Source: Ruminococcus flavefaciens
GTDB taxonomy: Bacteria; Bacillota; Clostridia; Oscillospirales; Ruminococcaceae
Assembly (NCBI GenBank): GCA_023663905.1
Contig: JAMPGO010000007.1
Coordinates: 1 to 44,204 of the forward strand
Reading direction: 5' to 3'
Length of the DNA: 44,204 bases
In this document: piece by piece, positions 1 to 44,204 of the stretch
Layout of the letters: the number at the start of each line of letters is the position of its first letter
Position numbering within the stretch: position 1 is the first letter of the stretch
Program-made: the position numbers and the translations under genes
The notes under the pieces: generated by a model
What the model was told of the DNA's origin: nothing
The model's input: only the letters and a program-made list of their open reading frames with translations
Databases searched by the model: none

Positions 1-1
1 T

Positions 2-61
2 TACGAAAGCAATACGTCTGCGATTATAGCAGTTCGCACAGAGGGCATTCCGGAAGCATAA
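2..61 (+). CDS. Possible C-terminal tail of an upstream gene (partial)
   Basis: Reading from base 2 gives 19 sense codons ending in TAA at 59-61, with a tail reading AVRTEGIPEA. Codon choice and composition resemble the real genes here, and the structured noncoding stretch begins shortly after this stop. The piece is too short to assign a family. Another frame is open across the same bases, so coding status is uncertain. Confidence 0.3.
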   Translation, partial: YESNTSAIIAVRTEGIPEA

Positions 62-90
62 AGGCGGTTTCTTATATCAGGATACGCCTT

Positions 91-333
91 GCGGAAACCT
101 CCGCTGAAAGACTGCATCTGTGTCAAGGCGGAAAACTTCCGCAGAAAAGTGTTGCGTTGAGCATTACAGAGACGAAAGTCTTGGTAATAGTCCCTTCCCG
201 GGACATCTCGGCAGAATCAATGCAATGCCGGAACTTCGGCGAGGACAATCGTCAGGTGATTGCAAAGCGGCAGTTGTGCCGGAAATCATTCACTTTTTTT
301 ACATTTATTATGCCGTATTGGTTCAGGCATAAT
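91..333 (+). other. Hairpin-rich noncoding stretch upstream of the sugar-binding lipoprotein gene
   Basis: This stretch of about 300 bases has no convincing gene but holds a run of short perfect inverted repeats: 91-95/100-104 (GCGGA/TCCGC), 128-133/137-142 (GCGGAA/TTCCGC), 190-194/200-204 (GTCCC/GGGAC), 227-230/237-240 (GCCG/CGGC), 268-272/277-281 (CGGCA/TGCCG) and 307-314/326-333 (ATTATGCC/GGCATAAT). The last lies just before the Shine-Dalgarno AAGGAGG of the lipoprotein gene. It could be a structured 5' leader or riboregulator, or partly operator DNA. I recognise no known riboswitch and found no convincing sigma-A promoter here. Confidence 0.4.
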
Positions 334-356
334 ACATATTTAAGGAGGAAAAACCA

Positions 357-1856
357 ATGAACAAACTTAAAAAGACATTAGCATTAGTTGCTGCTCTTGC
401 TATGACAGCTACAGCTTTTGCTAGCTGCGGTGACGATGCAAGCGAGTCATCTTCATCATCTTCTTCATCTTCAACAGCTGATTCTTCTACAGCAGATGAT
501 TCTTCAACAGCTGACGATTCTTCAGCAGCAGATGATTCTTCTACAGCTGATGACAGCAACGCTTCTTCAGGCGAAGTTGACGCTTCTGTTGGACAGGGCG
601 GCGACACACTCACAATCGCTGCTTGGAATGCTGACGACGTTCCGAAGCTCATCGCTCAGTGGAAGGGTCTCGACTACTCAACAGTTGCTGACGACCTCGC
701 TGCTGGTTCTGTAGACGGTATCGACTTCATCTCATTCGGTGTTGGCGGTGGTGACGCTGCTGAGAGATATGACCAGCTCTTCAACGACGGTTCTGACCTC
801 GACGTTTACTTCGTAGAAGCTGACTGGGCTCTCAAGTACATCAACGATGACGAGAGAACTCTCCCGCTCGAAAAGCTCGGTCTTACAGACGCTGACTTCC
901 CGAACATCTATGAGTACACAGATACAATCGGTAAGGATTCCAACGGTGTTCGTAAGGGTATCTCCTGGCAGGCAGCAGCAGGCGGTTTCGCATACAGAGC
1001 TGACCTCGCAGAAGAGTACCTCGGTGTAACATCACCTGATGAAATGCAGGCACAGATTGGTGACTGGGACAAGTTCGTTACAGCTGCTCAGACAATCGCT
1101 GACAAGTCAGGCAACTCTGTTGCTCTCGCTGACTCTCTCGGTGGTCTCTGGCAGGCATATGCTTGCGGACGTACAACTCCTTGGGTTGTTGACGGCGTTC
1201 TCAAGGTTGACGACTTCTGCCAGACATTCGGCGATACAGCTAAGACTCTTTGGGACATCAACGGTGTTGCACACGATGACCAGTGGGCTGACGAGTGGAA
1301 GGCTAACGGTCTTACAGGAAGCACAATGGGTTACTTCGTATCAACTTGGGGCTTCGGTGCATTCTTCCTCGAGGCTTCAGGCGGCGTAGGCGGCGAAGCA
1401 TACGGCAAGTGGTCTCTCTGCGAAGGTCCTACACCTTACTACTGGGGCGGTACTTGGATTGTTGTTAATCCTAAGACTGATAACGGCAACGAGGCTCGTG
1501 AGTTCATCGTTTCTGCTACATCTGACGAGGCACAGCTCGAAGCATTCGCTACAAACAAGCCTGAGTATGTAAACAACCAGGTTGTTATGGATAAGCTCAT
1601 CGCTGCTGATACAGTATTCAACGCTGACGTTACAGGCAACTTCGTAAACAACCAGAACATCTACGCTACACTTACTGACGTTGCTAAGCAGATTGACTTC
1701 AACGGTCTTATCACTCCTTACGACGCTACAGTTAAGGCTGACTTCCTCGAGGCTGTTAAGGACGAATTCTGCAAGGGCGGTTCTTCTTGGGAAGATACAA
1801 TCACTGCTTTTGAAGACAAGGTTCTTGAGCATATTCAGGACGTTACTGTTGAATAA
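357..1856 (+). CDS. Sugar ABC transporter substrate-binding lipoprotein
   Basis: A 499-aa extracellular solute-binding protein that captures a carbohydrate and delivers it to the two permeases encoded next. The N-terminus is a lipoprotein signal: basic start, hydrophobic core and lipobox AFASC with the lipidated Cys at residue 24. A Ser/Asp/Thr-rich linker (about residues 29-72, with TADDSS repeats) tethers the binding domain, which is rich in Trp and aromatics as in sugar-binding family 1 proteins. AAGGAGG before the ATG is a strong ribosome site. Codon use is much more biased (GCT, GAC, AAG, CTC) than in most of the window, which suggests very high expression. The sugar cannot be told from sequence. 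Confidence 0.9.
   Translation: MNKLKKTLALVAALAMTATAFASCGDDASESSSSSSSSSTADSSTADDSSTADDSSAADDSSTADDSNASSGEVDASVGQGGDTLTIAAWNADDVPKLIAQWKGLDYSTVADDLAAGSVDGIDFISFGVGGGDAAERYDQLFNDGSDLDVYFVEADWALKYINDDERTLPLEKLGLTDADFPNIYEYTDTIGKDSNGVRKGISWQAAAGGFAYRADLAEEYLGVTSPDEMQAQIGDWDKFVTAAQTIADKSGNSVALADSLGGLWQAYACGRTTPWVVDGVLKVDDFCQTFGDTAKTLWDINGVAHDDQWADEWKANGLTGSTMGYFVSTWGFGAFFLEASGGVGGEAYGKWSLCEGPTPYYWGGTWIVVNPKTDNGNEAREFIVSATSDEAQLEAFATNKPEYVNNQVVMDKLIAADTVFNADVTGNFVNNQNIYATLTDVAKQIDFNGLITPYDATVKADFLEAVKDEFCKGGSSWEDTITAFEDKVLEHIQDVTVE
477..555 (+). repeat. Tandem TADDSS-coding repeat in the lipoprotein linker
   Basis: About four imperfect 18-bp units encode the hexapeptide TADDSS or close variants, right after a run of Ser codons. 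Synonymous differences (TCT/TCA, GCA/GCT, GAT/GAC) separate the units, so they are not fresh duplications. The encoded stretch should be a flexible acidic tether between lipid anchor and binding domain. Confidence 0.75.
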
Positions 1857-1902
1857 TCCGGTTTTCACCTGATTTTCGTCAGAACAACTAAAAATATTTA
1901 TG

Positions 1903-1930
1903 CCTATGGAGTGCTTTTGTACTCCGTAGG
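1903..1930 (+). terminator. Intercistronic hairpin between binding protein and permeases
   Basis: Arms at 1903-1912 (CCTATGGAGT) and 1921-1930 pair over 10 bp with one G-U pair and an 8-base loop. The bases after it are AT-rich but lack a clean T-run, so it is probably a leaky terminator or an mRNA 3'-end stabiliser. Such elements commonly keep a solute-binding protein far more abundant than its permeases. Confidence 0.6.
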
Positions 1931-1972
1931 TGTATATTTATTTATTAATAAAATTCCGAGAGGGTGTGTGTA

Positions 1973-3025
1973 ATGGCATCAGCTGCACAGAGACGTATCA
2001 AATCAATCAGCTATGCAAAATATGGCTACATCTTTATTTTGCCGTTTTTTCTTGTTTATTTCTTTTTCCAATTATGGCCGCTCATCAACACATTCATTGT
2101 CAGCTTCCACGGCAATGGTAACGACATAGAGAGCTTTGTAGGTCTCCAAAACTATAAAGACCTCTTGTTTGGCGGCGACAGACGTCAGGACGTAATTCAC
2201 GAAAAATTCGTCCACTCACTTGGCAATACTGTTATCCTTTGGTTAGGTAACTTCGTTCCCCAGATTGCCCTTTCTCTTTCCTGTGCTGTATTCTTTACAG
2301 AAGCAAACCTTAAGATTCCGGGTAAGGAATTCTTCAAGATTGTTATGTATCTCCCGAATATCATCACAGCAGCATCCGTAGCTGTACTCTTCCTTCAGCT
2401 CTGTGGTCAGTCTGAATCAACTCCCGGTGCTGTAAACCAGATTCTCAGTAAAATCGGTATCGTTGACTATGACGCAACATCAAAGAAATATGACGTTGTT
2501 GAATTTATCGAGGGTACTACTGAATCACGTGTTGTTGTAATGTTCATCCAGACCTGGCTCTGGTTTGGTAATACAATGATTATGCTTATGTCCGGTATTC
2601 AGGGTATCAACCCGTCACTCTTCGAGGCTGCAAGCATCGACGGTGCAACTTCCGGTCAGGTATTCAGAAAGATTACTCTCCCGCTTCTTACTCCTATTAT
2701 GTCCTACACACTGGTTACATCAATGATTGGTGGTCTCCAGATGTTCGATATCCCGTTCCTCTTCCATAAAGGAACAAGCGTAAACGATGACCTCAAAACT
2801 ATCGCCGTACTTATCTATGAATATTTCCACGCTCAGGCAAGTGAAAACAAGATGGGTTACGCAGGTGCGGCTTCTGTTCTCCTCTTCTTCATCACTCTCG
2901 TTCTCGGCTGTATCGCATTCTATATGACTCGTGATAAGGACGCTATCGCCAAGAAAAAGCAGAGAAAGAAGATGGCTAAACAGCTTAAAATGGAAAGTAA
3001 ACAGTTTGGAGGTTTTTCAATATGA
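1973..3025 (+). CDS. Sugar ABC transporter permease, MalF type
   Basis: A 350-aa inner-membrane subunit of the sugar importer with several hydrophobic segments, starting with one at about residues 17-40. The binding-protein-dependent permease EAA loop is clear: EAASIDGATSGQVFRKITLP, starting at residue 218, which contacts the ATPase. A GTG nine bases upstream is in frame, but GAGAGGG sits at the right distance for the ATG at 1973, so I chose that. Its stop overlaps the next start (ATGA), implying translational coupling. No ATPase gene follows. Confidence 0.9.
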   Translation: MASAAQRRIKSISYAKYGYIFILPFFLVYFFFQLWPLINTFIVSFHGNGNDIESFVGLQNYKDLLFGGDRRQDVIHEKFVHSLGNTVILWLGNFVPQIALSLSCAVFFTEANLKIPGKEFFKIVMYLPNIITAASVAVLFLQLCGQSESTPGAVNQILSKIGIVDYDATSKKYDVVEFIEGTTESRVVVMFIQTWLWFGNTMIMLMSGIQGINPSLFEAASIDGATSGQVFRKITLPLLTPIMSYTLVTSMIGGLQMFDIPFLFHKGTSVNDDLKTIAVLIYEYFHAQASENKMGYAGAASVLLFFITLVLGCIAFYMTRDKDAIAKKKQRKKMAKQLKMESKQFGGFSI

Positions 3026-3918
3026 GTAAAATGAAAGCAGTTTATGGAGAACCTAAGGACAGCTACTCAAAGAGCCTTAAAACTAAGTCTATTATCCTTA
3101 CTGTCTGGTTCATTATTCTTACAATCATCTGTTTGCTCCCGATTTATATCCTCTTAATTAACGCTACACGTTCACATTTTGAGATTTCAACAGGACTTAG
3201 CTTCCTGCCGGGCGGAAATCTGATGAATAACTTCAAGGAAATGACAGGAAATCCGGATTTCAAGCTCTCTTATGACGCATTCAACGGTTATAAGAACAGC
3301 CTTTTCATCACTGTATGCTCAACAATCCTTACAGTTTTCTTCTCAGCACTCACAGCATACGGTATGCACGTTTATGACTTTAAACTTAAGGAAATTTCCT
3401 ACACAGTCGTTCTCCTCGTAATGATGATTCCTATGCAGGTAACATCTGCCGGTTTCGTAAGCTTTATGGCTGACCTCAACCTCACAAATACATACTGGCC
3501 TCTTATTGTTCCTGCTGTTGCAGCTCCTTCCGTTGTATACTTTATGCGTTCATATATGCAGTCGTCATTCTCAATGGCTATTGTTGAAGCAGCTCGTATC
3601 GACGGATGCAGTGAGTTCAGAACGTTCGTTTCAATCGCTATCCCGATGATGAAGCCCGCTATTGCTGTACAGGCAATCTTCGCATTCATCGCTAGCTGGA
3701 ACAACTTCTATACACCGAATATGATTCTTATCAGCGTAAAGCTCAAGCAGAAAACACTTCCTATGATGGTTTCCGCTCTTCAGGCTTCCGATAAAATCAC
3801 TGACTACGGTGCTATCTACCTCGCAATCGCACTCAGTATCGTGCCGATTATCATTGCTTACATCTTCCTTTCAAAGTTCATTATCGCAGGCGTTGCCCTC
3901 GGTGGTGTAAAGGAATAA
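3022..3918 (+). CDS. Sugar ABC transporter permease, MalG type
   Basis: A 298-aa partner permease of the CUT1 sugar importer class. It has an N-terminal hydrophobic segment (about 25-47), further membrane spans, and the EAA loop EAARIDGCSEFRTFVSIAIP beginning at E189. It overlaps the first permease by 4 bases (ATGA), with GGAGG upstream of the ATG, so the two subunits should be made in equal amounts. A strong terminator closes the unit 15 bases after the stop. The energising ATPase must come from elsewhere, as in Firmicutes that share an MsmX-type ATPase among importers. Confidence 0.9.
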   Translation: MSKMKAVYGEPKDSYSKSLKTKSIILTVWFIILTIICLLPIYILLINATRSHFEISTGLSFLPGGNLMNNFKEMTGNPDFKLSYDAFNGYKNSLFITVCSTILTVFFSALTAYGMHVYDFKLKEISYTVVLLVMMIPMQVTSAGFVSFMADLNLTNTYWPLIVPAVAAPSVVYFMRSYMQSSFSMAIVEAARIDGCSEFRTFVSIAIPMMKPAIAVQAIFAFIASWNNFYTPNMILISVKLKQKTLPMMVSALQASDKITDYGAIYLAIALSIVPIIIAYIFLSKFIIAGVALGGVKE

Positions 3919-3932
3919 TAAACAGCAGAATT

Positions 3933-3961
3933 ACAGCGTACTTCGGTACGCTGTTTTTTTT
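3933..3961 (+). terminator. Rho-independent terminator of the sugar ABC operon
   Basis: Perfect 9-bp arms (ACAGCGTAC at 3933-3941, partner at 3946-3954), a stable TTCG tetraloop, and a run of eight T. It separates the sugar transporter from spoIIIA. Confidence 0.93.
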
Positions 3962-4011
3962 GCATAAAATTCACTTTCGCTGAATATTATTTAGTGAAAG
4001 GAGAGTTTGAA

Positions 4012-4911
4012 ATGCAGGAATGTACAAGCTATAAGATTATCGCCGATTATCTGCCCGAAAAAATCAGGAGGGCTATGCTGAACGTCGGCAGAAACGAGCA
4101 GGAGAAAATAAGCGAAATAAGACTTTTCAGCGGTCGGGCTGTTGCGTATATTTATCCCGATAAAGTCCTGTACCTCACGGCTTGCGGACTTACGGCGAGT
4201 TTCAGGAACACGGCTGTTGTCGTGGCGGATTCAGCCGATATTTCGCAGATTGTCGATTCGCTGTCGCATTATTCGCTCCACAGCTGTTCGAGAGAGCTGA
4301 AACAGGGATTTTTTGTGCTGAAAAACGGTGTGAGAGTCGGAATTTCGGGAATGTATTCCGCAAACGGAGTAATCACGGAAGCTACAGGGCTGAATTTCCG
4401 TATGGCGAGGAACGTTGTCGGGAGTGCTGATAAAATTTTTAACCTGATTGCCGACGGAAGCTCGGGAGTTCTCATCTGCGGAAGCGTTAATTCAGGGAAA
4501 ACAACGGTTCTGCGTGATTTGTGCCGTATTGTCGGGAACAGGAAGAAAGTCACTCTTGTTGACGAGCGGAACGAAATCGCCTACGTACATAACGGAACGG
4601 CGGAGAATGATGTCGGCACGCTCACGAATATTCTCGTCGGCTGTTCACGTGCGGACGGAATTATTTCGGCGGTGCGGACTCTTTCGCCCGATTATATTTT
4701 CTGCGACGAGATTTCAACTGACGGCGATTCAGAGGCTATAATCTGCGGAATCGGCTGTGGAGTGAAGTTCTGTGCGACGATTCACGCAGAAAATTACGAG
4801 GATTTGATGAAGCGCCGGGTCGCCGAAAAAATAATCGGTGCATTCGGCTATGCGGTTTTTTTGCAGGGTGCGGAAAATCCGGGCGAGATTGCCGAAATAA
4901 GGAGGATTTGA
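4012..4911 (+). CDS. spoIIIAA: Stage III sporulation protein AA (ATPase)
   Basis: A 299-aa cytoplasmic ATPase, first gene of the spoIIIA operon, thought to energise the mother-cell channel feeding the forespore. The Walker A motif GSVNSGKTT spans residues 157-165 and a Walker B-like PDYIFCDE spans 226-233. Both suit the secretion-type ATPase family to which SpoIIIAA belongs. An in-frame GTG lies 18 bases upstream, but AAAGGAG is correctly spaced only for the ATG at 4012. The eight genes follow in the canonical AA-AH order. I see no sigma-A promoter ahead, as expected for an operon read by mother-cell sigma-E. Confidence 0.95.
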   Translation: MQECTSYKIIADYLPEKIRRAMLNVGRNEQEKISEIRLFSGRAVAYIYPDKVLYLTACGLTASFRNTAVVVADSADISQIVDSLSHYSLHSCSRELKQGFFVLKNGVRVGISGMYSANGVITEATGLNFRMARNVVGSADKIFNLIADGSSGVLICGSVNSGKTTVLRDLCRIVGNRKKVTLVDERNEIAYVHNGTAENDVGTLTNILVGCSRADGIISAVRTLSPDYIFCDEISTDGDSEAIICGIGCGVKFCATIHAENYEDLMKRRVAEKIIGAFGYAVFLQGAENPGEIAEIRRI

Positions 4912-4912
4912 G

Positions 4913-5419
4913 ATGATGTTCAGGATTTTTCTTGCCCTCGCACTTACATCGGCTGGCGGAATAACGGGGTTCTGTATGGCGGACAAGCTTCGGGAATCAC
5001 GGAAAATCTGCGACGAAATCAACCACCTTTTTCAGCAGACCGCATTTTTCATAAACTACAGGCAGGACGATGTTTATGCGATATGCCGTCATCTCAAGGC
5101 GGATTCCGAGCTTAAAGACCTTACTTTTCTGAACAGTCTGCCCGATTTCTACAGCACGGGCGAGGATTTCCACAGGCTGTGGACGGAGTCGCTTGAATCC
5201 CAGAAGAATCTTAGCAGGGAGGAAGCCGATATTCTCGCACATTTTGGCTGTATACTGGGAAAAAGCGATGCGGAAAGCCAGTCGGAAACAATCTTGGGAC
5301 TTCAGAAGGAACTTGGCAGGATTACCGAAATCCGCACGGAAAATCTGCTGAAAAAGGGTCGGCTTTACAGGAGCGCAGGGCTTCTTTTCGGCGTTATGGC
5401 TGGAATACTGGTGATTTAA
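4913..5419 (+). CDS. spoIIIAB: Stage III sporulation protein AB
   Basis: A 168-aa membrane-anchored protein close to the usual length of SpoIIIAB. It has a hydrophobic N-terminal segment (about residues 2-20), a mostly helical middle, and a second hydrophobic segment at the very C-terminus (GLLFGVMAGILVI). SpoIIIAB resembles type II secretion GspF-like components and probably works with the AA ATPase. The start lies one base after the spoIIIAA stop, with GGAGG seven bases before the ATG. Identity rests on this profile and on its fixed place in the operon. Confidence 0.92.
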   Translation: MMFRIFLALALTSAGGITGFCMADKLRESRKICDEINHLFQQTAFFINYRQDDVYAICRHLKADSELKDLTFLNSLPDFYSTGEDFHRLWTESLESQKNLSREEADILAHFGCILGKSDAESQSETILGLQKELGRITEIRTENLLKKGRLYRSAGLLFGVMAGILVI

Positions 5420-5429
5420 GGAGACGGCA

Positions 5430-5627
5430 ATGGACATTGATTTGATTTTTAAAATTGCGGGAACAGGAATAATTGTCGCCGTGCTGAATCTCGTGCTGAA
5501 ACGTGCGGAGCGTGAAGAGCAGGCGATGATGACGACGCTGGCAGGGTTAATCGTCGTTTTGGTGATAATCGTCGAGGAAATCGGCGGACTTTTTGAAACG
5601 GTCAAGACGGTGTTCGGGCTATGGTAG
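5430..5627 (+). CDS. spoIIIAC: Stage III sporulation protein AC
   Basis: A 65-aa two-span membrane protein, matching the tiny size of SpoIIIAC. It has hydrophobic segments at about residues 4-24 and 34-54 and a charged KRAEREEQ loop between them. With SpoIIIAD it forms part of the membrane portion of the SpoIIIA complex. AAGGAGA precedes the ATG. Its last bases overlap the spoIIIAD start by 7. Confidence 0.92.
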   Translation: MDIDLIFKIAGTGIIVAVLNLVLKRAEREEQAMMTTLAGLIVVLVIIVEEIGGLFETVKTVFGLW

Positions 5628-6010
5628 ACAGAAGCATTGCGACGGCGGTTTTCTGCGTATGCTCGGCGATTCTTGCGGTGCTTCTCCGCCAGCACTGCCG
5701 TGAGCAGTCTATGATGATTGCGCTCGCCTCCTGCACAGCCGTTATAGGCGGATTTATAGCCGTTTTCAGTCCTGTTGTAACCGAAATCGGCGAGATTTTT
5801 TCGGGTGCGGGAATCTCGGACAGCTATCTTTCCCTGATTTTCAAGGCAACTGCAATCTGCCTGATAACTCAGATAACGTGCGAAATCTGCCGTGACAGCG
5901 GAGAAACGGCGATTGCTTCGGCGGCGGAAATATGGGGACGTGGAGCGGTTACGTTTATCAGCCTTCCGCTCGTCAAGGCGCTTCTGGAGCAGATTAACGG
6001 AATTTTTTAA
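5621..6010 (+). CDS. spoIIIAD: Stage III sporulation protein AD
   Basis: A 129-aa integral membrane protein of normal length for SpoIIIAD, homologous to AC over its first half. Hydrophobic segments fall at about 5-20, 32-55, 65-90 and 105-120. The start ATG overlaps the end of spoIIIAC, so translation is coupled. Role in the channel is inferred from the family. Confidence 0.92.
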   Translation: MVDRSIATAVFCVCSAILAVLLRQHCREQSMMIALASCTAVIGGFIAVFSPVVTEIGEIFSGAGISDSYLSLIFKATAICLITQITCEICRDSGETAIASAAEIWGRGAVTFISLPLVKALLEQINGIF

Positions 6011-6019
6011 GGTGGACTT

Positions 6020-7108
6020 ATGAAAAAAACAGTCGTGATTTTTATTACAGTCGTTCTTGTTTTCCTCAATATTTCGCCGTTTGCGGTCTTTGCGGAAGAA
6101 TCCGCCGACCCATTCGGCGAAATCGTTGAAGAACTTGACAGCATTCTTGACGATTATGATTTGGGATTTGCGGTTGATGATGTATCGGAACTTTCGTTCG
6201 GGGAATTAATCGGGCAGATAAAAAATTCGCTTGTATCTCGCCTTGACGCACCACTGCGGATTCTGTGTGCGGTGTTTCTGGTAATAGTTTTCAGCACGCT
6301 TATGAAATCAGCAGGAAGCGCAATGCCGAGCAATTCCGCCGATATTTACAATATGGTGTGCGTGATGACGGCAGTCACGGTGATAGTACCACAGTTGCTG
6401 ACGATATACGGCGAGACTTTGCAGGCGATAGAGGTCGGCGGAAGCTTTATACTGGTGTTCGTACCCGTATTTACGGCGGTTTCGGTTGCGTGCGGAGGGT
6501 TCACATCGGCAGGAATTTACCATATGATGATGCTGGGCGCTTCGGAGTTTATTGTAAGGCTGTCGGAGAGCTATTTATTGCCGATTCTGAGCGTAACTTC
6601 CGCACTTGCCGTAACAGGAAGCATTTTTCCGAACACATCGCTTGACAGTATGGTGAATCTCCTGAAAAAGGCGGTAACGTGGGCGATTTCCATAACTATG
6701 ACACTTTTCACGGGATTCGTCAGCCTGAAATGCACGATAACAGGCAAGGCGGACGGAGTTACGGCGAAAACGGCGAAAATGCTTGTCTCGGGATTTGTTC
6801 CCATAGTCGGCGGAGCTGTTTCCGACGCATATTCGACTGTAAAGGGCAGTTTTGAGGTAATCGGCGGAACTATGGGTGTGGCAGGAATAATAGCAGTTGC
6901 ATTGATTATGCTCCCGAAAATTCTGGAGCTTTTTATATACCGTGCGGTTATGTGGATTGGCTCGGCGGTATCGGATATTTTTTCGGCGGATTCAATATCG
7001 AAGCTTCTTAAGGGCATAGACAGCGGACTTGCTGTTGCGCAGAGCGTGCTTGTGTGCTATGGAGTGATATTTGTTATCTGCTCGGCGATTCTTATGAAAA
7101 CGTTCTGA
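6020..7108 (+). CDS. spoIIIAE: Stage III sporulation protein AE
   Basis: A 362-aa polytopic membrane protein, the largest of the SpoIIIA set. It begins with a cleavable signal peptide (basic MKK, hydrophobic core, VFA-EE cleavage near residue 25), then an acidic extracytoplasmic segment and about seven hydrophobic stretches. It is thought to be a transmembrane core of the mother cell-forespore channel. AAGGTGG precedes the ATG. It is slightly shorter than the Bacillus protein but not visibly truncated. Confidence 0.93.
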   Translation: MKKTVVIFITVVLVFLNISPFAVFAEESADPFGEIVEELDSILDDYDLGFAVDDVSELSFGELIGQIKNSLVSRLDAPLRILCAVFLVIVFSTLMKSAGSAMPSNSADIYNMVCVMTAVTVIVPQLLTIYGETLQAIEVGGSFILVFVPVFTAVSVACGGFTSAGIYHMMMLGASEFIVRLSESYLLPILSVTSALAVTGSIFPNTSLDSMVNLLKKAVTWAISITMTLFTGFVSLKCTITGKADGVTAKTAKMLVSGFVPIVGGAVSDAYSTVKGSFEVIGGTMGVAGIIAVALIMLPKILELFIYRAVMWIGSAVSDIFSADSISKLLKGIDSGLAVAQSVLVCYGVIFVICSAILMKTF

Positions 7109-7115
7109 GGTGGAT

Positions 7116-7577
7116 ATGGAGAATATAAAATCGGCAGTTATGGCAGTGTGCATAGTATCGGCTTCAAAGTGCCTTATCGGGAGTATCGCTTCGGCTTCAC
7201 GTCTGAAAAACCAGCTCGGAATGCTTCTGAATCTTCTGCTTGCGGTAGTAATGATTTCGCCGTTTGCAAATGGGATTGCGGAATTTGAGCTTCCCGAGAT
7301 TTCGGACTACAGGCTTGCGGAATACAACTCTTCCGATGATGTTTACGCTCTTGCGCTTGCGGAGCAGACGGCGGTGAATATTGAATCCGTTCTTTTTCAG
7401 CAGATTTCGGCAATGGGACTGTCCTGCGAAAAAATTGAGGCGGAAGTTAATATTTCTTATGATTACAGCATATCTATTAGTAGGGTGACGGTCACATCAG
7501 AGGATTTTGAAGCTGTTGCCGGGATTATACGGAGAAGTCTCGGAGACGGAACGGAGGTTGTAAATGCAGTTGATTGA
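7116..7577 (+). CDS. spoIIIAF: Stage III sporulation protein AF
   Basis: A 153-aa protein with two N-terminal membrane segments (about 4-22 and 32-50) and a soluble C-terminal domain with the YDYSISISRVTV strand pattern of the ring-building folds in this operon. A GTG at 7110 would add two residues, but GAGGTG overlaps it, so I prefer the ATG at 7116. It overlaps spoIIIAG by 14 bases. It is shorter than the roughly 200-aa Bacillus form. Confidence 0.88.
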   Translation: MENIKSAVMAVCIVSASKCLIGSIASASRLKNQLGMLLNLLLAVVMISPFANGIAEFELPEISDYRLAEYNSSDDVYALALAEQTAVNIESVLFQQISAMGLSCEKIEAEVNISYDYSISISRVTVTSEDFEAVAGIIRRSLGDGTEVVNAVD

Positions 7578-8070
7578 AAAATTCAAGGAGAAGAAAACCG
7601 CCGTCATTACGGTTCTCGGTGCAGTCGGACTGCTTCTTATTATGATTTCAAGTGTTCTGCCGGACAAGAAGCAGTCCGCCGTGCCGTCCGCTGAATCATC
7701 GTCAGATGTATCGGCATCCGAAAGCTACAGGATTGAGACTGAAAGCCGTCTCCGTGATTTTCTTGAAAAAATCGACGGTGCCGGCGAGGTTGAAGTTTAT
7801 CTGACAGTCGGAAGCGGTGAGCGGTATATTTATGCTTCTGAGGAGAAGAAAATTCAGTCAGAGAGCAAGACGGAGGAGGAGAATAAATATGTGATATTCG
7901 GCAGTGAGAAAGAGCCATTGGTTGAGACGGTGGAAACGCCTGAGATTACGGGTGCAGTTATAGTATGCACAGGCGGTGGAAGTCCTGTTGTTGAGGAACG
8001 GATTTACAAGGCGGTTTCTTCCGCTCTCGGAATATCCACAAGTAAAATATATGTAACTAAAATAAAGTGA
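7564..8070 (+). CDS. spoIIIAG: Stage III sporulation protein AG
   Basis: A 168-aa bitopic membrane protein with one N-terminal span (about residues 15-32), a Ser-rich linker and an extracytoplasmic ring-building domain (VEVYLTVGSGERYIYA and the segment ending in SALGISTSKIYVTKIK). SpoIIIAG forms a large ring in the space between mother cell and forespore, related to type III secretion rings. It starts inside spoIIIAF with GGAGG upstream. It is shorter than Bacillus SpoIIIAG, mainly in the linker. Confidence 0.92.
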   Translation: MQLIEKFKEKKTAVITVLGAVGLLLIMISSVLPDKKQSAVPSAESSSDVSASESYRIETESRLRDFLEKIDGAGEVEVYLTVGSGERYIYASEEKKIQSESKTEEENKYVIFGSEKEPLVETVETPEITGAVIVCTGGGSPVVEERIYKAVSSALGISTSKIYVTKIK

Positions 8071-8080
8071 GGTAATTTTT

Positions 8081-8656
8081 ATGAAAAAGCCAACAGTTAT
8101 CATCGGAAAAAAGCAGATTATTATGACCTGCCTTACACTTATGCTTGCGATTGCCGTCTACATAAATTATGCTTCCGCACCAAAGATAACGAAGGACGGC
8201 GAAATCATCGAGACTGCGGAAATGGGCGATACTGTCAATTACGGCGATACAGAATTTGTTGATAATATTGACGATACTGCCGAGCCTGTCAATGCCGCTG
8301 CGGAAACTGCGGATTATTTTGCGCAGGCAAGGCTTGACAAGATGAATAACCGTGACGAGGCAGTCCAGACTTTGCAGACGATTATCGGCGGAGGCGACCT
8401 GACGGAAGATGAGCTGGTTATCAATGCCCTTGACGCTGTGGAAGTCTCGAAGCTGATTGAATCGGAGGGAACTATTGAATCTCTGGTGAAGGCGCAGGGC
8501 TTTGAGGACTGCGTTGCCTATCTTGACGGCGAAACTGCGAAGGTTGTAATCAAGACAGAGGGACTTGACAAGGCGCAGGCTGCTTCCGTAAAAGAAATAA
8601 TTATGAGCGAGTCAGAAGTTTCAGCAGAAAATATTAGAATTTTTGAAGTAAAGTAG
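8081..8656 (+). CDS. spoIIIAH: Stage III sporulation protein AH
   Basis: A 191-aa bitopic protein: cytoplasmic KKPTVIIGKKQ, one membrane span (about residues 10-28), a variable acidic linker and a C-terminal ring-building domain ending in SEVSAENIRIFEVK. SpoIIIAH docks across the intermembrane space to forespore SpoIIQ, or its clostridial LytM counterpart. No SpoIIQ gene lies in this window. It is the last gene of spoIIIA, and a sigma-A promoter begins at the base after its stop codon. Confidence 0.93.
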   Translation: MKKPTVIIGKKQIIMTCLTLMLAIAVYINYASAPKITKDGEIIETAEMGDTVNYGDTEFVDNIDDTAEPVNAAAETADYFAQARLDKMNNRDEAVQTLQTIIGGGDLTEDELVINALDAVEVSKLIESEGTIESLVKAQGFEDCVAYLDGETAKVVIKTEGLDKAQAASVKEIIMSESEVSAENIRIFEVK

Positions 8657-8685
8657 TTGAAAAATTTTTGCGTTTTTGTTATAAT
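8657..8685 (+). promoter_or_regulatory. Sigma-A promoter for the asp23-nusB housekeeping run
   Basis: TTGAAA (8657-8662) and a perfect TATAAT (8680-8685) are separated by exactly 17 bases. The -35 starts immediately after the spoIIIAH stop codon. The predicted start near 8692 leaves a leader of about 65 bases. It allows vegetative expression of the downstream genes independent of the sporulation operon. Confidence 0.88.
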
Positions 8686-8755
8686 ATAAGAATAGGGTGT
8701 AACACGCATTCAGTTAAATAATACACTCAAATATTCAGCAAAACGGAGGTTCAGA

Positions 8756-9088
8756 ATGGGCGACGTAAAAAGAAATACTTCAGGTCATCTGAAAATATCA
8801 GAAGATGTTATTATCACCGTCGCAAGGCTTGCTGCGCTTGATGTAAAGGGTGTTGCAGGTCTCGACGGTGAGGTGAACAAGATGAGCAAGCTGATGAATA
8901 ACGGTCCTGTTATCGTTTCTATGGTGGAGGACGTTGCGGCACTTGATATAAAAATCAGGGTTAAGCACGGATTCAGGGTTACAAACGTTGCTCAGGAAGT
9001 TCAGACGGCTGTAAAAGAAAACGTTCAGTCTATGACGGGTGTTGCTGTGGCAAGAGTCAATGTTGTTATCAGCGGAATTGTTTTCTGA
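8756..9088 (+). CDS. Asp23/Gls24 family envelope stress protein (YqhY-like)
   Basis: A 110-aa Asp23/Gls24 domain protein spanning the whole chain, with the family opening ISEDVIITVARLAALDVKGV and the conserved VKHGFRVTNVAQEVQTAVKE segment. In Bacillus the equivalent yqhY sits between accBC and nusB and influences fatty acid synthesis. Here accB and accC are absent, but the position before nusB is kept. CGGAGG precedes the ATG. Confidence 0.92.
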   Translation: MGDVKRNTSGHLKISEDVIITVARLAALDVKGVAGLDGEVNKMSKLMNNGPVIVSMVEDVAALDIKIRVKHGFRVTNVAQEVQTAVKENVQSMTGVAVARVNVVISGIVF

Positions 9089-9121
9089 TGAATATGTTAA
9101 TTATGAGGTAGGAGAGATAAA

Positions 9122-9538
9122 ATGTCAAGAAGTGAAATTAGAGACAGCGCATTCAAACTTGTTTTTGAACAGCTTCTCAGGGACGACGATATTCAGGAGC
9201 TTTATGAAATTGCCGAAGAGGTTGAGGAAATCAGCATTAACGACGATGTCAGGAAAATGGTTGACGGAACTCTTGAACACGCAGAGGAAATCGACGGAAT
9301 TATTGAGAAGTACAGTAAATCCCGAAAACTTTCGAGAATTTCAAAGCTCAATCACGCAATTCTGAGAATCGCACTTTATGAGTGCCTTTATGATGACAAA
9401 ATGCCCGATAATGCTGCAATAAGCGAGGCTGTAAACCTTGCGGGTACTTACAGCTACAAGGAGGACGCTTCGTTTATAAACGGACTTCTCGGTGCGTTCT
9501 ATCGTGACAGAAATGCGGACGGAGAAGAAAATGCCTGA
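9122..9538 (+). CDS. nusB: Transcription antitermination factor NusB
   Basis: A 138-aa all-helical RNA-binding protein that joins NusE/S10 on boxA during rRNA transcription. The family opening SRSEIRDSAFKLVFEQLL and the ISKLNHAILRIALYE and PDNAAISEAVNLA segments are clear. Length is normal. GGAGAG lies before the ATG. Its end overlaps the next gene by 8 bases. Confidence 0.94.
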   Translation: MSRSEIRDSAFKLVFEQLLRDDDIQELYEIAEEVEEISINDDVRKMVDGTLEHAEEIDGIIEKYSKSRKLSRISKLNHAILRIALYECLYDDKMPDNAAISEAVNLAGTYSYKEDASFINGLLGAFYRDRNADGEENA

Positions 9539-10487
9539 GTTTCTCGGAATAGATACAAGCAATTACACAACGTCGTCGGCGGTTTATTTCAGCGATGAGA
9601 ACCGCATAGTGCAGTGCAAAAAACTGCTTCCCGTCAAAGAGGGTGTGCTTGGTTTAAGGCAGAGCGACGCTGTTTTTCACCACACAAAACAGCTTCCCGA
9701 AATTCTGGAACAGCTTGCGGAAAATATCGGAAAATCTGATTTTTCGGCGGTGGCAGTCTCAACACGTCCCAGAAATACCGAGGGTTCGTATATGCCGTGC
9801 TTTCTGTGCGGTGAGGGCTTTGCAAGGTCGTATTCCGCACTTAACGGACTGCCGATGTACAGGACTTCGCACCAGACAGGGCATATTTTAGCGGCACTTT
9901 ATTCGGCGGACAGGCTCGACTATATAAATCAGCCGTTTATTGCATTCCACGTCAGCGGAGGCACAACCGACTGTCTGCTGTGCCGTCCCGATGAGGAAAA
10001 TATTTTAAATATATCCGAAATAAGCACTTCCCTTGATTTGAACGCAGGACAGGCTGTTGACCGTGCAGGGCTTATGCTCGGGCTTAAATTTCCGTGCGGT
10101 ATTGAGCTTGAAAAACTCGCCGTAAATGCGGACAGGCACTTTAAGATAAAGCCTGTTCTTAAAAACGGCTCGTGCTGTCTTTCAGGAGTTGAAAACAAGT
10201 GCAGGGCTATGCTCGACAGCGGAGAGAGTCCCGAGAATATAGCGGGCTACTGCCTTGATTTCATAGCGGAAACGATTATTTCAATGACAGGCTATGCGGT
10301 GCAGGAATACGGCAGGCTTCCTCTTGTGTACGCAGGAGGTGTGATGTCGGACAGAATCATAAGAGACAGAATTATTTCCCGATATAAAGACGCTTCATTT
10401 GCAGAACCGCAGTTTTCGTGCGATAATGCTGTGGGTGTTGCAATATATGCTTATCTGAAATATGCAGAGGTGAATAAATGGACATAA
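9531..10487 (+). CDS. TsaD/Kae1-like (peptidase M22 fold) protein
   Basis: A 318-aa protein of the ASKHA-fold TsaD family. Visible are the N-terminal GIDTSNYTTS phosphate loop, a metal-binding HxxxH (H114, H118 in HQTGH), VSGGTTDCL where TsaD has VSGGHT, and an Asp near the end (D298 in CDNAVGVAIYA). True TsaD makes the tRNA t6A modification. This one is divergent and sits in the nusB-xseA slot, so it is more likely a clostridial paralogue of unknown role than the essential enzyme. The ATG at 9531 is preceded by GGAGA. An upstream in-frame ATG would lie deep inside nusB and is rejected. Confidence 0.8.
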   Translation: MPEFLGIDTSNYTTSSAVYFSDENRIVQCKKLLPVKEGVLGLRQSDAVFHHTKQLPEILEQLAENIGKSDFSAVAVSTRPRNTEGSYMPCFLCGEGFARSYSALNGLPMYRTSHQTGHILAALYSADRLDYINQPFIAFHVSGGTTDCLLCRPDEENILNISEISTSLDLNAGQAVDRAGLMLGLKFPCGIELEKLAVNADRHFKIKPVLKNGSCCLSGVENKCRAMLDSGESPENIAGYCLDFIAETIISMTGYAVQEYGRLPLVYAGGVMSDRIIRDRIISRYKDASFAEPQFSCDNAVGVAIYAYLKYAEVNKWT

Positions 10488-11665
10488 TTACAGTATCGCA
10501 GATAAACATATATATCGGCTCTGTAGTCAAGGGCGATAATAATCTTAAAAATATCCTTATCAGAGGTGAAATTTCCAATTACGTTCACCACAGAAGCGGT
10601 CACAGGTATTTTTCGCTCAAAGACAGCACGTCCGCAATAAAGGCGGTTATGTTCAGGAGTTATGCGGACAGGCTTGCATTTGCGCCCGAAAACGGTATGT
10701 CCGTGATAGCGACGGGAACTGTCACAGTCTATGAGCCTAGCGGTGTTTATCAGATTAATGTTACCGATATTGTACCCGAGGGCGCAGGCAAGGAGAGTAC
10801 GGCGCTTGAACAGCTCAAGAAAAAGCTTGACGGAGAGGGTATATTTGCGCAGGAACATAAGCTTCCTCTGCCACGTATGCCCCGAAAAATCGGCGTAGTT
10901 ACTTCACTGACAGGTGCGGCGGTGCGTGATATTATAAACGTACTTACACGACGTTATCCGCTGTGTGAACTCTATGCTGTCAATGCAACCGTGCAGGGCG
11001 AAAACGCTCCGGAATCGGTCTGCCGTGGACTTGTACTTGCTGAAACGGCAGGCTGTGATGTGATAATCGTCGGCAGAGGAGGCGGTTCGTCGGAGGATTT
11101 GAGTGCGTTTAATACCGAATCCGTTGCAAGGGCAATATACAACTGCAAAGTACCTGTTATTTCGGCTGTAGGTCACGAGATTGACTTCACAATTGCCGAC
11201 CTTGTTGCCGACAGAAGAGCGCCTACACCGTCAGCGGCTGCGGAACTTGCTTCGCCGACAAAAGATGATTTGCTTGGGCTTGTAAATAATTTCGCAAGCC
11301 GTGCGGAATATGCTATGGCGGAGATTCTGGGAAAATCTGCGGAAAAGCTCGATATGCTTGACAAAAGGCTTGCATTGCAGTCGCCCGAAAACCGTATCAG
11401 GATTATGGAAGAAAAGCTTGACGGTCTGAATAAACGTGCGGAATCGGCAATAAACCGCCGTATTGACCGAGCAGAATCGGCTTTGCGTGAAAACGTCGGC
11501 AGGCTGGAAAGTCTCAGTCCGCTTAAAGTAATGTCAAGAGGTTATTCCCTTGTCTACAGCGGTAATGCGCTTGTAAGGGATTCAGCTGATTTGAGCGAGG
11601 GCGGTACTGTTGTTATAAAATTTGACAAGGGCAGTGCAGAAGCAGAAGTTAAAAAGATATGGTGA
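10478..11665 (+). CDS. xseA: Exodeoxyribonuclease VII large subunit
   Basis: A 395-aa subunit of exonuclease VII, which degrades single-stranded DNA with XseB. The N-terminal OB-fold (about 1-100: NILIRGEISNYVHHRSGHRY) and catalytic core (GVVTSLTGAAVRDI, VGRGGGSSEDL, ISAVGHEIDFTIADLVADRRAPTP in successive blocks) are intact, followed by a coiled-coil-like C-terminal third. GAGGTGA precedes the ATG. The start overlaps the upstream gene by 10 bases. Confidence 0.95.
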   Translation: MDIITVSQINIYIGSVVKGDNNLKNILIRGEISNYVHHRSGHRYFSLKDSTSAIKAVMFRSYADRLAFAPENGMSVIATGTVTVYEPSGVYQINVTDIVPEGAGKESTALEQLKKKLDGEGIFAQEHKLPLPRMPRKIGVVTSLTGAAVRDIINVLTRRYPLCELYAVNATVQGENAPESVCRGLVLAETAGCDVIIVGRGGGSSEDLSAFNTESVARAIYNCKVPVISAVGHEIDFTIADLVADRRAPTPSAAAELASPTKDDLLGLVNNFASRAEYAMAEILGKSAEKLDMLDKRLALQSPENRIRIMEEKLDGLNKRAESAINRRIDRAESALRENVGRLESLSPLKVMSRGYSLVYSGNALVRDSADLSEGGTVVIKFDKGSAEAEVKKIW

Positions 11666-11671
11666 TTTGTT

Positions 11672-11854
11672 ATGAATGAAAGAGAAACTTTTGAAGAATC
11701 TATGAATAAGCTCAGTGCTGTGGTAAAGGCACTTGAAAGCGGTGATATTCCGCTTGAAAAGGCTGTTGAACTGTACAGCGAGGGTGTGAAGCTTGCAGGC
11801 GAGTGCAGGAAGCAGATTGACGAGGCAAAAATAAAAATTACGGAGGTTCAATGA
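11672..11854 (+). CDS. xseB: Exodeoxyribonuclease VII small subunit
   Basis: A 60-aa helical protein with the family pattern FEESMNKLSAVVKALESGD and LEKAVELYSEGVKL. It binds the coiled-coil arm of XseA and controls exonuclease VII activity. It follows xseA directly and its stop overlaps the ispA start (ATGA). GGTGAT is the likely ribosome site. Confidence 0.94.
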   Translation: MNERETFEESMNKLSAVVKALESGDIPLEKAVELYSEGVKLAGECRKQIDEAKIKITEVQ

Positions 11855-12747
11855 TTATGAGCAATTTTAATGAAAAAATGGCTGAGTACGTCGAGTTTAC
11901 GGAAAAAGAGCTAAGAAGATACAACAATTACAGCAACGACAACAGACCGCAGGTCAGCCTGATTGACGCTATGAATTATTCTCTCCGTGCAGGAGGAAAG
12001 AGAATCAGACCTGCCCTTGTTTTTGCATTCTGCGAGGCTCTCGGAGCAGATAAGGAAACCGCTTCCGCTCCTGCCTGTGCAATCGAAATGGCACATACGT
12101 TCTCACTTATTCACGATGATTTGCCTGCTATGGACAATGATGACTTCCGCAGAGGAAAGCCGTCCTGTCACAAGGCATTCGGCGAAGCTACAGCGATTCT
12201 TGCAGGAGACGCTCTCGCAATACTTCCGTTTGAAATCATCGCCGACGCACCCGAGCTTACATCTGAGCAGAAAGTGCTTATTATTTCAGTCCTCGCAAAT
12301 TCTGTCGGCAGAGACGGTATGATTGGCGGACAGGTTATTGATATGGAGAACGAGAAGCGCAGTGACGTTGACGAAGAGAATCTCAAGAATATGTACAGGT
12401 GCAAGACAGGTCAGCTTCTTGCGGTTTCGTGCGTTATGGGCGCAATCTGTGCCGACGCTTCAACCGAGACTATCAGGGCTGCTGCGGAGTACGGTTTAAG
12501 GCTCGGATTTGCTTTTCAGGTTATTGACGATATTCTTGATGTTACAAGCACTACGGAAGAACTCGGCAAGCCTGTGGGAAGCGATGCTGAACAGAACAAG
12601 ACTACTTTTGTAACTCTCTACGGCATCGAAAAGGCAAAGGAAATGGCTGACGAGGCTACCTCACAGGCTATGGAATGGCTTGATTCCATTGATAACAACG
12701 AGTTCCTCAAGGAGCTTACAGAGGTTCTTCTCAGACGTAAAAAATAA
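11851..12747 (+). CDS. ispA: Polyprenyl (farnesyl/geranyl) diphosphate synthase
   Basis: A 298-aa trans-prenyltransferase that condenses isopentenyl diphosphate onto allylic primers to give farnesyl-type diphosphates for undecaprenyl and quinone-like lipids. The first Asp-rich motif is in SLIHDDLPAMDNDDFRRGKP and the second is FQVIDDILDVT. GGKRIRPALV is also present. The ATG at 11851 overlaps the xseB stop, and a second ATG six bases later (MSNF) is possible given the GGAGG position. It pairs with dxs, which supplies precursors by the DXP pathway. Confidence 0.93.
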   Translation: MIMSNFNEKMAEYVEFTEKELRRYNNYSNDNRPQVSLIDAMNYSLRAGGKRIRPALVFAFCEALGADKETASAPACAIEMAHTFSLIHDDLPAMDNDDFRRGKPSCHKAFGEATAILAGDALAILPFEIIADAPELTSEQKVLIISVLANSVGRDGMIGGQVIDMENEKRSDVDEENLKNMYRCKTGQLLAVSCVMGAICADASTETIRAAAEYGLRLGFAFQVIDDILDVTSTTEELGKPVGSDAEQNKTTFVTLYGIEKAKEMADEATSQAMEWLDSIDNNEFLKELTEVLLRRKK

Positions 12748-12755
12748 AAGGAGTG

Positions 12756-12770
12756 CGGAGGATTTCTCCG
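12756..12770 (+). promoter_or_regulatory. Small hairpin containing the only GGAGG upstream of dxs
   Basis: CGGAG (12756-12760) pairs with CTCCG (12766-12770) around a 5-base loop. The GGAGG inside it is 25 bases from the dxs ATG, and no other ribosome site is visible closer. The hairpin may hide a ribosome-loading site or act as a standby site. Evidence is sequence complementarity only. Confidence 0.4.
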
Positions 12771-12786
12771 TTAAAATACAGATAAA

Positions 12787-14679
12787 ATGAATGAATTTTT
12801 AAAGAATGGAAACAGGGTTACGCTTTCTGAACTTAATCTTCCCGAAGATTTGAAAAAACTTTCTGTTCAGCAATGCTGGTATCTTTGCAGTGAAATAAGA
12901 AATCTGCTTATCAATACTGTTTCAAAGACGGGCGGTCATCTTGCTTCAAATCTCGGTGTTGTTGAGCTTACAATGTCAATCCACAGAAATTTCGATTCGC
13001 CTGACGATAAAATCGTATGGGATGTAGGACATCAGGCATATGTGCATAAAATTCTCACAGGCAGAGCGGATAAACTGCCGACTTTACGTCAGGAAAACGG
13101 ACTTTCAGGCTTCCCGAAGCCCGAGGAATCTCCGCACGATACGTTTATTTCGGGACACAGCAGTACGTCTCTTTCCGTTGCCTGCGGAATCGCCGAAGCT
13201 ATGCGAATGCAGGGCAGGGACAACTACACGGTTGCTGTTATCGGCGACGGCGCAATGACAGGCGGAATGGTCTATGAGGCTATGAATAACTGCTGTTATA
13301 ACCAGAGCAATATGATTGTCATCCTGAATGATAATAATATGTCAATCTCCAAAAGCGTGGGTTCGCTGGAAAAATATCTCACCACGCTCAGAAATTCCGA
13401 GAAATATCTTGATACCAAGCGCAGGGTTGAAAAGAATCTCACCAACATTCCTGTTGTGGGAAATAAGGTTGCAAAGGGTGTTAAACAGGCTAAGGACGCT
13501 ATAAAATCAACCATACTCGAACGCAACCTCTTTGAAGATATGGGATTTATCTACCTCGGACCTGTTGACGGTCACAGTCTCAGGGAACTTGAACAGGCTA
13601 TGCGTATGGCGAAATCGTTCCGCAAGCCCGTATTTGTCCACGTCAAGACAGTCAAGGGCAAGGGTTATCTTCCTGCGGAGAAAAATCCGGGCGAGTATCA
13701 CGGCATTTCAAGATTCGATATTGTCACAGGCAATCCCGAAATTTCGGCAAGCGACAGCTATTCCACTGTTTTCGGCAAGGAACTTGTACGTCTCGCTAAA
13801 AAAGATGACAGGATATGTGCAATTACAGCGGCTATGAAATACGGAACAGGCTTGCAGTATTTCAGCAGGGAATTTCCCGAACGCTTCTACGATGTCGGAA
13901 TCGCCGAACAGCACGCCGTTACTTTTGCGGGCGGACTTGCTTCAATGGGGCAGATACCTGTTTTCGCCGTATATTCGACGTTTTTGCAGAGGTCTTACGA
14001 CCAGCTTATCCACGATGTGGCAATAGGCGGACTTCATCTCGTTCTGGGAATAGACCGTGCGGGAATAGTCGGCGACGACGGCGAAACTCATCAGGGAATG
14101 TTTGATGTACCTATGCTGACTTCGATTCCAGGAGCTGTAATATATTCGCCCTCGAGCTACGATGAACTCAGGCATTGCCTTAAAGAAGCGATATACAACG
14201 AAAAAGGACTGGTCGCCGTGAGATACCCGAGAGGTGCGGAGGAAGTGAGCTATGGCGAGGATTTTACTACCCTTGACAATATACTTACTCAGAACGCTGA
14301 CAGCGATACCCTTATCATATCATACGGCAGGATTTTCAACGAGATTTACAAGGCGCAGAGTCTGCTTACGGCGGACGGCATAAACTGCGACCTGCTGAAG
14401 CTGACGAAGATTTTCCCTGTTTCTGACAGGATTATAAGCAGTATTCTGAAATATAAGCGTATTGTTTTCTTTGAGGAATCCGCAGGAAACGGCAGTATTT
14501 CCGAGAAAATAGGCAGTCTGCTTATGGAAGCGCATTATCAGGGCGATTACAGCCGTGTTTCCGCAGACGGATTCATAAAACAGGCTTCTGTAAAATCGGC
14601 GCTTGACAAATTCGGACTTCTCTGTGAAAAAATGGCTGATTACGTCCGCATAAGGAGCATTGAAAATGGCACGTCTTGA
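12787..14679 (+). CDS. dxs: 1-deoxy-D-xylulose-5-phosphate synthase
   Basis: A 630-aa thiamine diphosphate enzyme joining pyruvate and glyceraldehyde-3-phosphate in the first step of the DXP isoprenoid pathway. Visible in order: DVGHQAYVHKILTGR, SGHSSTSLSVACGIAEA, the TPP/Mg motif GDGAMTGGMVYEAMNN, the linker HVKTVKGKGYLPAEKNPGEYHG, DVGIAEQHAVTFAGG with the catalytic Glu, and DRAGIVGDDGETHQGMFD. Length is normal. The ATG lacks a close Shine-Dalgarno. It overlaps tlyA by 14 bases. Translation may depend on the upstream hairpin region or on coupling to ispA. Confidence 0.96.
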   Translation: MNEFLKNGNRVTLSELNLPEDLKKLSVQQCWYLCSEIRNLLINTVSKTGGHLASNLGVVELTMSIHRNFDSPDDKIVWDVGHQAYVHKILTGRADKLPTLRQENGLSGFPKPEESPHDTFISGHSSTSLSVACGIAEAMRMQGRDNYTVAVIGDGAMTGGMVYEAMNNCCYNQSNMIVILNDNNMSISKSVGSLEKYLTTLRNSEKYLDTKRRVEKNLTNIPVVGNKVAKGVKQAKDAIKSTILERNLFEDMGFIYLGPVDGHSLRELEQAMRMAKSFRKPVFVHVKTVKGKGYLPAEKNPGEYHGISRFDIVTGNPEISASDSYSTVFGKELVRLAKKDDRICAITAAMKYGTGLQYFSREFPERFYDVGIAEQHAVTFAGGLASMGQIPVFAVYSTFLQRSYDQLIHDVAIGGLHLVLGIDRAGIVGDDGETHQGMFDVPMLTSIPGAVIYSPSSYDELRHCLKEAIYNEKGLVAVRYPRGAEEVSYGEDFTTLDNILTQNADSDTLIISYGRIFNEIYKAQSLLTADGINCDLLKLTKIFPVSDRIISSILKYKRIVFFEESAGNGSISEKIGSLLMEAHYQGDYSRVSADGFIKQASVKSALDKFGLLCEKMADYVRIRSIENGTS

Positions 14680-15451
14680 TTCTGAACTTGTTGCAAGAGG
14701 TATCGCACGAAGCAGAGAGCGTGCCAAAGAGATGATAAAGTCGGGAGCTGTTACAGTCAACGGAATAACGGCAAAAAAACCGTCCGATGACGTTATGCAC
14801 GACGATGTTGTTGAATCGTCGGAGCAGGAAATTTACGTAGGCAGGGGTGCATTGAAGCTTGAAAAGGCTTACAGTGCATTCGGACTGGACTTCACAGGCA
14901 GGATATGCCTTGATATAGGAGCTTCAACAGGCGGATTCACGGAGTTTATGCTTAATCACGGTGCGGTGCGGGTTTATTCCGTCGATGTCGGTCACGGTCA
15001 GCTTGCTGAATCTCTCAGGAGCGACAGCCGTGTTGTGAATATGGAAAACACTGATATAAGGGAAGTAACTCCCGAAAATCTGGGCGGAAATGCTGATTTT
15101 ATATGCGCCGACGTTTCGTTTATTTCGCTGACTAAGATTCTGCCGAAAATCTATGAGCTTCTCGGCGACGGCAATGTTGCGGTTGTACTGATAAAGCCAC
15201 AGTTTGAGGCAGGGAAAAAGGATGTCGGCAAAAAGGGTGTGGTGAAGGACAGGAAAGTACATCTGCGAATACTGTCGGAAATGGACAGTTTTTTCCGCCT
15301 TACGGGATTTGCGCCTGCCGATTATACGTTCTCACCCATAAAGGGCGGAAACGGAAATATAGAATATCTGGCGGAACTGAAAAAGTCGGCGGAAAATCCG
15401 TCTCTTTTTGATTTCAGAAAACTAGTTGAGGAAGCGTTCGGCTGTTTATAG
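14666..15451 (+). CDS. tlyA: TlyA family rRNA 2'-O-methyltransferase
   Basis: A 261-aa protein with an N-terminal S4 RNA-binding domain (RLDSELVARGIARSRERAKE, about 3-60) and a FtsJ-type SAM methyltransferase domain (CLDIGASTGGFTEFML, DVSFISLTKILP, LIKPQFEAGKKDVGKKGVV). The family methylates ribose 2'-OH groups in 16S and/or 23S rRNA. AAGGAG lies 8 bases before the ATG at 14666. An in-frame TTG two codons upstream is less likely. It occupies the same place as Bacillus yqxC, after dxs. Confidence 0.93.
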   Translation: MARLDSELVARGIARSRERAKEMIKSGAVTVNGITAKKPSDDVMHDDVVESSEQEIYVGRGALKLEKAYSAFGLDFTGRICLDIGASTGGFTEFMLNHGAVRVYSVDVGHGQLAESLRSDSRVVNMENTDIREVTPENLGGNADFICADVSFISLTKILPKIYELLGDGNVAVVLIKPQFEAGKKDVGKKGVVKDRKVHLRILSEMDSFFRLTGFAPADYTFSPIKGGNGNIEYLAELKKSAENPSLFDFRKLVEEAFGCL

Positions 15452-15460
15452 GAGGATATT

Positions 15461-16315
15461 ATGAAAGCTGTATTGTACCCGAATTTTCAGAAAAAAAATG
15501 CTCTCAGCTGTGCTGTGGAGGTCTGCGACGTGCTTGACCGCTCAGGCATACAGGTGAGCGTGAGTGCCGAATATATGCACGAGTTCGGAAGCAAGCCTTT
15601 TGTGCTGTTTGAGGACATCAACGAGGCTGTCAGGACTTCCGATATAGTCATTGCAATAGGCGGTGATGGAACAATTCTGAGGTGTGCGAAATTTCTTATG
15701 GGAACGGATGCGAAACTTCTGGGCATAAATACAGGAACGCTGGGCTTTATGGCAGGACTTGAAGCCGACCAGCTTGACAAGCTCGCCCAGCTCAGAACAG
15801 GCGAATATGACATCTCGGAGCGTATGACTGTTGACGTTGTGATTCACGGCGAGGACGGCGATACTGTTTTCACGGCTCTGAATGAGGTATCGGCACGCTC
15901 GGGAAGTTTCAGGATAAGCGACTTTGAGGTGTATTCCGACGGCTATCTTGTCGGCAGATACCGTGCGGACGGCGTTCTTTTCAGCACTCCTTCCGGCTCG
16001 ACGGCTTATGCACTTTCAGCAGGCGGACCTGTTATCGAGCCTGATTTGGAATGTATAGAAATGACGCTGATTTGTCCTCATTCGCTTTTTTCGAGGGCAA
16101 CTCTTTTTTCTGCGCACAGGAAGCTGAAGCTTATTGACAGGACAGCAGGAGCGGATTCCATAGTGATAAGCGTGGACGGCGAACTTAATAAGCGAATCGG
16201 CGAAAACGAGTCCGTTGAGATAATGCGTGGCAGAAATAACCTTAAATTCGTTAACCTGATAGGAAATTCATTTCACGAGTCGCTGTGCAGAAAAATGTGC
16301 AAGCCTATTAAATAA
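15461..16315 (+). CDS. nadK: NAD kinase
   Basis: A 284-aa enzyme phosphorylating NAD to NADP. The diacylglycerol-kinase-like GGDGT motif is in IAIGGDGTILRCAKFL, followed by INTGTLGFMAG and the NAD-binding FSTPSGSTAYALSAGGP. Length is normal and GGAGG precedes the ATG. In Bacillus this slot between tlyA and argR lacks nadK, but many clostridia carry it here. Confidence 0.95.
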   Translation: MKAVLYPNFQKKNALSCAVEVCDVLDRSGIQVSVSAEYMHEFGSKPFVLFEDINEAVRTSDIVIAIGGDGTILRCAKFLMGTDAKLLGINTGTLGFMAGLEADQLDKLAQLRTGEYDISERMTVDVVIHGEDGDTVFTALNEVSARSGSFRISDFEVYSDGYLVGRYRADGVLFSTPSGSTAYALSAGGPVIEPDLECIEMTLICPHSLFSRATLFSAHRKLKLIDRTAGADSIVISVDGELNKRIGENESVEIMRGRNNLKFVNLIGNSFHESLCRKMCKPIK

Positions 16316-16330
16316 GCAGGGTGGGTATTT

Positions 16331-16786
16331 ATGAAAAATCAGAGGCACGAAGCCATTCTTGAAATTATAGCCGAGCAGGCTGTTGCAACGCAGGAAATGC
16401 TTATTGAACTGCTTGCCGTGAGAGGTATAAGCACCACTCAGGCAACGCTTTCCCGTGATATTCAACAGCTTTCTCTTGTAAAACAGCGTGACGAGAACGG
16501 AGTTTACAGATATACGCTTCCGGCGGTTGCGGCGGCGGAAAAAAGTATCTTTGAGGAAGCCGTTATTGCCGTTGACTATGCGATGAATATTATTGTGCTG
16601 AAATGCCGTGCGGGTATGGCGCAGGGTACGTGCGTTGCCATAGATTCAGTGAAGCACGACGGAGTTGTCGGAACTATCGCAGGCGACGATACTATTTTTA
16701 TCCTTACGAGAAGTGAAAACGACGCAAAGAAACTTGCCAAAAAATTCAGAAATGAAATTTTCAGCGGAAAGCAGGGACTTATTTAG
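16331..16786 (+). CDS. argR: Arginine repressor ArgR/AhrC
   Basis: A 151-aa hexameric DNA-binding regulator. The winged helix-turn-helix is at residues 1-70 (VATQEMLIELLAVRG, TQATLSRDIQQLSLVK) and the C-terminal arginine-binding oligomerisation domain at about 80-151 (GTCVAIDS, VVGTIAGDDTIFIL). It represses arginine synthesis and can activate catabolism. No arginine gene lies in the window. Its place before recN is conserved in Firmicutes. recN begins at the base after its stop. Confidence 0.95.
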   Translation: MKNQRHEAILEIIAEQAVATQEMLIELLAVRGISTTQATLSRDIQQLSLVKQRDENGVYRYTLPAVAAAEKSIFEEAVIAVDYAMNIIVLKCRAGMAQGTCVAIDSVKHDGVVGTIAGDDTIFILTRSENDAKKLAKKFRNEIFSGKQGLI

Positions 16787-18448
16787 ATGTTAAAAGAGAT
16801 TTATATAAAAAATCTGGCTGTTATCAGGGAAGCTGTAATACCGCTTGCTGATAAACTGAATATTTTTACAGGCGAAACAGGTGCGGGAAAATCGATTCTT
16901 ATAAACGGCATAAACGCTGTTCTCGGGCAGAGGTGCAGTAAAAATATCGTGCGTACAGGCTGTGACAAGGCGGTTATTACCGCTCTTTTTGTGAATCTTT
17001 CGGAAGATGTCAGGGCGAAGCTCAGCGAGCTGGGTGTTGACTATGATAACAACGAGATAACAGTAACACGTGAGATAAGTGCGGACGGCAGAAGCGTTGC
17101 ACGAATCAACGGCAGGACGGCTTCCGCCACGATTCTCAAGGAAATCGGCGGTATGATGATTAATATACACGGTCAGCACGATAATCAGATTCTTATGGAC
17201 AGCGACAGACATCTTGATATTCTGGACAACTTCGGCGGAGACGATACGCTTCTGCGAGCCTACAGGGTGAGTTTCCGTGAGCTTCAGAATACGGCACGTC
17301 GTCTGGGTGAGCTGAAAAAGCTGGAGAAAAATAAGCGTGAACGTCTTGCTTATCTCAATGAGATTATCGAGGATATAGGCGCACTGGAGCTTGAACCCGG
17401 CGAGGACGATGAGCTTGAACAGGAATACAATGCCGTAAAAAACTCCGAGAATATGATTATTGCAATAAAAAATGCTGTTTCGGCTATTATCGGCGATGAT
17501 ACGGCAAATGACCTCATTGCCTCCGCTTCGGTCGAAATATCGTCCTTTACAGAGGATTTGCCCGAGATTGCCTCGCTTTATGAACGTTTATCGGCGGTTG
17601 AAATCGAGCTTGCCGATATTTCCGCCGAGCTTGAAAAGACAGCGGACAAGGCTGAGCTTGACGGTCAACGGCTGGATTATCTTAAAACCCGAATCAATGC
17701 CATAAACAAGCTCAAGCGTAAATATACCGCCGACTGCACGGAACTTGTTAAAATGTATAACAATGCGTGCGAGGAAGTGACTAAGCTCGAAAGCAGTGAC
17801 AGCGAGATAAATTCCCTTACTGAAAAGCGTGAAGAGCTTCTGCACATTGTTACGGAGCAGGCAAAGGCACTTTACGACTATCGTGAGCAGGTGGCAGAAA
17901 AATTCGTCAGCAGTGTTACTTCCGAGCTTGAATTTCTCAATATGTCGGATGTTGTTATAGAAGTCCGCCACGAAAAGGGCAAGCTGACTGTCAATGGTAT
18001 GGATACGGTTGAGTTTCTGATTTCCGCAAACAAGGGCGAAGAGCCTAAGCCGATTTCCGCAATAGCGTCGGGTGGTGAGCTTTCAAGGATTATGCTCGCC
18101 CTGAAAAGCGTTATTGCCGACAAGGACAGTATAGATACGATGATTTTTGATGAGATTGATACGGGTGTGAGCGGAAAAGCTGCGCAGAAAATCGGCATAA
18201 AGCTCCGTGAAATCGGCAAGGTAAGGCAGGTTATATGCGTAACTCATCTGTCGCAGATTGCTGTTATGGCGGATAATCATCTTATGATTGAGAAGAGGAT
18301 TGTTGACGACCGCACGGAAACAAGCGTAACACAGCTTGATTTTGACGGCAGGGTGGCTGAAATCGCACGTATTATGGGCGGAGATAACCCAAGCAGTCTT
18401 ATGCTTAAAACTGCGGAGGAGGAACTCAGAAAGGCGGAGAAGATATGA
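16787..18448 (+). CDS. recN: DNA repair protein RecN
   Basis: A 553-aa SMC-like ATPase acting at double-strand breaks. Walker A is GETGAGKS (residues 29-36), followed by a long coiled-coil middle (about 155-380), the ABC signature ASGGELSRIMLALK and Walker B TMIFDEIDTGVSG. Length is normal. The ATG follows argR directly, with only a weak GGGA ribosome site, so it is probably coupled. In Bacillus spoIVB and spo0A come next, and here they do not. Confidence 0.96.
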   Translation: MLKEIYIKNLAVIREAVIPLADKLNIFTGETGAGKSILINGINAVLGQRCSKNIVRTGCDKAVITALFVNLSEDVRAKLSELGVDYDNNEITVTREISADGRSVARINGRTASATILKEIGGMMINIHGQHDNQILMDSDRHLDILDNFGGDDTLLRAYRVSFRELQNTARRLGELKKLEKNKRERLAYLNEIIEDIGALELEPGEDDELEQEYNAVKNSENMIIAIKNAVSAIIGDDTANDLIASASVEISSFTEDLPEIASLYERLSAVEIELADISAELEKTADKAELDGQRLDYLKTRINAINKLKRKYTADCTELVKMYNNACEEVTKLESSDSEINSLTEKREELLHIVTEQAKALYDYREQVAEKFVSSVTSELEFLNMSDVVIEVRHEKGKLTVNGMDTVEFLISANKGEEPKPISAIASGGELSRIMLALKSVIADKDSIDTMIFDEIDTGVSGKAAQKIGIKLREIGKVRQVICVTHLSQIAVMADNHLMIEKRIVDDRTETSVTQLDFDGRVAEIARIMGGDNPSSLMLKTAEEELRKAEKI

Positions 18449-18981
18449 AAATCTATTTAACACGTCACGGACAGACGGACTACAATAAACAGGAGCTTAT
18501 TTTAGGCATTACCGACATTCCGCTTAATGATACAGGCATTGCACAGGCACATCGGCTTGCGGAAGAGATTGAGAGAATCGGCGGAATTGATTTTATTATT
18601 GCCTCGCCGATGATTCGTGCGGATATTACTGCGAGAACGGTTGCTGACAGGTGCGGACTTGAAATCATCACGGACGACAGGCTTCGGGAATGGGACTACG
18701 GCGAATACGAAGGCAAATCACGCTTTACGGACGGCTTTGCAGAAAACAAGCGTGAATTTGCCGTAAGAATGGGAAATACAGGCGAATCGGTTTTGCAGTT
18801 GAGCCACAGGGTGTACAGTTTTCTTGACGAGATTATTGAAAAATACAGCGACAAGAATATTCTGCTTGTAAGTCACGGCGGAATATGCCGTATTATCGAG
18901 ACATATTTCAATAATATGACGACGGAGCAGTACAGTAACTGGTTTATGGGCAACTGCCAGCTTATTGAGTATAACATTTAA
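18445..18981 (+). CDS. Histidine phosphatase family protein
   Basis: A 178-aa phosphoglycerate mutase-like (branch 1) phosphatase. The catalytic His is in LTRHGQTDYN near the N-terminus, the second His in LVSHGGICRIIE, with supporting Arg in SPMIRADITA and Glu in LREWDYGEYEGKS. All active-site residues appear present. Substrate is unknown: the family includes GpmB- and CobC-like enzymes and general phosphatases. It overlaps recN by 4 bases (ATGA) with GGAG upstream. Confidence 0.9.
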   Translation: MKIYLTRHGQTDYNKQELILGITDIPLNDTGIAQAHRLAEEIERIGGIDFIIASPMIRADITARTVADRCGLEIITDDRLREWDYGEYEGKSRFTDGFAENKREFAVRMGNTGESVLQLSHRVYSFLDEIIEKYSDKNILLVSHGGICRIIETYFNNMTTEQYSNWFMGNCQLIEYNI

Positions 18982-18993
18982 CAGAGGTGATTT

Positions 18994-20949
18994 ATGAGAA
19001 TTGGTGTTGATTATTATCCCGAACAGTGGGACAGCTCGCTATGGGAAAAAGATGCGGGAATTATGGCAGGAACAGGTGTGAAAGTCGTCCGCATAGGCGA
19101 ATCCGTGTGGTCGGGAATCGAACCGCAGGACGGTGTGTTTGATTTTTCGTGGCTCGATGAAGTAATCAGGATTTTTGCGAAATATGCGATAAAAGTAGTG
19201 ATGAGCATTCCCACGGACTGTCCTCCTCTGTGGCTTTATGAGAAGCACCCCGAAATAGTCCACACGGATATGGGCGGAAATAAAATCCGATACGGGCTTA
19301 ATCACCGAAGCTGTACAAATTTGCCTGTATTCAGGGCATATGCGCTGAGAATGGCGGACGAGCTTGTCAGGCACTATGTTATGAATCTTACCGTTACAGC
19401 GTGGCAGATTGACAACAGGCTTCCTGCAAATCAATGCACCTGTGATGTATGCAGAAATAATTTCCGCAGGTGGCTTATTGAAAAGCACGGCACGCTTGAG
19501 AATATCAACAGGGCTTTCGGAAATGCTGTTTTCGGAGAATACAGCGATATATCACAGATTCAACCGCCGTCGGATTATCCCGAATCATTGCAGAATCCCA
19601 CACTCTGCCTTGAATGGTATCGGTTTACGTCGTTCAGTACAGCTGATTTTGCGAAGGAAATTATGCTTGTAGTGAAAAAGCACTGCCCGAAGATTCCTGT
19701 TACTGCAAATGCGGATTTCGGCGAAGATAATCCCGATTTGTATAAGCTGTATGATATGCTTGATTTTGTTTCATACAATAACTATCCGCCTGTGAGAATA
19801 CCCGATAATCCCAATGATTACTATTCCCACGCATTCAGCCTTGACCTTATGCGTGGAATCAAGGAGAAGAATTTCCGGATTATGGAACAGCTCAGCGGAG
19901 CTTACGGAAAATCGCCGTCGCCGAAAGCAGGAATGATTATGGGATATTCATTGCAGGCGATGATACACGGAGCGGATACGGTTATGCATTGCAGGTGGCG
20001 GACAGCCTTGACAGGCGCACAGCAGTTCGCACACGGAATAATCGACCACAGCAACGTGCCGAACCGCCGTTTCTTTGAATTTTCGGAGCTTTGCAAGAAA
20101 ACGGAGCAGATAAGCGTGCTTGACAATACGTTTATAATCTCTGATATAGCGATTCTTTATTCCTCCGAGTCTGAAAAGGCGCTTGATATTCAGCCACAGA
20201 CCGAAAATTTCAGCTATATTCACCAGCTCAGGGCATTTCATTCCGCATTCACTCATTTCGGGGCTAATGTTGATGTTATTCCGCCCGATTCGGATTTGAC
20301 GAGGTACAAGCTTGTAATTGCACCGTCGCTGTTTGTGAATAACAAGAAAGAGACTGAAAACATATACCGCTATGTAATAAACGGCGGAACGCTTGTTCTT
20401 ACTTGCAGAAGCGGTGTAAAGGATGAGAATAACAACTGCATTATGGATTCCCTGCCGACTGTTTTCAAGGAGCTTATAGGCGCAGAGGTTGCGGAATACA
20501 ATCCCATAGGCGATGAAATCAGGACTATCAGGGATTTTGCGGGAAATGAGTTCACCTGCGGACAGTGGTGCGACGTTCTCAGGCTCACAACGGCGAAGGC
20601 TTATGCGGAGTACAACAGCGGTGAATACTGGTGTATGCCTGCCGTAACGCTTAACAGATACTGCAACGGTGTTGCGTACTATGTCGGCACGGTCTGTCAG
20701 GCGGATTTCTATGAGAGTTTTGCTTCAAATCTTATGATGCAGACGAGAATCCCGAAGCTAAAAGGACTTCCGAGAGGCGTTGAGGTTACAACACGCACAA
20801 ACGGCACAGATGAATACATCTGCTTTTTCAATAACTCCGAAAGTTCTGTATCCATTCCTTTGCCGAAGCCGATGTACAGCGTTATAAGCTCCTGCGGAAC
20901 GGATAAGCTCGACCTCAAGGCTTTTGATGTTGATATTGTAAGAAAGTAG
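18994..20949 (+). CDS. GH42 beta-galactosidase homologue lacking the acid/base glutamate
   Basis: A 651-aa GH42 protein of nearly normal length. The TIM-barrel start [10 protein letters not shown], the metal-cluster cysteines (C107, C148, C150, C153) and the nucleophile Glu (E298 in RIMEQLSG) are all in place, with the trimerisation and C-terminal domains following. The general acid/base residue is missing: GH42 enzymes read W-Q-x-D-N-E here, while this protein reads [10 protein letters not shown] with Arg at residue 142 (codon AGG, 19417-19419). It should not hydrolyse galactosides by the usual mechanism. It has no signal peptide and sits in a housekeeping run, unlike a typical sugar-utilisation gene. 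GAGGTGA precedes the ATG. Confidence 0.88.
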
Positions 20950-20957
20950 GATTTTTT

Positions 20958-21392
20958 ATGAAAATAGTATTACAGAGGGTGACTTCGGCAAGCGTTGCTG
21001 TTAACGGCGAAATATGCGGAAAAATCGGCACAGGCTATCTTGTCCTGCTTGGTGTGGGTAAAGAAGATACGGAAGAGGACTGCCGTCGCCTTGCGGATAA
21101 GATAATAAAGCTGAGGATTTTTTCGGACGAGAATGATAAAACAAATCTTGCGCTTGATGACGTAGGCGGAGAGCTTCTCGTTGTATCGCAGTTCACGCTT
21201 TATGCCGACTGCAAACACGGCAACCGCCCTAGTTTTGTCAATGCAGGCAAGCCCGATAAAGCGGAACGGCTCTATAATTACTTTGTTGATTATTGCAGAA
21301 GCAAGGGCAAGCACGTTGAGACAGGGATATTTGGTGCGGATATGAAAGTTGAGCTTCTGAACGACGGTCCTTTTACTGTGATTCTCGAATAA
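20958..21392 (+). CDS. dtd: D-aminoacyl-tRNA deacylase
   Basis: A 144-aa enzyme that removes D-amino acids (and glycine misattached to tRNA-Ala) from tRNA. The two signature segments are visible: [18 protein letters not shown] and [10 protein letters not shown] at the C-terminus. Length is normal. It starts 8 bases after the GH42 homologue. alaS, whose product can mischarge tRNA-Ala, is encoded two genes further on. Confidence 0.95.
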
Positions 21393-21439
21393 GTATAAAA
21401 CCATCGCCTTGCGGAATAATAAACCGTGAGGTGATTTTT

Positions 21440-23026
21440 TTGCGCAGACGTGGAGAAAACAGGGTAATTGTTATAGTGGCGGTCTTTTTTATGATGTTTT
21501 TCGGCTTGTCGCTGAACTATTTCACAATCTCAAATAAAAGGGAATATGTAACGACGGCAAAGGAAAATTCGTTTATTACTATCAGCGCAGGAGACAGTCA
21601 GGGAACGATATTTGACAGGAATTTTACTCCGCTGACAAATTGCGGAACGAAAATAATCGCAGTTGCCGTGCCGTCCGCTGTTGATTACGACGAGCTTTTT
21701 GGTATTGCAAGAGACAAGGCGCAGTTTTCCGCAGGATATTGCAAAGGAACTGCGTTTGCCTTTGAATGCACGGAAAAGGGCGAGGATTCCGCAGGGCTGA
21801 CTTTTTTTGAGATACCCGAGAGATACGGCGAGAACATTGCACCGCACGTTATAGGCTATCTCACGGAGGGCAAAGGTGCTTCGGGGCTTGAATATGCCTA
21901 TGAAATGCTTCTGCGGTCGGGAAATATGGAGAACAGTGTTACCTATTCAACCGACGGCTTCGGGCATATTCTTATCGGCGAGGGCAAGTCCGTAACCCGT
22001 AGCAGGAAGCAGAAAACAGGTATCGTCACTACTCTTGACAGCAGTATTCAGAAAATCTGCGAGACTGCGGGTGCGGATATAGACAAGGGTGCAATCGTGG
22101 TATCCGATGTGAAAAACGGCGAAATACTGGCACTTGCGAGCTTTCCCGAATACGATGTGCAGGATATAGCTCCTGCGCTTGACGACGAGAGAAGCCCTAT
22201 GATTAACCGTGCGCTGTATTCCTACAGCGTCGGTTCGATTTTCAAGCTTGTTACAGCCTGCGAGGGAATAAACAACGATTTTTCGGGCTATATCTATGAC
22301 TGCACAGGCTCGTGCGATGTTTTCGGGCAGAATTTCAGCTGTCACAATAAAGACGGTCACGGGGTGCAGAATCTTACACAGGCGATGACAAATTCGTGCA
22401 ACCCTTATTTTATCTCTATGAGCAGGTGCTTTGATATACCCGAGTTCAGAAGCCTTGCGTTTTCGTTCGGGTTCGGAAGGGAAATATACCTGTGTGCGGG
22501 AATGATTTCCTCCGCAGGAGTGCTTCCGACCGTAGACGAGCTTCTTGTACCTGCGGAGCTTGCGAATTTCTCGTTCGGGCAGGGTAAGCTTACCGCAACA
22601 CCTTTGCAGATAAATCAGATGACGTGCGCAATAGCAAACGGCGGTGAGCTGATTATGCTCCGTCTTATACGTGGTGTTACTGTTGACGGAGAGACGGTCG
22701 GCAATGAGAAATCCTTGCAGAAATCGAGGATTATGACGGCGGAAACTGCTGAAATGCTGAGAAATCTTATGATTTCCGCCGTTTATGACAACGACAATTC
22801 AAATTCAGGCTCAAAATATGCACGTACAGGTGCAAAGACCTCCACAGCGCAGACAGGCAGGTTCAGCGAGGACGGCGAGGAGCTGTGCAATGCGTGGGTG
22901 ACGGGATTTTACCCTGCTGATTCGCCGAAATATGCCATAACCGTGCTTGTTGAGGACGGCGGTTACGGCAACGACTCCGCAGCTCCTGTATTCAGCAGGA
23001 TTGTTGATATGATGCAGAAAAGGTGA
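21440..23026 (+). CDS. Class B penicillin-binding protein (transpeptidase)
   Basis: A 528-aa membrane-anchored peptidoglycan transpeptidase. A membrane span (about 8-27) is followed by the QGTIFDRNF start of the dimerisation region and the transpeptidase domain with SIFK (SxxK), SCN (SxN) and KTSTAQTG, where KTG is usual. It resembles PbpA/FtsI-type proteins with a short N-terminal part. The TTG at 21440 is the likely start, since GAGGTGAT lies 8 bases before it. The in-frame GTG at 21431 is part of that ribosome site. It may serve elongation, division or sporulation, and sequence does not decide. Confidence 0.85.
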   Translation: MRRRGENRVIVIVAVFFMMFFGLSLNYFTISNKREYVTTAKENSFITISAGDSQGTIFDRNFTPLTNCGTKIIAVAVPSAVDYDELFGIARDKAQFSAGYCKGTAFAFECTEKGEDSAGLTFFEIPERYGENIAPHVIGYLTEGKGASGLEYAYEMLLRSGNMENSVTYSTDGFGHILIGEGKSVTRSRKQKTGIVTTLDSSIQKICETAGADIDKGAIVVSDVKNGEILALASFPEYDVQDIAPALDDERSPMINRALYSYSVGSIFKLVTACEGINNDFSGYIYDCTGSCDVFGQNFSCHNKDGHGVQNLTQAMTNSCNPYFISMSRCFDIPEFRSLAFSFGFGREIYLCAGMISSAGVLPTVDELLVPAELANFSFGQGKLTATPLQINQMTCAIANGGELIMLRLIRGVTVDGETVGNEKSLQKSRIMTAETAEMLRNLMISAVYDNDNSNSGSKYARTGAKTSTAQTGRFSEDGEELCNAWVTGFYPADSPKYAITVLVEDGGYGNDSAAPVFSRIVDMMQKR

Positions 23027-23041
23027 ATTTTAAAAAAACTA

Positions 23042-23070
23042 TTGACATTTTTCGCAAATAACACTATAAT
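23042..23070 (+). promoter_or_regulatory. Consensus sigma-A promoter for alaS and following genes
   Basis: A perfect TTGACA (23042-23047) and a perfect TATAAT (23065-23070) are 17 bases apart. The predicted start near 23077 leaves a leader of about 65 bases, too short for a T-box. It lies just after the PBP gene with no clear terminator between. Confidence 0.93.
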
Positions 23071-23141
23071 AATAATGTATGAACTGATGCTGTTTACGGC
23101 TGACAGTTATAATTTTTTACTGTTTAAAGGAGTAATAATAT

Positions 23142-25778
23142 ATGCAGTGGACAGGACTTAATGACCTTCGTGAAAAATATCTTTTGTTTTTTGAAAGCAA
23201 GAATCATACAAGAATGGCGAGTGCCTCTCTTGTTCCTCAGGGCGACAAAAGTCTGCTCCTGATAAATTCGGGAATGGCACCCCTGAAAAAATATTTTCTC
23301 GGACAGGCTGTTCCTCCTAATGTGAGAGTTACAACCTGCCAGAAGTGCATAAGAACGCCTGATATTGAAAGCGTAGGAAAAACCGCACGTCACGGCACTT
23401 ATTTTGAAATGCTCGGCAATTTCTCTTTCGGCGATTATTTCAAGCCCGAAGCTATCGAATGGGCTTGGGAATTTCTTACAGAAGTGCTTGAAATCCCGGC
23501 AGACCGTCTCTGGATTACGATTTACGAGAGCGACGACGAGGCAGAACAGCTCTGGGAAAAGAATATCGGCATACCGCACGACAGAATCATCCGCCTCGGC
23601 AAAAAGGATAATTTCTGGGAACACGGTTCAGGTCCTTGCGGTCCGTGCAGTGAAATCCACTTTGACCGTGCAGGAGCAGGCAGAAAGCTTGACCGTGCAG
23701 GCTTTGAAGCTGAGGGCGACAAGGATAATATCATCGAGATATGGAATCTTGTTTTCAGCCAGTTCGACAGCGACGGCAACGGCAACTATGCTGAAATGGC
23801 AAGCAAGAATATTGATACAGGTATGGGTCTTGAGCGACTTGCCTGTGTTATGCAGAATGTTGACAATATTTTTGAGGTTGATACCGTTCAGAATATTATG
23901 AAGCATATCTCGTCTATCGCAGGTGTTTCCTATAAAACCGACGCTAAGACGGACGTTTCGCTCCGTGTAATCACAGACCATATCAGAAGCACTACTTTTA
24001 TGGTAGGCGACGGAATTATGCCTTCAAACGAGGGTCGTGGCTATGTTCTCCGCCGACTTCTCAGACGTGCTGCACGTCACGGCAGACTTTTGGGAATCAA
24101 CAGACCGTTCCTCTGCGAAGTGTGCGATACTGTAATCAACGAGAACGCAAACGCTTATCCCGAGCTAGCTGAAAAGCGTGATTATATCAAGAAGATTATC
24201 GGTGTTGAGGAAGAAGCTTTTGCAAAGACAGTTGACAAGGGTACTGAGCTTCTCAACGGCTTTATCTCCGCACTTACAGAGCAGAATAAGAACGTACTTT
24301 CGGGCGATGACGCATTCAGACTTGCTGATACATACGGCTTCCCGATTGATTTGACTATCGAAATCTGCGAGGAAAAAGGACTTTCCGTTGACGTTGACAG
24401 ATTCAGGGAACTCGCACAGGAACAGCGTGCAAAGGCTAAGGCAGACCACCTTGCAAAAGCCGGCTCATCGTGGGCTGACAACAGCATTAAGGTTGAAGCT
24501 CCTGCAACTGTTTTCACGGGCTATACCGACTTCACAGCAGAAGATGCCGAGATTCTTGCAATCTATAAGGACGGCACGGAAGTTGATACCGCAAACGAGG
24601 GCGAGGATGTTGTAATCGTACTTGACAGAACACCTTTCTATGCTGAGAGTGGCGGACAGGTAGGCGATACAGGTACGATTTCCGACGGCTCATCAACAGC
24701 AGTCGTTGCAGATACTATCAAGTCCGAAGGTCATTTCCTGCACATTGCTTCCGTTACTGAGGGTACACTCAAAAAGGGCGGAAAAGTCAGCGCTGAAATT
24801 GACAGCAACCGCAGAATGTCTGTTATGAGAAATCACACCTCCGCACATCTTCTCCAGTACGCACTTCGTCAGGTTCTCGGCGACCACGTTCATCAGGCAG
24901 GTCAGCTTGTAAACGAAAAAGCCTGCCGTTTCGATTTCAACCACTTCAGCGCAGTTACTGCCGAAGAACTCGCAAAGATTGAGGAGCTTGTAAATGCCGA
25001 GATTATGAAGGCTGTGGATGTTACTATGGTTGAAATGCCGATTGATGAAGCCAAAAAGCTCGGAGCTATGGCACTTTTCGGCGAAAAGTACGGCAGTACA
25101 GTCCGTGTAGTTACAGCTGACAAGTCGGTTGAATTTTGTGGCGGTACTCATATCGCAAATACCGCACAAATCGGACTTTTCAGAATCGTTTCGGAAAGCT
25201 CGGTTGCCGCAGGTGTAAGACGTATCGAGGCTGTAACAGGAACAGGTGTTCTTGATTTGCTCAACGAATACAGAAATACTATCATCAAATCCGCAAAGGC
25301 ACTCAAGCTCGCAAATATCAACGAACTTCCCGAGAAATGCACAGCTGTTGCTACTGAAATCAGAGAAAAGGACAAACAGCTTGAAAGTCTCAATCAGCAG
25401 ATGGCAAATGCAAAGGCTTCTGCAATGTTCGATAATGCGGTTGAAGTAAACGGCGTTAAGGTTGTTTCCGCAAGAATGGACGGCACAGCTCCTGACGCAC
25501 TCCGCAAAATGGGCGACAGCATTAAGGACAGGCAGGAAGATACTGTTGCACTCTTTGCAGGAGTAAACGGCGAGAAGGGTACGCTTTACTGCGTATGTAC
25601 GGCAGGCGCATTGAAGAAGGGCGCACACGCAGGCAAGCTCGTCCAGAAAGTATCTGCTGTAACAGGCGGAAAGGGTGGCGGTCGTCCTGACAGCGCAATG
25701 GCAGGTATCGGCGATATTGCCAAGACCGACGAGGCTGTCAGCGCATTTGCTGAAATTGTCAAGGAATTTATTAAATAA
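23142..25778 (+). CDS. alaS: Alanyl-tRNA synthetase
   Basis: An 878-aa class II synthetase charging tRNA-Ala. The catalytic core (LLLINSGMAPLKKYFLG, GHGSGPCGPCSEIHFDR-like segment near residue 165, GMGLERLACVMQ), the editing domain with zinc ligands HTSAH (H565, H569) and CGGTH (C666, H670), and the C-terminal DHHA1 domain (TGGKGGGRPDSAMAG) are complete. Codon use is biased towards highly expressed genes. AAAGGAG precedes the ATG. It leads a transcription unit driven by a consensus promoter. Confidence 0.97.
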   Translation: MQWTGLNDLREKYLLFFESKNHTRMASASLVPQGDKSLLLINSGMAPLKKYFLGQAVPPNVRVTTCQKCIRTPDIESVGKTARHGTYFEMLGNFSFGDYFKPEAIEWAWEFLTEVLEIPADRLWITIYESDDEAEQLWEKNIGIPHDRIIRLGKKDNFWEHGSGPCGPCSEIHFDRAGAGRKLDRAGFEAEGDKDNIIEIWNLVFSQFDSDGNGNYAEMASKNIDTGMGLERLACVMQNVDNIFEVDTVQNIMKHISSIAGVSYKTDAKTDVSLRVITDHIRSTTFMVGDGIMPSNEGRGYVLRRLLRRAARHGRLLGINRPFLCEVCDTVINENANAYPELAEKRDYIKKIIGVEEEAFAKTVDKGTELLNGFISALTEQNKNVLSGDDAFRLADTYGFPIDLTIEICEEKGLSVDVDRFRELAQEQRAKAKADHLAKAGSSWADNSIKVEAPATVFTGYTDFTAEDAEILAIYKDGTEVDTANEGEDVVIVLDRTPFYAESGGQVGDTGTISDGSSTAVVADTIKSEGHFLHIASVTEGTLKKGGKVSAEIDSNRRMSVMRNHTSAHLLQYALRQVLGDHVHQAGQLVNEKACRFDFNHFSAVTAEELAKIEELVNAEIMKAVDVTMVEMPIDEAKKLGAMALFGEKYGSTVRVVTADKSVEFCGGTHIANTAQIGLFRIVSESSVAAGVRRIEAVTGTGVLDLLNEYRNTIIKSAKALKLANINELPEKCTAVATEIREKDKQLESLNQQMANAKASAMFDNAVEVNGVKVVSARMDGTAPDALRKMGDSIKDRQEDTVALFAGVNGEKGTLYCVCTAGALKKGAHAGKLVQKVSAVTGGKGGGRPDSAMAGIGDIAKTDEAVSAFAEIVKEFIK

Positions 25779-26150
<372 letters not shown>

Positions 26151-26151
26151 A

Positions 26152-26691
26152 ATGGCAGGTACTTACAAGATGACCATAGCAGGGCTGGAGCGTGAGCTTC
26201 CGCTCTGCCCTCTCAATGACAAGCTTGACATCGGAGCTTTTGTAATGTTCTCGGATGTTGAAATCACGGTGGCTTCTGCAACTGAACTGCTTAAGAAATG
26301 CCCTGATTTCGATGTTATACTTACGGCTGAATCAAAGGGCATACCGCTCGGATATGAAATGGCACGTCAGAGCGGAAAGCCTTATGTCGTTGCAAGAAAA
26401 TCCGTGAAGCTCTATATGAGCGACCCTGTTTCGGTTACTGTGAAGTCGATTACTACGGCAAACGAGCAGACCCTTTATCTCTCGGCGGAAAAAGCTGAAA
26501 TGATTAAGGGAAAGAACGTTCTTATCGTTGACGACGTAATCAGCACAGGCGAATCCCTGAAAGCTCTGGAGGAACTCACTGAACGTGCAGGCGGAAAAAT
26601 TTCGGCTAAAACAGCTGTTCTTGCCGAGGGCGACGCAGCTGACAGAACAGATATTATTTTCCTTGAAAAACTGCCGTTATTCTTTAAATAA
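26152..26691 (+). CDS. Purine-type phosphoribosyltransferase
   Basis: A 179-aa type I phosphoribosyltransferase with the PRPP-binding motif VLIVDDVISTGESLKAL and the upstream AESKGIPLGYEMARQSG segment, like adenine or xanthine phosphoribosyltransferases. It probably salvages a purine base with PRPP. The base specificity is not readable from sequence. It begins one base after the HIT gene stop, with GAGGTG as ribosome site. Confidence 0.85.
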   Translation: MAGTYKMTIAGLERELPLCPLNDKLDIGAFVMFSDVEITVASATELLKKCPDFDVILTAESKGIPLGYEMARQSGKPYVVARKSVKLYMSDPVSVTVKSITTANEQTLYLSAEKAEMIKGKNVLIVDDVISTGESLKALEELTERAGGKISAKTAVLAEGDAADRTDIIFLEKLPLFFK

Positions 26692-26697
26692 TCAACT

Positions 26698-28734
26698 ATG
26701 AAGCGAAAAATGATTGGAGCATCGTCAGCTTATTTGTCGGGATTGTTTTTCGCTTCATTTTTTACAGATAAATCGGGAATAATCCTGCTTATAACAGCTT
26801 CTGTAATTGTATTTCTGATTGCGAAAGCACGCAATTTCAGCCGTTTTGATTTGTATATAATAATCTTCTCATTCCTTACCGCATTCACAGTCAGTATGAC
26901 GTACACGCTGAAGTGCAGTTATGTGACGGATTTTGCAGGGCAGACGGGTAATTTTTCGGGCAGGGTTACGGATTATGAAGTATACGACGGCGACAAGGCT
27001 AACTATGTGCTTAAAGGCAGGATAAACGGTAATCACAGGGCAAAAATCAGCCTTTATACGTCCGAACTCGGTGCGGAATACGGCGATATTGTTACGCTTA
27101 AGGACTGCGTTTTTGAGAATATCGAGAGCGACTATTTATTTAATTCAACAGATTATTACAAATCACGTCATATATTTATCCGTGCCTATGATTCAGGAAA
27201 TATCACGGTGAGCCATACTGATTCGGCGAGACTGAAAAAACTGCTGGCTTCGTTCCGTGAGGGTATGATTGACAGGATATGCCTTGCTATAGGCGATAAA
27301 TCGGGCGGATTTCTTGCGGGAATGATTTTCGGCGAAAAGCAGTACCTTGACGATAACACGAGAACTGCCGTTTACAGAAGCGGAATAGGTCATATTCTTG
27401 CCGTTTCGGGACTGCACGTTTCGATTATTGCCGCAGTTATTATGGCGGTTCTGAATAAGCTGAGAGTAAATAAATTTGTCAGCTTTGGTGTGGTAAATCT
27501 GCTTCTCCTGTTATTCATCGCCCTTGCGGAATACCCTGTATCGGCGATAAGGGCAGGGCTTATGCTGGATATTATGTATTCCGCACGGCTTTTCCGACGG
27601 CAGAACGATTCACTGAACTCGATAGCCGTCGCTGCGCTGATTATCGGCATTGCCGACCCTTATGCAGTCTGCAACAGCGGATTTATTATGTCATTGTCGG
27701 GTACTTTCGGTGTGGCAGTGTTCGGTCCGTTTATGGCTGAAAACATTGACAGCAGATTTGTTAAAGCTCTTGTAATCAGCATATGCACGACATTCGCCGT
27801 AATACCTGTAAATCTGTATTATTTTGAGGAAACGTCGCTTGCTTCGCCGTTGACAAATATTCTGCTCGTACCGCTGTGTACGCTGGCTATGCTTCTGGGC
27901 TTGATTTATATCATAACAGGCGGTATTTTACCTGTTCTGCTGTATACGGCGGATGTGATGATAAAACTTGTGCTGAGTATTTCCGATGTGATTTCATCTG
28001 TCAGCTTCCTGCGCATTCCACGTATAAACGGCATAATTCCGACGATGTTCATATTATCGGGCGCTGTAATTGTCTGTATATTCCTGTTCAGAAGCAGTAA
28101 ACGGCTTGTTTCGGTCTCAATAGCCGTATCAGTATTCATATGCTCCGCAACTCTTGCAGTATCAGGGTATTTCAGAGCTGAAAATATGGTTATTGCGGTT
28201 CTCGGCAAGGGAAATAATGCTGTTGTGGCGGTATCGTACAAGGGCAGGACGGATATAACAGACCTCAGCGGTCATTACCGTTCGGCTGAATACGTCCGCA
28301 AATATCTTTCCGAAAACGGCATATCTACAGTAAATACGCTGATTCTTACAAGCAAAACGGCTTCGCAGGATATTACATACGAAACGGAGTTACAGCCGTT
28401 TGAAGTAAGCAGACGTTTTGCGGTGAATGATACTGATATTTACAACGGCAGGCTGGAGCTTCTCGTCAGTAACGGTTTTACGGCTGATTCGGGCGACTAT
28501 AGCACTGCATATCACGACAATATTCTTTCGGTTTATTATAATCAGTATCAGGTGAATTTTGCTCCGGCGAAAAGCAGTATAAAATCAAGCGGACTGAATG
28601 TGTATTACGGGAATATCACGAAAAACACGCATATTTACAAAGACAGTATTTATCTTGATGATATGAATAACTTTGAAATAATTCTGTCATCGGACGGACA
28701 ATACAGGATAAGGAGTCTCTATGGCGAAAACTGA
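26698..28734 (+). CDS. comEC: ComEC/Rec2 DNA-uptake channel homologue with degenerate nuclease domain
   Basis: A 678-aa polytopic membrane protein: N-terminal spans and a DUF4131-like soluble region (about 1-190), then the Competence domain (about 205-480, GIGHILAVSGLHVSIIAAVI, SAIRAGLMLDIMYSARL). The C-terminal part has the position and strand pattern of the ComEC metallo-beta-lactamase domain (IAVLGKGNNAVVAV, VNTLILTSKTASQD). Where active domains carry HxHxDH it reads SKTASQ (552-557), and no metal-binding histidines are seen. No Shine-Dalgarno is visible, so it is probably coupled to the upstream gene 6 bases away. No other competence gene is present. Confidence 0.88.
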   Translation: MKRKMIGASSAYLSGLFFASFFTDKSGIILLITASVIVFLIAKARNFSRFDLYIIIFSFLTAFTVSMTYTLKCSYVTDFAGQTGNFSGRVTDYEVYDGDKANYVLKGRINGNHRAKISLYTSELGAEYGDIVTLKDCVFENIESDYLFNSTDYYKSRHIFIRAYDSGNITVSHTDSARLKKLLASFREGMIDRICLAIGDKSGGFLAGMIFGEKQYLDDNTRTAVYRSGIGHILAVSGLHVSIIAAVIMAVLNKLRVNKFVSFGVVNLLLLLFIALAEYPVSAIRAGLMLDIMYSARLFRRQNDSLNSIAVAALIIGIADPYAVCNSGFIMSLSGTFGVAVFGPFMAENIDSRFVKALVISICTTFAVIPVNLYYFEETSLASPLTNILLVPLCTLAMLLGLIYIITGGILPVLLYTADVMIKLVLSISDVISSVSFLRIPRINGIIPTMFILSGAVIVCIFLFRSSKRLVSVSIAVSVFICSATLAVSGYFRAENMVIAVLGKGNNAVVAVSYKGRTDITDLSGHYRSAEYVRKYLSENGISTVNTLILTSKTASQDITYETELQPFEVSRRFAVNDTDIYNGRLELLVSNGFTADSGDYSTAYHDNILSVYYNQYQVNFAPAKSSIKSSGLNVYYGNITKNTHIYKDSIYLDDMNNFEIILSSDGQYRIRSLYGEN

Positions 28735-29815
28735 TTCAAAAACGCTCGCCTCTGCACTTAAAAAGGGCGAACTCAGCAGGATTTATTATATTTTCGGAGC
28801 TGATGTGACAGGCGTTGAAAAAATGACAAAGCAGATAATAAAAACCGCAGTCGGCGACAGCGAGGATTTTGCCCTTACCAGAATAAACGGCAGGAAGCTC
28901 GATTTGTCGGAGCTTGCGGATATTGTTCAGCAGTTTCCGATGATGTCGGAATACAACTGTATTCTGATAAACGACTATAACTGCGAGAAGCCGTTTGATG
29001 ATATGAGAGGGCGCAGTGCGGACGACGTTACAAAGAAGCTTCTCGAGATTCTTAAGAATATTCCTCCGCAGACCGTAGTAATCTTTAATGTTACAGGCTT
29101 TGAAGTTAAGGTGCAGAAGGATTTTAAAACCAATCAGAATATCATCAAGGACAAGAATAAAAAGCTTGCGGATTTTGCTGTAAAAAACGGTACTCTGTGC
29201 GAATTTCCGATAAAAACTGCGGTTGAACTCTCAAAGATAATCTCGGCAAAGGTTTCTGCAAGAGGCGGAATGATTTCCCTTGAAAACGGCAGGGAACTTG
29301 CGGAGATGTGCCTTTGCGACGAGCTTGTGATTGACAGCGAGATTGACAAGCTGTGTTCGTATGCGGACGGCAGAGAGATTGACCGTGCTATGATTCACGA
29401 GCTTGTACACGTCCAGAACGATACGACCGTATATAATCTTGCAAAGGCTGTGGCTTCTATGAATGCAAGGGAAGCGTTTCAGGCGGTGAATGAGCTGAAC
29501 GTTGACGGCGATAACAGAGGAGCGGTGCTTTATGCGATAACAGGAGCTTTTATTGATATGTACCGTGCGGTCTGTGCGAAACAGTCGGAAGTAACTCCGG
29601 AGCAGGTGGCTTCTGATTTTGATTACGGCAAAAGGACATTCGTTGTAAAAAATGCGTTCCGTGACAGCTCACGTATGAGTGCGGAACGGCTCAGGGAATG
29701 TATTATAATCCTCAGAGATACGACGATGAAGCTTAATTCCTCTGCAACAGACCCACGTGTTGCAATTGAGCAGGCGATAACACAGATGCTTGTAACTTCC
29801 AAAAATCGGAGGTAA
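28721..29815 (+). CDS. holA: DNA polymerase III delta subunit
   Basis: A 364-aa clamp-loader subunit that opens the sliding clamp. The opening SALKKGELSRIYYIFGADV, the QQFPMMSEYNCILINDYN segment and a helical C-terminal domain (AITGAFIDMYRAVCAK, AIEQAITQML) fit the HolA family. comEC followed by holA is a common Firmicute order. It overlaps comEC by 14 bases and has AAGGAG before its ATG. Confidence 0.9.
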   Translation: MAKTDSKTLASALKKGELSRIYYIFGADVTGVEKMTKQIIKTAVGDSEDFALTRINGRKLDLSELADIVQQFPMMSEYNCILINDYNCEKPFDDMRGRSADDVTKKLLEILKNIPPQTVVIFNVTGFEVKVQKDFKTNQNIIKDKNKKLADFAVKNGTLCEFPIKTAVELSKIISAKVSARGGMISLENGRELAEMCLCDELVIDSEIDKLCSYADGREIDRAMIHELVHVQNDTTVYNLAKAVASMNAREAFQAVNELNVDGDNRGAVLYAITGAFIDMYRAVCAKQSEVTPEQVASDFDYGKRTFVVKNAFRDSSRMSAERLRECIIILRDTTMKLNSSATDPRVAIEQAITQMLVTSKNRR

Positions 29816-29818
29816 AAA

Positions 29819-30415
29819 ATGGTAAAGATAAATGAAGCTATTATAGTAGAGGGCAAATACGACAAAATCAAGCTTTCGTCGATTATTGACGCTGTAATTA
29901 TAGTCACGAACGGCTTCGGGATTTTTAAGGATTCCGAAAAGCTGGAGCTTATAAGGTACTATGCACGGAAAACAGGGATTATTATTCTTACTGATTCCGA
30001 CAGCGCAGGCAGAAAAATACGTGGATATATCAAGGGCGCAGTGGACGGCAACATAAAGAATGTTCATATTCCCGACATCTTCGGCAAGGAAAAACGCAAG
30101 AGAACGGCTTCGGCAGAGGGCAAGCTCGGAGTTGAGGGAATTGATGTTGACGTGCTTCTGTCCGCTTTTGAAAAGGCAGGGATAACATCGGGCGAGAGGA
30201 CTGCACCGCCTGATATAACGAAGCTGACATTGTATGAACTCGGTCTGAGCGGAGGAAATAACAGCAGTATTCTGCGGAAAAAGCTCCAGAAATCGCTTGA
30301 ACTTCCGTCGCTTCTCTCCGCAGGCGCATTGCTGGAGATACTCAATACGATGATGACGGCGGAGGAACTTGCCGTTAAAGTCCGTGAATTAGAGGAGACA
30401 GATTATGGTATATAG
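29819..30415 (+). CDS. RNase M5-like Toprim protein
   Basis: A 198-aa Toprim-domain protein. The catalytic Glu is in EAIIVEGKYDKIKL and the DxD in ILTDSDSAGRKIRGYI, within residues 1-115. The C-terminal part (TLYELGLSGGNNSSILRKKL) is the small helical domain seen in RNase M5 relatives. RNase M5 matures 5S rRNA. This clostridial branch is diverged from Bacillus RnmV, so the substrate is a reasoned guess. GGAGG precedes the ATG. It overlaps the MBOAT gene by 11 bases. Confidence 0.78.
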   Translation: MVKINEAIIVEGKYDKIKLSSIIDAVIIVTNGFGIFKDSEKLELIRYYARKTGIIILTDSDSAGRKIRGYIKGAVDGNIKNVHIPDIFGKEKRKRTASAEGKLGVEGIDVDVLLSAFEKAGITSGERTAPPDITKLTLYELGLSGGNNSSILRKKLQKSLELPSLLSAGALLEILNTMMTAEELAVKVRELEETDYGI

Positions 30416-31796
30416 CAGTCTGCTGTTTATATACGGCTTTTTCCCCATATCTCTTGCAATATATTACTTCACACCGAAAAAGTTAAAAGATATATCGCTG
30501 TTTGTCCTGAGTATGATTTTCTGTGGGCTGTTCAGCCTGAAATTTCTTTTTTTTATGCTGATTTACACCGCCGTGAATTATACCTCGGCACGCTTCACGT
30601 ACAATCTCAAGTGGAAGGAATCGAAATACGGAAAATTCAGCAGTATACCTTTTACGGCAGGAATTATATTCGATATTGTATCGCTCCTTGCATTCAGGAC
30701 GGAGTTTTTTTCGTGGATTCAGAAGCCGTTCAGCTTCCCCGACGGCTTCTTTCCGATAGGAATATCGCTGTTTACGCTCTCGGCAACAGGCTATCTTATT
30801 GACATATACAAAGGCAGAATCAGGGCGGAAATTAATTTTATACGGTTCGGGCTGTTTATAATGATGTTCCCACGTCTCCTGCTTGGTCCTGTCGTAAGCT
30901 ATGATAATTTTATAAAAATACTGAGGAAGCGCAGAATCAGGCTCAGCGAACTCGGCAACGGTATGGAGCTTTTTGTTAAAGGTCTCGCCAAAAAAGTCAT
31001 AGTCGCCGATACGCTTTTTATGCTGTATTCCGCAATAAGAAGCATTGATATAAAAAATCTTCCCGTCGTCACAGCCTGGCTCGGAGTTATTGCGTATATG
31101 TTGTGCCTTTATTTCACGCTCTCGGGTATTTCAGATATGGGGTGCGGAATCTCGTACTGTTTCGGATTCAGATTTCCGCAGAGCTTCAACTACCCTGTAT
31201 TCAGCAGTAGAATCCGCTATTTTTCGGCGAAATGGCATATACAGATTGTACACTGGTTCAGAAAATATGCCGTCCAGCCGTTCCGCTCGGTGATAAATGC
31301 AAAGTACATCAACGGCTTTATATCAGTAAGCGTGTGGACTCTTCTGGGCTTGTGGTACGGATTCAGTGCAGGAAGTACGCTGTGGGGACTGCTTATGGGT
31401 CTCGCCGTTATCATCGAGGGCAGAATCAAGAATATTAAAATGCTGAAATCAACAGGAATAATTTACACTTTTCTGGCAACAACAATTCTGATGACGTTTC
31501 TTTCGTGCGGAAGCATAGGCGATTCGTTCCGCTATATATGGGCAATGCTTGGCGGAAACAGGATATTTGCCGATTCGCTCACGTCGTATCTTGTAAAATC
31601 ATATATAATAATTCTGCTGACGGCTATGTATATGGCTACGGACTTATTCAGGAACACGGTAAACAGGATAAACAGAACACGTTTCAGAATCGTGGTATCA
31701 GTATTGTCGCCCGTTATTCTTGTCATCCTGTTCGCCGTATGCACATCGCTTATCTCATACACAGGAAGCTCGGAAAATATATTGATACAGCTGTAG
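30405..31796 (+). CDS. MBOAT (AlgI/DltB-like) membrane protein with altered catalytic His
   Basis: A 463-aa polytopic protein of the membrane-bound O-acyltransferase family, which normally moves acyl groups from the cytosol onto extracellular polymers. Visible are GPVVSYDNF, the conserved KWHIQIVHWFRKY (H278 kept) and the GLWHG site, which here reads GLWYG, with Tyr at residue 318 (codon TAC, 31356-31358). That His is essential in AlgI and DltB relatives. The spans and partner gene are intact, so this looks like a maintained but catalytically altered protein. The start lies within the end of the upstream gene, with GAGGAG nearby. Confidence 0.85.
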   Translation: MVYSSLLFIYGFFPISLAIYYFTPKKLKDISLFVLSMIFCGLFSLKFLFFMLIYTAVNYTSARFTYNLKWKESKYGKFSSIPFTAGIIFDIVSLLAFRTEFFSWIQKPFSFPDGFFPIGISLFTLSATGYLIDIYKGRIRAEINFIRFGLFIMMFPRLLLGPVVSYDNFIKILRKRRIRLSELGNGMELFVKGLAKKVIVADTLFMLYSAIRSIDIKNLPVVTAWLGVIAYMLCLYFTLSGISDMGCGISYCFGFRFPQSFNYPVFSSRIRYFSAKWHIQIVHWFRKYAVQPFRSVINAKYINGFISVSVWTLLGLWYGFSAGSTLWGLLMGLAVIIEGRIKNIKMLKSTGIIYTFLATTILMTFLSCGSIGDSFRYIWAMLGGNRIFADSLTSYLVKSYIIILLTAMYMATDLFRNTVNRINRTRFRIVVSVLSPVILVILFAVCTSLISYTGSSENILIQL

Positions 31797-31805
31797 GAGG
31801 ACTGA

Positions 31806-32903
31806 ATGAAAAATTCAAATAAAATATCGGCGCTGATATTGTTTATATTTATCCTGTCGTTTTCGGTTATGACAATATCCGGGCTTGGTGATAAATCGGC
31901 GGAAAATCTTACAATAAGCAGGCAGGATTTTCTTGACGGCGGATTTGGCAGACAGCTTACTTCTGTGACTGCTGAATGCTTTGCGGGAAGAGACTACTGG
32001 ATTTCGGCAGGTGCAGGGCTGGAATCGGGGCTGTGCGAGAGTATCGTGAACGGCGTATATATTTCCAAAGACAGGCTTCTTTCAGCCGATGTTTCGGAAC
32101 GTAGGAGTACAGATAATACTGTTCAGGCGGTGAATGAATTTGTAAAAAGCTATGACGGAGCGGTATATTTCGTTGCCGTTCCGACATCTTCGGGAGTTTA
32201 CGGAAATATGCTTCCGTCGTATCTTCTTAAATCGACCGAAAAACAGCAGATTGACAGCCTCTATATGAATCTCAGCTCCGATATACGGAAGATTGACGCA
32301 TATAATATCCTTAAAATGCTCAGCGATAACTATATTTACTACAGAAGCGATTCAAAGTGGACGAGTTACGGCGCATTCTGCGTGTACAGAACGGTTATTC
32401 AGAAGCTCGGCTTTATACCTGTTTCGTATGATAAATACACTGTCGAGCATATCACGAGCAGTTATACGGGAAATCTTTACAGCAGGACAAAATATATGGA
32501 ATCGAAGCCCGATTTGCTTGATATTTACGAATACTCGGGCGGAGCTGAAATAACGGATTGCACAGGCTATGACAACAACGGAATGACCTATCCGGGAAGT
32601 CTCTACGACAGGGAAGCCATAGAATCGGATGATATGTACCGTCTTTATCTCGGCGAAAAACTGCCTGTTGTCAGGATAAACACGGATATAAACAACAACA
32701 AGAAACTGCTGGTAATCGGCGACGACTATGCAGTCTGCTTCATACCGTTTCTTACACAGCACTACAGCGAGATTGCATTTGTTTCGCCCGAATGTATGGA
32801 AAAGGAGCTGAATAAGTTTCTTAATCCCGACGACTACGGGCAGATGCTTTTTCTCTTCGGGATTGATTCGCTTGACGACGATATTTTTAGTTATATGAGG
32901 TGA
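31806..32903 (+). CDS. DHHW/AlgJ-like exported protein with destroyed catalytic triad
   Basis: A 365-aa protein with an N-terminal signal anchor (about 7-24) and a SGNH-like domain of the DHHW/AlgX-AlgJ type, the usual extracytoplasmic partner of an MBOAT. The signature that reads D-H-H-W in the family is DSKW here (182-185), so His is replaced by Lys184. The nucleophile motif, normally DS(Y/F), is GDDYAVCFIPFL with Asp at 307. Only the triad Asp remains. The surrounding fold (VYFVAVPTSSGVYGNMLP, KWTSYGAF) is well kept. AGGAGG precedes the ATG, and the gene follows the MBOAT gene by 9 bases. Confidence 0.82.
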   Translation: MKNSNKISALILFIFILSFSVMTISGLGDKSAENLTISRQDFLDGGFGRQLTSVTAECFAGRDYWISAGAGLESGLCESIVNGVYISKDRLLSADVSERRSTDNTVQAVNEFVKSYDGAVYFVAVPTSSGVYGNMLPSYLLKSTEKQQIDSLYMNLSSDIRKIDAYNILKMLSDNYIYYRSDSKWTSYGAFCVYRTVIQKLGFIPVSYDKYTVEHITSSYTGNLYSRTKYMESKPDLLDIYEYSGGAEITDCTGYDNNGMTYPGSLYDREAIESDDMYRLYLGEKLPVVRINTDINNNKKLLVIGDDYAVCFIPFLTQHYSEIAFVSPECMEKELNKFLNPDDYGQMLFLFGIDSLDDDIFSYMR

Positions 32904-32908
32904 TTATT

Positions 32909-33661
32909 ATGAAGGCATTGATAACGGGTGCGACATCGGGAATCGGCAGAAGCATTGCCGAAAATCTCAGCAAAAAGGGCTGGGAGCTTATTCTCACAGG
33001 CAGGAATGAGGATATGTTAAAAAAATTACAGAAAAAGCTTGGCAGGACTGAAATAATCACGGCTGATTTGTCAGCAGAAGCCGATGTTTTCAGGGTGTAC
33101 GATTTTTGCAGGAGCAGGAAGATTGATTTGCTTGTGAATAACGCAGGGTACGGTATTTTTGGCAGATTCGATGAAACCGACCTTGACGACGAGCTTGCTA
33201 TGATAAACGTCAACATAAAAGCCGTCCATATTCTCACAAAGCTGTTTCTCCGTGATTTCAGAAAGCGTAATCACGGCAGAATCCTTAATGTAGCGTCGTC
33301 CGCAGGATTCCTCACAGGACCGCTTCTGTCGTCGTATTATGCTTCCAAGAATTATGTTGTGCGACTTTCGCTTGCAATAGCCGAAGAACTGCGCCGTGAA
33401 AAATCGAGGGTAACTGTAACCGTACTCTGTCCGGGTCCTGTTGATACGAACTTCAATAACCGTGCAGGAGTAACATTCAGTATGAAGCCTGTTTCGCCTG
33501 AATATGTTGCGGATTATGCCATTAAAAAGACATTTTCGGGACAGCTCATAGCGATACCGGGAATAACAGTCCGTGCAGGAGTATTTGCCTCCAGATTTGT
33601 ACCGCACAGGGTACTTTCAATGCTCACATACGGCATACAGGAGCGTAAAAAACAGCTATGA
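32909..33661 (+). CDS. Short-chain dehydrogenase/reductase
   Basis: A 250-aa NAD(P)-dependent oxidoreductase. The nucleotide-binding TGATSGIG is at residues 6-13, NNAG is in LLVNNAGYGIFG, the catalytic Ser is in NVASSAGF and YxxxK is in SSYYASKNYVV. It resembles the DltE-like branch that acts on lipids or acyl chains, but the substrate is unknown. GAGGTGAT, overlapping the previous stop, is the ribosome site for the ATG at 32909. An in-frame GTG three codons earlier lies inside that site and is rejected. Confidence 0.9.
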   Translation: MKALITGATSGIGRSIAENLSKKGWELILTGRNEDMLKKLQKKLGRTEIITADLSAEADVFRVYDFCRSRKIDLLVNNAGYGIFGRFDETDLDDELAMINVNIKAVHILTKLFLRDFRKRNHGRILNVASSAGFLTGPLLSSYYASKNYVVRLSLAIAEELRREKSRVTVTVLCPGPVDTNFNNRAGVTFSMKPVSPEYVADYAIKKTFSGQLIAIPGITVRAGVFASRFVPHRVLSMLTYGIQERKKQL

Positions 33662-34197
33662 GAGATATAAGCTACAGAGTCGCTCTCGGCGGAATAGTAT
33701 CATCGCTGTGCCTGCTGTGTATGTTCCTTTCGGGAATAATGCCTATGTTCTATCTTATTCTGCCAATGATTGCAGGAATCCTGCTTATGATTATAGCTGA
33801 GGAAGTAAACCTTAGCTGGGCTTGGCTTACCTACATAGCTGTTGGAATACTGTCGCTGTTCATAACTGCCGATAAGGAAGCTTCGCTTGTGTTTATAATG
33901 ATATTCGGGCATTTTCCGATAATAAGGCTTCACCTCGAGAAAATAAAGCTCGGCGCACTGCGGTGGCTGATAAAGTTAATAATCTTCAACATCTGTGCGG
34001 TATCATTTTTCTATGTGACGGTCTATATTTTCGGCATACAGCAGATGCTTGAAGAAATGAATGAAATGGGCAGATACGGTGCGGTAATTCTGCTTGTGCT
34101 GTGCAATATAATATTCGTCCTCTATGACCTTAATCTGTACCTGATGTATGGTATCTATAAAATAAAGCTTATGCCGTTATTCAAAAGAAAACGCTGA
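33658..34197 (+). CDS. Conserved polytopic membrane protein, S-component-like
   Basis: A 179-aa membrane protein with about five hydrophobic segments (roughly 8-28, 30-48, 54-72, 100-125 and 142-165). The start RVALGGIVSSLCLLCMF and the LSLFITADKEASLVFIM turn resemble a family of small clostridial membrane proteins akin to ECF transporter S components. I cannot name a substrate. It overlaps the SDR gene by 4 bases, so the two are probably co-translated. Confidence 0.7.
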   Translation: MRDISYRVALGGIVSSLCLLCMFLSGIMPMFYLILPMIAGILLMIIAEEVNLSWAWLTYIAVGILSLFITADKEASLVFIMIFGHFPIIRLHLEKIKLGALRWLIKLIIFNICAVSFFYVTVYIFGIQQMLEEMNEMGRYGAVILLVLCNIIFVLYDLNLYLMYGIYKIKLMPLFKRKR

Positions 34198-34210
34198 AAG
34201 GACTGATATT

Positions 34211-34720
34211 TTGGAAGAAATCAATAATAAAACCGTACTCAGATTATTGGAAGATGACTATGACGAATGCCAGCTCGATTATGTTATTCTGAGCAATGAC
34301 GGTGAATACAGGGGCGAAAATTCGCACAAAAGAGCGGTTATATCTTTTTTTGACGTGATAGGGAAGAGGCACAGGGTCGGGAATCGGCTTGACTACGGGA
34401 TTTTTTCGCTGGAAGAAGATAAAATGAAGTGCCGACGTTACAGTGCCGATGAATTTTTTTCGACAAAAAGTTCAAAGTATGGCGATTTATCGTACTGGCA
34501 CGCTTTTCACGAACCTCCGTACAGCACGCCGTATACTGAAGCTGACTTTAAAAAAATTAACGGTATGCTTTTCACGGACAGCATTGAAATATATCTTTGG
34601 AACGACGATTTCTCCGATTATTTTGACGACGGCAAAGAGTGGTGGGGAACAGCTTTATGGAGCGTTTATGACAGTAAAAAGAACAGGTTTGTAGTTATTG
34701 GTGCGTCTCTCACAGACTGA
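34211..34720 (+). CDS. Uncharacterised acidic soluble protein
   Basis: A 169-aa protein that I do not recognise. It starts with TTG, with AAAGGA 8 bases before it. No signal peptide or membrane span is seen. It is acidic and aromatic, with notable segments EDDYDECQLDYVILS, DLSYWHAFHEPPYSTPY and EWWGTALWSVYD. The last motif gives a compact beta-rich look like small immunity or SUKH-type proteins, but that is an impression only. It is the last gene before a terminator. Confidence 0.75.
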   Translation: MEEINNKTVLRLLEDDYDECQLDYVILSNDGEYRGENSHKRAVISFFDVIGKRHRVGNRLDYGIFSLEEDKMKCRRYSADEFFSTKSSKYGDLSYWHAFHEPPYSTPYTEADFKKINGMLFTDSIEIYLWNDDFSDYFDDGKEWWGTALWSVYDSKKNRFVVIGASLTD

Positions 34721-34730
34721 CAGAAAAATC

Positions 34731-34765
34731 AACTGTATACAGCTTATGTTGTATGCAGTTTTTTT
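34731..34765 (+). terminator. Rho-independent terminator ending the alaS-comEC-MBOAT stretch
   Basis: Arms at 34731-34741 (AACTGTATACA) and 34750-34760 pair over 11 bp with one G-U pair and an 8-base loop, followed by seven T. It lies 10 bases after the preceding stop. Confidence 0.9.
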
Positions 34766-34815
34766 GTAACCTGAAATCGGCGCAGGGAATATAATAAGGC
34801 AGAGGGAGGGATTCA

Positions 34816-35463
34816 ATGAAACGACATCGCCGTAGAAAGCATAAAATCCGCCCGTTAATCGTTACTGTCCTGCTGGCGGTAATTATTCTGCTGATTGTGG
34901 TATTATTCAGAACAGAAAAAGCCGTGCGGCCTGTAGCGGAAATGCAGTCGGAGCAGATTGCACGGCAGACGGCTAACAGGATAATCACGGAGACTGTTTC
35001 GGATTATATCGCCGAAAACAACTACACATACAGCGATTTTGCTAACATAATCTGTGATACGGACGGACGTGCAGTATCGGTTGAAGCAATACCTGTCAAT
35101 ATAAACCGTGTGCAGTCGGAGCTTACAGCGGAAATAAACCGCCGTCTGTCGGATAACGGCAGTATATCGGCGGAAATAGCAGTTGGTTCGCTGAGCGGTT
35201 CGTATCTTCTCGCAGGTCGAGGACCTGTAGTAGACGTGCGTATCTGTCCTGCCGGAGAAGCGGAAGTATCGCTTAAAAGCAGTTTCGATTCCGCAGGAGT
35301 AAATCAGACAAGGCACAGGATATATGCGGAAATATCGGCGAATCTGATTTCATCAATACCGCTGTACAGTTTTGAGACTGAGGAGAGCTTCGAATTTCTG
35401 ATTGCCGAGACTGTCATCGTCGGCGACGTGCCTGACTATGCCGTGAAAGCGTGGAGCAGTTAA
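34816..35463 (+). CDS. yunB: Sporulation protein YunB
   Basis: A 215-aa protein with a very basic N-terminus (KRHRRRKHK), one membrane span (about 15-32) and an extracytoplasmic domain. VDVRICPAGEAEVSLKSSFDSAGVNQTRHRIY and the ending IAETVIVGDVPDYA, read in blocks, match the YunB family, which is needed for efficient sporulation and expressed under sigma-E in Bacillus. GAGGGAGGG precedes the ATG. It sits alone between two terminators, so it should have its own promoter, although I could not find a convincing one. Confidence 0.88.
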   Translation: MKRHRRRKHKIRPLIVTVLLAVIILLIVVLFRTEKAVRPVAEMQSEQIARQTANRIITETVSDYIAENNYTYSDFANIICDTDGRAVSVEAIPVNINRVQSELTAEINRRLSDNGSISAEIAVGSLSGSYLLAGRGPVVDVRICPAGEAEVSLKSSFDSAGVNQTRHRIYAEISANLISSIPLYSFETEESFEFLIAETVIVGDVPDYAVKAWSS

Positions 35464-35480
35464 TAAATCTGCTCTTTTTT
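35454..35480 (+). terminator. Rho-independent terminator overlapping the yunB stop codon
   Basis: GAGCAG (35454-35459) pairs with CTGCTC (35469-35474) and is followed by six T. The yunB TAA (35461-35463) lies in the 9-base loop, so the terminator starts inside the coding region. Confidence 0.82.
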
Positions 35481-35483
35481 CTA

Positions 35484-35512
35484 TGGACAAGCTATGAATT
35501 ATATGATATAAT
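35484..35512 (+). promoter_or_regulatory. Sigma-A promoter for the GTPase-Rae1 fusion gene
   Basis: TGGACA (35484-35489) and TATAAT (35507-35512) are 17 bases apart. Transcription would start near 35519, leaving about 30 bases before the ATG. That leader is too short for the attenuator usually found ahead of tet(M). Confidence 0.85.
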
Positions 35513-35547
35513 GTATTATTATAATAATTTGTGCGGAGTGAGATACA

Positions 35548-38109
35548 ATGGGGTCAAAAAATATAACAATAGGAATCACAGCTCACGTAGATTCGGGAAA
35601 AACAACTCTTGCCGAAGCTATGCTGTATAAAACGGGGCAGATACGTAAGCTGGGACGTGTTGACAACGGAAATTCGTTTCTTGATACGGATTCGATTGAA
35701 ATGGACAGAGGAATCACGATTTTTTCAAGTCAGGCGGAATTTAATGCGGGCGGTACTCACATAACACTGCTTGATACACCGGGTCACGTTGATTTTTCGG
35801 CGGAAACCGAGCGGACAATGCGTGTGCTTGATTATGCCGTGCTTGTCATAAGCGGTACGGACGTTGTGCAGAGCCATACCTCAACGCTGTGGAAGCTTCT
35901 GAGGAAATACGAGATACCTGTTTTTATTTTTGTAAATAAAATGGACTTGACAGGTGCGGACAAGGGCTTTATACTTGAAAAGCTGAGAACACAGCTATCG
36001 GAGAGGTGTACCGACTTTTCCGATACCGACAGCATTCCCGAAAATACCGCACTGTGCGATGAAGATTTGATGAACATTTTTCTGGACGGCGAGCTATCTG
36101 ATTCAGATATAGTGCGTGCGATTTCACAGAGGAGGATTTTTCCGTGCTTTTTTGGTTCGGCACTTAAAATAAACGGCATTGACGAGTTTATTTCAGGGCT
36201 TGACAGATACACTGCCGAGCCTGAGCGCTACGACGATTTCGGGCTTAAAGTCTACAAAATATCCTACGACAGCAAGGGAACACGTCTCACGCACCTGAAA
36301 GTAATGGGCGGTGAACTGAAAGTCCGCAGTGAGCTGACATACAGGACAGCGGACGGCGAGGAGGTGACTAATAAAATCAGCTCCGTAAGATTCTATTCAG
36401 GCGAAAAATTCAGGACGGCGGAAGTTGCTTGTGCAGGCGAAGTATGTGCAGTAACAGGGCTTGACGGCACATATTCGGGGCAGGGCATAGGCTGTATCAG
36501 GAACTCCGACAGGGCAGTTTTAGAGCCTGTTATGACATACCGTGTTGAGATACCGCAGGAGAAGAACATCTACGAGGCGCTTAAGGATATGCGACAGCTT
36601 GAAGATACCGACCCACAGCTTCATATTGTGTGGAACGAGCAGTTAAGGGAAATACATATCCAGCTTATGGGCGCAGTACAGATTGAAGTGCTGAGCCGTA
36701 TAATAGAAGAGAAATACGGCTATCCCGTTGTTTTCGGAAGCGGTGCGGTTGCATACAAGGAGACGGTTGCAGGTATTACGGAGGGTGTGGGTCACTACGA
36801 ACCGCTCCGCCACTATGCGGAAGTACATCTTCTTATTGAACCGCTTCCACGCAACAGCGGATTGCAGTTTGATACGGCGGTTTCGGAAGATAAGCTTGAC
36901 CGCAACTGGCAGAGACTTATTTTATCTCATCTTGAGGAAAAAACGCATATCGGAGTGCTTACGGGTTCGCCGATAACGGATATGAAGATAACGCTTATGT
37001 CGGGCAAGGCACATCTAAAGCACACAGAGGGCGGAGACTTTCGGCAGGCGACTTACAGGGCGGTACGTCAGGGACTGAGGAGTGCGGAAAGCGTGCTGTT
37101 AGAGCCTTACTATGACTATGAGCTTGAAATACCGTCGGAATACGTTGGACGAGCCATATCGGATTTACAGCGTATGTCAGCGGAGTTCAGTACGCCCGAG
37201 ACTTTCGGAGAAATGTCGTTAATCAAGGGTTCTGCACCTGTTGCCGAGCTTAGCGACTATCAGGCGGAGGTAATCAGCTACACGAGAGGCAAGGGCAGAA
37301 TATCGTGCGTAAACAGCGGTTACAGGGAATGCCACAATGCCGACGAAATAATTGAGCTGATTGGTTACGACTGCGACGGCGATGTAAATAACAGTGCGGA
37401 TTCGGTTTTTTGCAGTCACGGAGCAGGAATGAATGTGAAGTGGAATGAAGTCCCCGATTATATGCACCTGCCGTCCTGCCTTGAACCCGAGAGGGAAGAG
37501 CCTGAGCAGAAAGTGCGCCGTTTTGTTGAAAGAGCGGTATCAGATAAAGAGCTTATGGAGATTTTTGAACGCACATACGGCAAGATAGACCGTGAGCCGA
37601 GAAAAGCATTTAAATCCGTGAAAGTCAAATCGGATTACAGCAAGCCTGTCAAGCTTCCCGAATACAGCGGTTCGGACTATCTGCTTGTTGACGGCTATAA
37701 CATTATATTTGCGTGGGACGAGCTGAAAAAGATAGCGGACAGAAATCTTGATGACGCAAGGGTAGAGCTGGCGAAGATAATGTGCAACTATCAGGGCTAT
37801 ACGGGCTATGAAATTATACTTGTGTTCGACGCATACAGGGTGAAACGCAATCACAGGGACGTTGAGAAATACTATAATATAAACATCGTGTACACGAAGG
37901 AGTGCGAAACGGCTGATACATATATTGAATGCACAAGTCACGAGCTTGTCAGGAAGCACCGTGTGCGTGTGGCGACTTCCGACGGAGCTGAGCAGATGAT
38001 TATTCTCGGCAACGGTGCTATGCGTATTTCCGCAAGCGAACTCCATAAGCGTGTGGACGATATGAACAGGGCGATTAGTGAATTTATTGACATAAATAAG
38101 TTAAAATAA
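35548..38109 (+). CDS. Tet(M)-type ribosomal GTPase fused to a Rae1/YacP NYN endonuclease domain
   Basis: An 853-aa fusion. Residues 1 to about 600 are an EF-G-like translation factor of the tetracycline ribosomal-protection group: G1 AHVDSGKT (12-19), DRGITI, G3 DTPGHVDF (from 76), G4 NKMD (130-133), then domains II-V with the domain IV loop MSAEFSTPETFGEM. After a charged linker, residues about 708-853 form a NYN/PIN-like domain matching Rae1 (YacP): LLVDGYNIIFAWDELK, LVFDAYRVK, ECETADTYIE, VATSDGAEQ, with acidic residues D715, D761, D790 and D812 kept. Rae1 cuts mRNA in the ribosomal A site, so the fusion could combine A-site entry with A-site cleavage. Ribosomal-protection proteins alone are about 640 aa. 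Confidence 0.88.
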   Translation: MGSKNITIGITAHVDSGKTTLAEAMLYKTGQIRKLGRVDNGNSFLDTDSIEMDRGITIFSSQAEFNAGGTHITLLDTPGHVDFSAETERTMRVLDYAVLVISGTDVVQSHTSTLWKLLRKYEIPVFIFVNKMDLTGADKGFILEKLRTQLSERCTDFSDTDSIPENTALCDEDLMNIFLDGELSDSDIVRAISQRRIFPCFFGSALKINGIDEFISGLDRYTAEPERYDDFGLKVYKISYDSKGTRLTHLKVMGGELKVRSELTYRTADGEEVTNKISSVRFYSGEKFRTAEVACAGEVCAVTGLDGTYSGQGIGCIRNSDRAVLEPVMTYRVEIPQEKNIYEALKDMRQLEDTDPQLHIVWNEQLREIHIQLMGAVQIEVLSRIIEEKYGYPVVFGSGAVAYKETVAGITEGVGHYEPLRHYAEVHLLIEPLPRNSGLQFDTAVSEDKLDRNWQRLILSHLEEKTHIGVLTGSPITDMKITLMSGKAHLKHTEGGDFRQATYRAVRQGLRSAESVLLEPYYDYELEIPSEYVGRAISDLQRMSAEFSTPETFGEMSLIKGSAPVAELSDYQAEVISYTRGKGRISCVNSGYRECHNADEIIELIGYDCDGDVNNSADSVFCSHGAGMNVKWNEVPDYMHLPSCLEPEREEPEQKVRRFVERAVSDKELMEIFERTYGKIDREPRKAFKSVKVKSDYSKPVKLPEYSGSDYLLVDGYNIIFAWDELKKIADRNLDDARVELAKIMCNYQGYTGYEIILVFDAYRVKRNHRDVEKYYNINIVYTKECETADTYIECTSHELVRKHRVRVATSDGAEQMIILGNGAMRISASELHKRVDDMNRAISEFIDINKLK

Positions 38110-38126
38110 AAAAATAATAGAATTAC

Positions 38127-38155
38127 TGGAAATTTTTTTGTCAATATGTTATAAT
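38127..38155 (+). promoter_or_regulatory. Sigma-A promoter for the decarboxylase operon
   Basis: TGGAAA (38127-38132) and TATAAT (38150-38155) are 17 bases apart. The start would be near 38162, about 60 bases before oadA. A TTGTCA at 38138 is too close to the -10 to serve. Confidence 0.78.
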
Positions 38156-38224
38156 AGTTATGATTTGATTTGGTACAAAGGCGTGTTGAATCAAAAAATT
38201 TTACTTAATACAGGAGGTCTGCAT

Positions 38225-39622
38225 ATGAAAAAAGTGCAACTGACAGAAACCGTTTTGCGTGACGCTAACCAGTCTTTAATGGCTACCCGTCTGCCTTACT
38301 CGGACTATGAAGATATTCTTGCCGATATGGACAAGGCAGGATATTACTCAATCGAGTGTTGGGGCGGAGCTACTTTTGACTCCTGTCTGCGTTATCTTAA
38401 CGAAGACCCTTGGGAGAGACTTAGAAATCTCAGAAAGAATCTTCCGAACACAAGGCTTCAAATGCTTCTCAGAGGTCAGAATCTTCTCGGCTACAAGCAT
38501 TATCACGATGATGTTGTTGAGAAATTCATTGAACTTTCGATTAAAAACGGCATTGATGTAATCCGTATTTTTGACGCACTCAACGACTTCAGAAATATCG
38601 AGACTGCGCTTGCTTCCGTAAAGAAGTATGCAAAGGAAAAAACTATCGCTTCGGGCTGTATTTCCTACACACAAAGTCCCGTACACACTGTTGACAAGTA
38701 CATCGAGATGTGCAAGGAACTCAAAACTATGGGCTTTGATACAATCTGCCTCAAGGATATGGCTGGTACTATGTCGCCCTATGAAGCAGAGAGCCTTATC
38801 AAGGGTATCAAGGACGCTATCGGCGATATGACTCTGATTCTGCACACTCACTGCACAACAGGTATGGCTTATATGACGATTACAAAGGCTATCGAATCGG
38901 GAATTGATGTAATTGATACGGCAACTTCCTGCTTCTCGGGCGGTACGTCACAGCCTTCCACAGAAACTATGTTCTACGCACTCCAGCAGTACGGCATAGA
39001 CTGCGGACTTGACGAGGATATTATCAACAAGGTAAACGATTACTTCAAGCCAATCAAGCAGAAGTATATTGACAACGGACAGATTAATCCGAAGAGCCTT
39101 GCAACTGACGCACAGGCGCTTGTTTACAAAGTACCGGGCGGAATGCTCTCCAATATGATTGCAAATCTCACCGATATGCACGCTATGGACAAATTTGACG
39201 AAGCGCTTGCGGAAATCCCGAAGGTACGTGCGGATTTGGGTTATCCTCCGCTTGTAACTCCGCTGTCGCAGATGGTTGGAAATCAGGCTGTTACAAACGT
39301 TCTTGTCGGCGAGCGCTATAAGAACATCTCCAAGGAAGTAAAGAACTACATCAAGGGCGAATACGGCATTGCACCCGCACCTGTTGACCCTGAACTCTCA
39401 AAGAAGGTACTCGGCGATGATATGCCTGTTGACTGCCGTGTTGAGGATATGAAGCGCACAGGCGAGGATTTTGAATCCGCAAGAGAAGCTCTCGGCGACC
39501 TCTGCCGTTGCGAAGAGGATGTTATGAGCTATATATGCTATCCCGACCAGACAGTCAAATTCCTCCAGAACCGCAAGGCTCAGGAAGAAAATGAAGCCGT
39601 TTATACTATTGAGGAAATGTAA
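38225..39622 (+). CDS. oadA: Oxaloacetate decarboxylase alpha subunit (carboxyltransferase)
   Basis: A 465-aa biotin-dependent carboxyltransferase that moves the carboxyl group of oxaloacetate onto carrier-bound biotin. The family start TETVLRDANQSLMATRLP, then ECWGGATFDSCLRYL and MLLRGQNLLGYKHY, and the metal-site HTHCTTGMAYM are visible. The attached biotinyl domain of classical OadA is absent and supplied by the separate carrier gene two places on. A related activity such as a transcarboxylase or pyruvate carboxylase B subunit is possible, but the OadG and OadB partners favour the Na+ pump. AGGAGGT lies 6 bases before the ATG. Codon use suggests high expression. Confidence 0.92.
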   Translation: MKKVQLTETVLRDANQSLMATRLPYSDYEDILADMDKAGYYSIECWGGATFDSCLRYLNEDPWERLRNLRKNLPNTRLQMLLRGQNLLGYKHYHDDVVEKFIELSIKNGIDVIRIFDALNDFRNIETALASVKKYAKEKTIASGCISYTQSPVHTVDKYIEMCKELKTMGFDTICLKDMAGTMSPYEAESLIKGIKDAIGDMTLILHTHCTTGMAYMTITKAIESGIDVIDTATSCFSGGTSQPSTETMFYALQQYGIDCGLDEDIINKVNDYFKPIKQKYIDNGQINPKSLATDAQALVYKVPGGMLSNMIANLTDMHAMDKFDEALAEIPKVRADLGYPPLVTPLSQMVGNQAVTNVLVGERYKNISKEVKNYIKGEYGIAPAPVDPELSKKVLGDDMPVDCRVEDMKRTGEDFESAREALGDLCRCEEDVMSYICYPDQTVKFLQNRKAQEENEAVYTIEEM

Positions 39623-39633
39623 GGAGGATTTAT

Positions 39634-40023
39634 ATGAATTTCTTTACTCTTGCTGTCCAGACGGCTGACAGCGGTACTAAAATGGAACTGGGCGACGCTG
39701 CAATCACGGCTGTATTCGGCTATGCTGTTGTTTTTATCGGACTTGTCCTTCTTATGGCTCTGCTTTATCTCACAGGCGCAATTTTTTCAAGCAGGGAAGC
39801 TAAGGCAAAAGCAGAATCCGCAAAGAAGACTGCCGAAGCTGTTGAAGCTCCGAAGCCTGTCGTTCAGGAAGCTCCTGCAAAGACCGCACCGGGTTCGGCA
39901 GGTCATATAAAGCTCCACAACGTACCCGACAAGGAGGCTGCTATGATTATGGCTATAGTTGCAGATACTTTGCAGACTCCGCTTAATGAACTCCATTTTA
40001 TTTCCATTAAGGAGGTTAAATAA
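39634..40023 (+). CDS. oadG: Sodium-pump decarboxylase gamma/delta subunit
   Basis: A 129-aa single-span membrane protein. The span is at about residues 25-50, followed by an Ala/Lys/Pro-rich linker and a C-terminal segment (KEAAMIMAIVADTLQTPLN) of the kind that contacts the carboxyltransferase in the OadG/MmdD group. It holds the soluble and membrane subunits together. TAAGGAGG precedes the ATG. The family is weakly conserved, and the call leans on its neighbours. Confidence 0.85.
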   Translation: MNFFTLAVQTADSGTKMELGDAAITAVFGYAVVFIGLVLLMALLYLTGAIFSSREAKAKAESAKKTAEAVEAPKPVVQEAPAKTAPGSAGHIKLHNVPDKEAAMIMAIVADTLQTPLNELHFISIKEVK

Positions 40024-40025
40024 CT

Positions 40026-40421
40026 ATGAAATATAAAGTTACGCTCAACGGAAAGACCTATGAAGTTGAGGTTGAAAAGGGCAAGGCAATTCTTCTCGAC
40101 GAATACGAGGCGCTCGCACCTGCACCTGCACAGCCCGAGGTTTCCGCACCCGTCGCACCTGTCCAGTCTGCTCCTGCGCCCACACCTGCTCCTGTAAATC
40201 TCGCAGCAGGCGAGACAGTATCCGCACCTATGCCCGGAAATATTCTCCGTGTTGATGTAAAGCAGGGCGATACAGTCAAGGAGGGTCAGATTCTTGTGAT
40301 TCTCGAAGCTATGAAAATGGAAAATGAAATTGTCGCTCCGAAAGACGGCACTGTCGCACAGGTCGTTACAAGCAAGGGTGCAGTTGTTGATACAGGTTCA
40401 CCGCTTGTCGTTATAGCATAA
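40026..40421 (+). CDS. Biotin carboxyl carrier protein of the decarboxylase
   Basis: A 131-aa carrier: a short N-terminal fold (MKYKVTLNGKTYEVEVEKG), a Pro/Ala hinge (about 35-65) and a biotinyl domain. The biotinylated lysine is K97 in EAMKMENEI. It shuttles the carboxyl group from the alpha subunit to the membrane beta subunit. GGAGG overlaps the end of oadG, and 2 bases separate the genes. Confidence 0.95.
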   Translation: MKYKVTLNGKTYEVEVEKGKAILLDEYEALAPAPAQPEVSAPVAPVQSAPAPTPAPVNLAAGETVSAPMPGNILRVDVKQGDTVKEGQILVILEAMKMENEIVAPKDGTVAQVVTSKGAVVDTGSPLVVIA

Positions 40422-40433
40422 GGAGGACTGAAA

Positions 40434-41651
40434 ATGGATATTCTTCAGACTCTTACAGACCTTTGGGAAGGTTCGGGATTTCACAGCTTTTTAGTTGACG
40501 GCGGCTGGAAGAATCTTATTATGATTGCAATTTCCTGCGTTCTGCTTTATCTCGGCATAAAGAAGAAGTTTGAACCGCTTCTCCTCGTCGGTATCGCATT
40601 CGGCTGTCTGCTCGTAAATCTCTCCTACTTCGGTCCTGATTCAACCGACGCACTCTATCATCCCGAGCTGTGGACGGCATTCCTTGACCACGACAGCGAA
40701 TTTTACCACGACTACGGCAATATTCTTGCAAACGGCGGACTTCTTGACATACTCTACATCGGAGTAAAAGCAGGAATCTATCCCTCGCTTATCTTTATGG
40801 GCGTAGGTGCGATGACGGACTTCGGACCGCTGATTGCCAATCCCAAGAGCTTACTTCTCGGAGCAGCTGCACAGATGGGTGTATTTCTCGCATTCTTCGG
40901 CGCTGTACTTCTCGGATTCACAGGAAATCAGGCAGCCGCTATAGGAATCATCGGCGGTGCTGACGGTCCTACGGCTATCTTCCTTACAACAAAGCTCGCT
41001 CCCGAGCTTCTCGGACCTATCGCAATCGCAGCCTACTCCTATATGGCTCTTATACCTATGATTCAGCCTCCTCTTATGCGACTTCTCACAACCGAGAAAG
41101 AACGTAAGGTTAAAATGGAGCAGAACAGAGTTGTTTCAAAGACAGAAAAAATCCTCTTCCCGATTATCGTTGCAATGTTCGTAATCCTTCTTCTTCCGTC
41201 AACAGCACCGCTCATCGGATGCCTTATGCTCGGCAACCTCTGGAGAGAGTGCGGAGTTACCGAAAGACTCTCTGATACAGTACAGAACGCACTTATGAAC
41301 ATCGTAACCGTATTTCTCGGAATCTCTGTCGGCGCTACAACAGCCGCTGACAGCTTCCTCAACTGGCAGACGCTGTTTATCATCATTCTCGGACTTACAG
41401 CATTCTGCTTCTCAACAGTCGGAGGACTTCTCGTCGGAAAGCTTATGTATGTGCTTACAGGCGGAAAAATCAATCCTCTTATCGGCTCGGCAGGTGTTTC
41501 GGCAGTACCTATGGCAGCCCGTGTTGCACAGGTTGAGGGACAAAAGGCGAATCCGTCGAACTTCCTGCTTATGCACGCTATGGGACCCAACGTCGCAGGC
41601 GTTATCGGCTCGGCAATCGCAGCAGGATTCCTCCTCGCAGTATTCGGTTAA
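40434..41651 (+). CDS. oadB: Sodium-translocating decarboxylase beta subunit
   Basis: A 405-aa polytopic membrane protein that decarboxylates carboxybiotin and pumps Na+ outwards. The strongly conserved [10 protein letters not shown] is present with its Asp at residue 177, inside the IIGGADGPT re-entrant region, and [12 protein letters not shown] and [14 protein letters not shown] complete the transport core. About nine hydrophobic spans are visible. TAAGGAGG precedes the ATG. It is the last gene of the operon, followed by a terminator. Confidence 0.95.
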
Positions 41652-41657
41652 AAAAAC

Positions 41658-41693
41658 AGCTGTACGGCGCAGACCGTACAGCTTATTTTTATT
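41658..41693 (+). terminator. Rho-independent terminator of the decarboxylase operon
   Basis: A perfect 10-bp stem (AGCTGTACGG at 41658-41667, partner 41674-41683) with a 6-base loop is followed by TATTTTTATT. Confidence 0.88.
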
Positions 41694-41833
41694 CCCTGTA
41701 ATCAGTCGTTTTGTGAATATCAACCAAATCCGACGGCAGAAACTGTGCAGGTTTAATCCTCACGGCTTTTTTGTTTTTTCAGTGAATTTAATGCTTTTCC
41801 GACAAAAAAACCCAAAAAAACTCTTGGAATCTC

Positions 41834-41862
41834 TTGACAATCCGTGATTTATATATTATAAT
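41834..41862 (+). promoter_or_regulatory. Consensus sigma-A promoter upstream of the VanY-like gene
   Basis: A perfect TTGACA (41834-41839) and a perfect TATAAT (41857-41862) are 17 bases apart. The transcript would start near 41869 and carry a leader of about 110 bases. Confidence 0.92.
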
Positions 41863-41910
41863 CTATATATAGGGAATTTGGTAAAATACTAAAACAAATG
41901 AGAACAAATG

Positions 41911-41937
41911 TTGTGTAAATATTTTACACAATTTTTT
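41911..41937 (+). promoter_or_regulatory. Terminator-like palindrome in the leader of the VanY-like gene
   Basis: TTGTGTAAA (41911-41919) pairs perfectly with 41923-41931 around a 3-base loop, followed by six T. It lies between the promoter and the start codon, so it may be an attenuator. Its AT-rich stem could equally be an operator for a repressor. Just before it, AACAAATG occurs twice (41893-41900 and 41903-41910). Confidence 0.5.
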
Positions 41938-41979
41938 CTTCTCTGCGTTTTTGTCAGCCGGAACGGAGGGTGTAAAGAA

Positions 41980-42957
41980 GTGAAGAGAAAAAAGAAAAAA
42001 CTGAAACTCCGCAGGAGCGCAAAGCGTATACTCGTTGCTCTTGTGTGTATTTCTGTTATGATGTTTATTGTTGACAGCCTCAGAAGGGATTTTTTCAAGA
42101 AAAGCACAGACCAGTGCATATCTGTTGAGGGTAATTTTATTTCAAAGGCAAATCCGCCTGTTCCTGTTAATACCATTGCGTTTGACAAGGACTCTAGACC
42201 AACCGATACCACGACCATTGAGGGCATACAGAACTCGGGTTTTACGGAAATCATCGTTTCTGCGGACAAGCTCTCGCAGGGACTTCTTGCAATCGCCGAT
42301 GAATCGCACCCTGTTTCTGTGAGCGAGCCTGATAAAATGGTGAATCTGCTGGACTACGAGAGCGAATATTATACCGTTGCCGACGGAGTAATGCTCAATG
42401 AAGAGGCGGCGGAAGCTCTCAACAGGCTTATGACCGACTACAACAAGGCGACGGATTTGAGCGATTTTGTTATCTACGGCACAACCGATACATATACGGG
42501 CGGTGATTCCTGCTGTCCGATATATTTCCCGGAACGTTCCGCAGGAAATACAGTAGACCTCGCATTGCTTGGTGTTGGCTCGTATATCGAATTTGACGGA
42601 CTTGACGCAGAGGGCTGGGTCATCGAGAACTGCGCAAAGTACGGCTTTATCGTAAGATACCCCGACGGCAAGAGCGACAAGACAGGCAAGGGCTATTGTC
42701 CGTGGCATCTGCGTTATGTCGGCAGACTTAATGCCGATATTATGACAAAGAATAACCTGTGCCTTGAGGAATATATTGATTTTCTCAGCAACTATAAAGT
42801 CGATACGCCGTATATCCACAATTTCAACGGATTTGACTATGTGCTGTACAGCATTGAATCGGCAGGCGAGGAGACGGCAGTGAAAGTGCCAATCGGCGGA
42901 AACTACGACATTTCGGGCGATAACAGAGGTACATATATAGTAAGCTTCAAAAGATGA
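41980..42957 (+). CDS. VanY-like (M15) D,D-carboxypeptidase homologue with altered active site
   Basis: A 325-aa protein with a Lys/Arg-rich start, one membrane span (about 16-34) and an extracytoplasmic M15/VanY domain in its second half: the YGFIVRYPDGKSDKTG and PWHLRYVG blocks are typical. In active enzymes the zinc site is H-x6-D plus the His of E-P-W-H, with that Glu as catalytic base. Here the first His is Arg186 (PERSAGNTVD), Asp193 and His243 remain, and the Glu is Cys240 (CPWH). It is therefore unlikely to cleave D-Ala-D-Ala normally. GTG at 41980 is chosen because GGAGG precedes it; an in-frame upstream start lies inside the palindrome region. Confidence 0.82.
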   Translation: MKRKKKKLKLRRSAKRILVALVCISVMMFIVDSLRRDFFKKSTDQCISVEGNFISKANPPVPVNTIAFDKDSRPTDTTTIEGIQNSGFTEIIVSADKLSQGLLAIADESHPVSVSEPDKMVNLLDYESEYYTVADGVMLNEEAAEALNRLMTDYNKATDLSDFVIYGTTDTYTGGDSCCPIYFPERSAGNTVDLALLGVGSYIEFDGLDAEGWVIENCAKYGFIVRYPDGKSDKTGKGYCPWHLRYVGRLNADIMTKNNLCLEEYIDFLSNYKVDTPYIHNFNGFDYVLYSIESAGEETAVKVPIGGNYDISGDNRGTYIVSFKR

Positions 42958-42962
42958 TTTCA

Positions 42963-42996
42963 AGCGGTTCTGAAAGCCTGTCAGAACTGCTTTTTT
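42963..42996 (+). terminator. Rho-independent terminator after the VanY-like gene
   Basis: Arms at 42963-42973 (AGCGGTTCTGA) and 42981-42991 pair over 11 bp with one G-U pair and a 7-base loop, followed by six T. Confidence 0.88.
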
Positions 42997-43042
42997 GTAT
43001 AATATACAGAATATCGGCATAAAATAGGTGTGGGTGATAAAT

Positions 43043-44173
43043 ATGAAAAAAATCTGTATTATTTTATCTGCTGTTATAACTTTTCTGCTTGCCGTTCCAC
43101 AGTATTCAAGTGCCGACAGCTTCGACGAGATAAAGTCATATATTTTAATTGAATCCGTAACAGGTACGGTTATTGAGGAAAAAAACTCGTCCCAGCGGTT
43201 GAATGCGGGCTATCTCAGCAAGCTTATGACTCTTCTGCTTGTGGCGGAGGACATCGAGACGGGCAAGTATCAGCTATCCACCGAGCTTACGGCTTCGCAG
43301 TCCGTATCAGGTACAAAGGGTGCGGTTGTGTGGCTTGAACCGGGCGACAGGATGACTGTTGAGGAGCTTGTAAAGTCGGTTATCATAGGCAATGCCAACG
43401 ACGCTGTTACTGTGCTTGCCGAAAAATCGGAGCAGACTGTTGAGAAATTCGTTATGCGTATGAACAGCGAGGCATTTGATTTAGGCTTGCGTGATACGGC
43501 ATTTTATTCGCCCTACGGTTACTACGACGAAAGGGAATACACGACGGCGAGCGATTTGGCTGTAATCTGCTCACGTCTTGCACGGTACGAATTTATGCGC
43601 CCTTATTTCAGTACGTGGCGGGATTTCGTAAAATCGGGGCAGACTGAGCTTGTCAATGAAAATACGCTTGCGAGAACTTACGACAGGCACATCGGATTCA
43701 AGGCTTGTCATTCAGAAGAATCGGGCTATTGTATTGCCGAAGCAGGAATAAACGACGGCAAAACGTGCTATATAGCAGTGATTCTCGGTGCGGAAAGCGA
43801 TGACGTTTCACTTGGCTGTGCGAAAAAGCTGATTAACAAGGGTTTCAGCGATTATAAAGTAACGGCGACGATGTTTCCCGACGAAATGCTTATGCCGATA
43901 CGTGTGAAGAACGGCGAGGACACGGCGGTTGAAATACACCTGAGAAATCAGAGCAGTCTCGTTGTGCCTCGTGGAGTTGATGAGCTGAGTACGGTTGTGG
44001 TTATCCCAGAGTATCTCTCCGCACCTGTTCGGAAAGGGCAGAAAATAGGTACGGCAGGATTCTACAGCGAAAAAAATCTTGTCTGCGAGATTGATATAAT
44101 CACGAGCGACAGTGTAAATGAGTTAACATTCGGGTTTATTCTCAAGAAAACGCTGTGCAATCTGCTGAAATAA
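43043..44173 (+). CDS. DacF-like (S11) D,D-carboxypeptidase homologue lacking all three catalytic motifs
   Basis: A 376-aa exported protein: signal peptide (about 1-26, ending near SSADS), a D-alanyl-D-alanine carboxypeptidase domain (about 27-255) and a C-terminal PBP5-like beta domain. Alignment by eye is easy (KLMTLLLVAEDIETGKYQL, VVWLEPGDRMTVEELVKSV, FYSPYGYY). The nucleophile motif SxxK reads YLSK (Y57, K60), SxN reads NAN (117-119) and KTG reads KAC (220-222). The enzyme should be inactive as a carboxypeptidase and unable to form the penicillin acyl-enzyme. GGGTGAT precedes the ATG at 43043; an in-frame GTG five codons upstream is less likely. Confidence 0.85.
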   Translation: MKKICIILSAVITFLLAVPQYSSADSFDEIKSYILIESVTGTVIEEKNSSQRLNAGYLSKLMTLLLVAEDIETGKYQLSTELTASQSVSGTKGAVVWLEPGDRMTVEELVKSVIIGNANDAVTVLAEKSEQTVEKFVMRMNSEAFDLGLRDTAFYSPYGYYDEREYTTASDLAVICSRLARYEFMRPYFSTWRDFVKSGQTELVNENTLARTYDRHIGFKACHSEESGYCIAEAGINDGKTCYIAVILGAESDDVSLGCAKKLINKGFSDYKVTATMFPDEMLMPIRVKNGEDTAVEIHLRNQSSLVVPRGVDELSTVVVIPEYLSAPVRKGQKIGTAGFYSEKNLVCEIDIITSDSVNELTFGFILKKTLCNLLK

Positions 44174-44204
44174 ATGTGTTGATATTTGTTTGTATTTTAC
44201 AAAA

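Follow-up and report, generated by a model that had tools for sequence, protein, structure and literature searches.

Does a gene that joins a Tet-like GTPase to a Rae1-type nuclease encode an antibiotic resistance protein, or the Rae1 of the lineage that carries it? The question is raised by a locus in a 44,204-nucleotide stretch of Ruminococcus flavefaciens DNA (contig JAMPGO010000007.1; hereafter the window), where a first-pass annotation had described both parts in one uninterrupted frame. The frame exists as described: the gene (35548..38109, stop included, on the + strand like all features given below) encodes 853 amino acids with no internal stop. By sequence, residues 4-593 match TetO in the Protein Data Bank (4v6v, E 5e-72) and residues 710-845 match Bacillus subtilis YacP/Rae1 (5mq9/5mq8, E 7e-25). 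The G domain (residues 5-222, 35560..36213; Pfam GTP_EFTU, E 1.5e-47) has intact G1, G3 and G4 motifs, as do all 52 fused proteins examined. EF-G-like domains II and III (residues 232-396, 36241..36735) score slightly below the cut-offs of Pfam EF-G_D2 and EFG_III and are placed by the TetO match, and domains IV (residues 400-513, 36745..37086; EFG_IV) and V (residues 516-597, 37093..37338; EFG_C) follow. Domain IV is the best conserved, with 75.6% mean identity between 50 fused relatives and the window protein, and its loop III, GKAHLKHTEGGDFR, lies at residues 486-499 (37003..37044). A C-terminal extension of this GTPase subfamily (residues 598-641, 37339..37470) has MH as its last motif, and unfused relatives stop there or slightly beyond. 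The linker (residues 642-709, 37471..37674) is poorly conserved (33.9% over residues 642-708) around a single conserved motif, DKELMEIFERTYG, and measures 73-105 amino acids in the 43 of 51 fused sequences in which the pattern could be found (it was missed in 8).

The nuclease domain (residues 710-847, 37675..38088) matches NYN_YacP over residues 712-847 far above threshold (162 bits, cut-off 24.6; E 1.7e-47), so the anticipated similarity to this family was found. The four acidic residues already picked out by the first-pass annotation, D715 (37690..37692), D761 (37828..37830), D790 (37915..37917) and D812 (37981..37983), align with Rae1 D7, D53, D81 and D104, numbers counted by hand from the alignment, and are invariant in all 61 fused and all 38 stand-alone NYN domains aligned. 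R826, an arginine in the window protein, is arginine in 38 of 38 stand-alone domains versus 29 of 61 fused ones. The window protein also ends without the C-terminal tail of stand-alone Rae1: its match stops at profile position 138 of 166, and gets to position 146 solely by reading beyond the stop. Position 159 is attained by 47 of 47 stand-alone matches versus 21 of 56 fused ones, a count in which one of the 21 (G065) gets there only past a stop, a contig-edge sequence (G498) is set aside and a broken one (G473) is kept. Within this tail lies R166P, which, according to an excerpt of the B. subtilis study (PMC6613710), was isolated among loss-of-function suppressors.

The architecture recurs well beyond this locus. 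Among 156 genomes sampled from the class, 104 hold an NYN_YacP match above the cut-off, exactly one each; 56 of these matches, counting the window's own genome and two that are cut or broken (G489 and G498), lie in a frame of at least 700 amino acids, 47 in a frame of at most 216, and one in a broken frame (G473). Within the genus, 18 of 23 genomes carry the fusion in a single open frame of at least 855 amino acids (in one of them, G401, a stop was counted within the matched span), G406 has it split over two overlapping frames, G413 and G418 have pieces at contig ends, and G412, which is 95% complete, and G419 are without it. Because the long-frame form occurs in 56 of 156 class genomes and in 18 of 23 of the same genus, we reject the idea of two separate genes joined by error.

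Fused and stand-alone forms do not meet in one genome. None of the class genomes has both, against 16.9 expected if the two were independent, an expectation that ignores kinship, and 52 of the 156 have neither. At least three families (f171, f172 and f176) hold both states, in different genomes. In a phylum sample that overlaps the class sample, none of the 219 matching genomes was seen to combine the two: 217 carry a single match, G205 carries two stand-alone copies and G300 two contig-end fragments, with at least 22 fused sequences among the matches listed. The 80 named loci are the best 80 of 596 by match to a fused query, so that the 79 of 80 among them is no frequency. The mutual exclusivity partly reflects shared ancestry. 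As some relatives, G412 included, live without either form, Rae1-type function is dispensable, and as the window's genome is 82% complete, the absence of a second rae1 from it is not proof. A second NYN match in G543 fell below the cut-off, in a frame that by eye resembles an Lrp-type regulator, and was discarded as a chance match.

The place where rae1 normally resides tells of its loss. Stand-alone rae1 is flanked by both rlmB and sigH in 34 of 38 loci. Among fusion carriers these two genes remain adjacent, without an intact rae1 in between, in 7 of 12 genomes of a first set and in 10 of 29 of a second, for which about 1.5 kb on each side was covered and some contigs end there, so that sigH may be missed. 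The closed genome of one carrier, G455, retains a decayed rae1 in this gap: over 469 nt the DNA aligns at 68.0% identity (E 8e-42) with an intact rae1 that lies between rlmB and sigH in a genome of the same genus (G480). It has 15-17 stops per forward frame and gives a best protein bit score of 69.7, a value that 200 mononucleotide shuffles never approached (18.9 or less). Judged from sequence comparison, the joined form seems to have taken over from ordinary stand-alone Rae1 in many gut clostridia. Noted separately were a rae1 remnant in G522 (31 amino acids, E 1e-4, weak) and, in G450, two weak NYN matches (L180; E 0.002 and 2e-4) outside the rlmB-sigH gap.

The nuclease tree comprises 61 fused domains and 38 of 39 stand-alone loci, which are the best-scoring ones (L013 omitted), and one branch splits the two groups with support of 100/99 and in all 200 bootstrap trees. 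Because all fused domains lie on one side of that branch, a single fusion origin would be the simplest history. The window protein shares with B. subtilis Rae1/YacP (5mq8, 5mq9) the NYN domain, the four acidic residues and, in nearly all sampled genomes, the single copy per genome; it differs in being borne on a GTPase, in ending without the tail and in lying away from rlmB-sigH, next to yunB and an oxaloacetate decarboxylase cluster. With an intact nuclease and GTPase in one chain, a single-origin tree, exclusivity and a native rae1 that is gone or decayed, we think that the gene is probably the Rae1 of its lineage, a ribosome-dependent mRNA endonuclease mounted on its own EF-G/Tet-like GTPase.

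The history of the GTPase half is less tidy. A first tree with 52 fused sequences, from which L267, L268 and L272 were left out, placed the fused forms on one side with weak support (75); a second used 44 chosen sequences (26 fused, 13 unfused and 5 Tet), with EF-G and the two longest Tet branches omitted. The unfused L267 and L268, from viral contigs, and L272, from Ligilactobacillus salivarius, nest within the fused clade, a placement suggestive of nuclease loss, but by the approximately unbiased test neither a single group of all fused forms (p 0.208) nor one of all unfused forms (p 0.287) is rejected. The unfused 'translation factor GTPase' relatives belong to the same subfamily and mostly have an HxKHTxGG loop and the MH extension but no linker or nuclease. 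Four genomes, all from one family (G549, G487, G529 and G565), have such a GTPase alongside a stand-alone Rae1, and four others (G482, G457, G459 and G495) have one but no NYN_YacP match, which shows that the GTPase is of some use by itself. These genomes, like the poor conservation of the linker, would fit a chain that houses two activities merely for co-expression, the GTPase being an accessory factor for elongation or rescue while the nuclease works as an ordinary Rae1. We regard this as unlikely: the linker has kept its length and one conserved motif, and the loss of the tail from most fused forms suggests that the nuclease has come to depend on the GTPase.

Whether the GTPase half is itself a Tet protein bears directly on an alternative already in print, at least in the portion of Atkinson 2015 (PMC4342817) that concerns these proteins: protection against tetracycline or another A-site antibiotic, with the added RNase aiding resistance. 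Tet is indeed the closest named family. Like Tet(M), Tet(O) and Tet(W), the window protein is a five-domain EF-G-like GTPase without the tip loop I of EF-G, and its loop III aligns with theirs without gaps. However, it scores 413.8 bits against a Tet cut-off of 775 (NCBIfam NF012153), which three canonical Tet-type proteins from the sampled genomes pass (819, 853 and 1001 bits); two unfused relatives (413.4 and 422 bits) and a more distant Tet-like protein, L152 (606 bits), also fall below it. Identity to Tet-like proteins of 643-644 amino acids is 30-33%, the C-terminal extension is an addition, and in the trees the subfamily forms a separate clade with support of 100. Loop III resembles neither Tet YSPVSTPADFR nor EF-G YHEVDSSEMAF, and the YSPVS tip of Tet loop III occurs in 0 of 52 fused and 0 of 13 unfused relatives, versus 7 of the 12 Tet sequences used for comparison. 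The missing tip is not decisive, because Tet(M) with S508, P509 and V510 replaced stays active if the loop conformation holds, as an excerpt of PMC4750697 describes. Family score, tree and loop III together lead us to reject an ordinary Tet gene at the level of sequence. An ordinary EF-G is rejected as well: no EF-G family cut-off is reached, and the EF-G loops (loop I GGxGQY, loop III YHxVDS) are found in 3 of 3 EF-G sequences versus 0 of 52 fused ones. Of the original description as an EF-G/Tet(M)-type GTPase, the EF-G/Tet-like fold with intact motifs thus stands, and the strict Tet(M) type does not. Genomic context also speaks against protection. Of 23 genomes of the genus, 21 carry the fusion, intact or in fragments. 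It takes the place of Rae1, and separate Tet-like genes of 643-644 amino acids sit beside it in G470, G556, G065 and G131, those of G556 and G065 that were scored passing the Tet cut-off. Resistance as the purpose of the fusion seems to us quite improbable, and tetracycline resistance would not be the main job of a protein that serves as its lineage's Rae1.

Upstream of the gene, a promoter-like site with a TG extension before the second hexamer (TGGACA-17-TATAAT, 35484..35512) matches 11 of 12 consensus positions, and both hexamers are also visible upstream of a copy from the same genus (L034). Such a scan alone proves little, because the 3-kb region holds seven promoter-like sites versus 5.0 (sd 2.2) in shuffles; the gene's proposed sigma-A promoter stands as a consensus match only. 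GGAG, the likely ribosome-binding site, lies 9 nt before the ATG (35535..35538). An 84-base gap separates the gene from its upstream neighbour. A scan of 35300-38300 for terminator-like sites found none, and Rfam gave no match anywhere in the window, so nothing points to a tet(M)-style attenuator, in agreement with the first-pass annotation. Nine roughly registered upstream stretches from the genus revealed no conserved leader (34% mean column identity). A mobile resistance element can be rejected too. The fused stretch is covered over more than 80% in two of 72,556 plasmid records (Monoglobus and Agathobacter), both typed as non-mobilizable, and three viral-contig matches are partial, with frames that have no nuclease motif. 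Nor do the 23 named loci share a neighbourhood, a further point against resistance: L189 and L193 have five neighbours in common and a few other pairs have a single shared gene, with no gene family recurring beyond pairs.

If the gene is the Rae1 of its lineage, how might the two halves work together? Known Rae1 targets include S1025 (PMC11780869) and the bmrCD cryptic ORF. Rae1 acts on mRNA within the A site (PMC12320835), and Tet proteins bind the A site and seem to need GTP hydrolysis for departure (PMC8161019), as parts of these papers report. From this we infer how the fused protein would be delivered to the ribosome, what it would cut and how GTP would be coupled to cutting. The GTPase would bind ribosomes with an empty A site in the manner of Tet, with domain IV sampling the decoding site; hydrolysis of GTP would withdraw it; and the nuclease, on its tether of about 73-105 residues, would then enter the A site and cut the message. 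Such a cut would start message decay and also clear the A site so that rescue can follow. Where stand-alone Rae1 docks by itself, the fused form would leave docking to the GTPase, which we propose is why most fused nucleases could drop the Rae1 tail. The order of these steps is a guess, because domain IV and an A-site-docked Rae1 would compete for space. In its fullest form, which we offer tentatively, this would be a single-chain, GTP-timed no-go decay factor: the GTPase recognizes a ribosome that has stalled with its A site empty, hydrolysis withdraws domain IV, the tethered Rae1 cuts the A-site codon and the ribosome passes to rescue. Such a factor would have supplanted ordinary Rae1 in much of the gut Clostridia. 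RelE-type nucleases, whose fold is unrelated to that of Rae1/NYN, have no GTPase, unlike the fused protein. They too cleave mRNA in the A site, according to the same excerpt (PMC12320835).

The tether could also give the nuclease access to several ribosomal sites. NYN/PIN-type nucleases include cutters of rRNA and tRNA, and the fused enzyme might act on one of these in particular ribosomes, for quality control or shutdown, instead of on A-site mRNA. An RNase activity on rRNA was proposed in the passage of Atkinson 2015 (PMC4342817) that treats the fusion. This target is rather unlikely in our view, as the nuclease clade replaces Rae1, an A-site mRNA nuclease, genome by genome.

The fused architecture itself is not new, and the window gene is a further member of a group with the same domain architecture, to which the available part of Atkinson 2015 (PMC4342817) devotes one sentence, covering ten clostridial species; the paper calls them Tet proteins with resistance perhaps via RNase action. 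Our reading differs from that account in assigning the GTPase to a subfamily of its own and in giving the fusion the place of Rae1. New here are the single-origin tree, the exclusivity, the loss or decay of rae1 between rlmB and sigH, the divergence of the GTPase from Tet and the loss of the tail; we found no experimental test of the fused architecture in the literature. The coupling of Rae1 to a translational GTPase, with the old rae1 decayed or absent, suggests that both jobs belong together and provides one protein for examining that link, which bears on the way Rae1 locates the A site and gains entry. If the GTP-timed reading is true, stand-alone Rae1 may likewise work with a translational GTPase. 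Counts of resistance genes are affected too, since some proteins of common gut bacteria that are labelled as tetracycline resistance probably serve as housekeeping factors in RNA decay. As the first-pass annotation had predicted, current names hide the nuclease: in RefSeq, a fused Agathobacter rectalis protein is a 'TetM/TetW/TetO/TetS family tetracycline resistance ribosomal protection protein' and that of Monoglobus a 'translation factor GTPase family protein'. The unfused GTPase of L. salivarius pMP118 is likewise labelled TetM/TetW/TetO/TetS.

The gene at 35548–38109 on the forward strand of the window encodes an EF-G/Tet-like GTPase and a Rae1-type nuclease in a single chain. Its frame is open for 853 codons, and the product exceeds the Pfam cut-offs for the GTP_EFTU, EF-G domain IV, EF-G C-terminal and NYN_YacP domains, with EF-G domains II and III scoring just under theirs. 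The nuclease part matches solved structures of B. subtilis Rae1 (E 7e-25 within the full protein, 2.8e-26 alone), and its four acidic residues align with those of Rae1, at positions invariant across 61 fused and 38 stand-alone NYN domains. What the first-pass annotation had observed, a ribosomal-protection-type GTPase in one frame with a Rae1/YacP endonuclease bearing four acidic residues, is thus confirmed; its interpretation is supported in part, and the gene's own promoter, a consensus match, is plausible. The upstream neighbour is a YunB sporulation gene and an oxaloacetate decarboxylase cluster lies downstream. Elsewhere in the window (30405–32903), genes for an MBOAT acyltransferase and then a DHHW/AlgX-like protein are perhaps a polysaccharide O-acetylation pair.

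The architecture itself is not new: the window gene belongs to a group of GTPase–YacP fusions already described in print (Atkinson 2015, PMC4342817, excerpt). In a search of the literature on Rae1, YacP, NYN and the annotation name, no functional test of such a fusion was found among the matches listed, although the two main Rae1 papers, including a 2018 distribution survey, may discuss it. Judged by its sequence, the reported fusion represents a Rae1 variant, one with no tested function in the literature searched. Of the best 80 named loci that a fused query matched in the genome_contigs collection, among them Ruminococcus flavefaciens, Monoglobus, Intestinimonas, Oscillibacter and others, 79 have the nuclease motif in the same frame. 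The remaining locus, L197, lies at a contig end; its match spans the nuclease, but the motif was not found in that frame. These loci are ranked by match to the fused query, so the count speaks for the reality of the architecture and not for its frequency.

Comparative data provide evidence that the fused protein is its lineage's Rae1. Across the 156 genomes of the class sample, NYN_YacP scores over cut-off in 104, with exactly one match apiece: 56 lie in frames of at least 700 aa, counting the window's own genome and the cut or broken G489 and G498; 47 lie in frames of at most 216 aa and one in a broken frame (G473). Fused and stand-alone forms were never observed together in these 156 genomes, against about 17 co-occurrences expected if they were independent, and three families (f171, f172 and f176) each hold both states, in different genomes. 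A phylum sample of 398 genomes, which overlaps the class sample, has 219 genomes matching NYN_YacP (215 over cut-off), none of them seen with both forms. The fusion is the sole match in the window's own genome, which is 82% complete. One genome, G205, carries stand-alone rae1 twice, on separate contigs (L273 and L275) and with equal scores, perhaps an assembly duplicate.

A single branch separates fused from stand-alone nucleases (support 100/99; 200 of 200 bootstrap trees examined), which is most simply read as one origin of the fusion. Stand-alone rae1 is flanked by rlmB and sigH on both sides in 34 of 38 loci and by one of the two in the remaining four. Of the fusion carriers, 7 of 12 in one set and 10 of 29 in another retain rlmB and sigH side by side, and no intact rae1 lies between them in any of those carriers; for the remaining 24, no sigH was detected within the stretch examined beside rlmB. 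In the closed genome of one carrier, G455, the gap holds a decayed rae1 (L176, 4602–5184), which shares 68.0% DNA identity over 469 nt with the intact rae1 occupying that position in the congeneric genome G480 and has 15–17 stops per forward frame. This single genome gives direct evidence of native rae1 decaying in the presence of the fusion. Apart from a weak possible 31-aa remnant in G522 (L288, 2230–2322), rae1 is absent from the gap in the other 16 carriers with adjoining rlmB and sigH. Evidence of this kind, for the fusion being its lineage's Rae1 and for decay of the native copy in a carrier, did not turn up in the literature searched.

The fused protein is unlikely to serve mainly in tetracycline protection. 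Such a role would fit a domain-IV loop III that aligns gap-free with that of Tet proteins, and Tet(M) tolerates changes at the tip of this loop (PMC4750697, excerpt). The fused GTPases nevertheless group with a set of unfused relatives in a clade separate from the Tet proteins (support 100). The Tet model, with a cut-off of 775 bits, gives 413.8 for the window protein, the only fused protein scored, and 413.4 and 422 for two unfused relatives. Three canonical Tet-type proteins taken from the genome samples reach 819, 853 and 1001; a more distant Tet-like protein reaches 606. Loop III carries an HxKHTxGG pattern in 47 of the 52 fused GTPases and 12 of the 13 unfused ones, and YSPVS in none of either set. 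Domain IV is the best conserved part (75.6% mean identity of 50 fused relatives to the window protein, versus 59.8% for the G domain).

The sequences show the two enzymes joined, apparently intact, widely conserved and standing in Rae1's place. Rae1 attacks A-site mRNA, and cutting of this kind clears the site for tmRNA (PMC12320835, excerpt); Tet proteins bind the A site, and their leaving appears to need GTP hydrolysis (PMC8161019, excerpt). In the fused protein, the GTPase would deliver its nuclease to ribosomes whose A site is empty and depart first, the tether then letting the nuclease enter. Within the otherwise variable linker, the motif DKELMEIFERTYG (37543–37581, residues 666–678) is nearly invariant in an alignment of 51 fused sequences, less well conserved across a broader set of 52 (E668 in 47, I672 in 43) and absent from nine unfused GTPases. 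At the other end of the nuclease, all 47 stand-alone matches extend to profile position 159 of 166, against 21 of 56 fused ones, one of which (G065) gets that far only by crossing a stop (Fisher p 5e-13, kinship ignored). In B. subtilis, R166P, inside this tail, is among loss-of-function suppressors (PMC6613710, excerpt). We infer that the GTPase does the docking, so that the Rae1 tail became dispensable.

A 44-residue C-terminal extension is common to fused and unfused GTPases; the unfused proteins end with its MH motif or shortly beyond, and the fused ones continue into linker and nuclease. Unfused GTPases, which are either ancestral or descended by nuclease loss, accompany stand-alone Rae1 in G549, G487, G529 and G565; G482, G457, G459 and G495 have them but no NYN_YacP match. 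G529 has two unfused copies (L147 and L148) beside its Rae1. On Ligilactobacillus salivarius plasmid pMP118 (L272, 3170–5561), an unfused GTPase annotated as a tetracycline-resistance protein adjoins a plasmid-borne rpsN (ribosomal protein S14). Others lie on three contigs classed as viral (L267, L268 and L269), which may be the margins of prophages or host DNA wrongly labelled. A fused gene on an Agathobacter rectalis plasmid has a BrnT toxin gene just upstream (L271, 4070–4357), with a CopG antitoxin gene adjoining.
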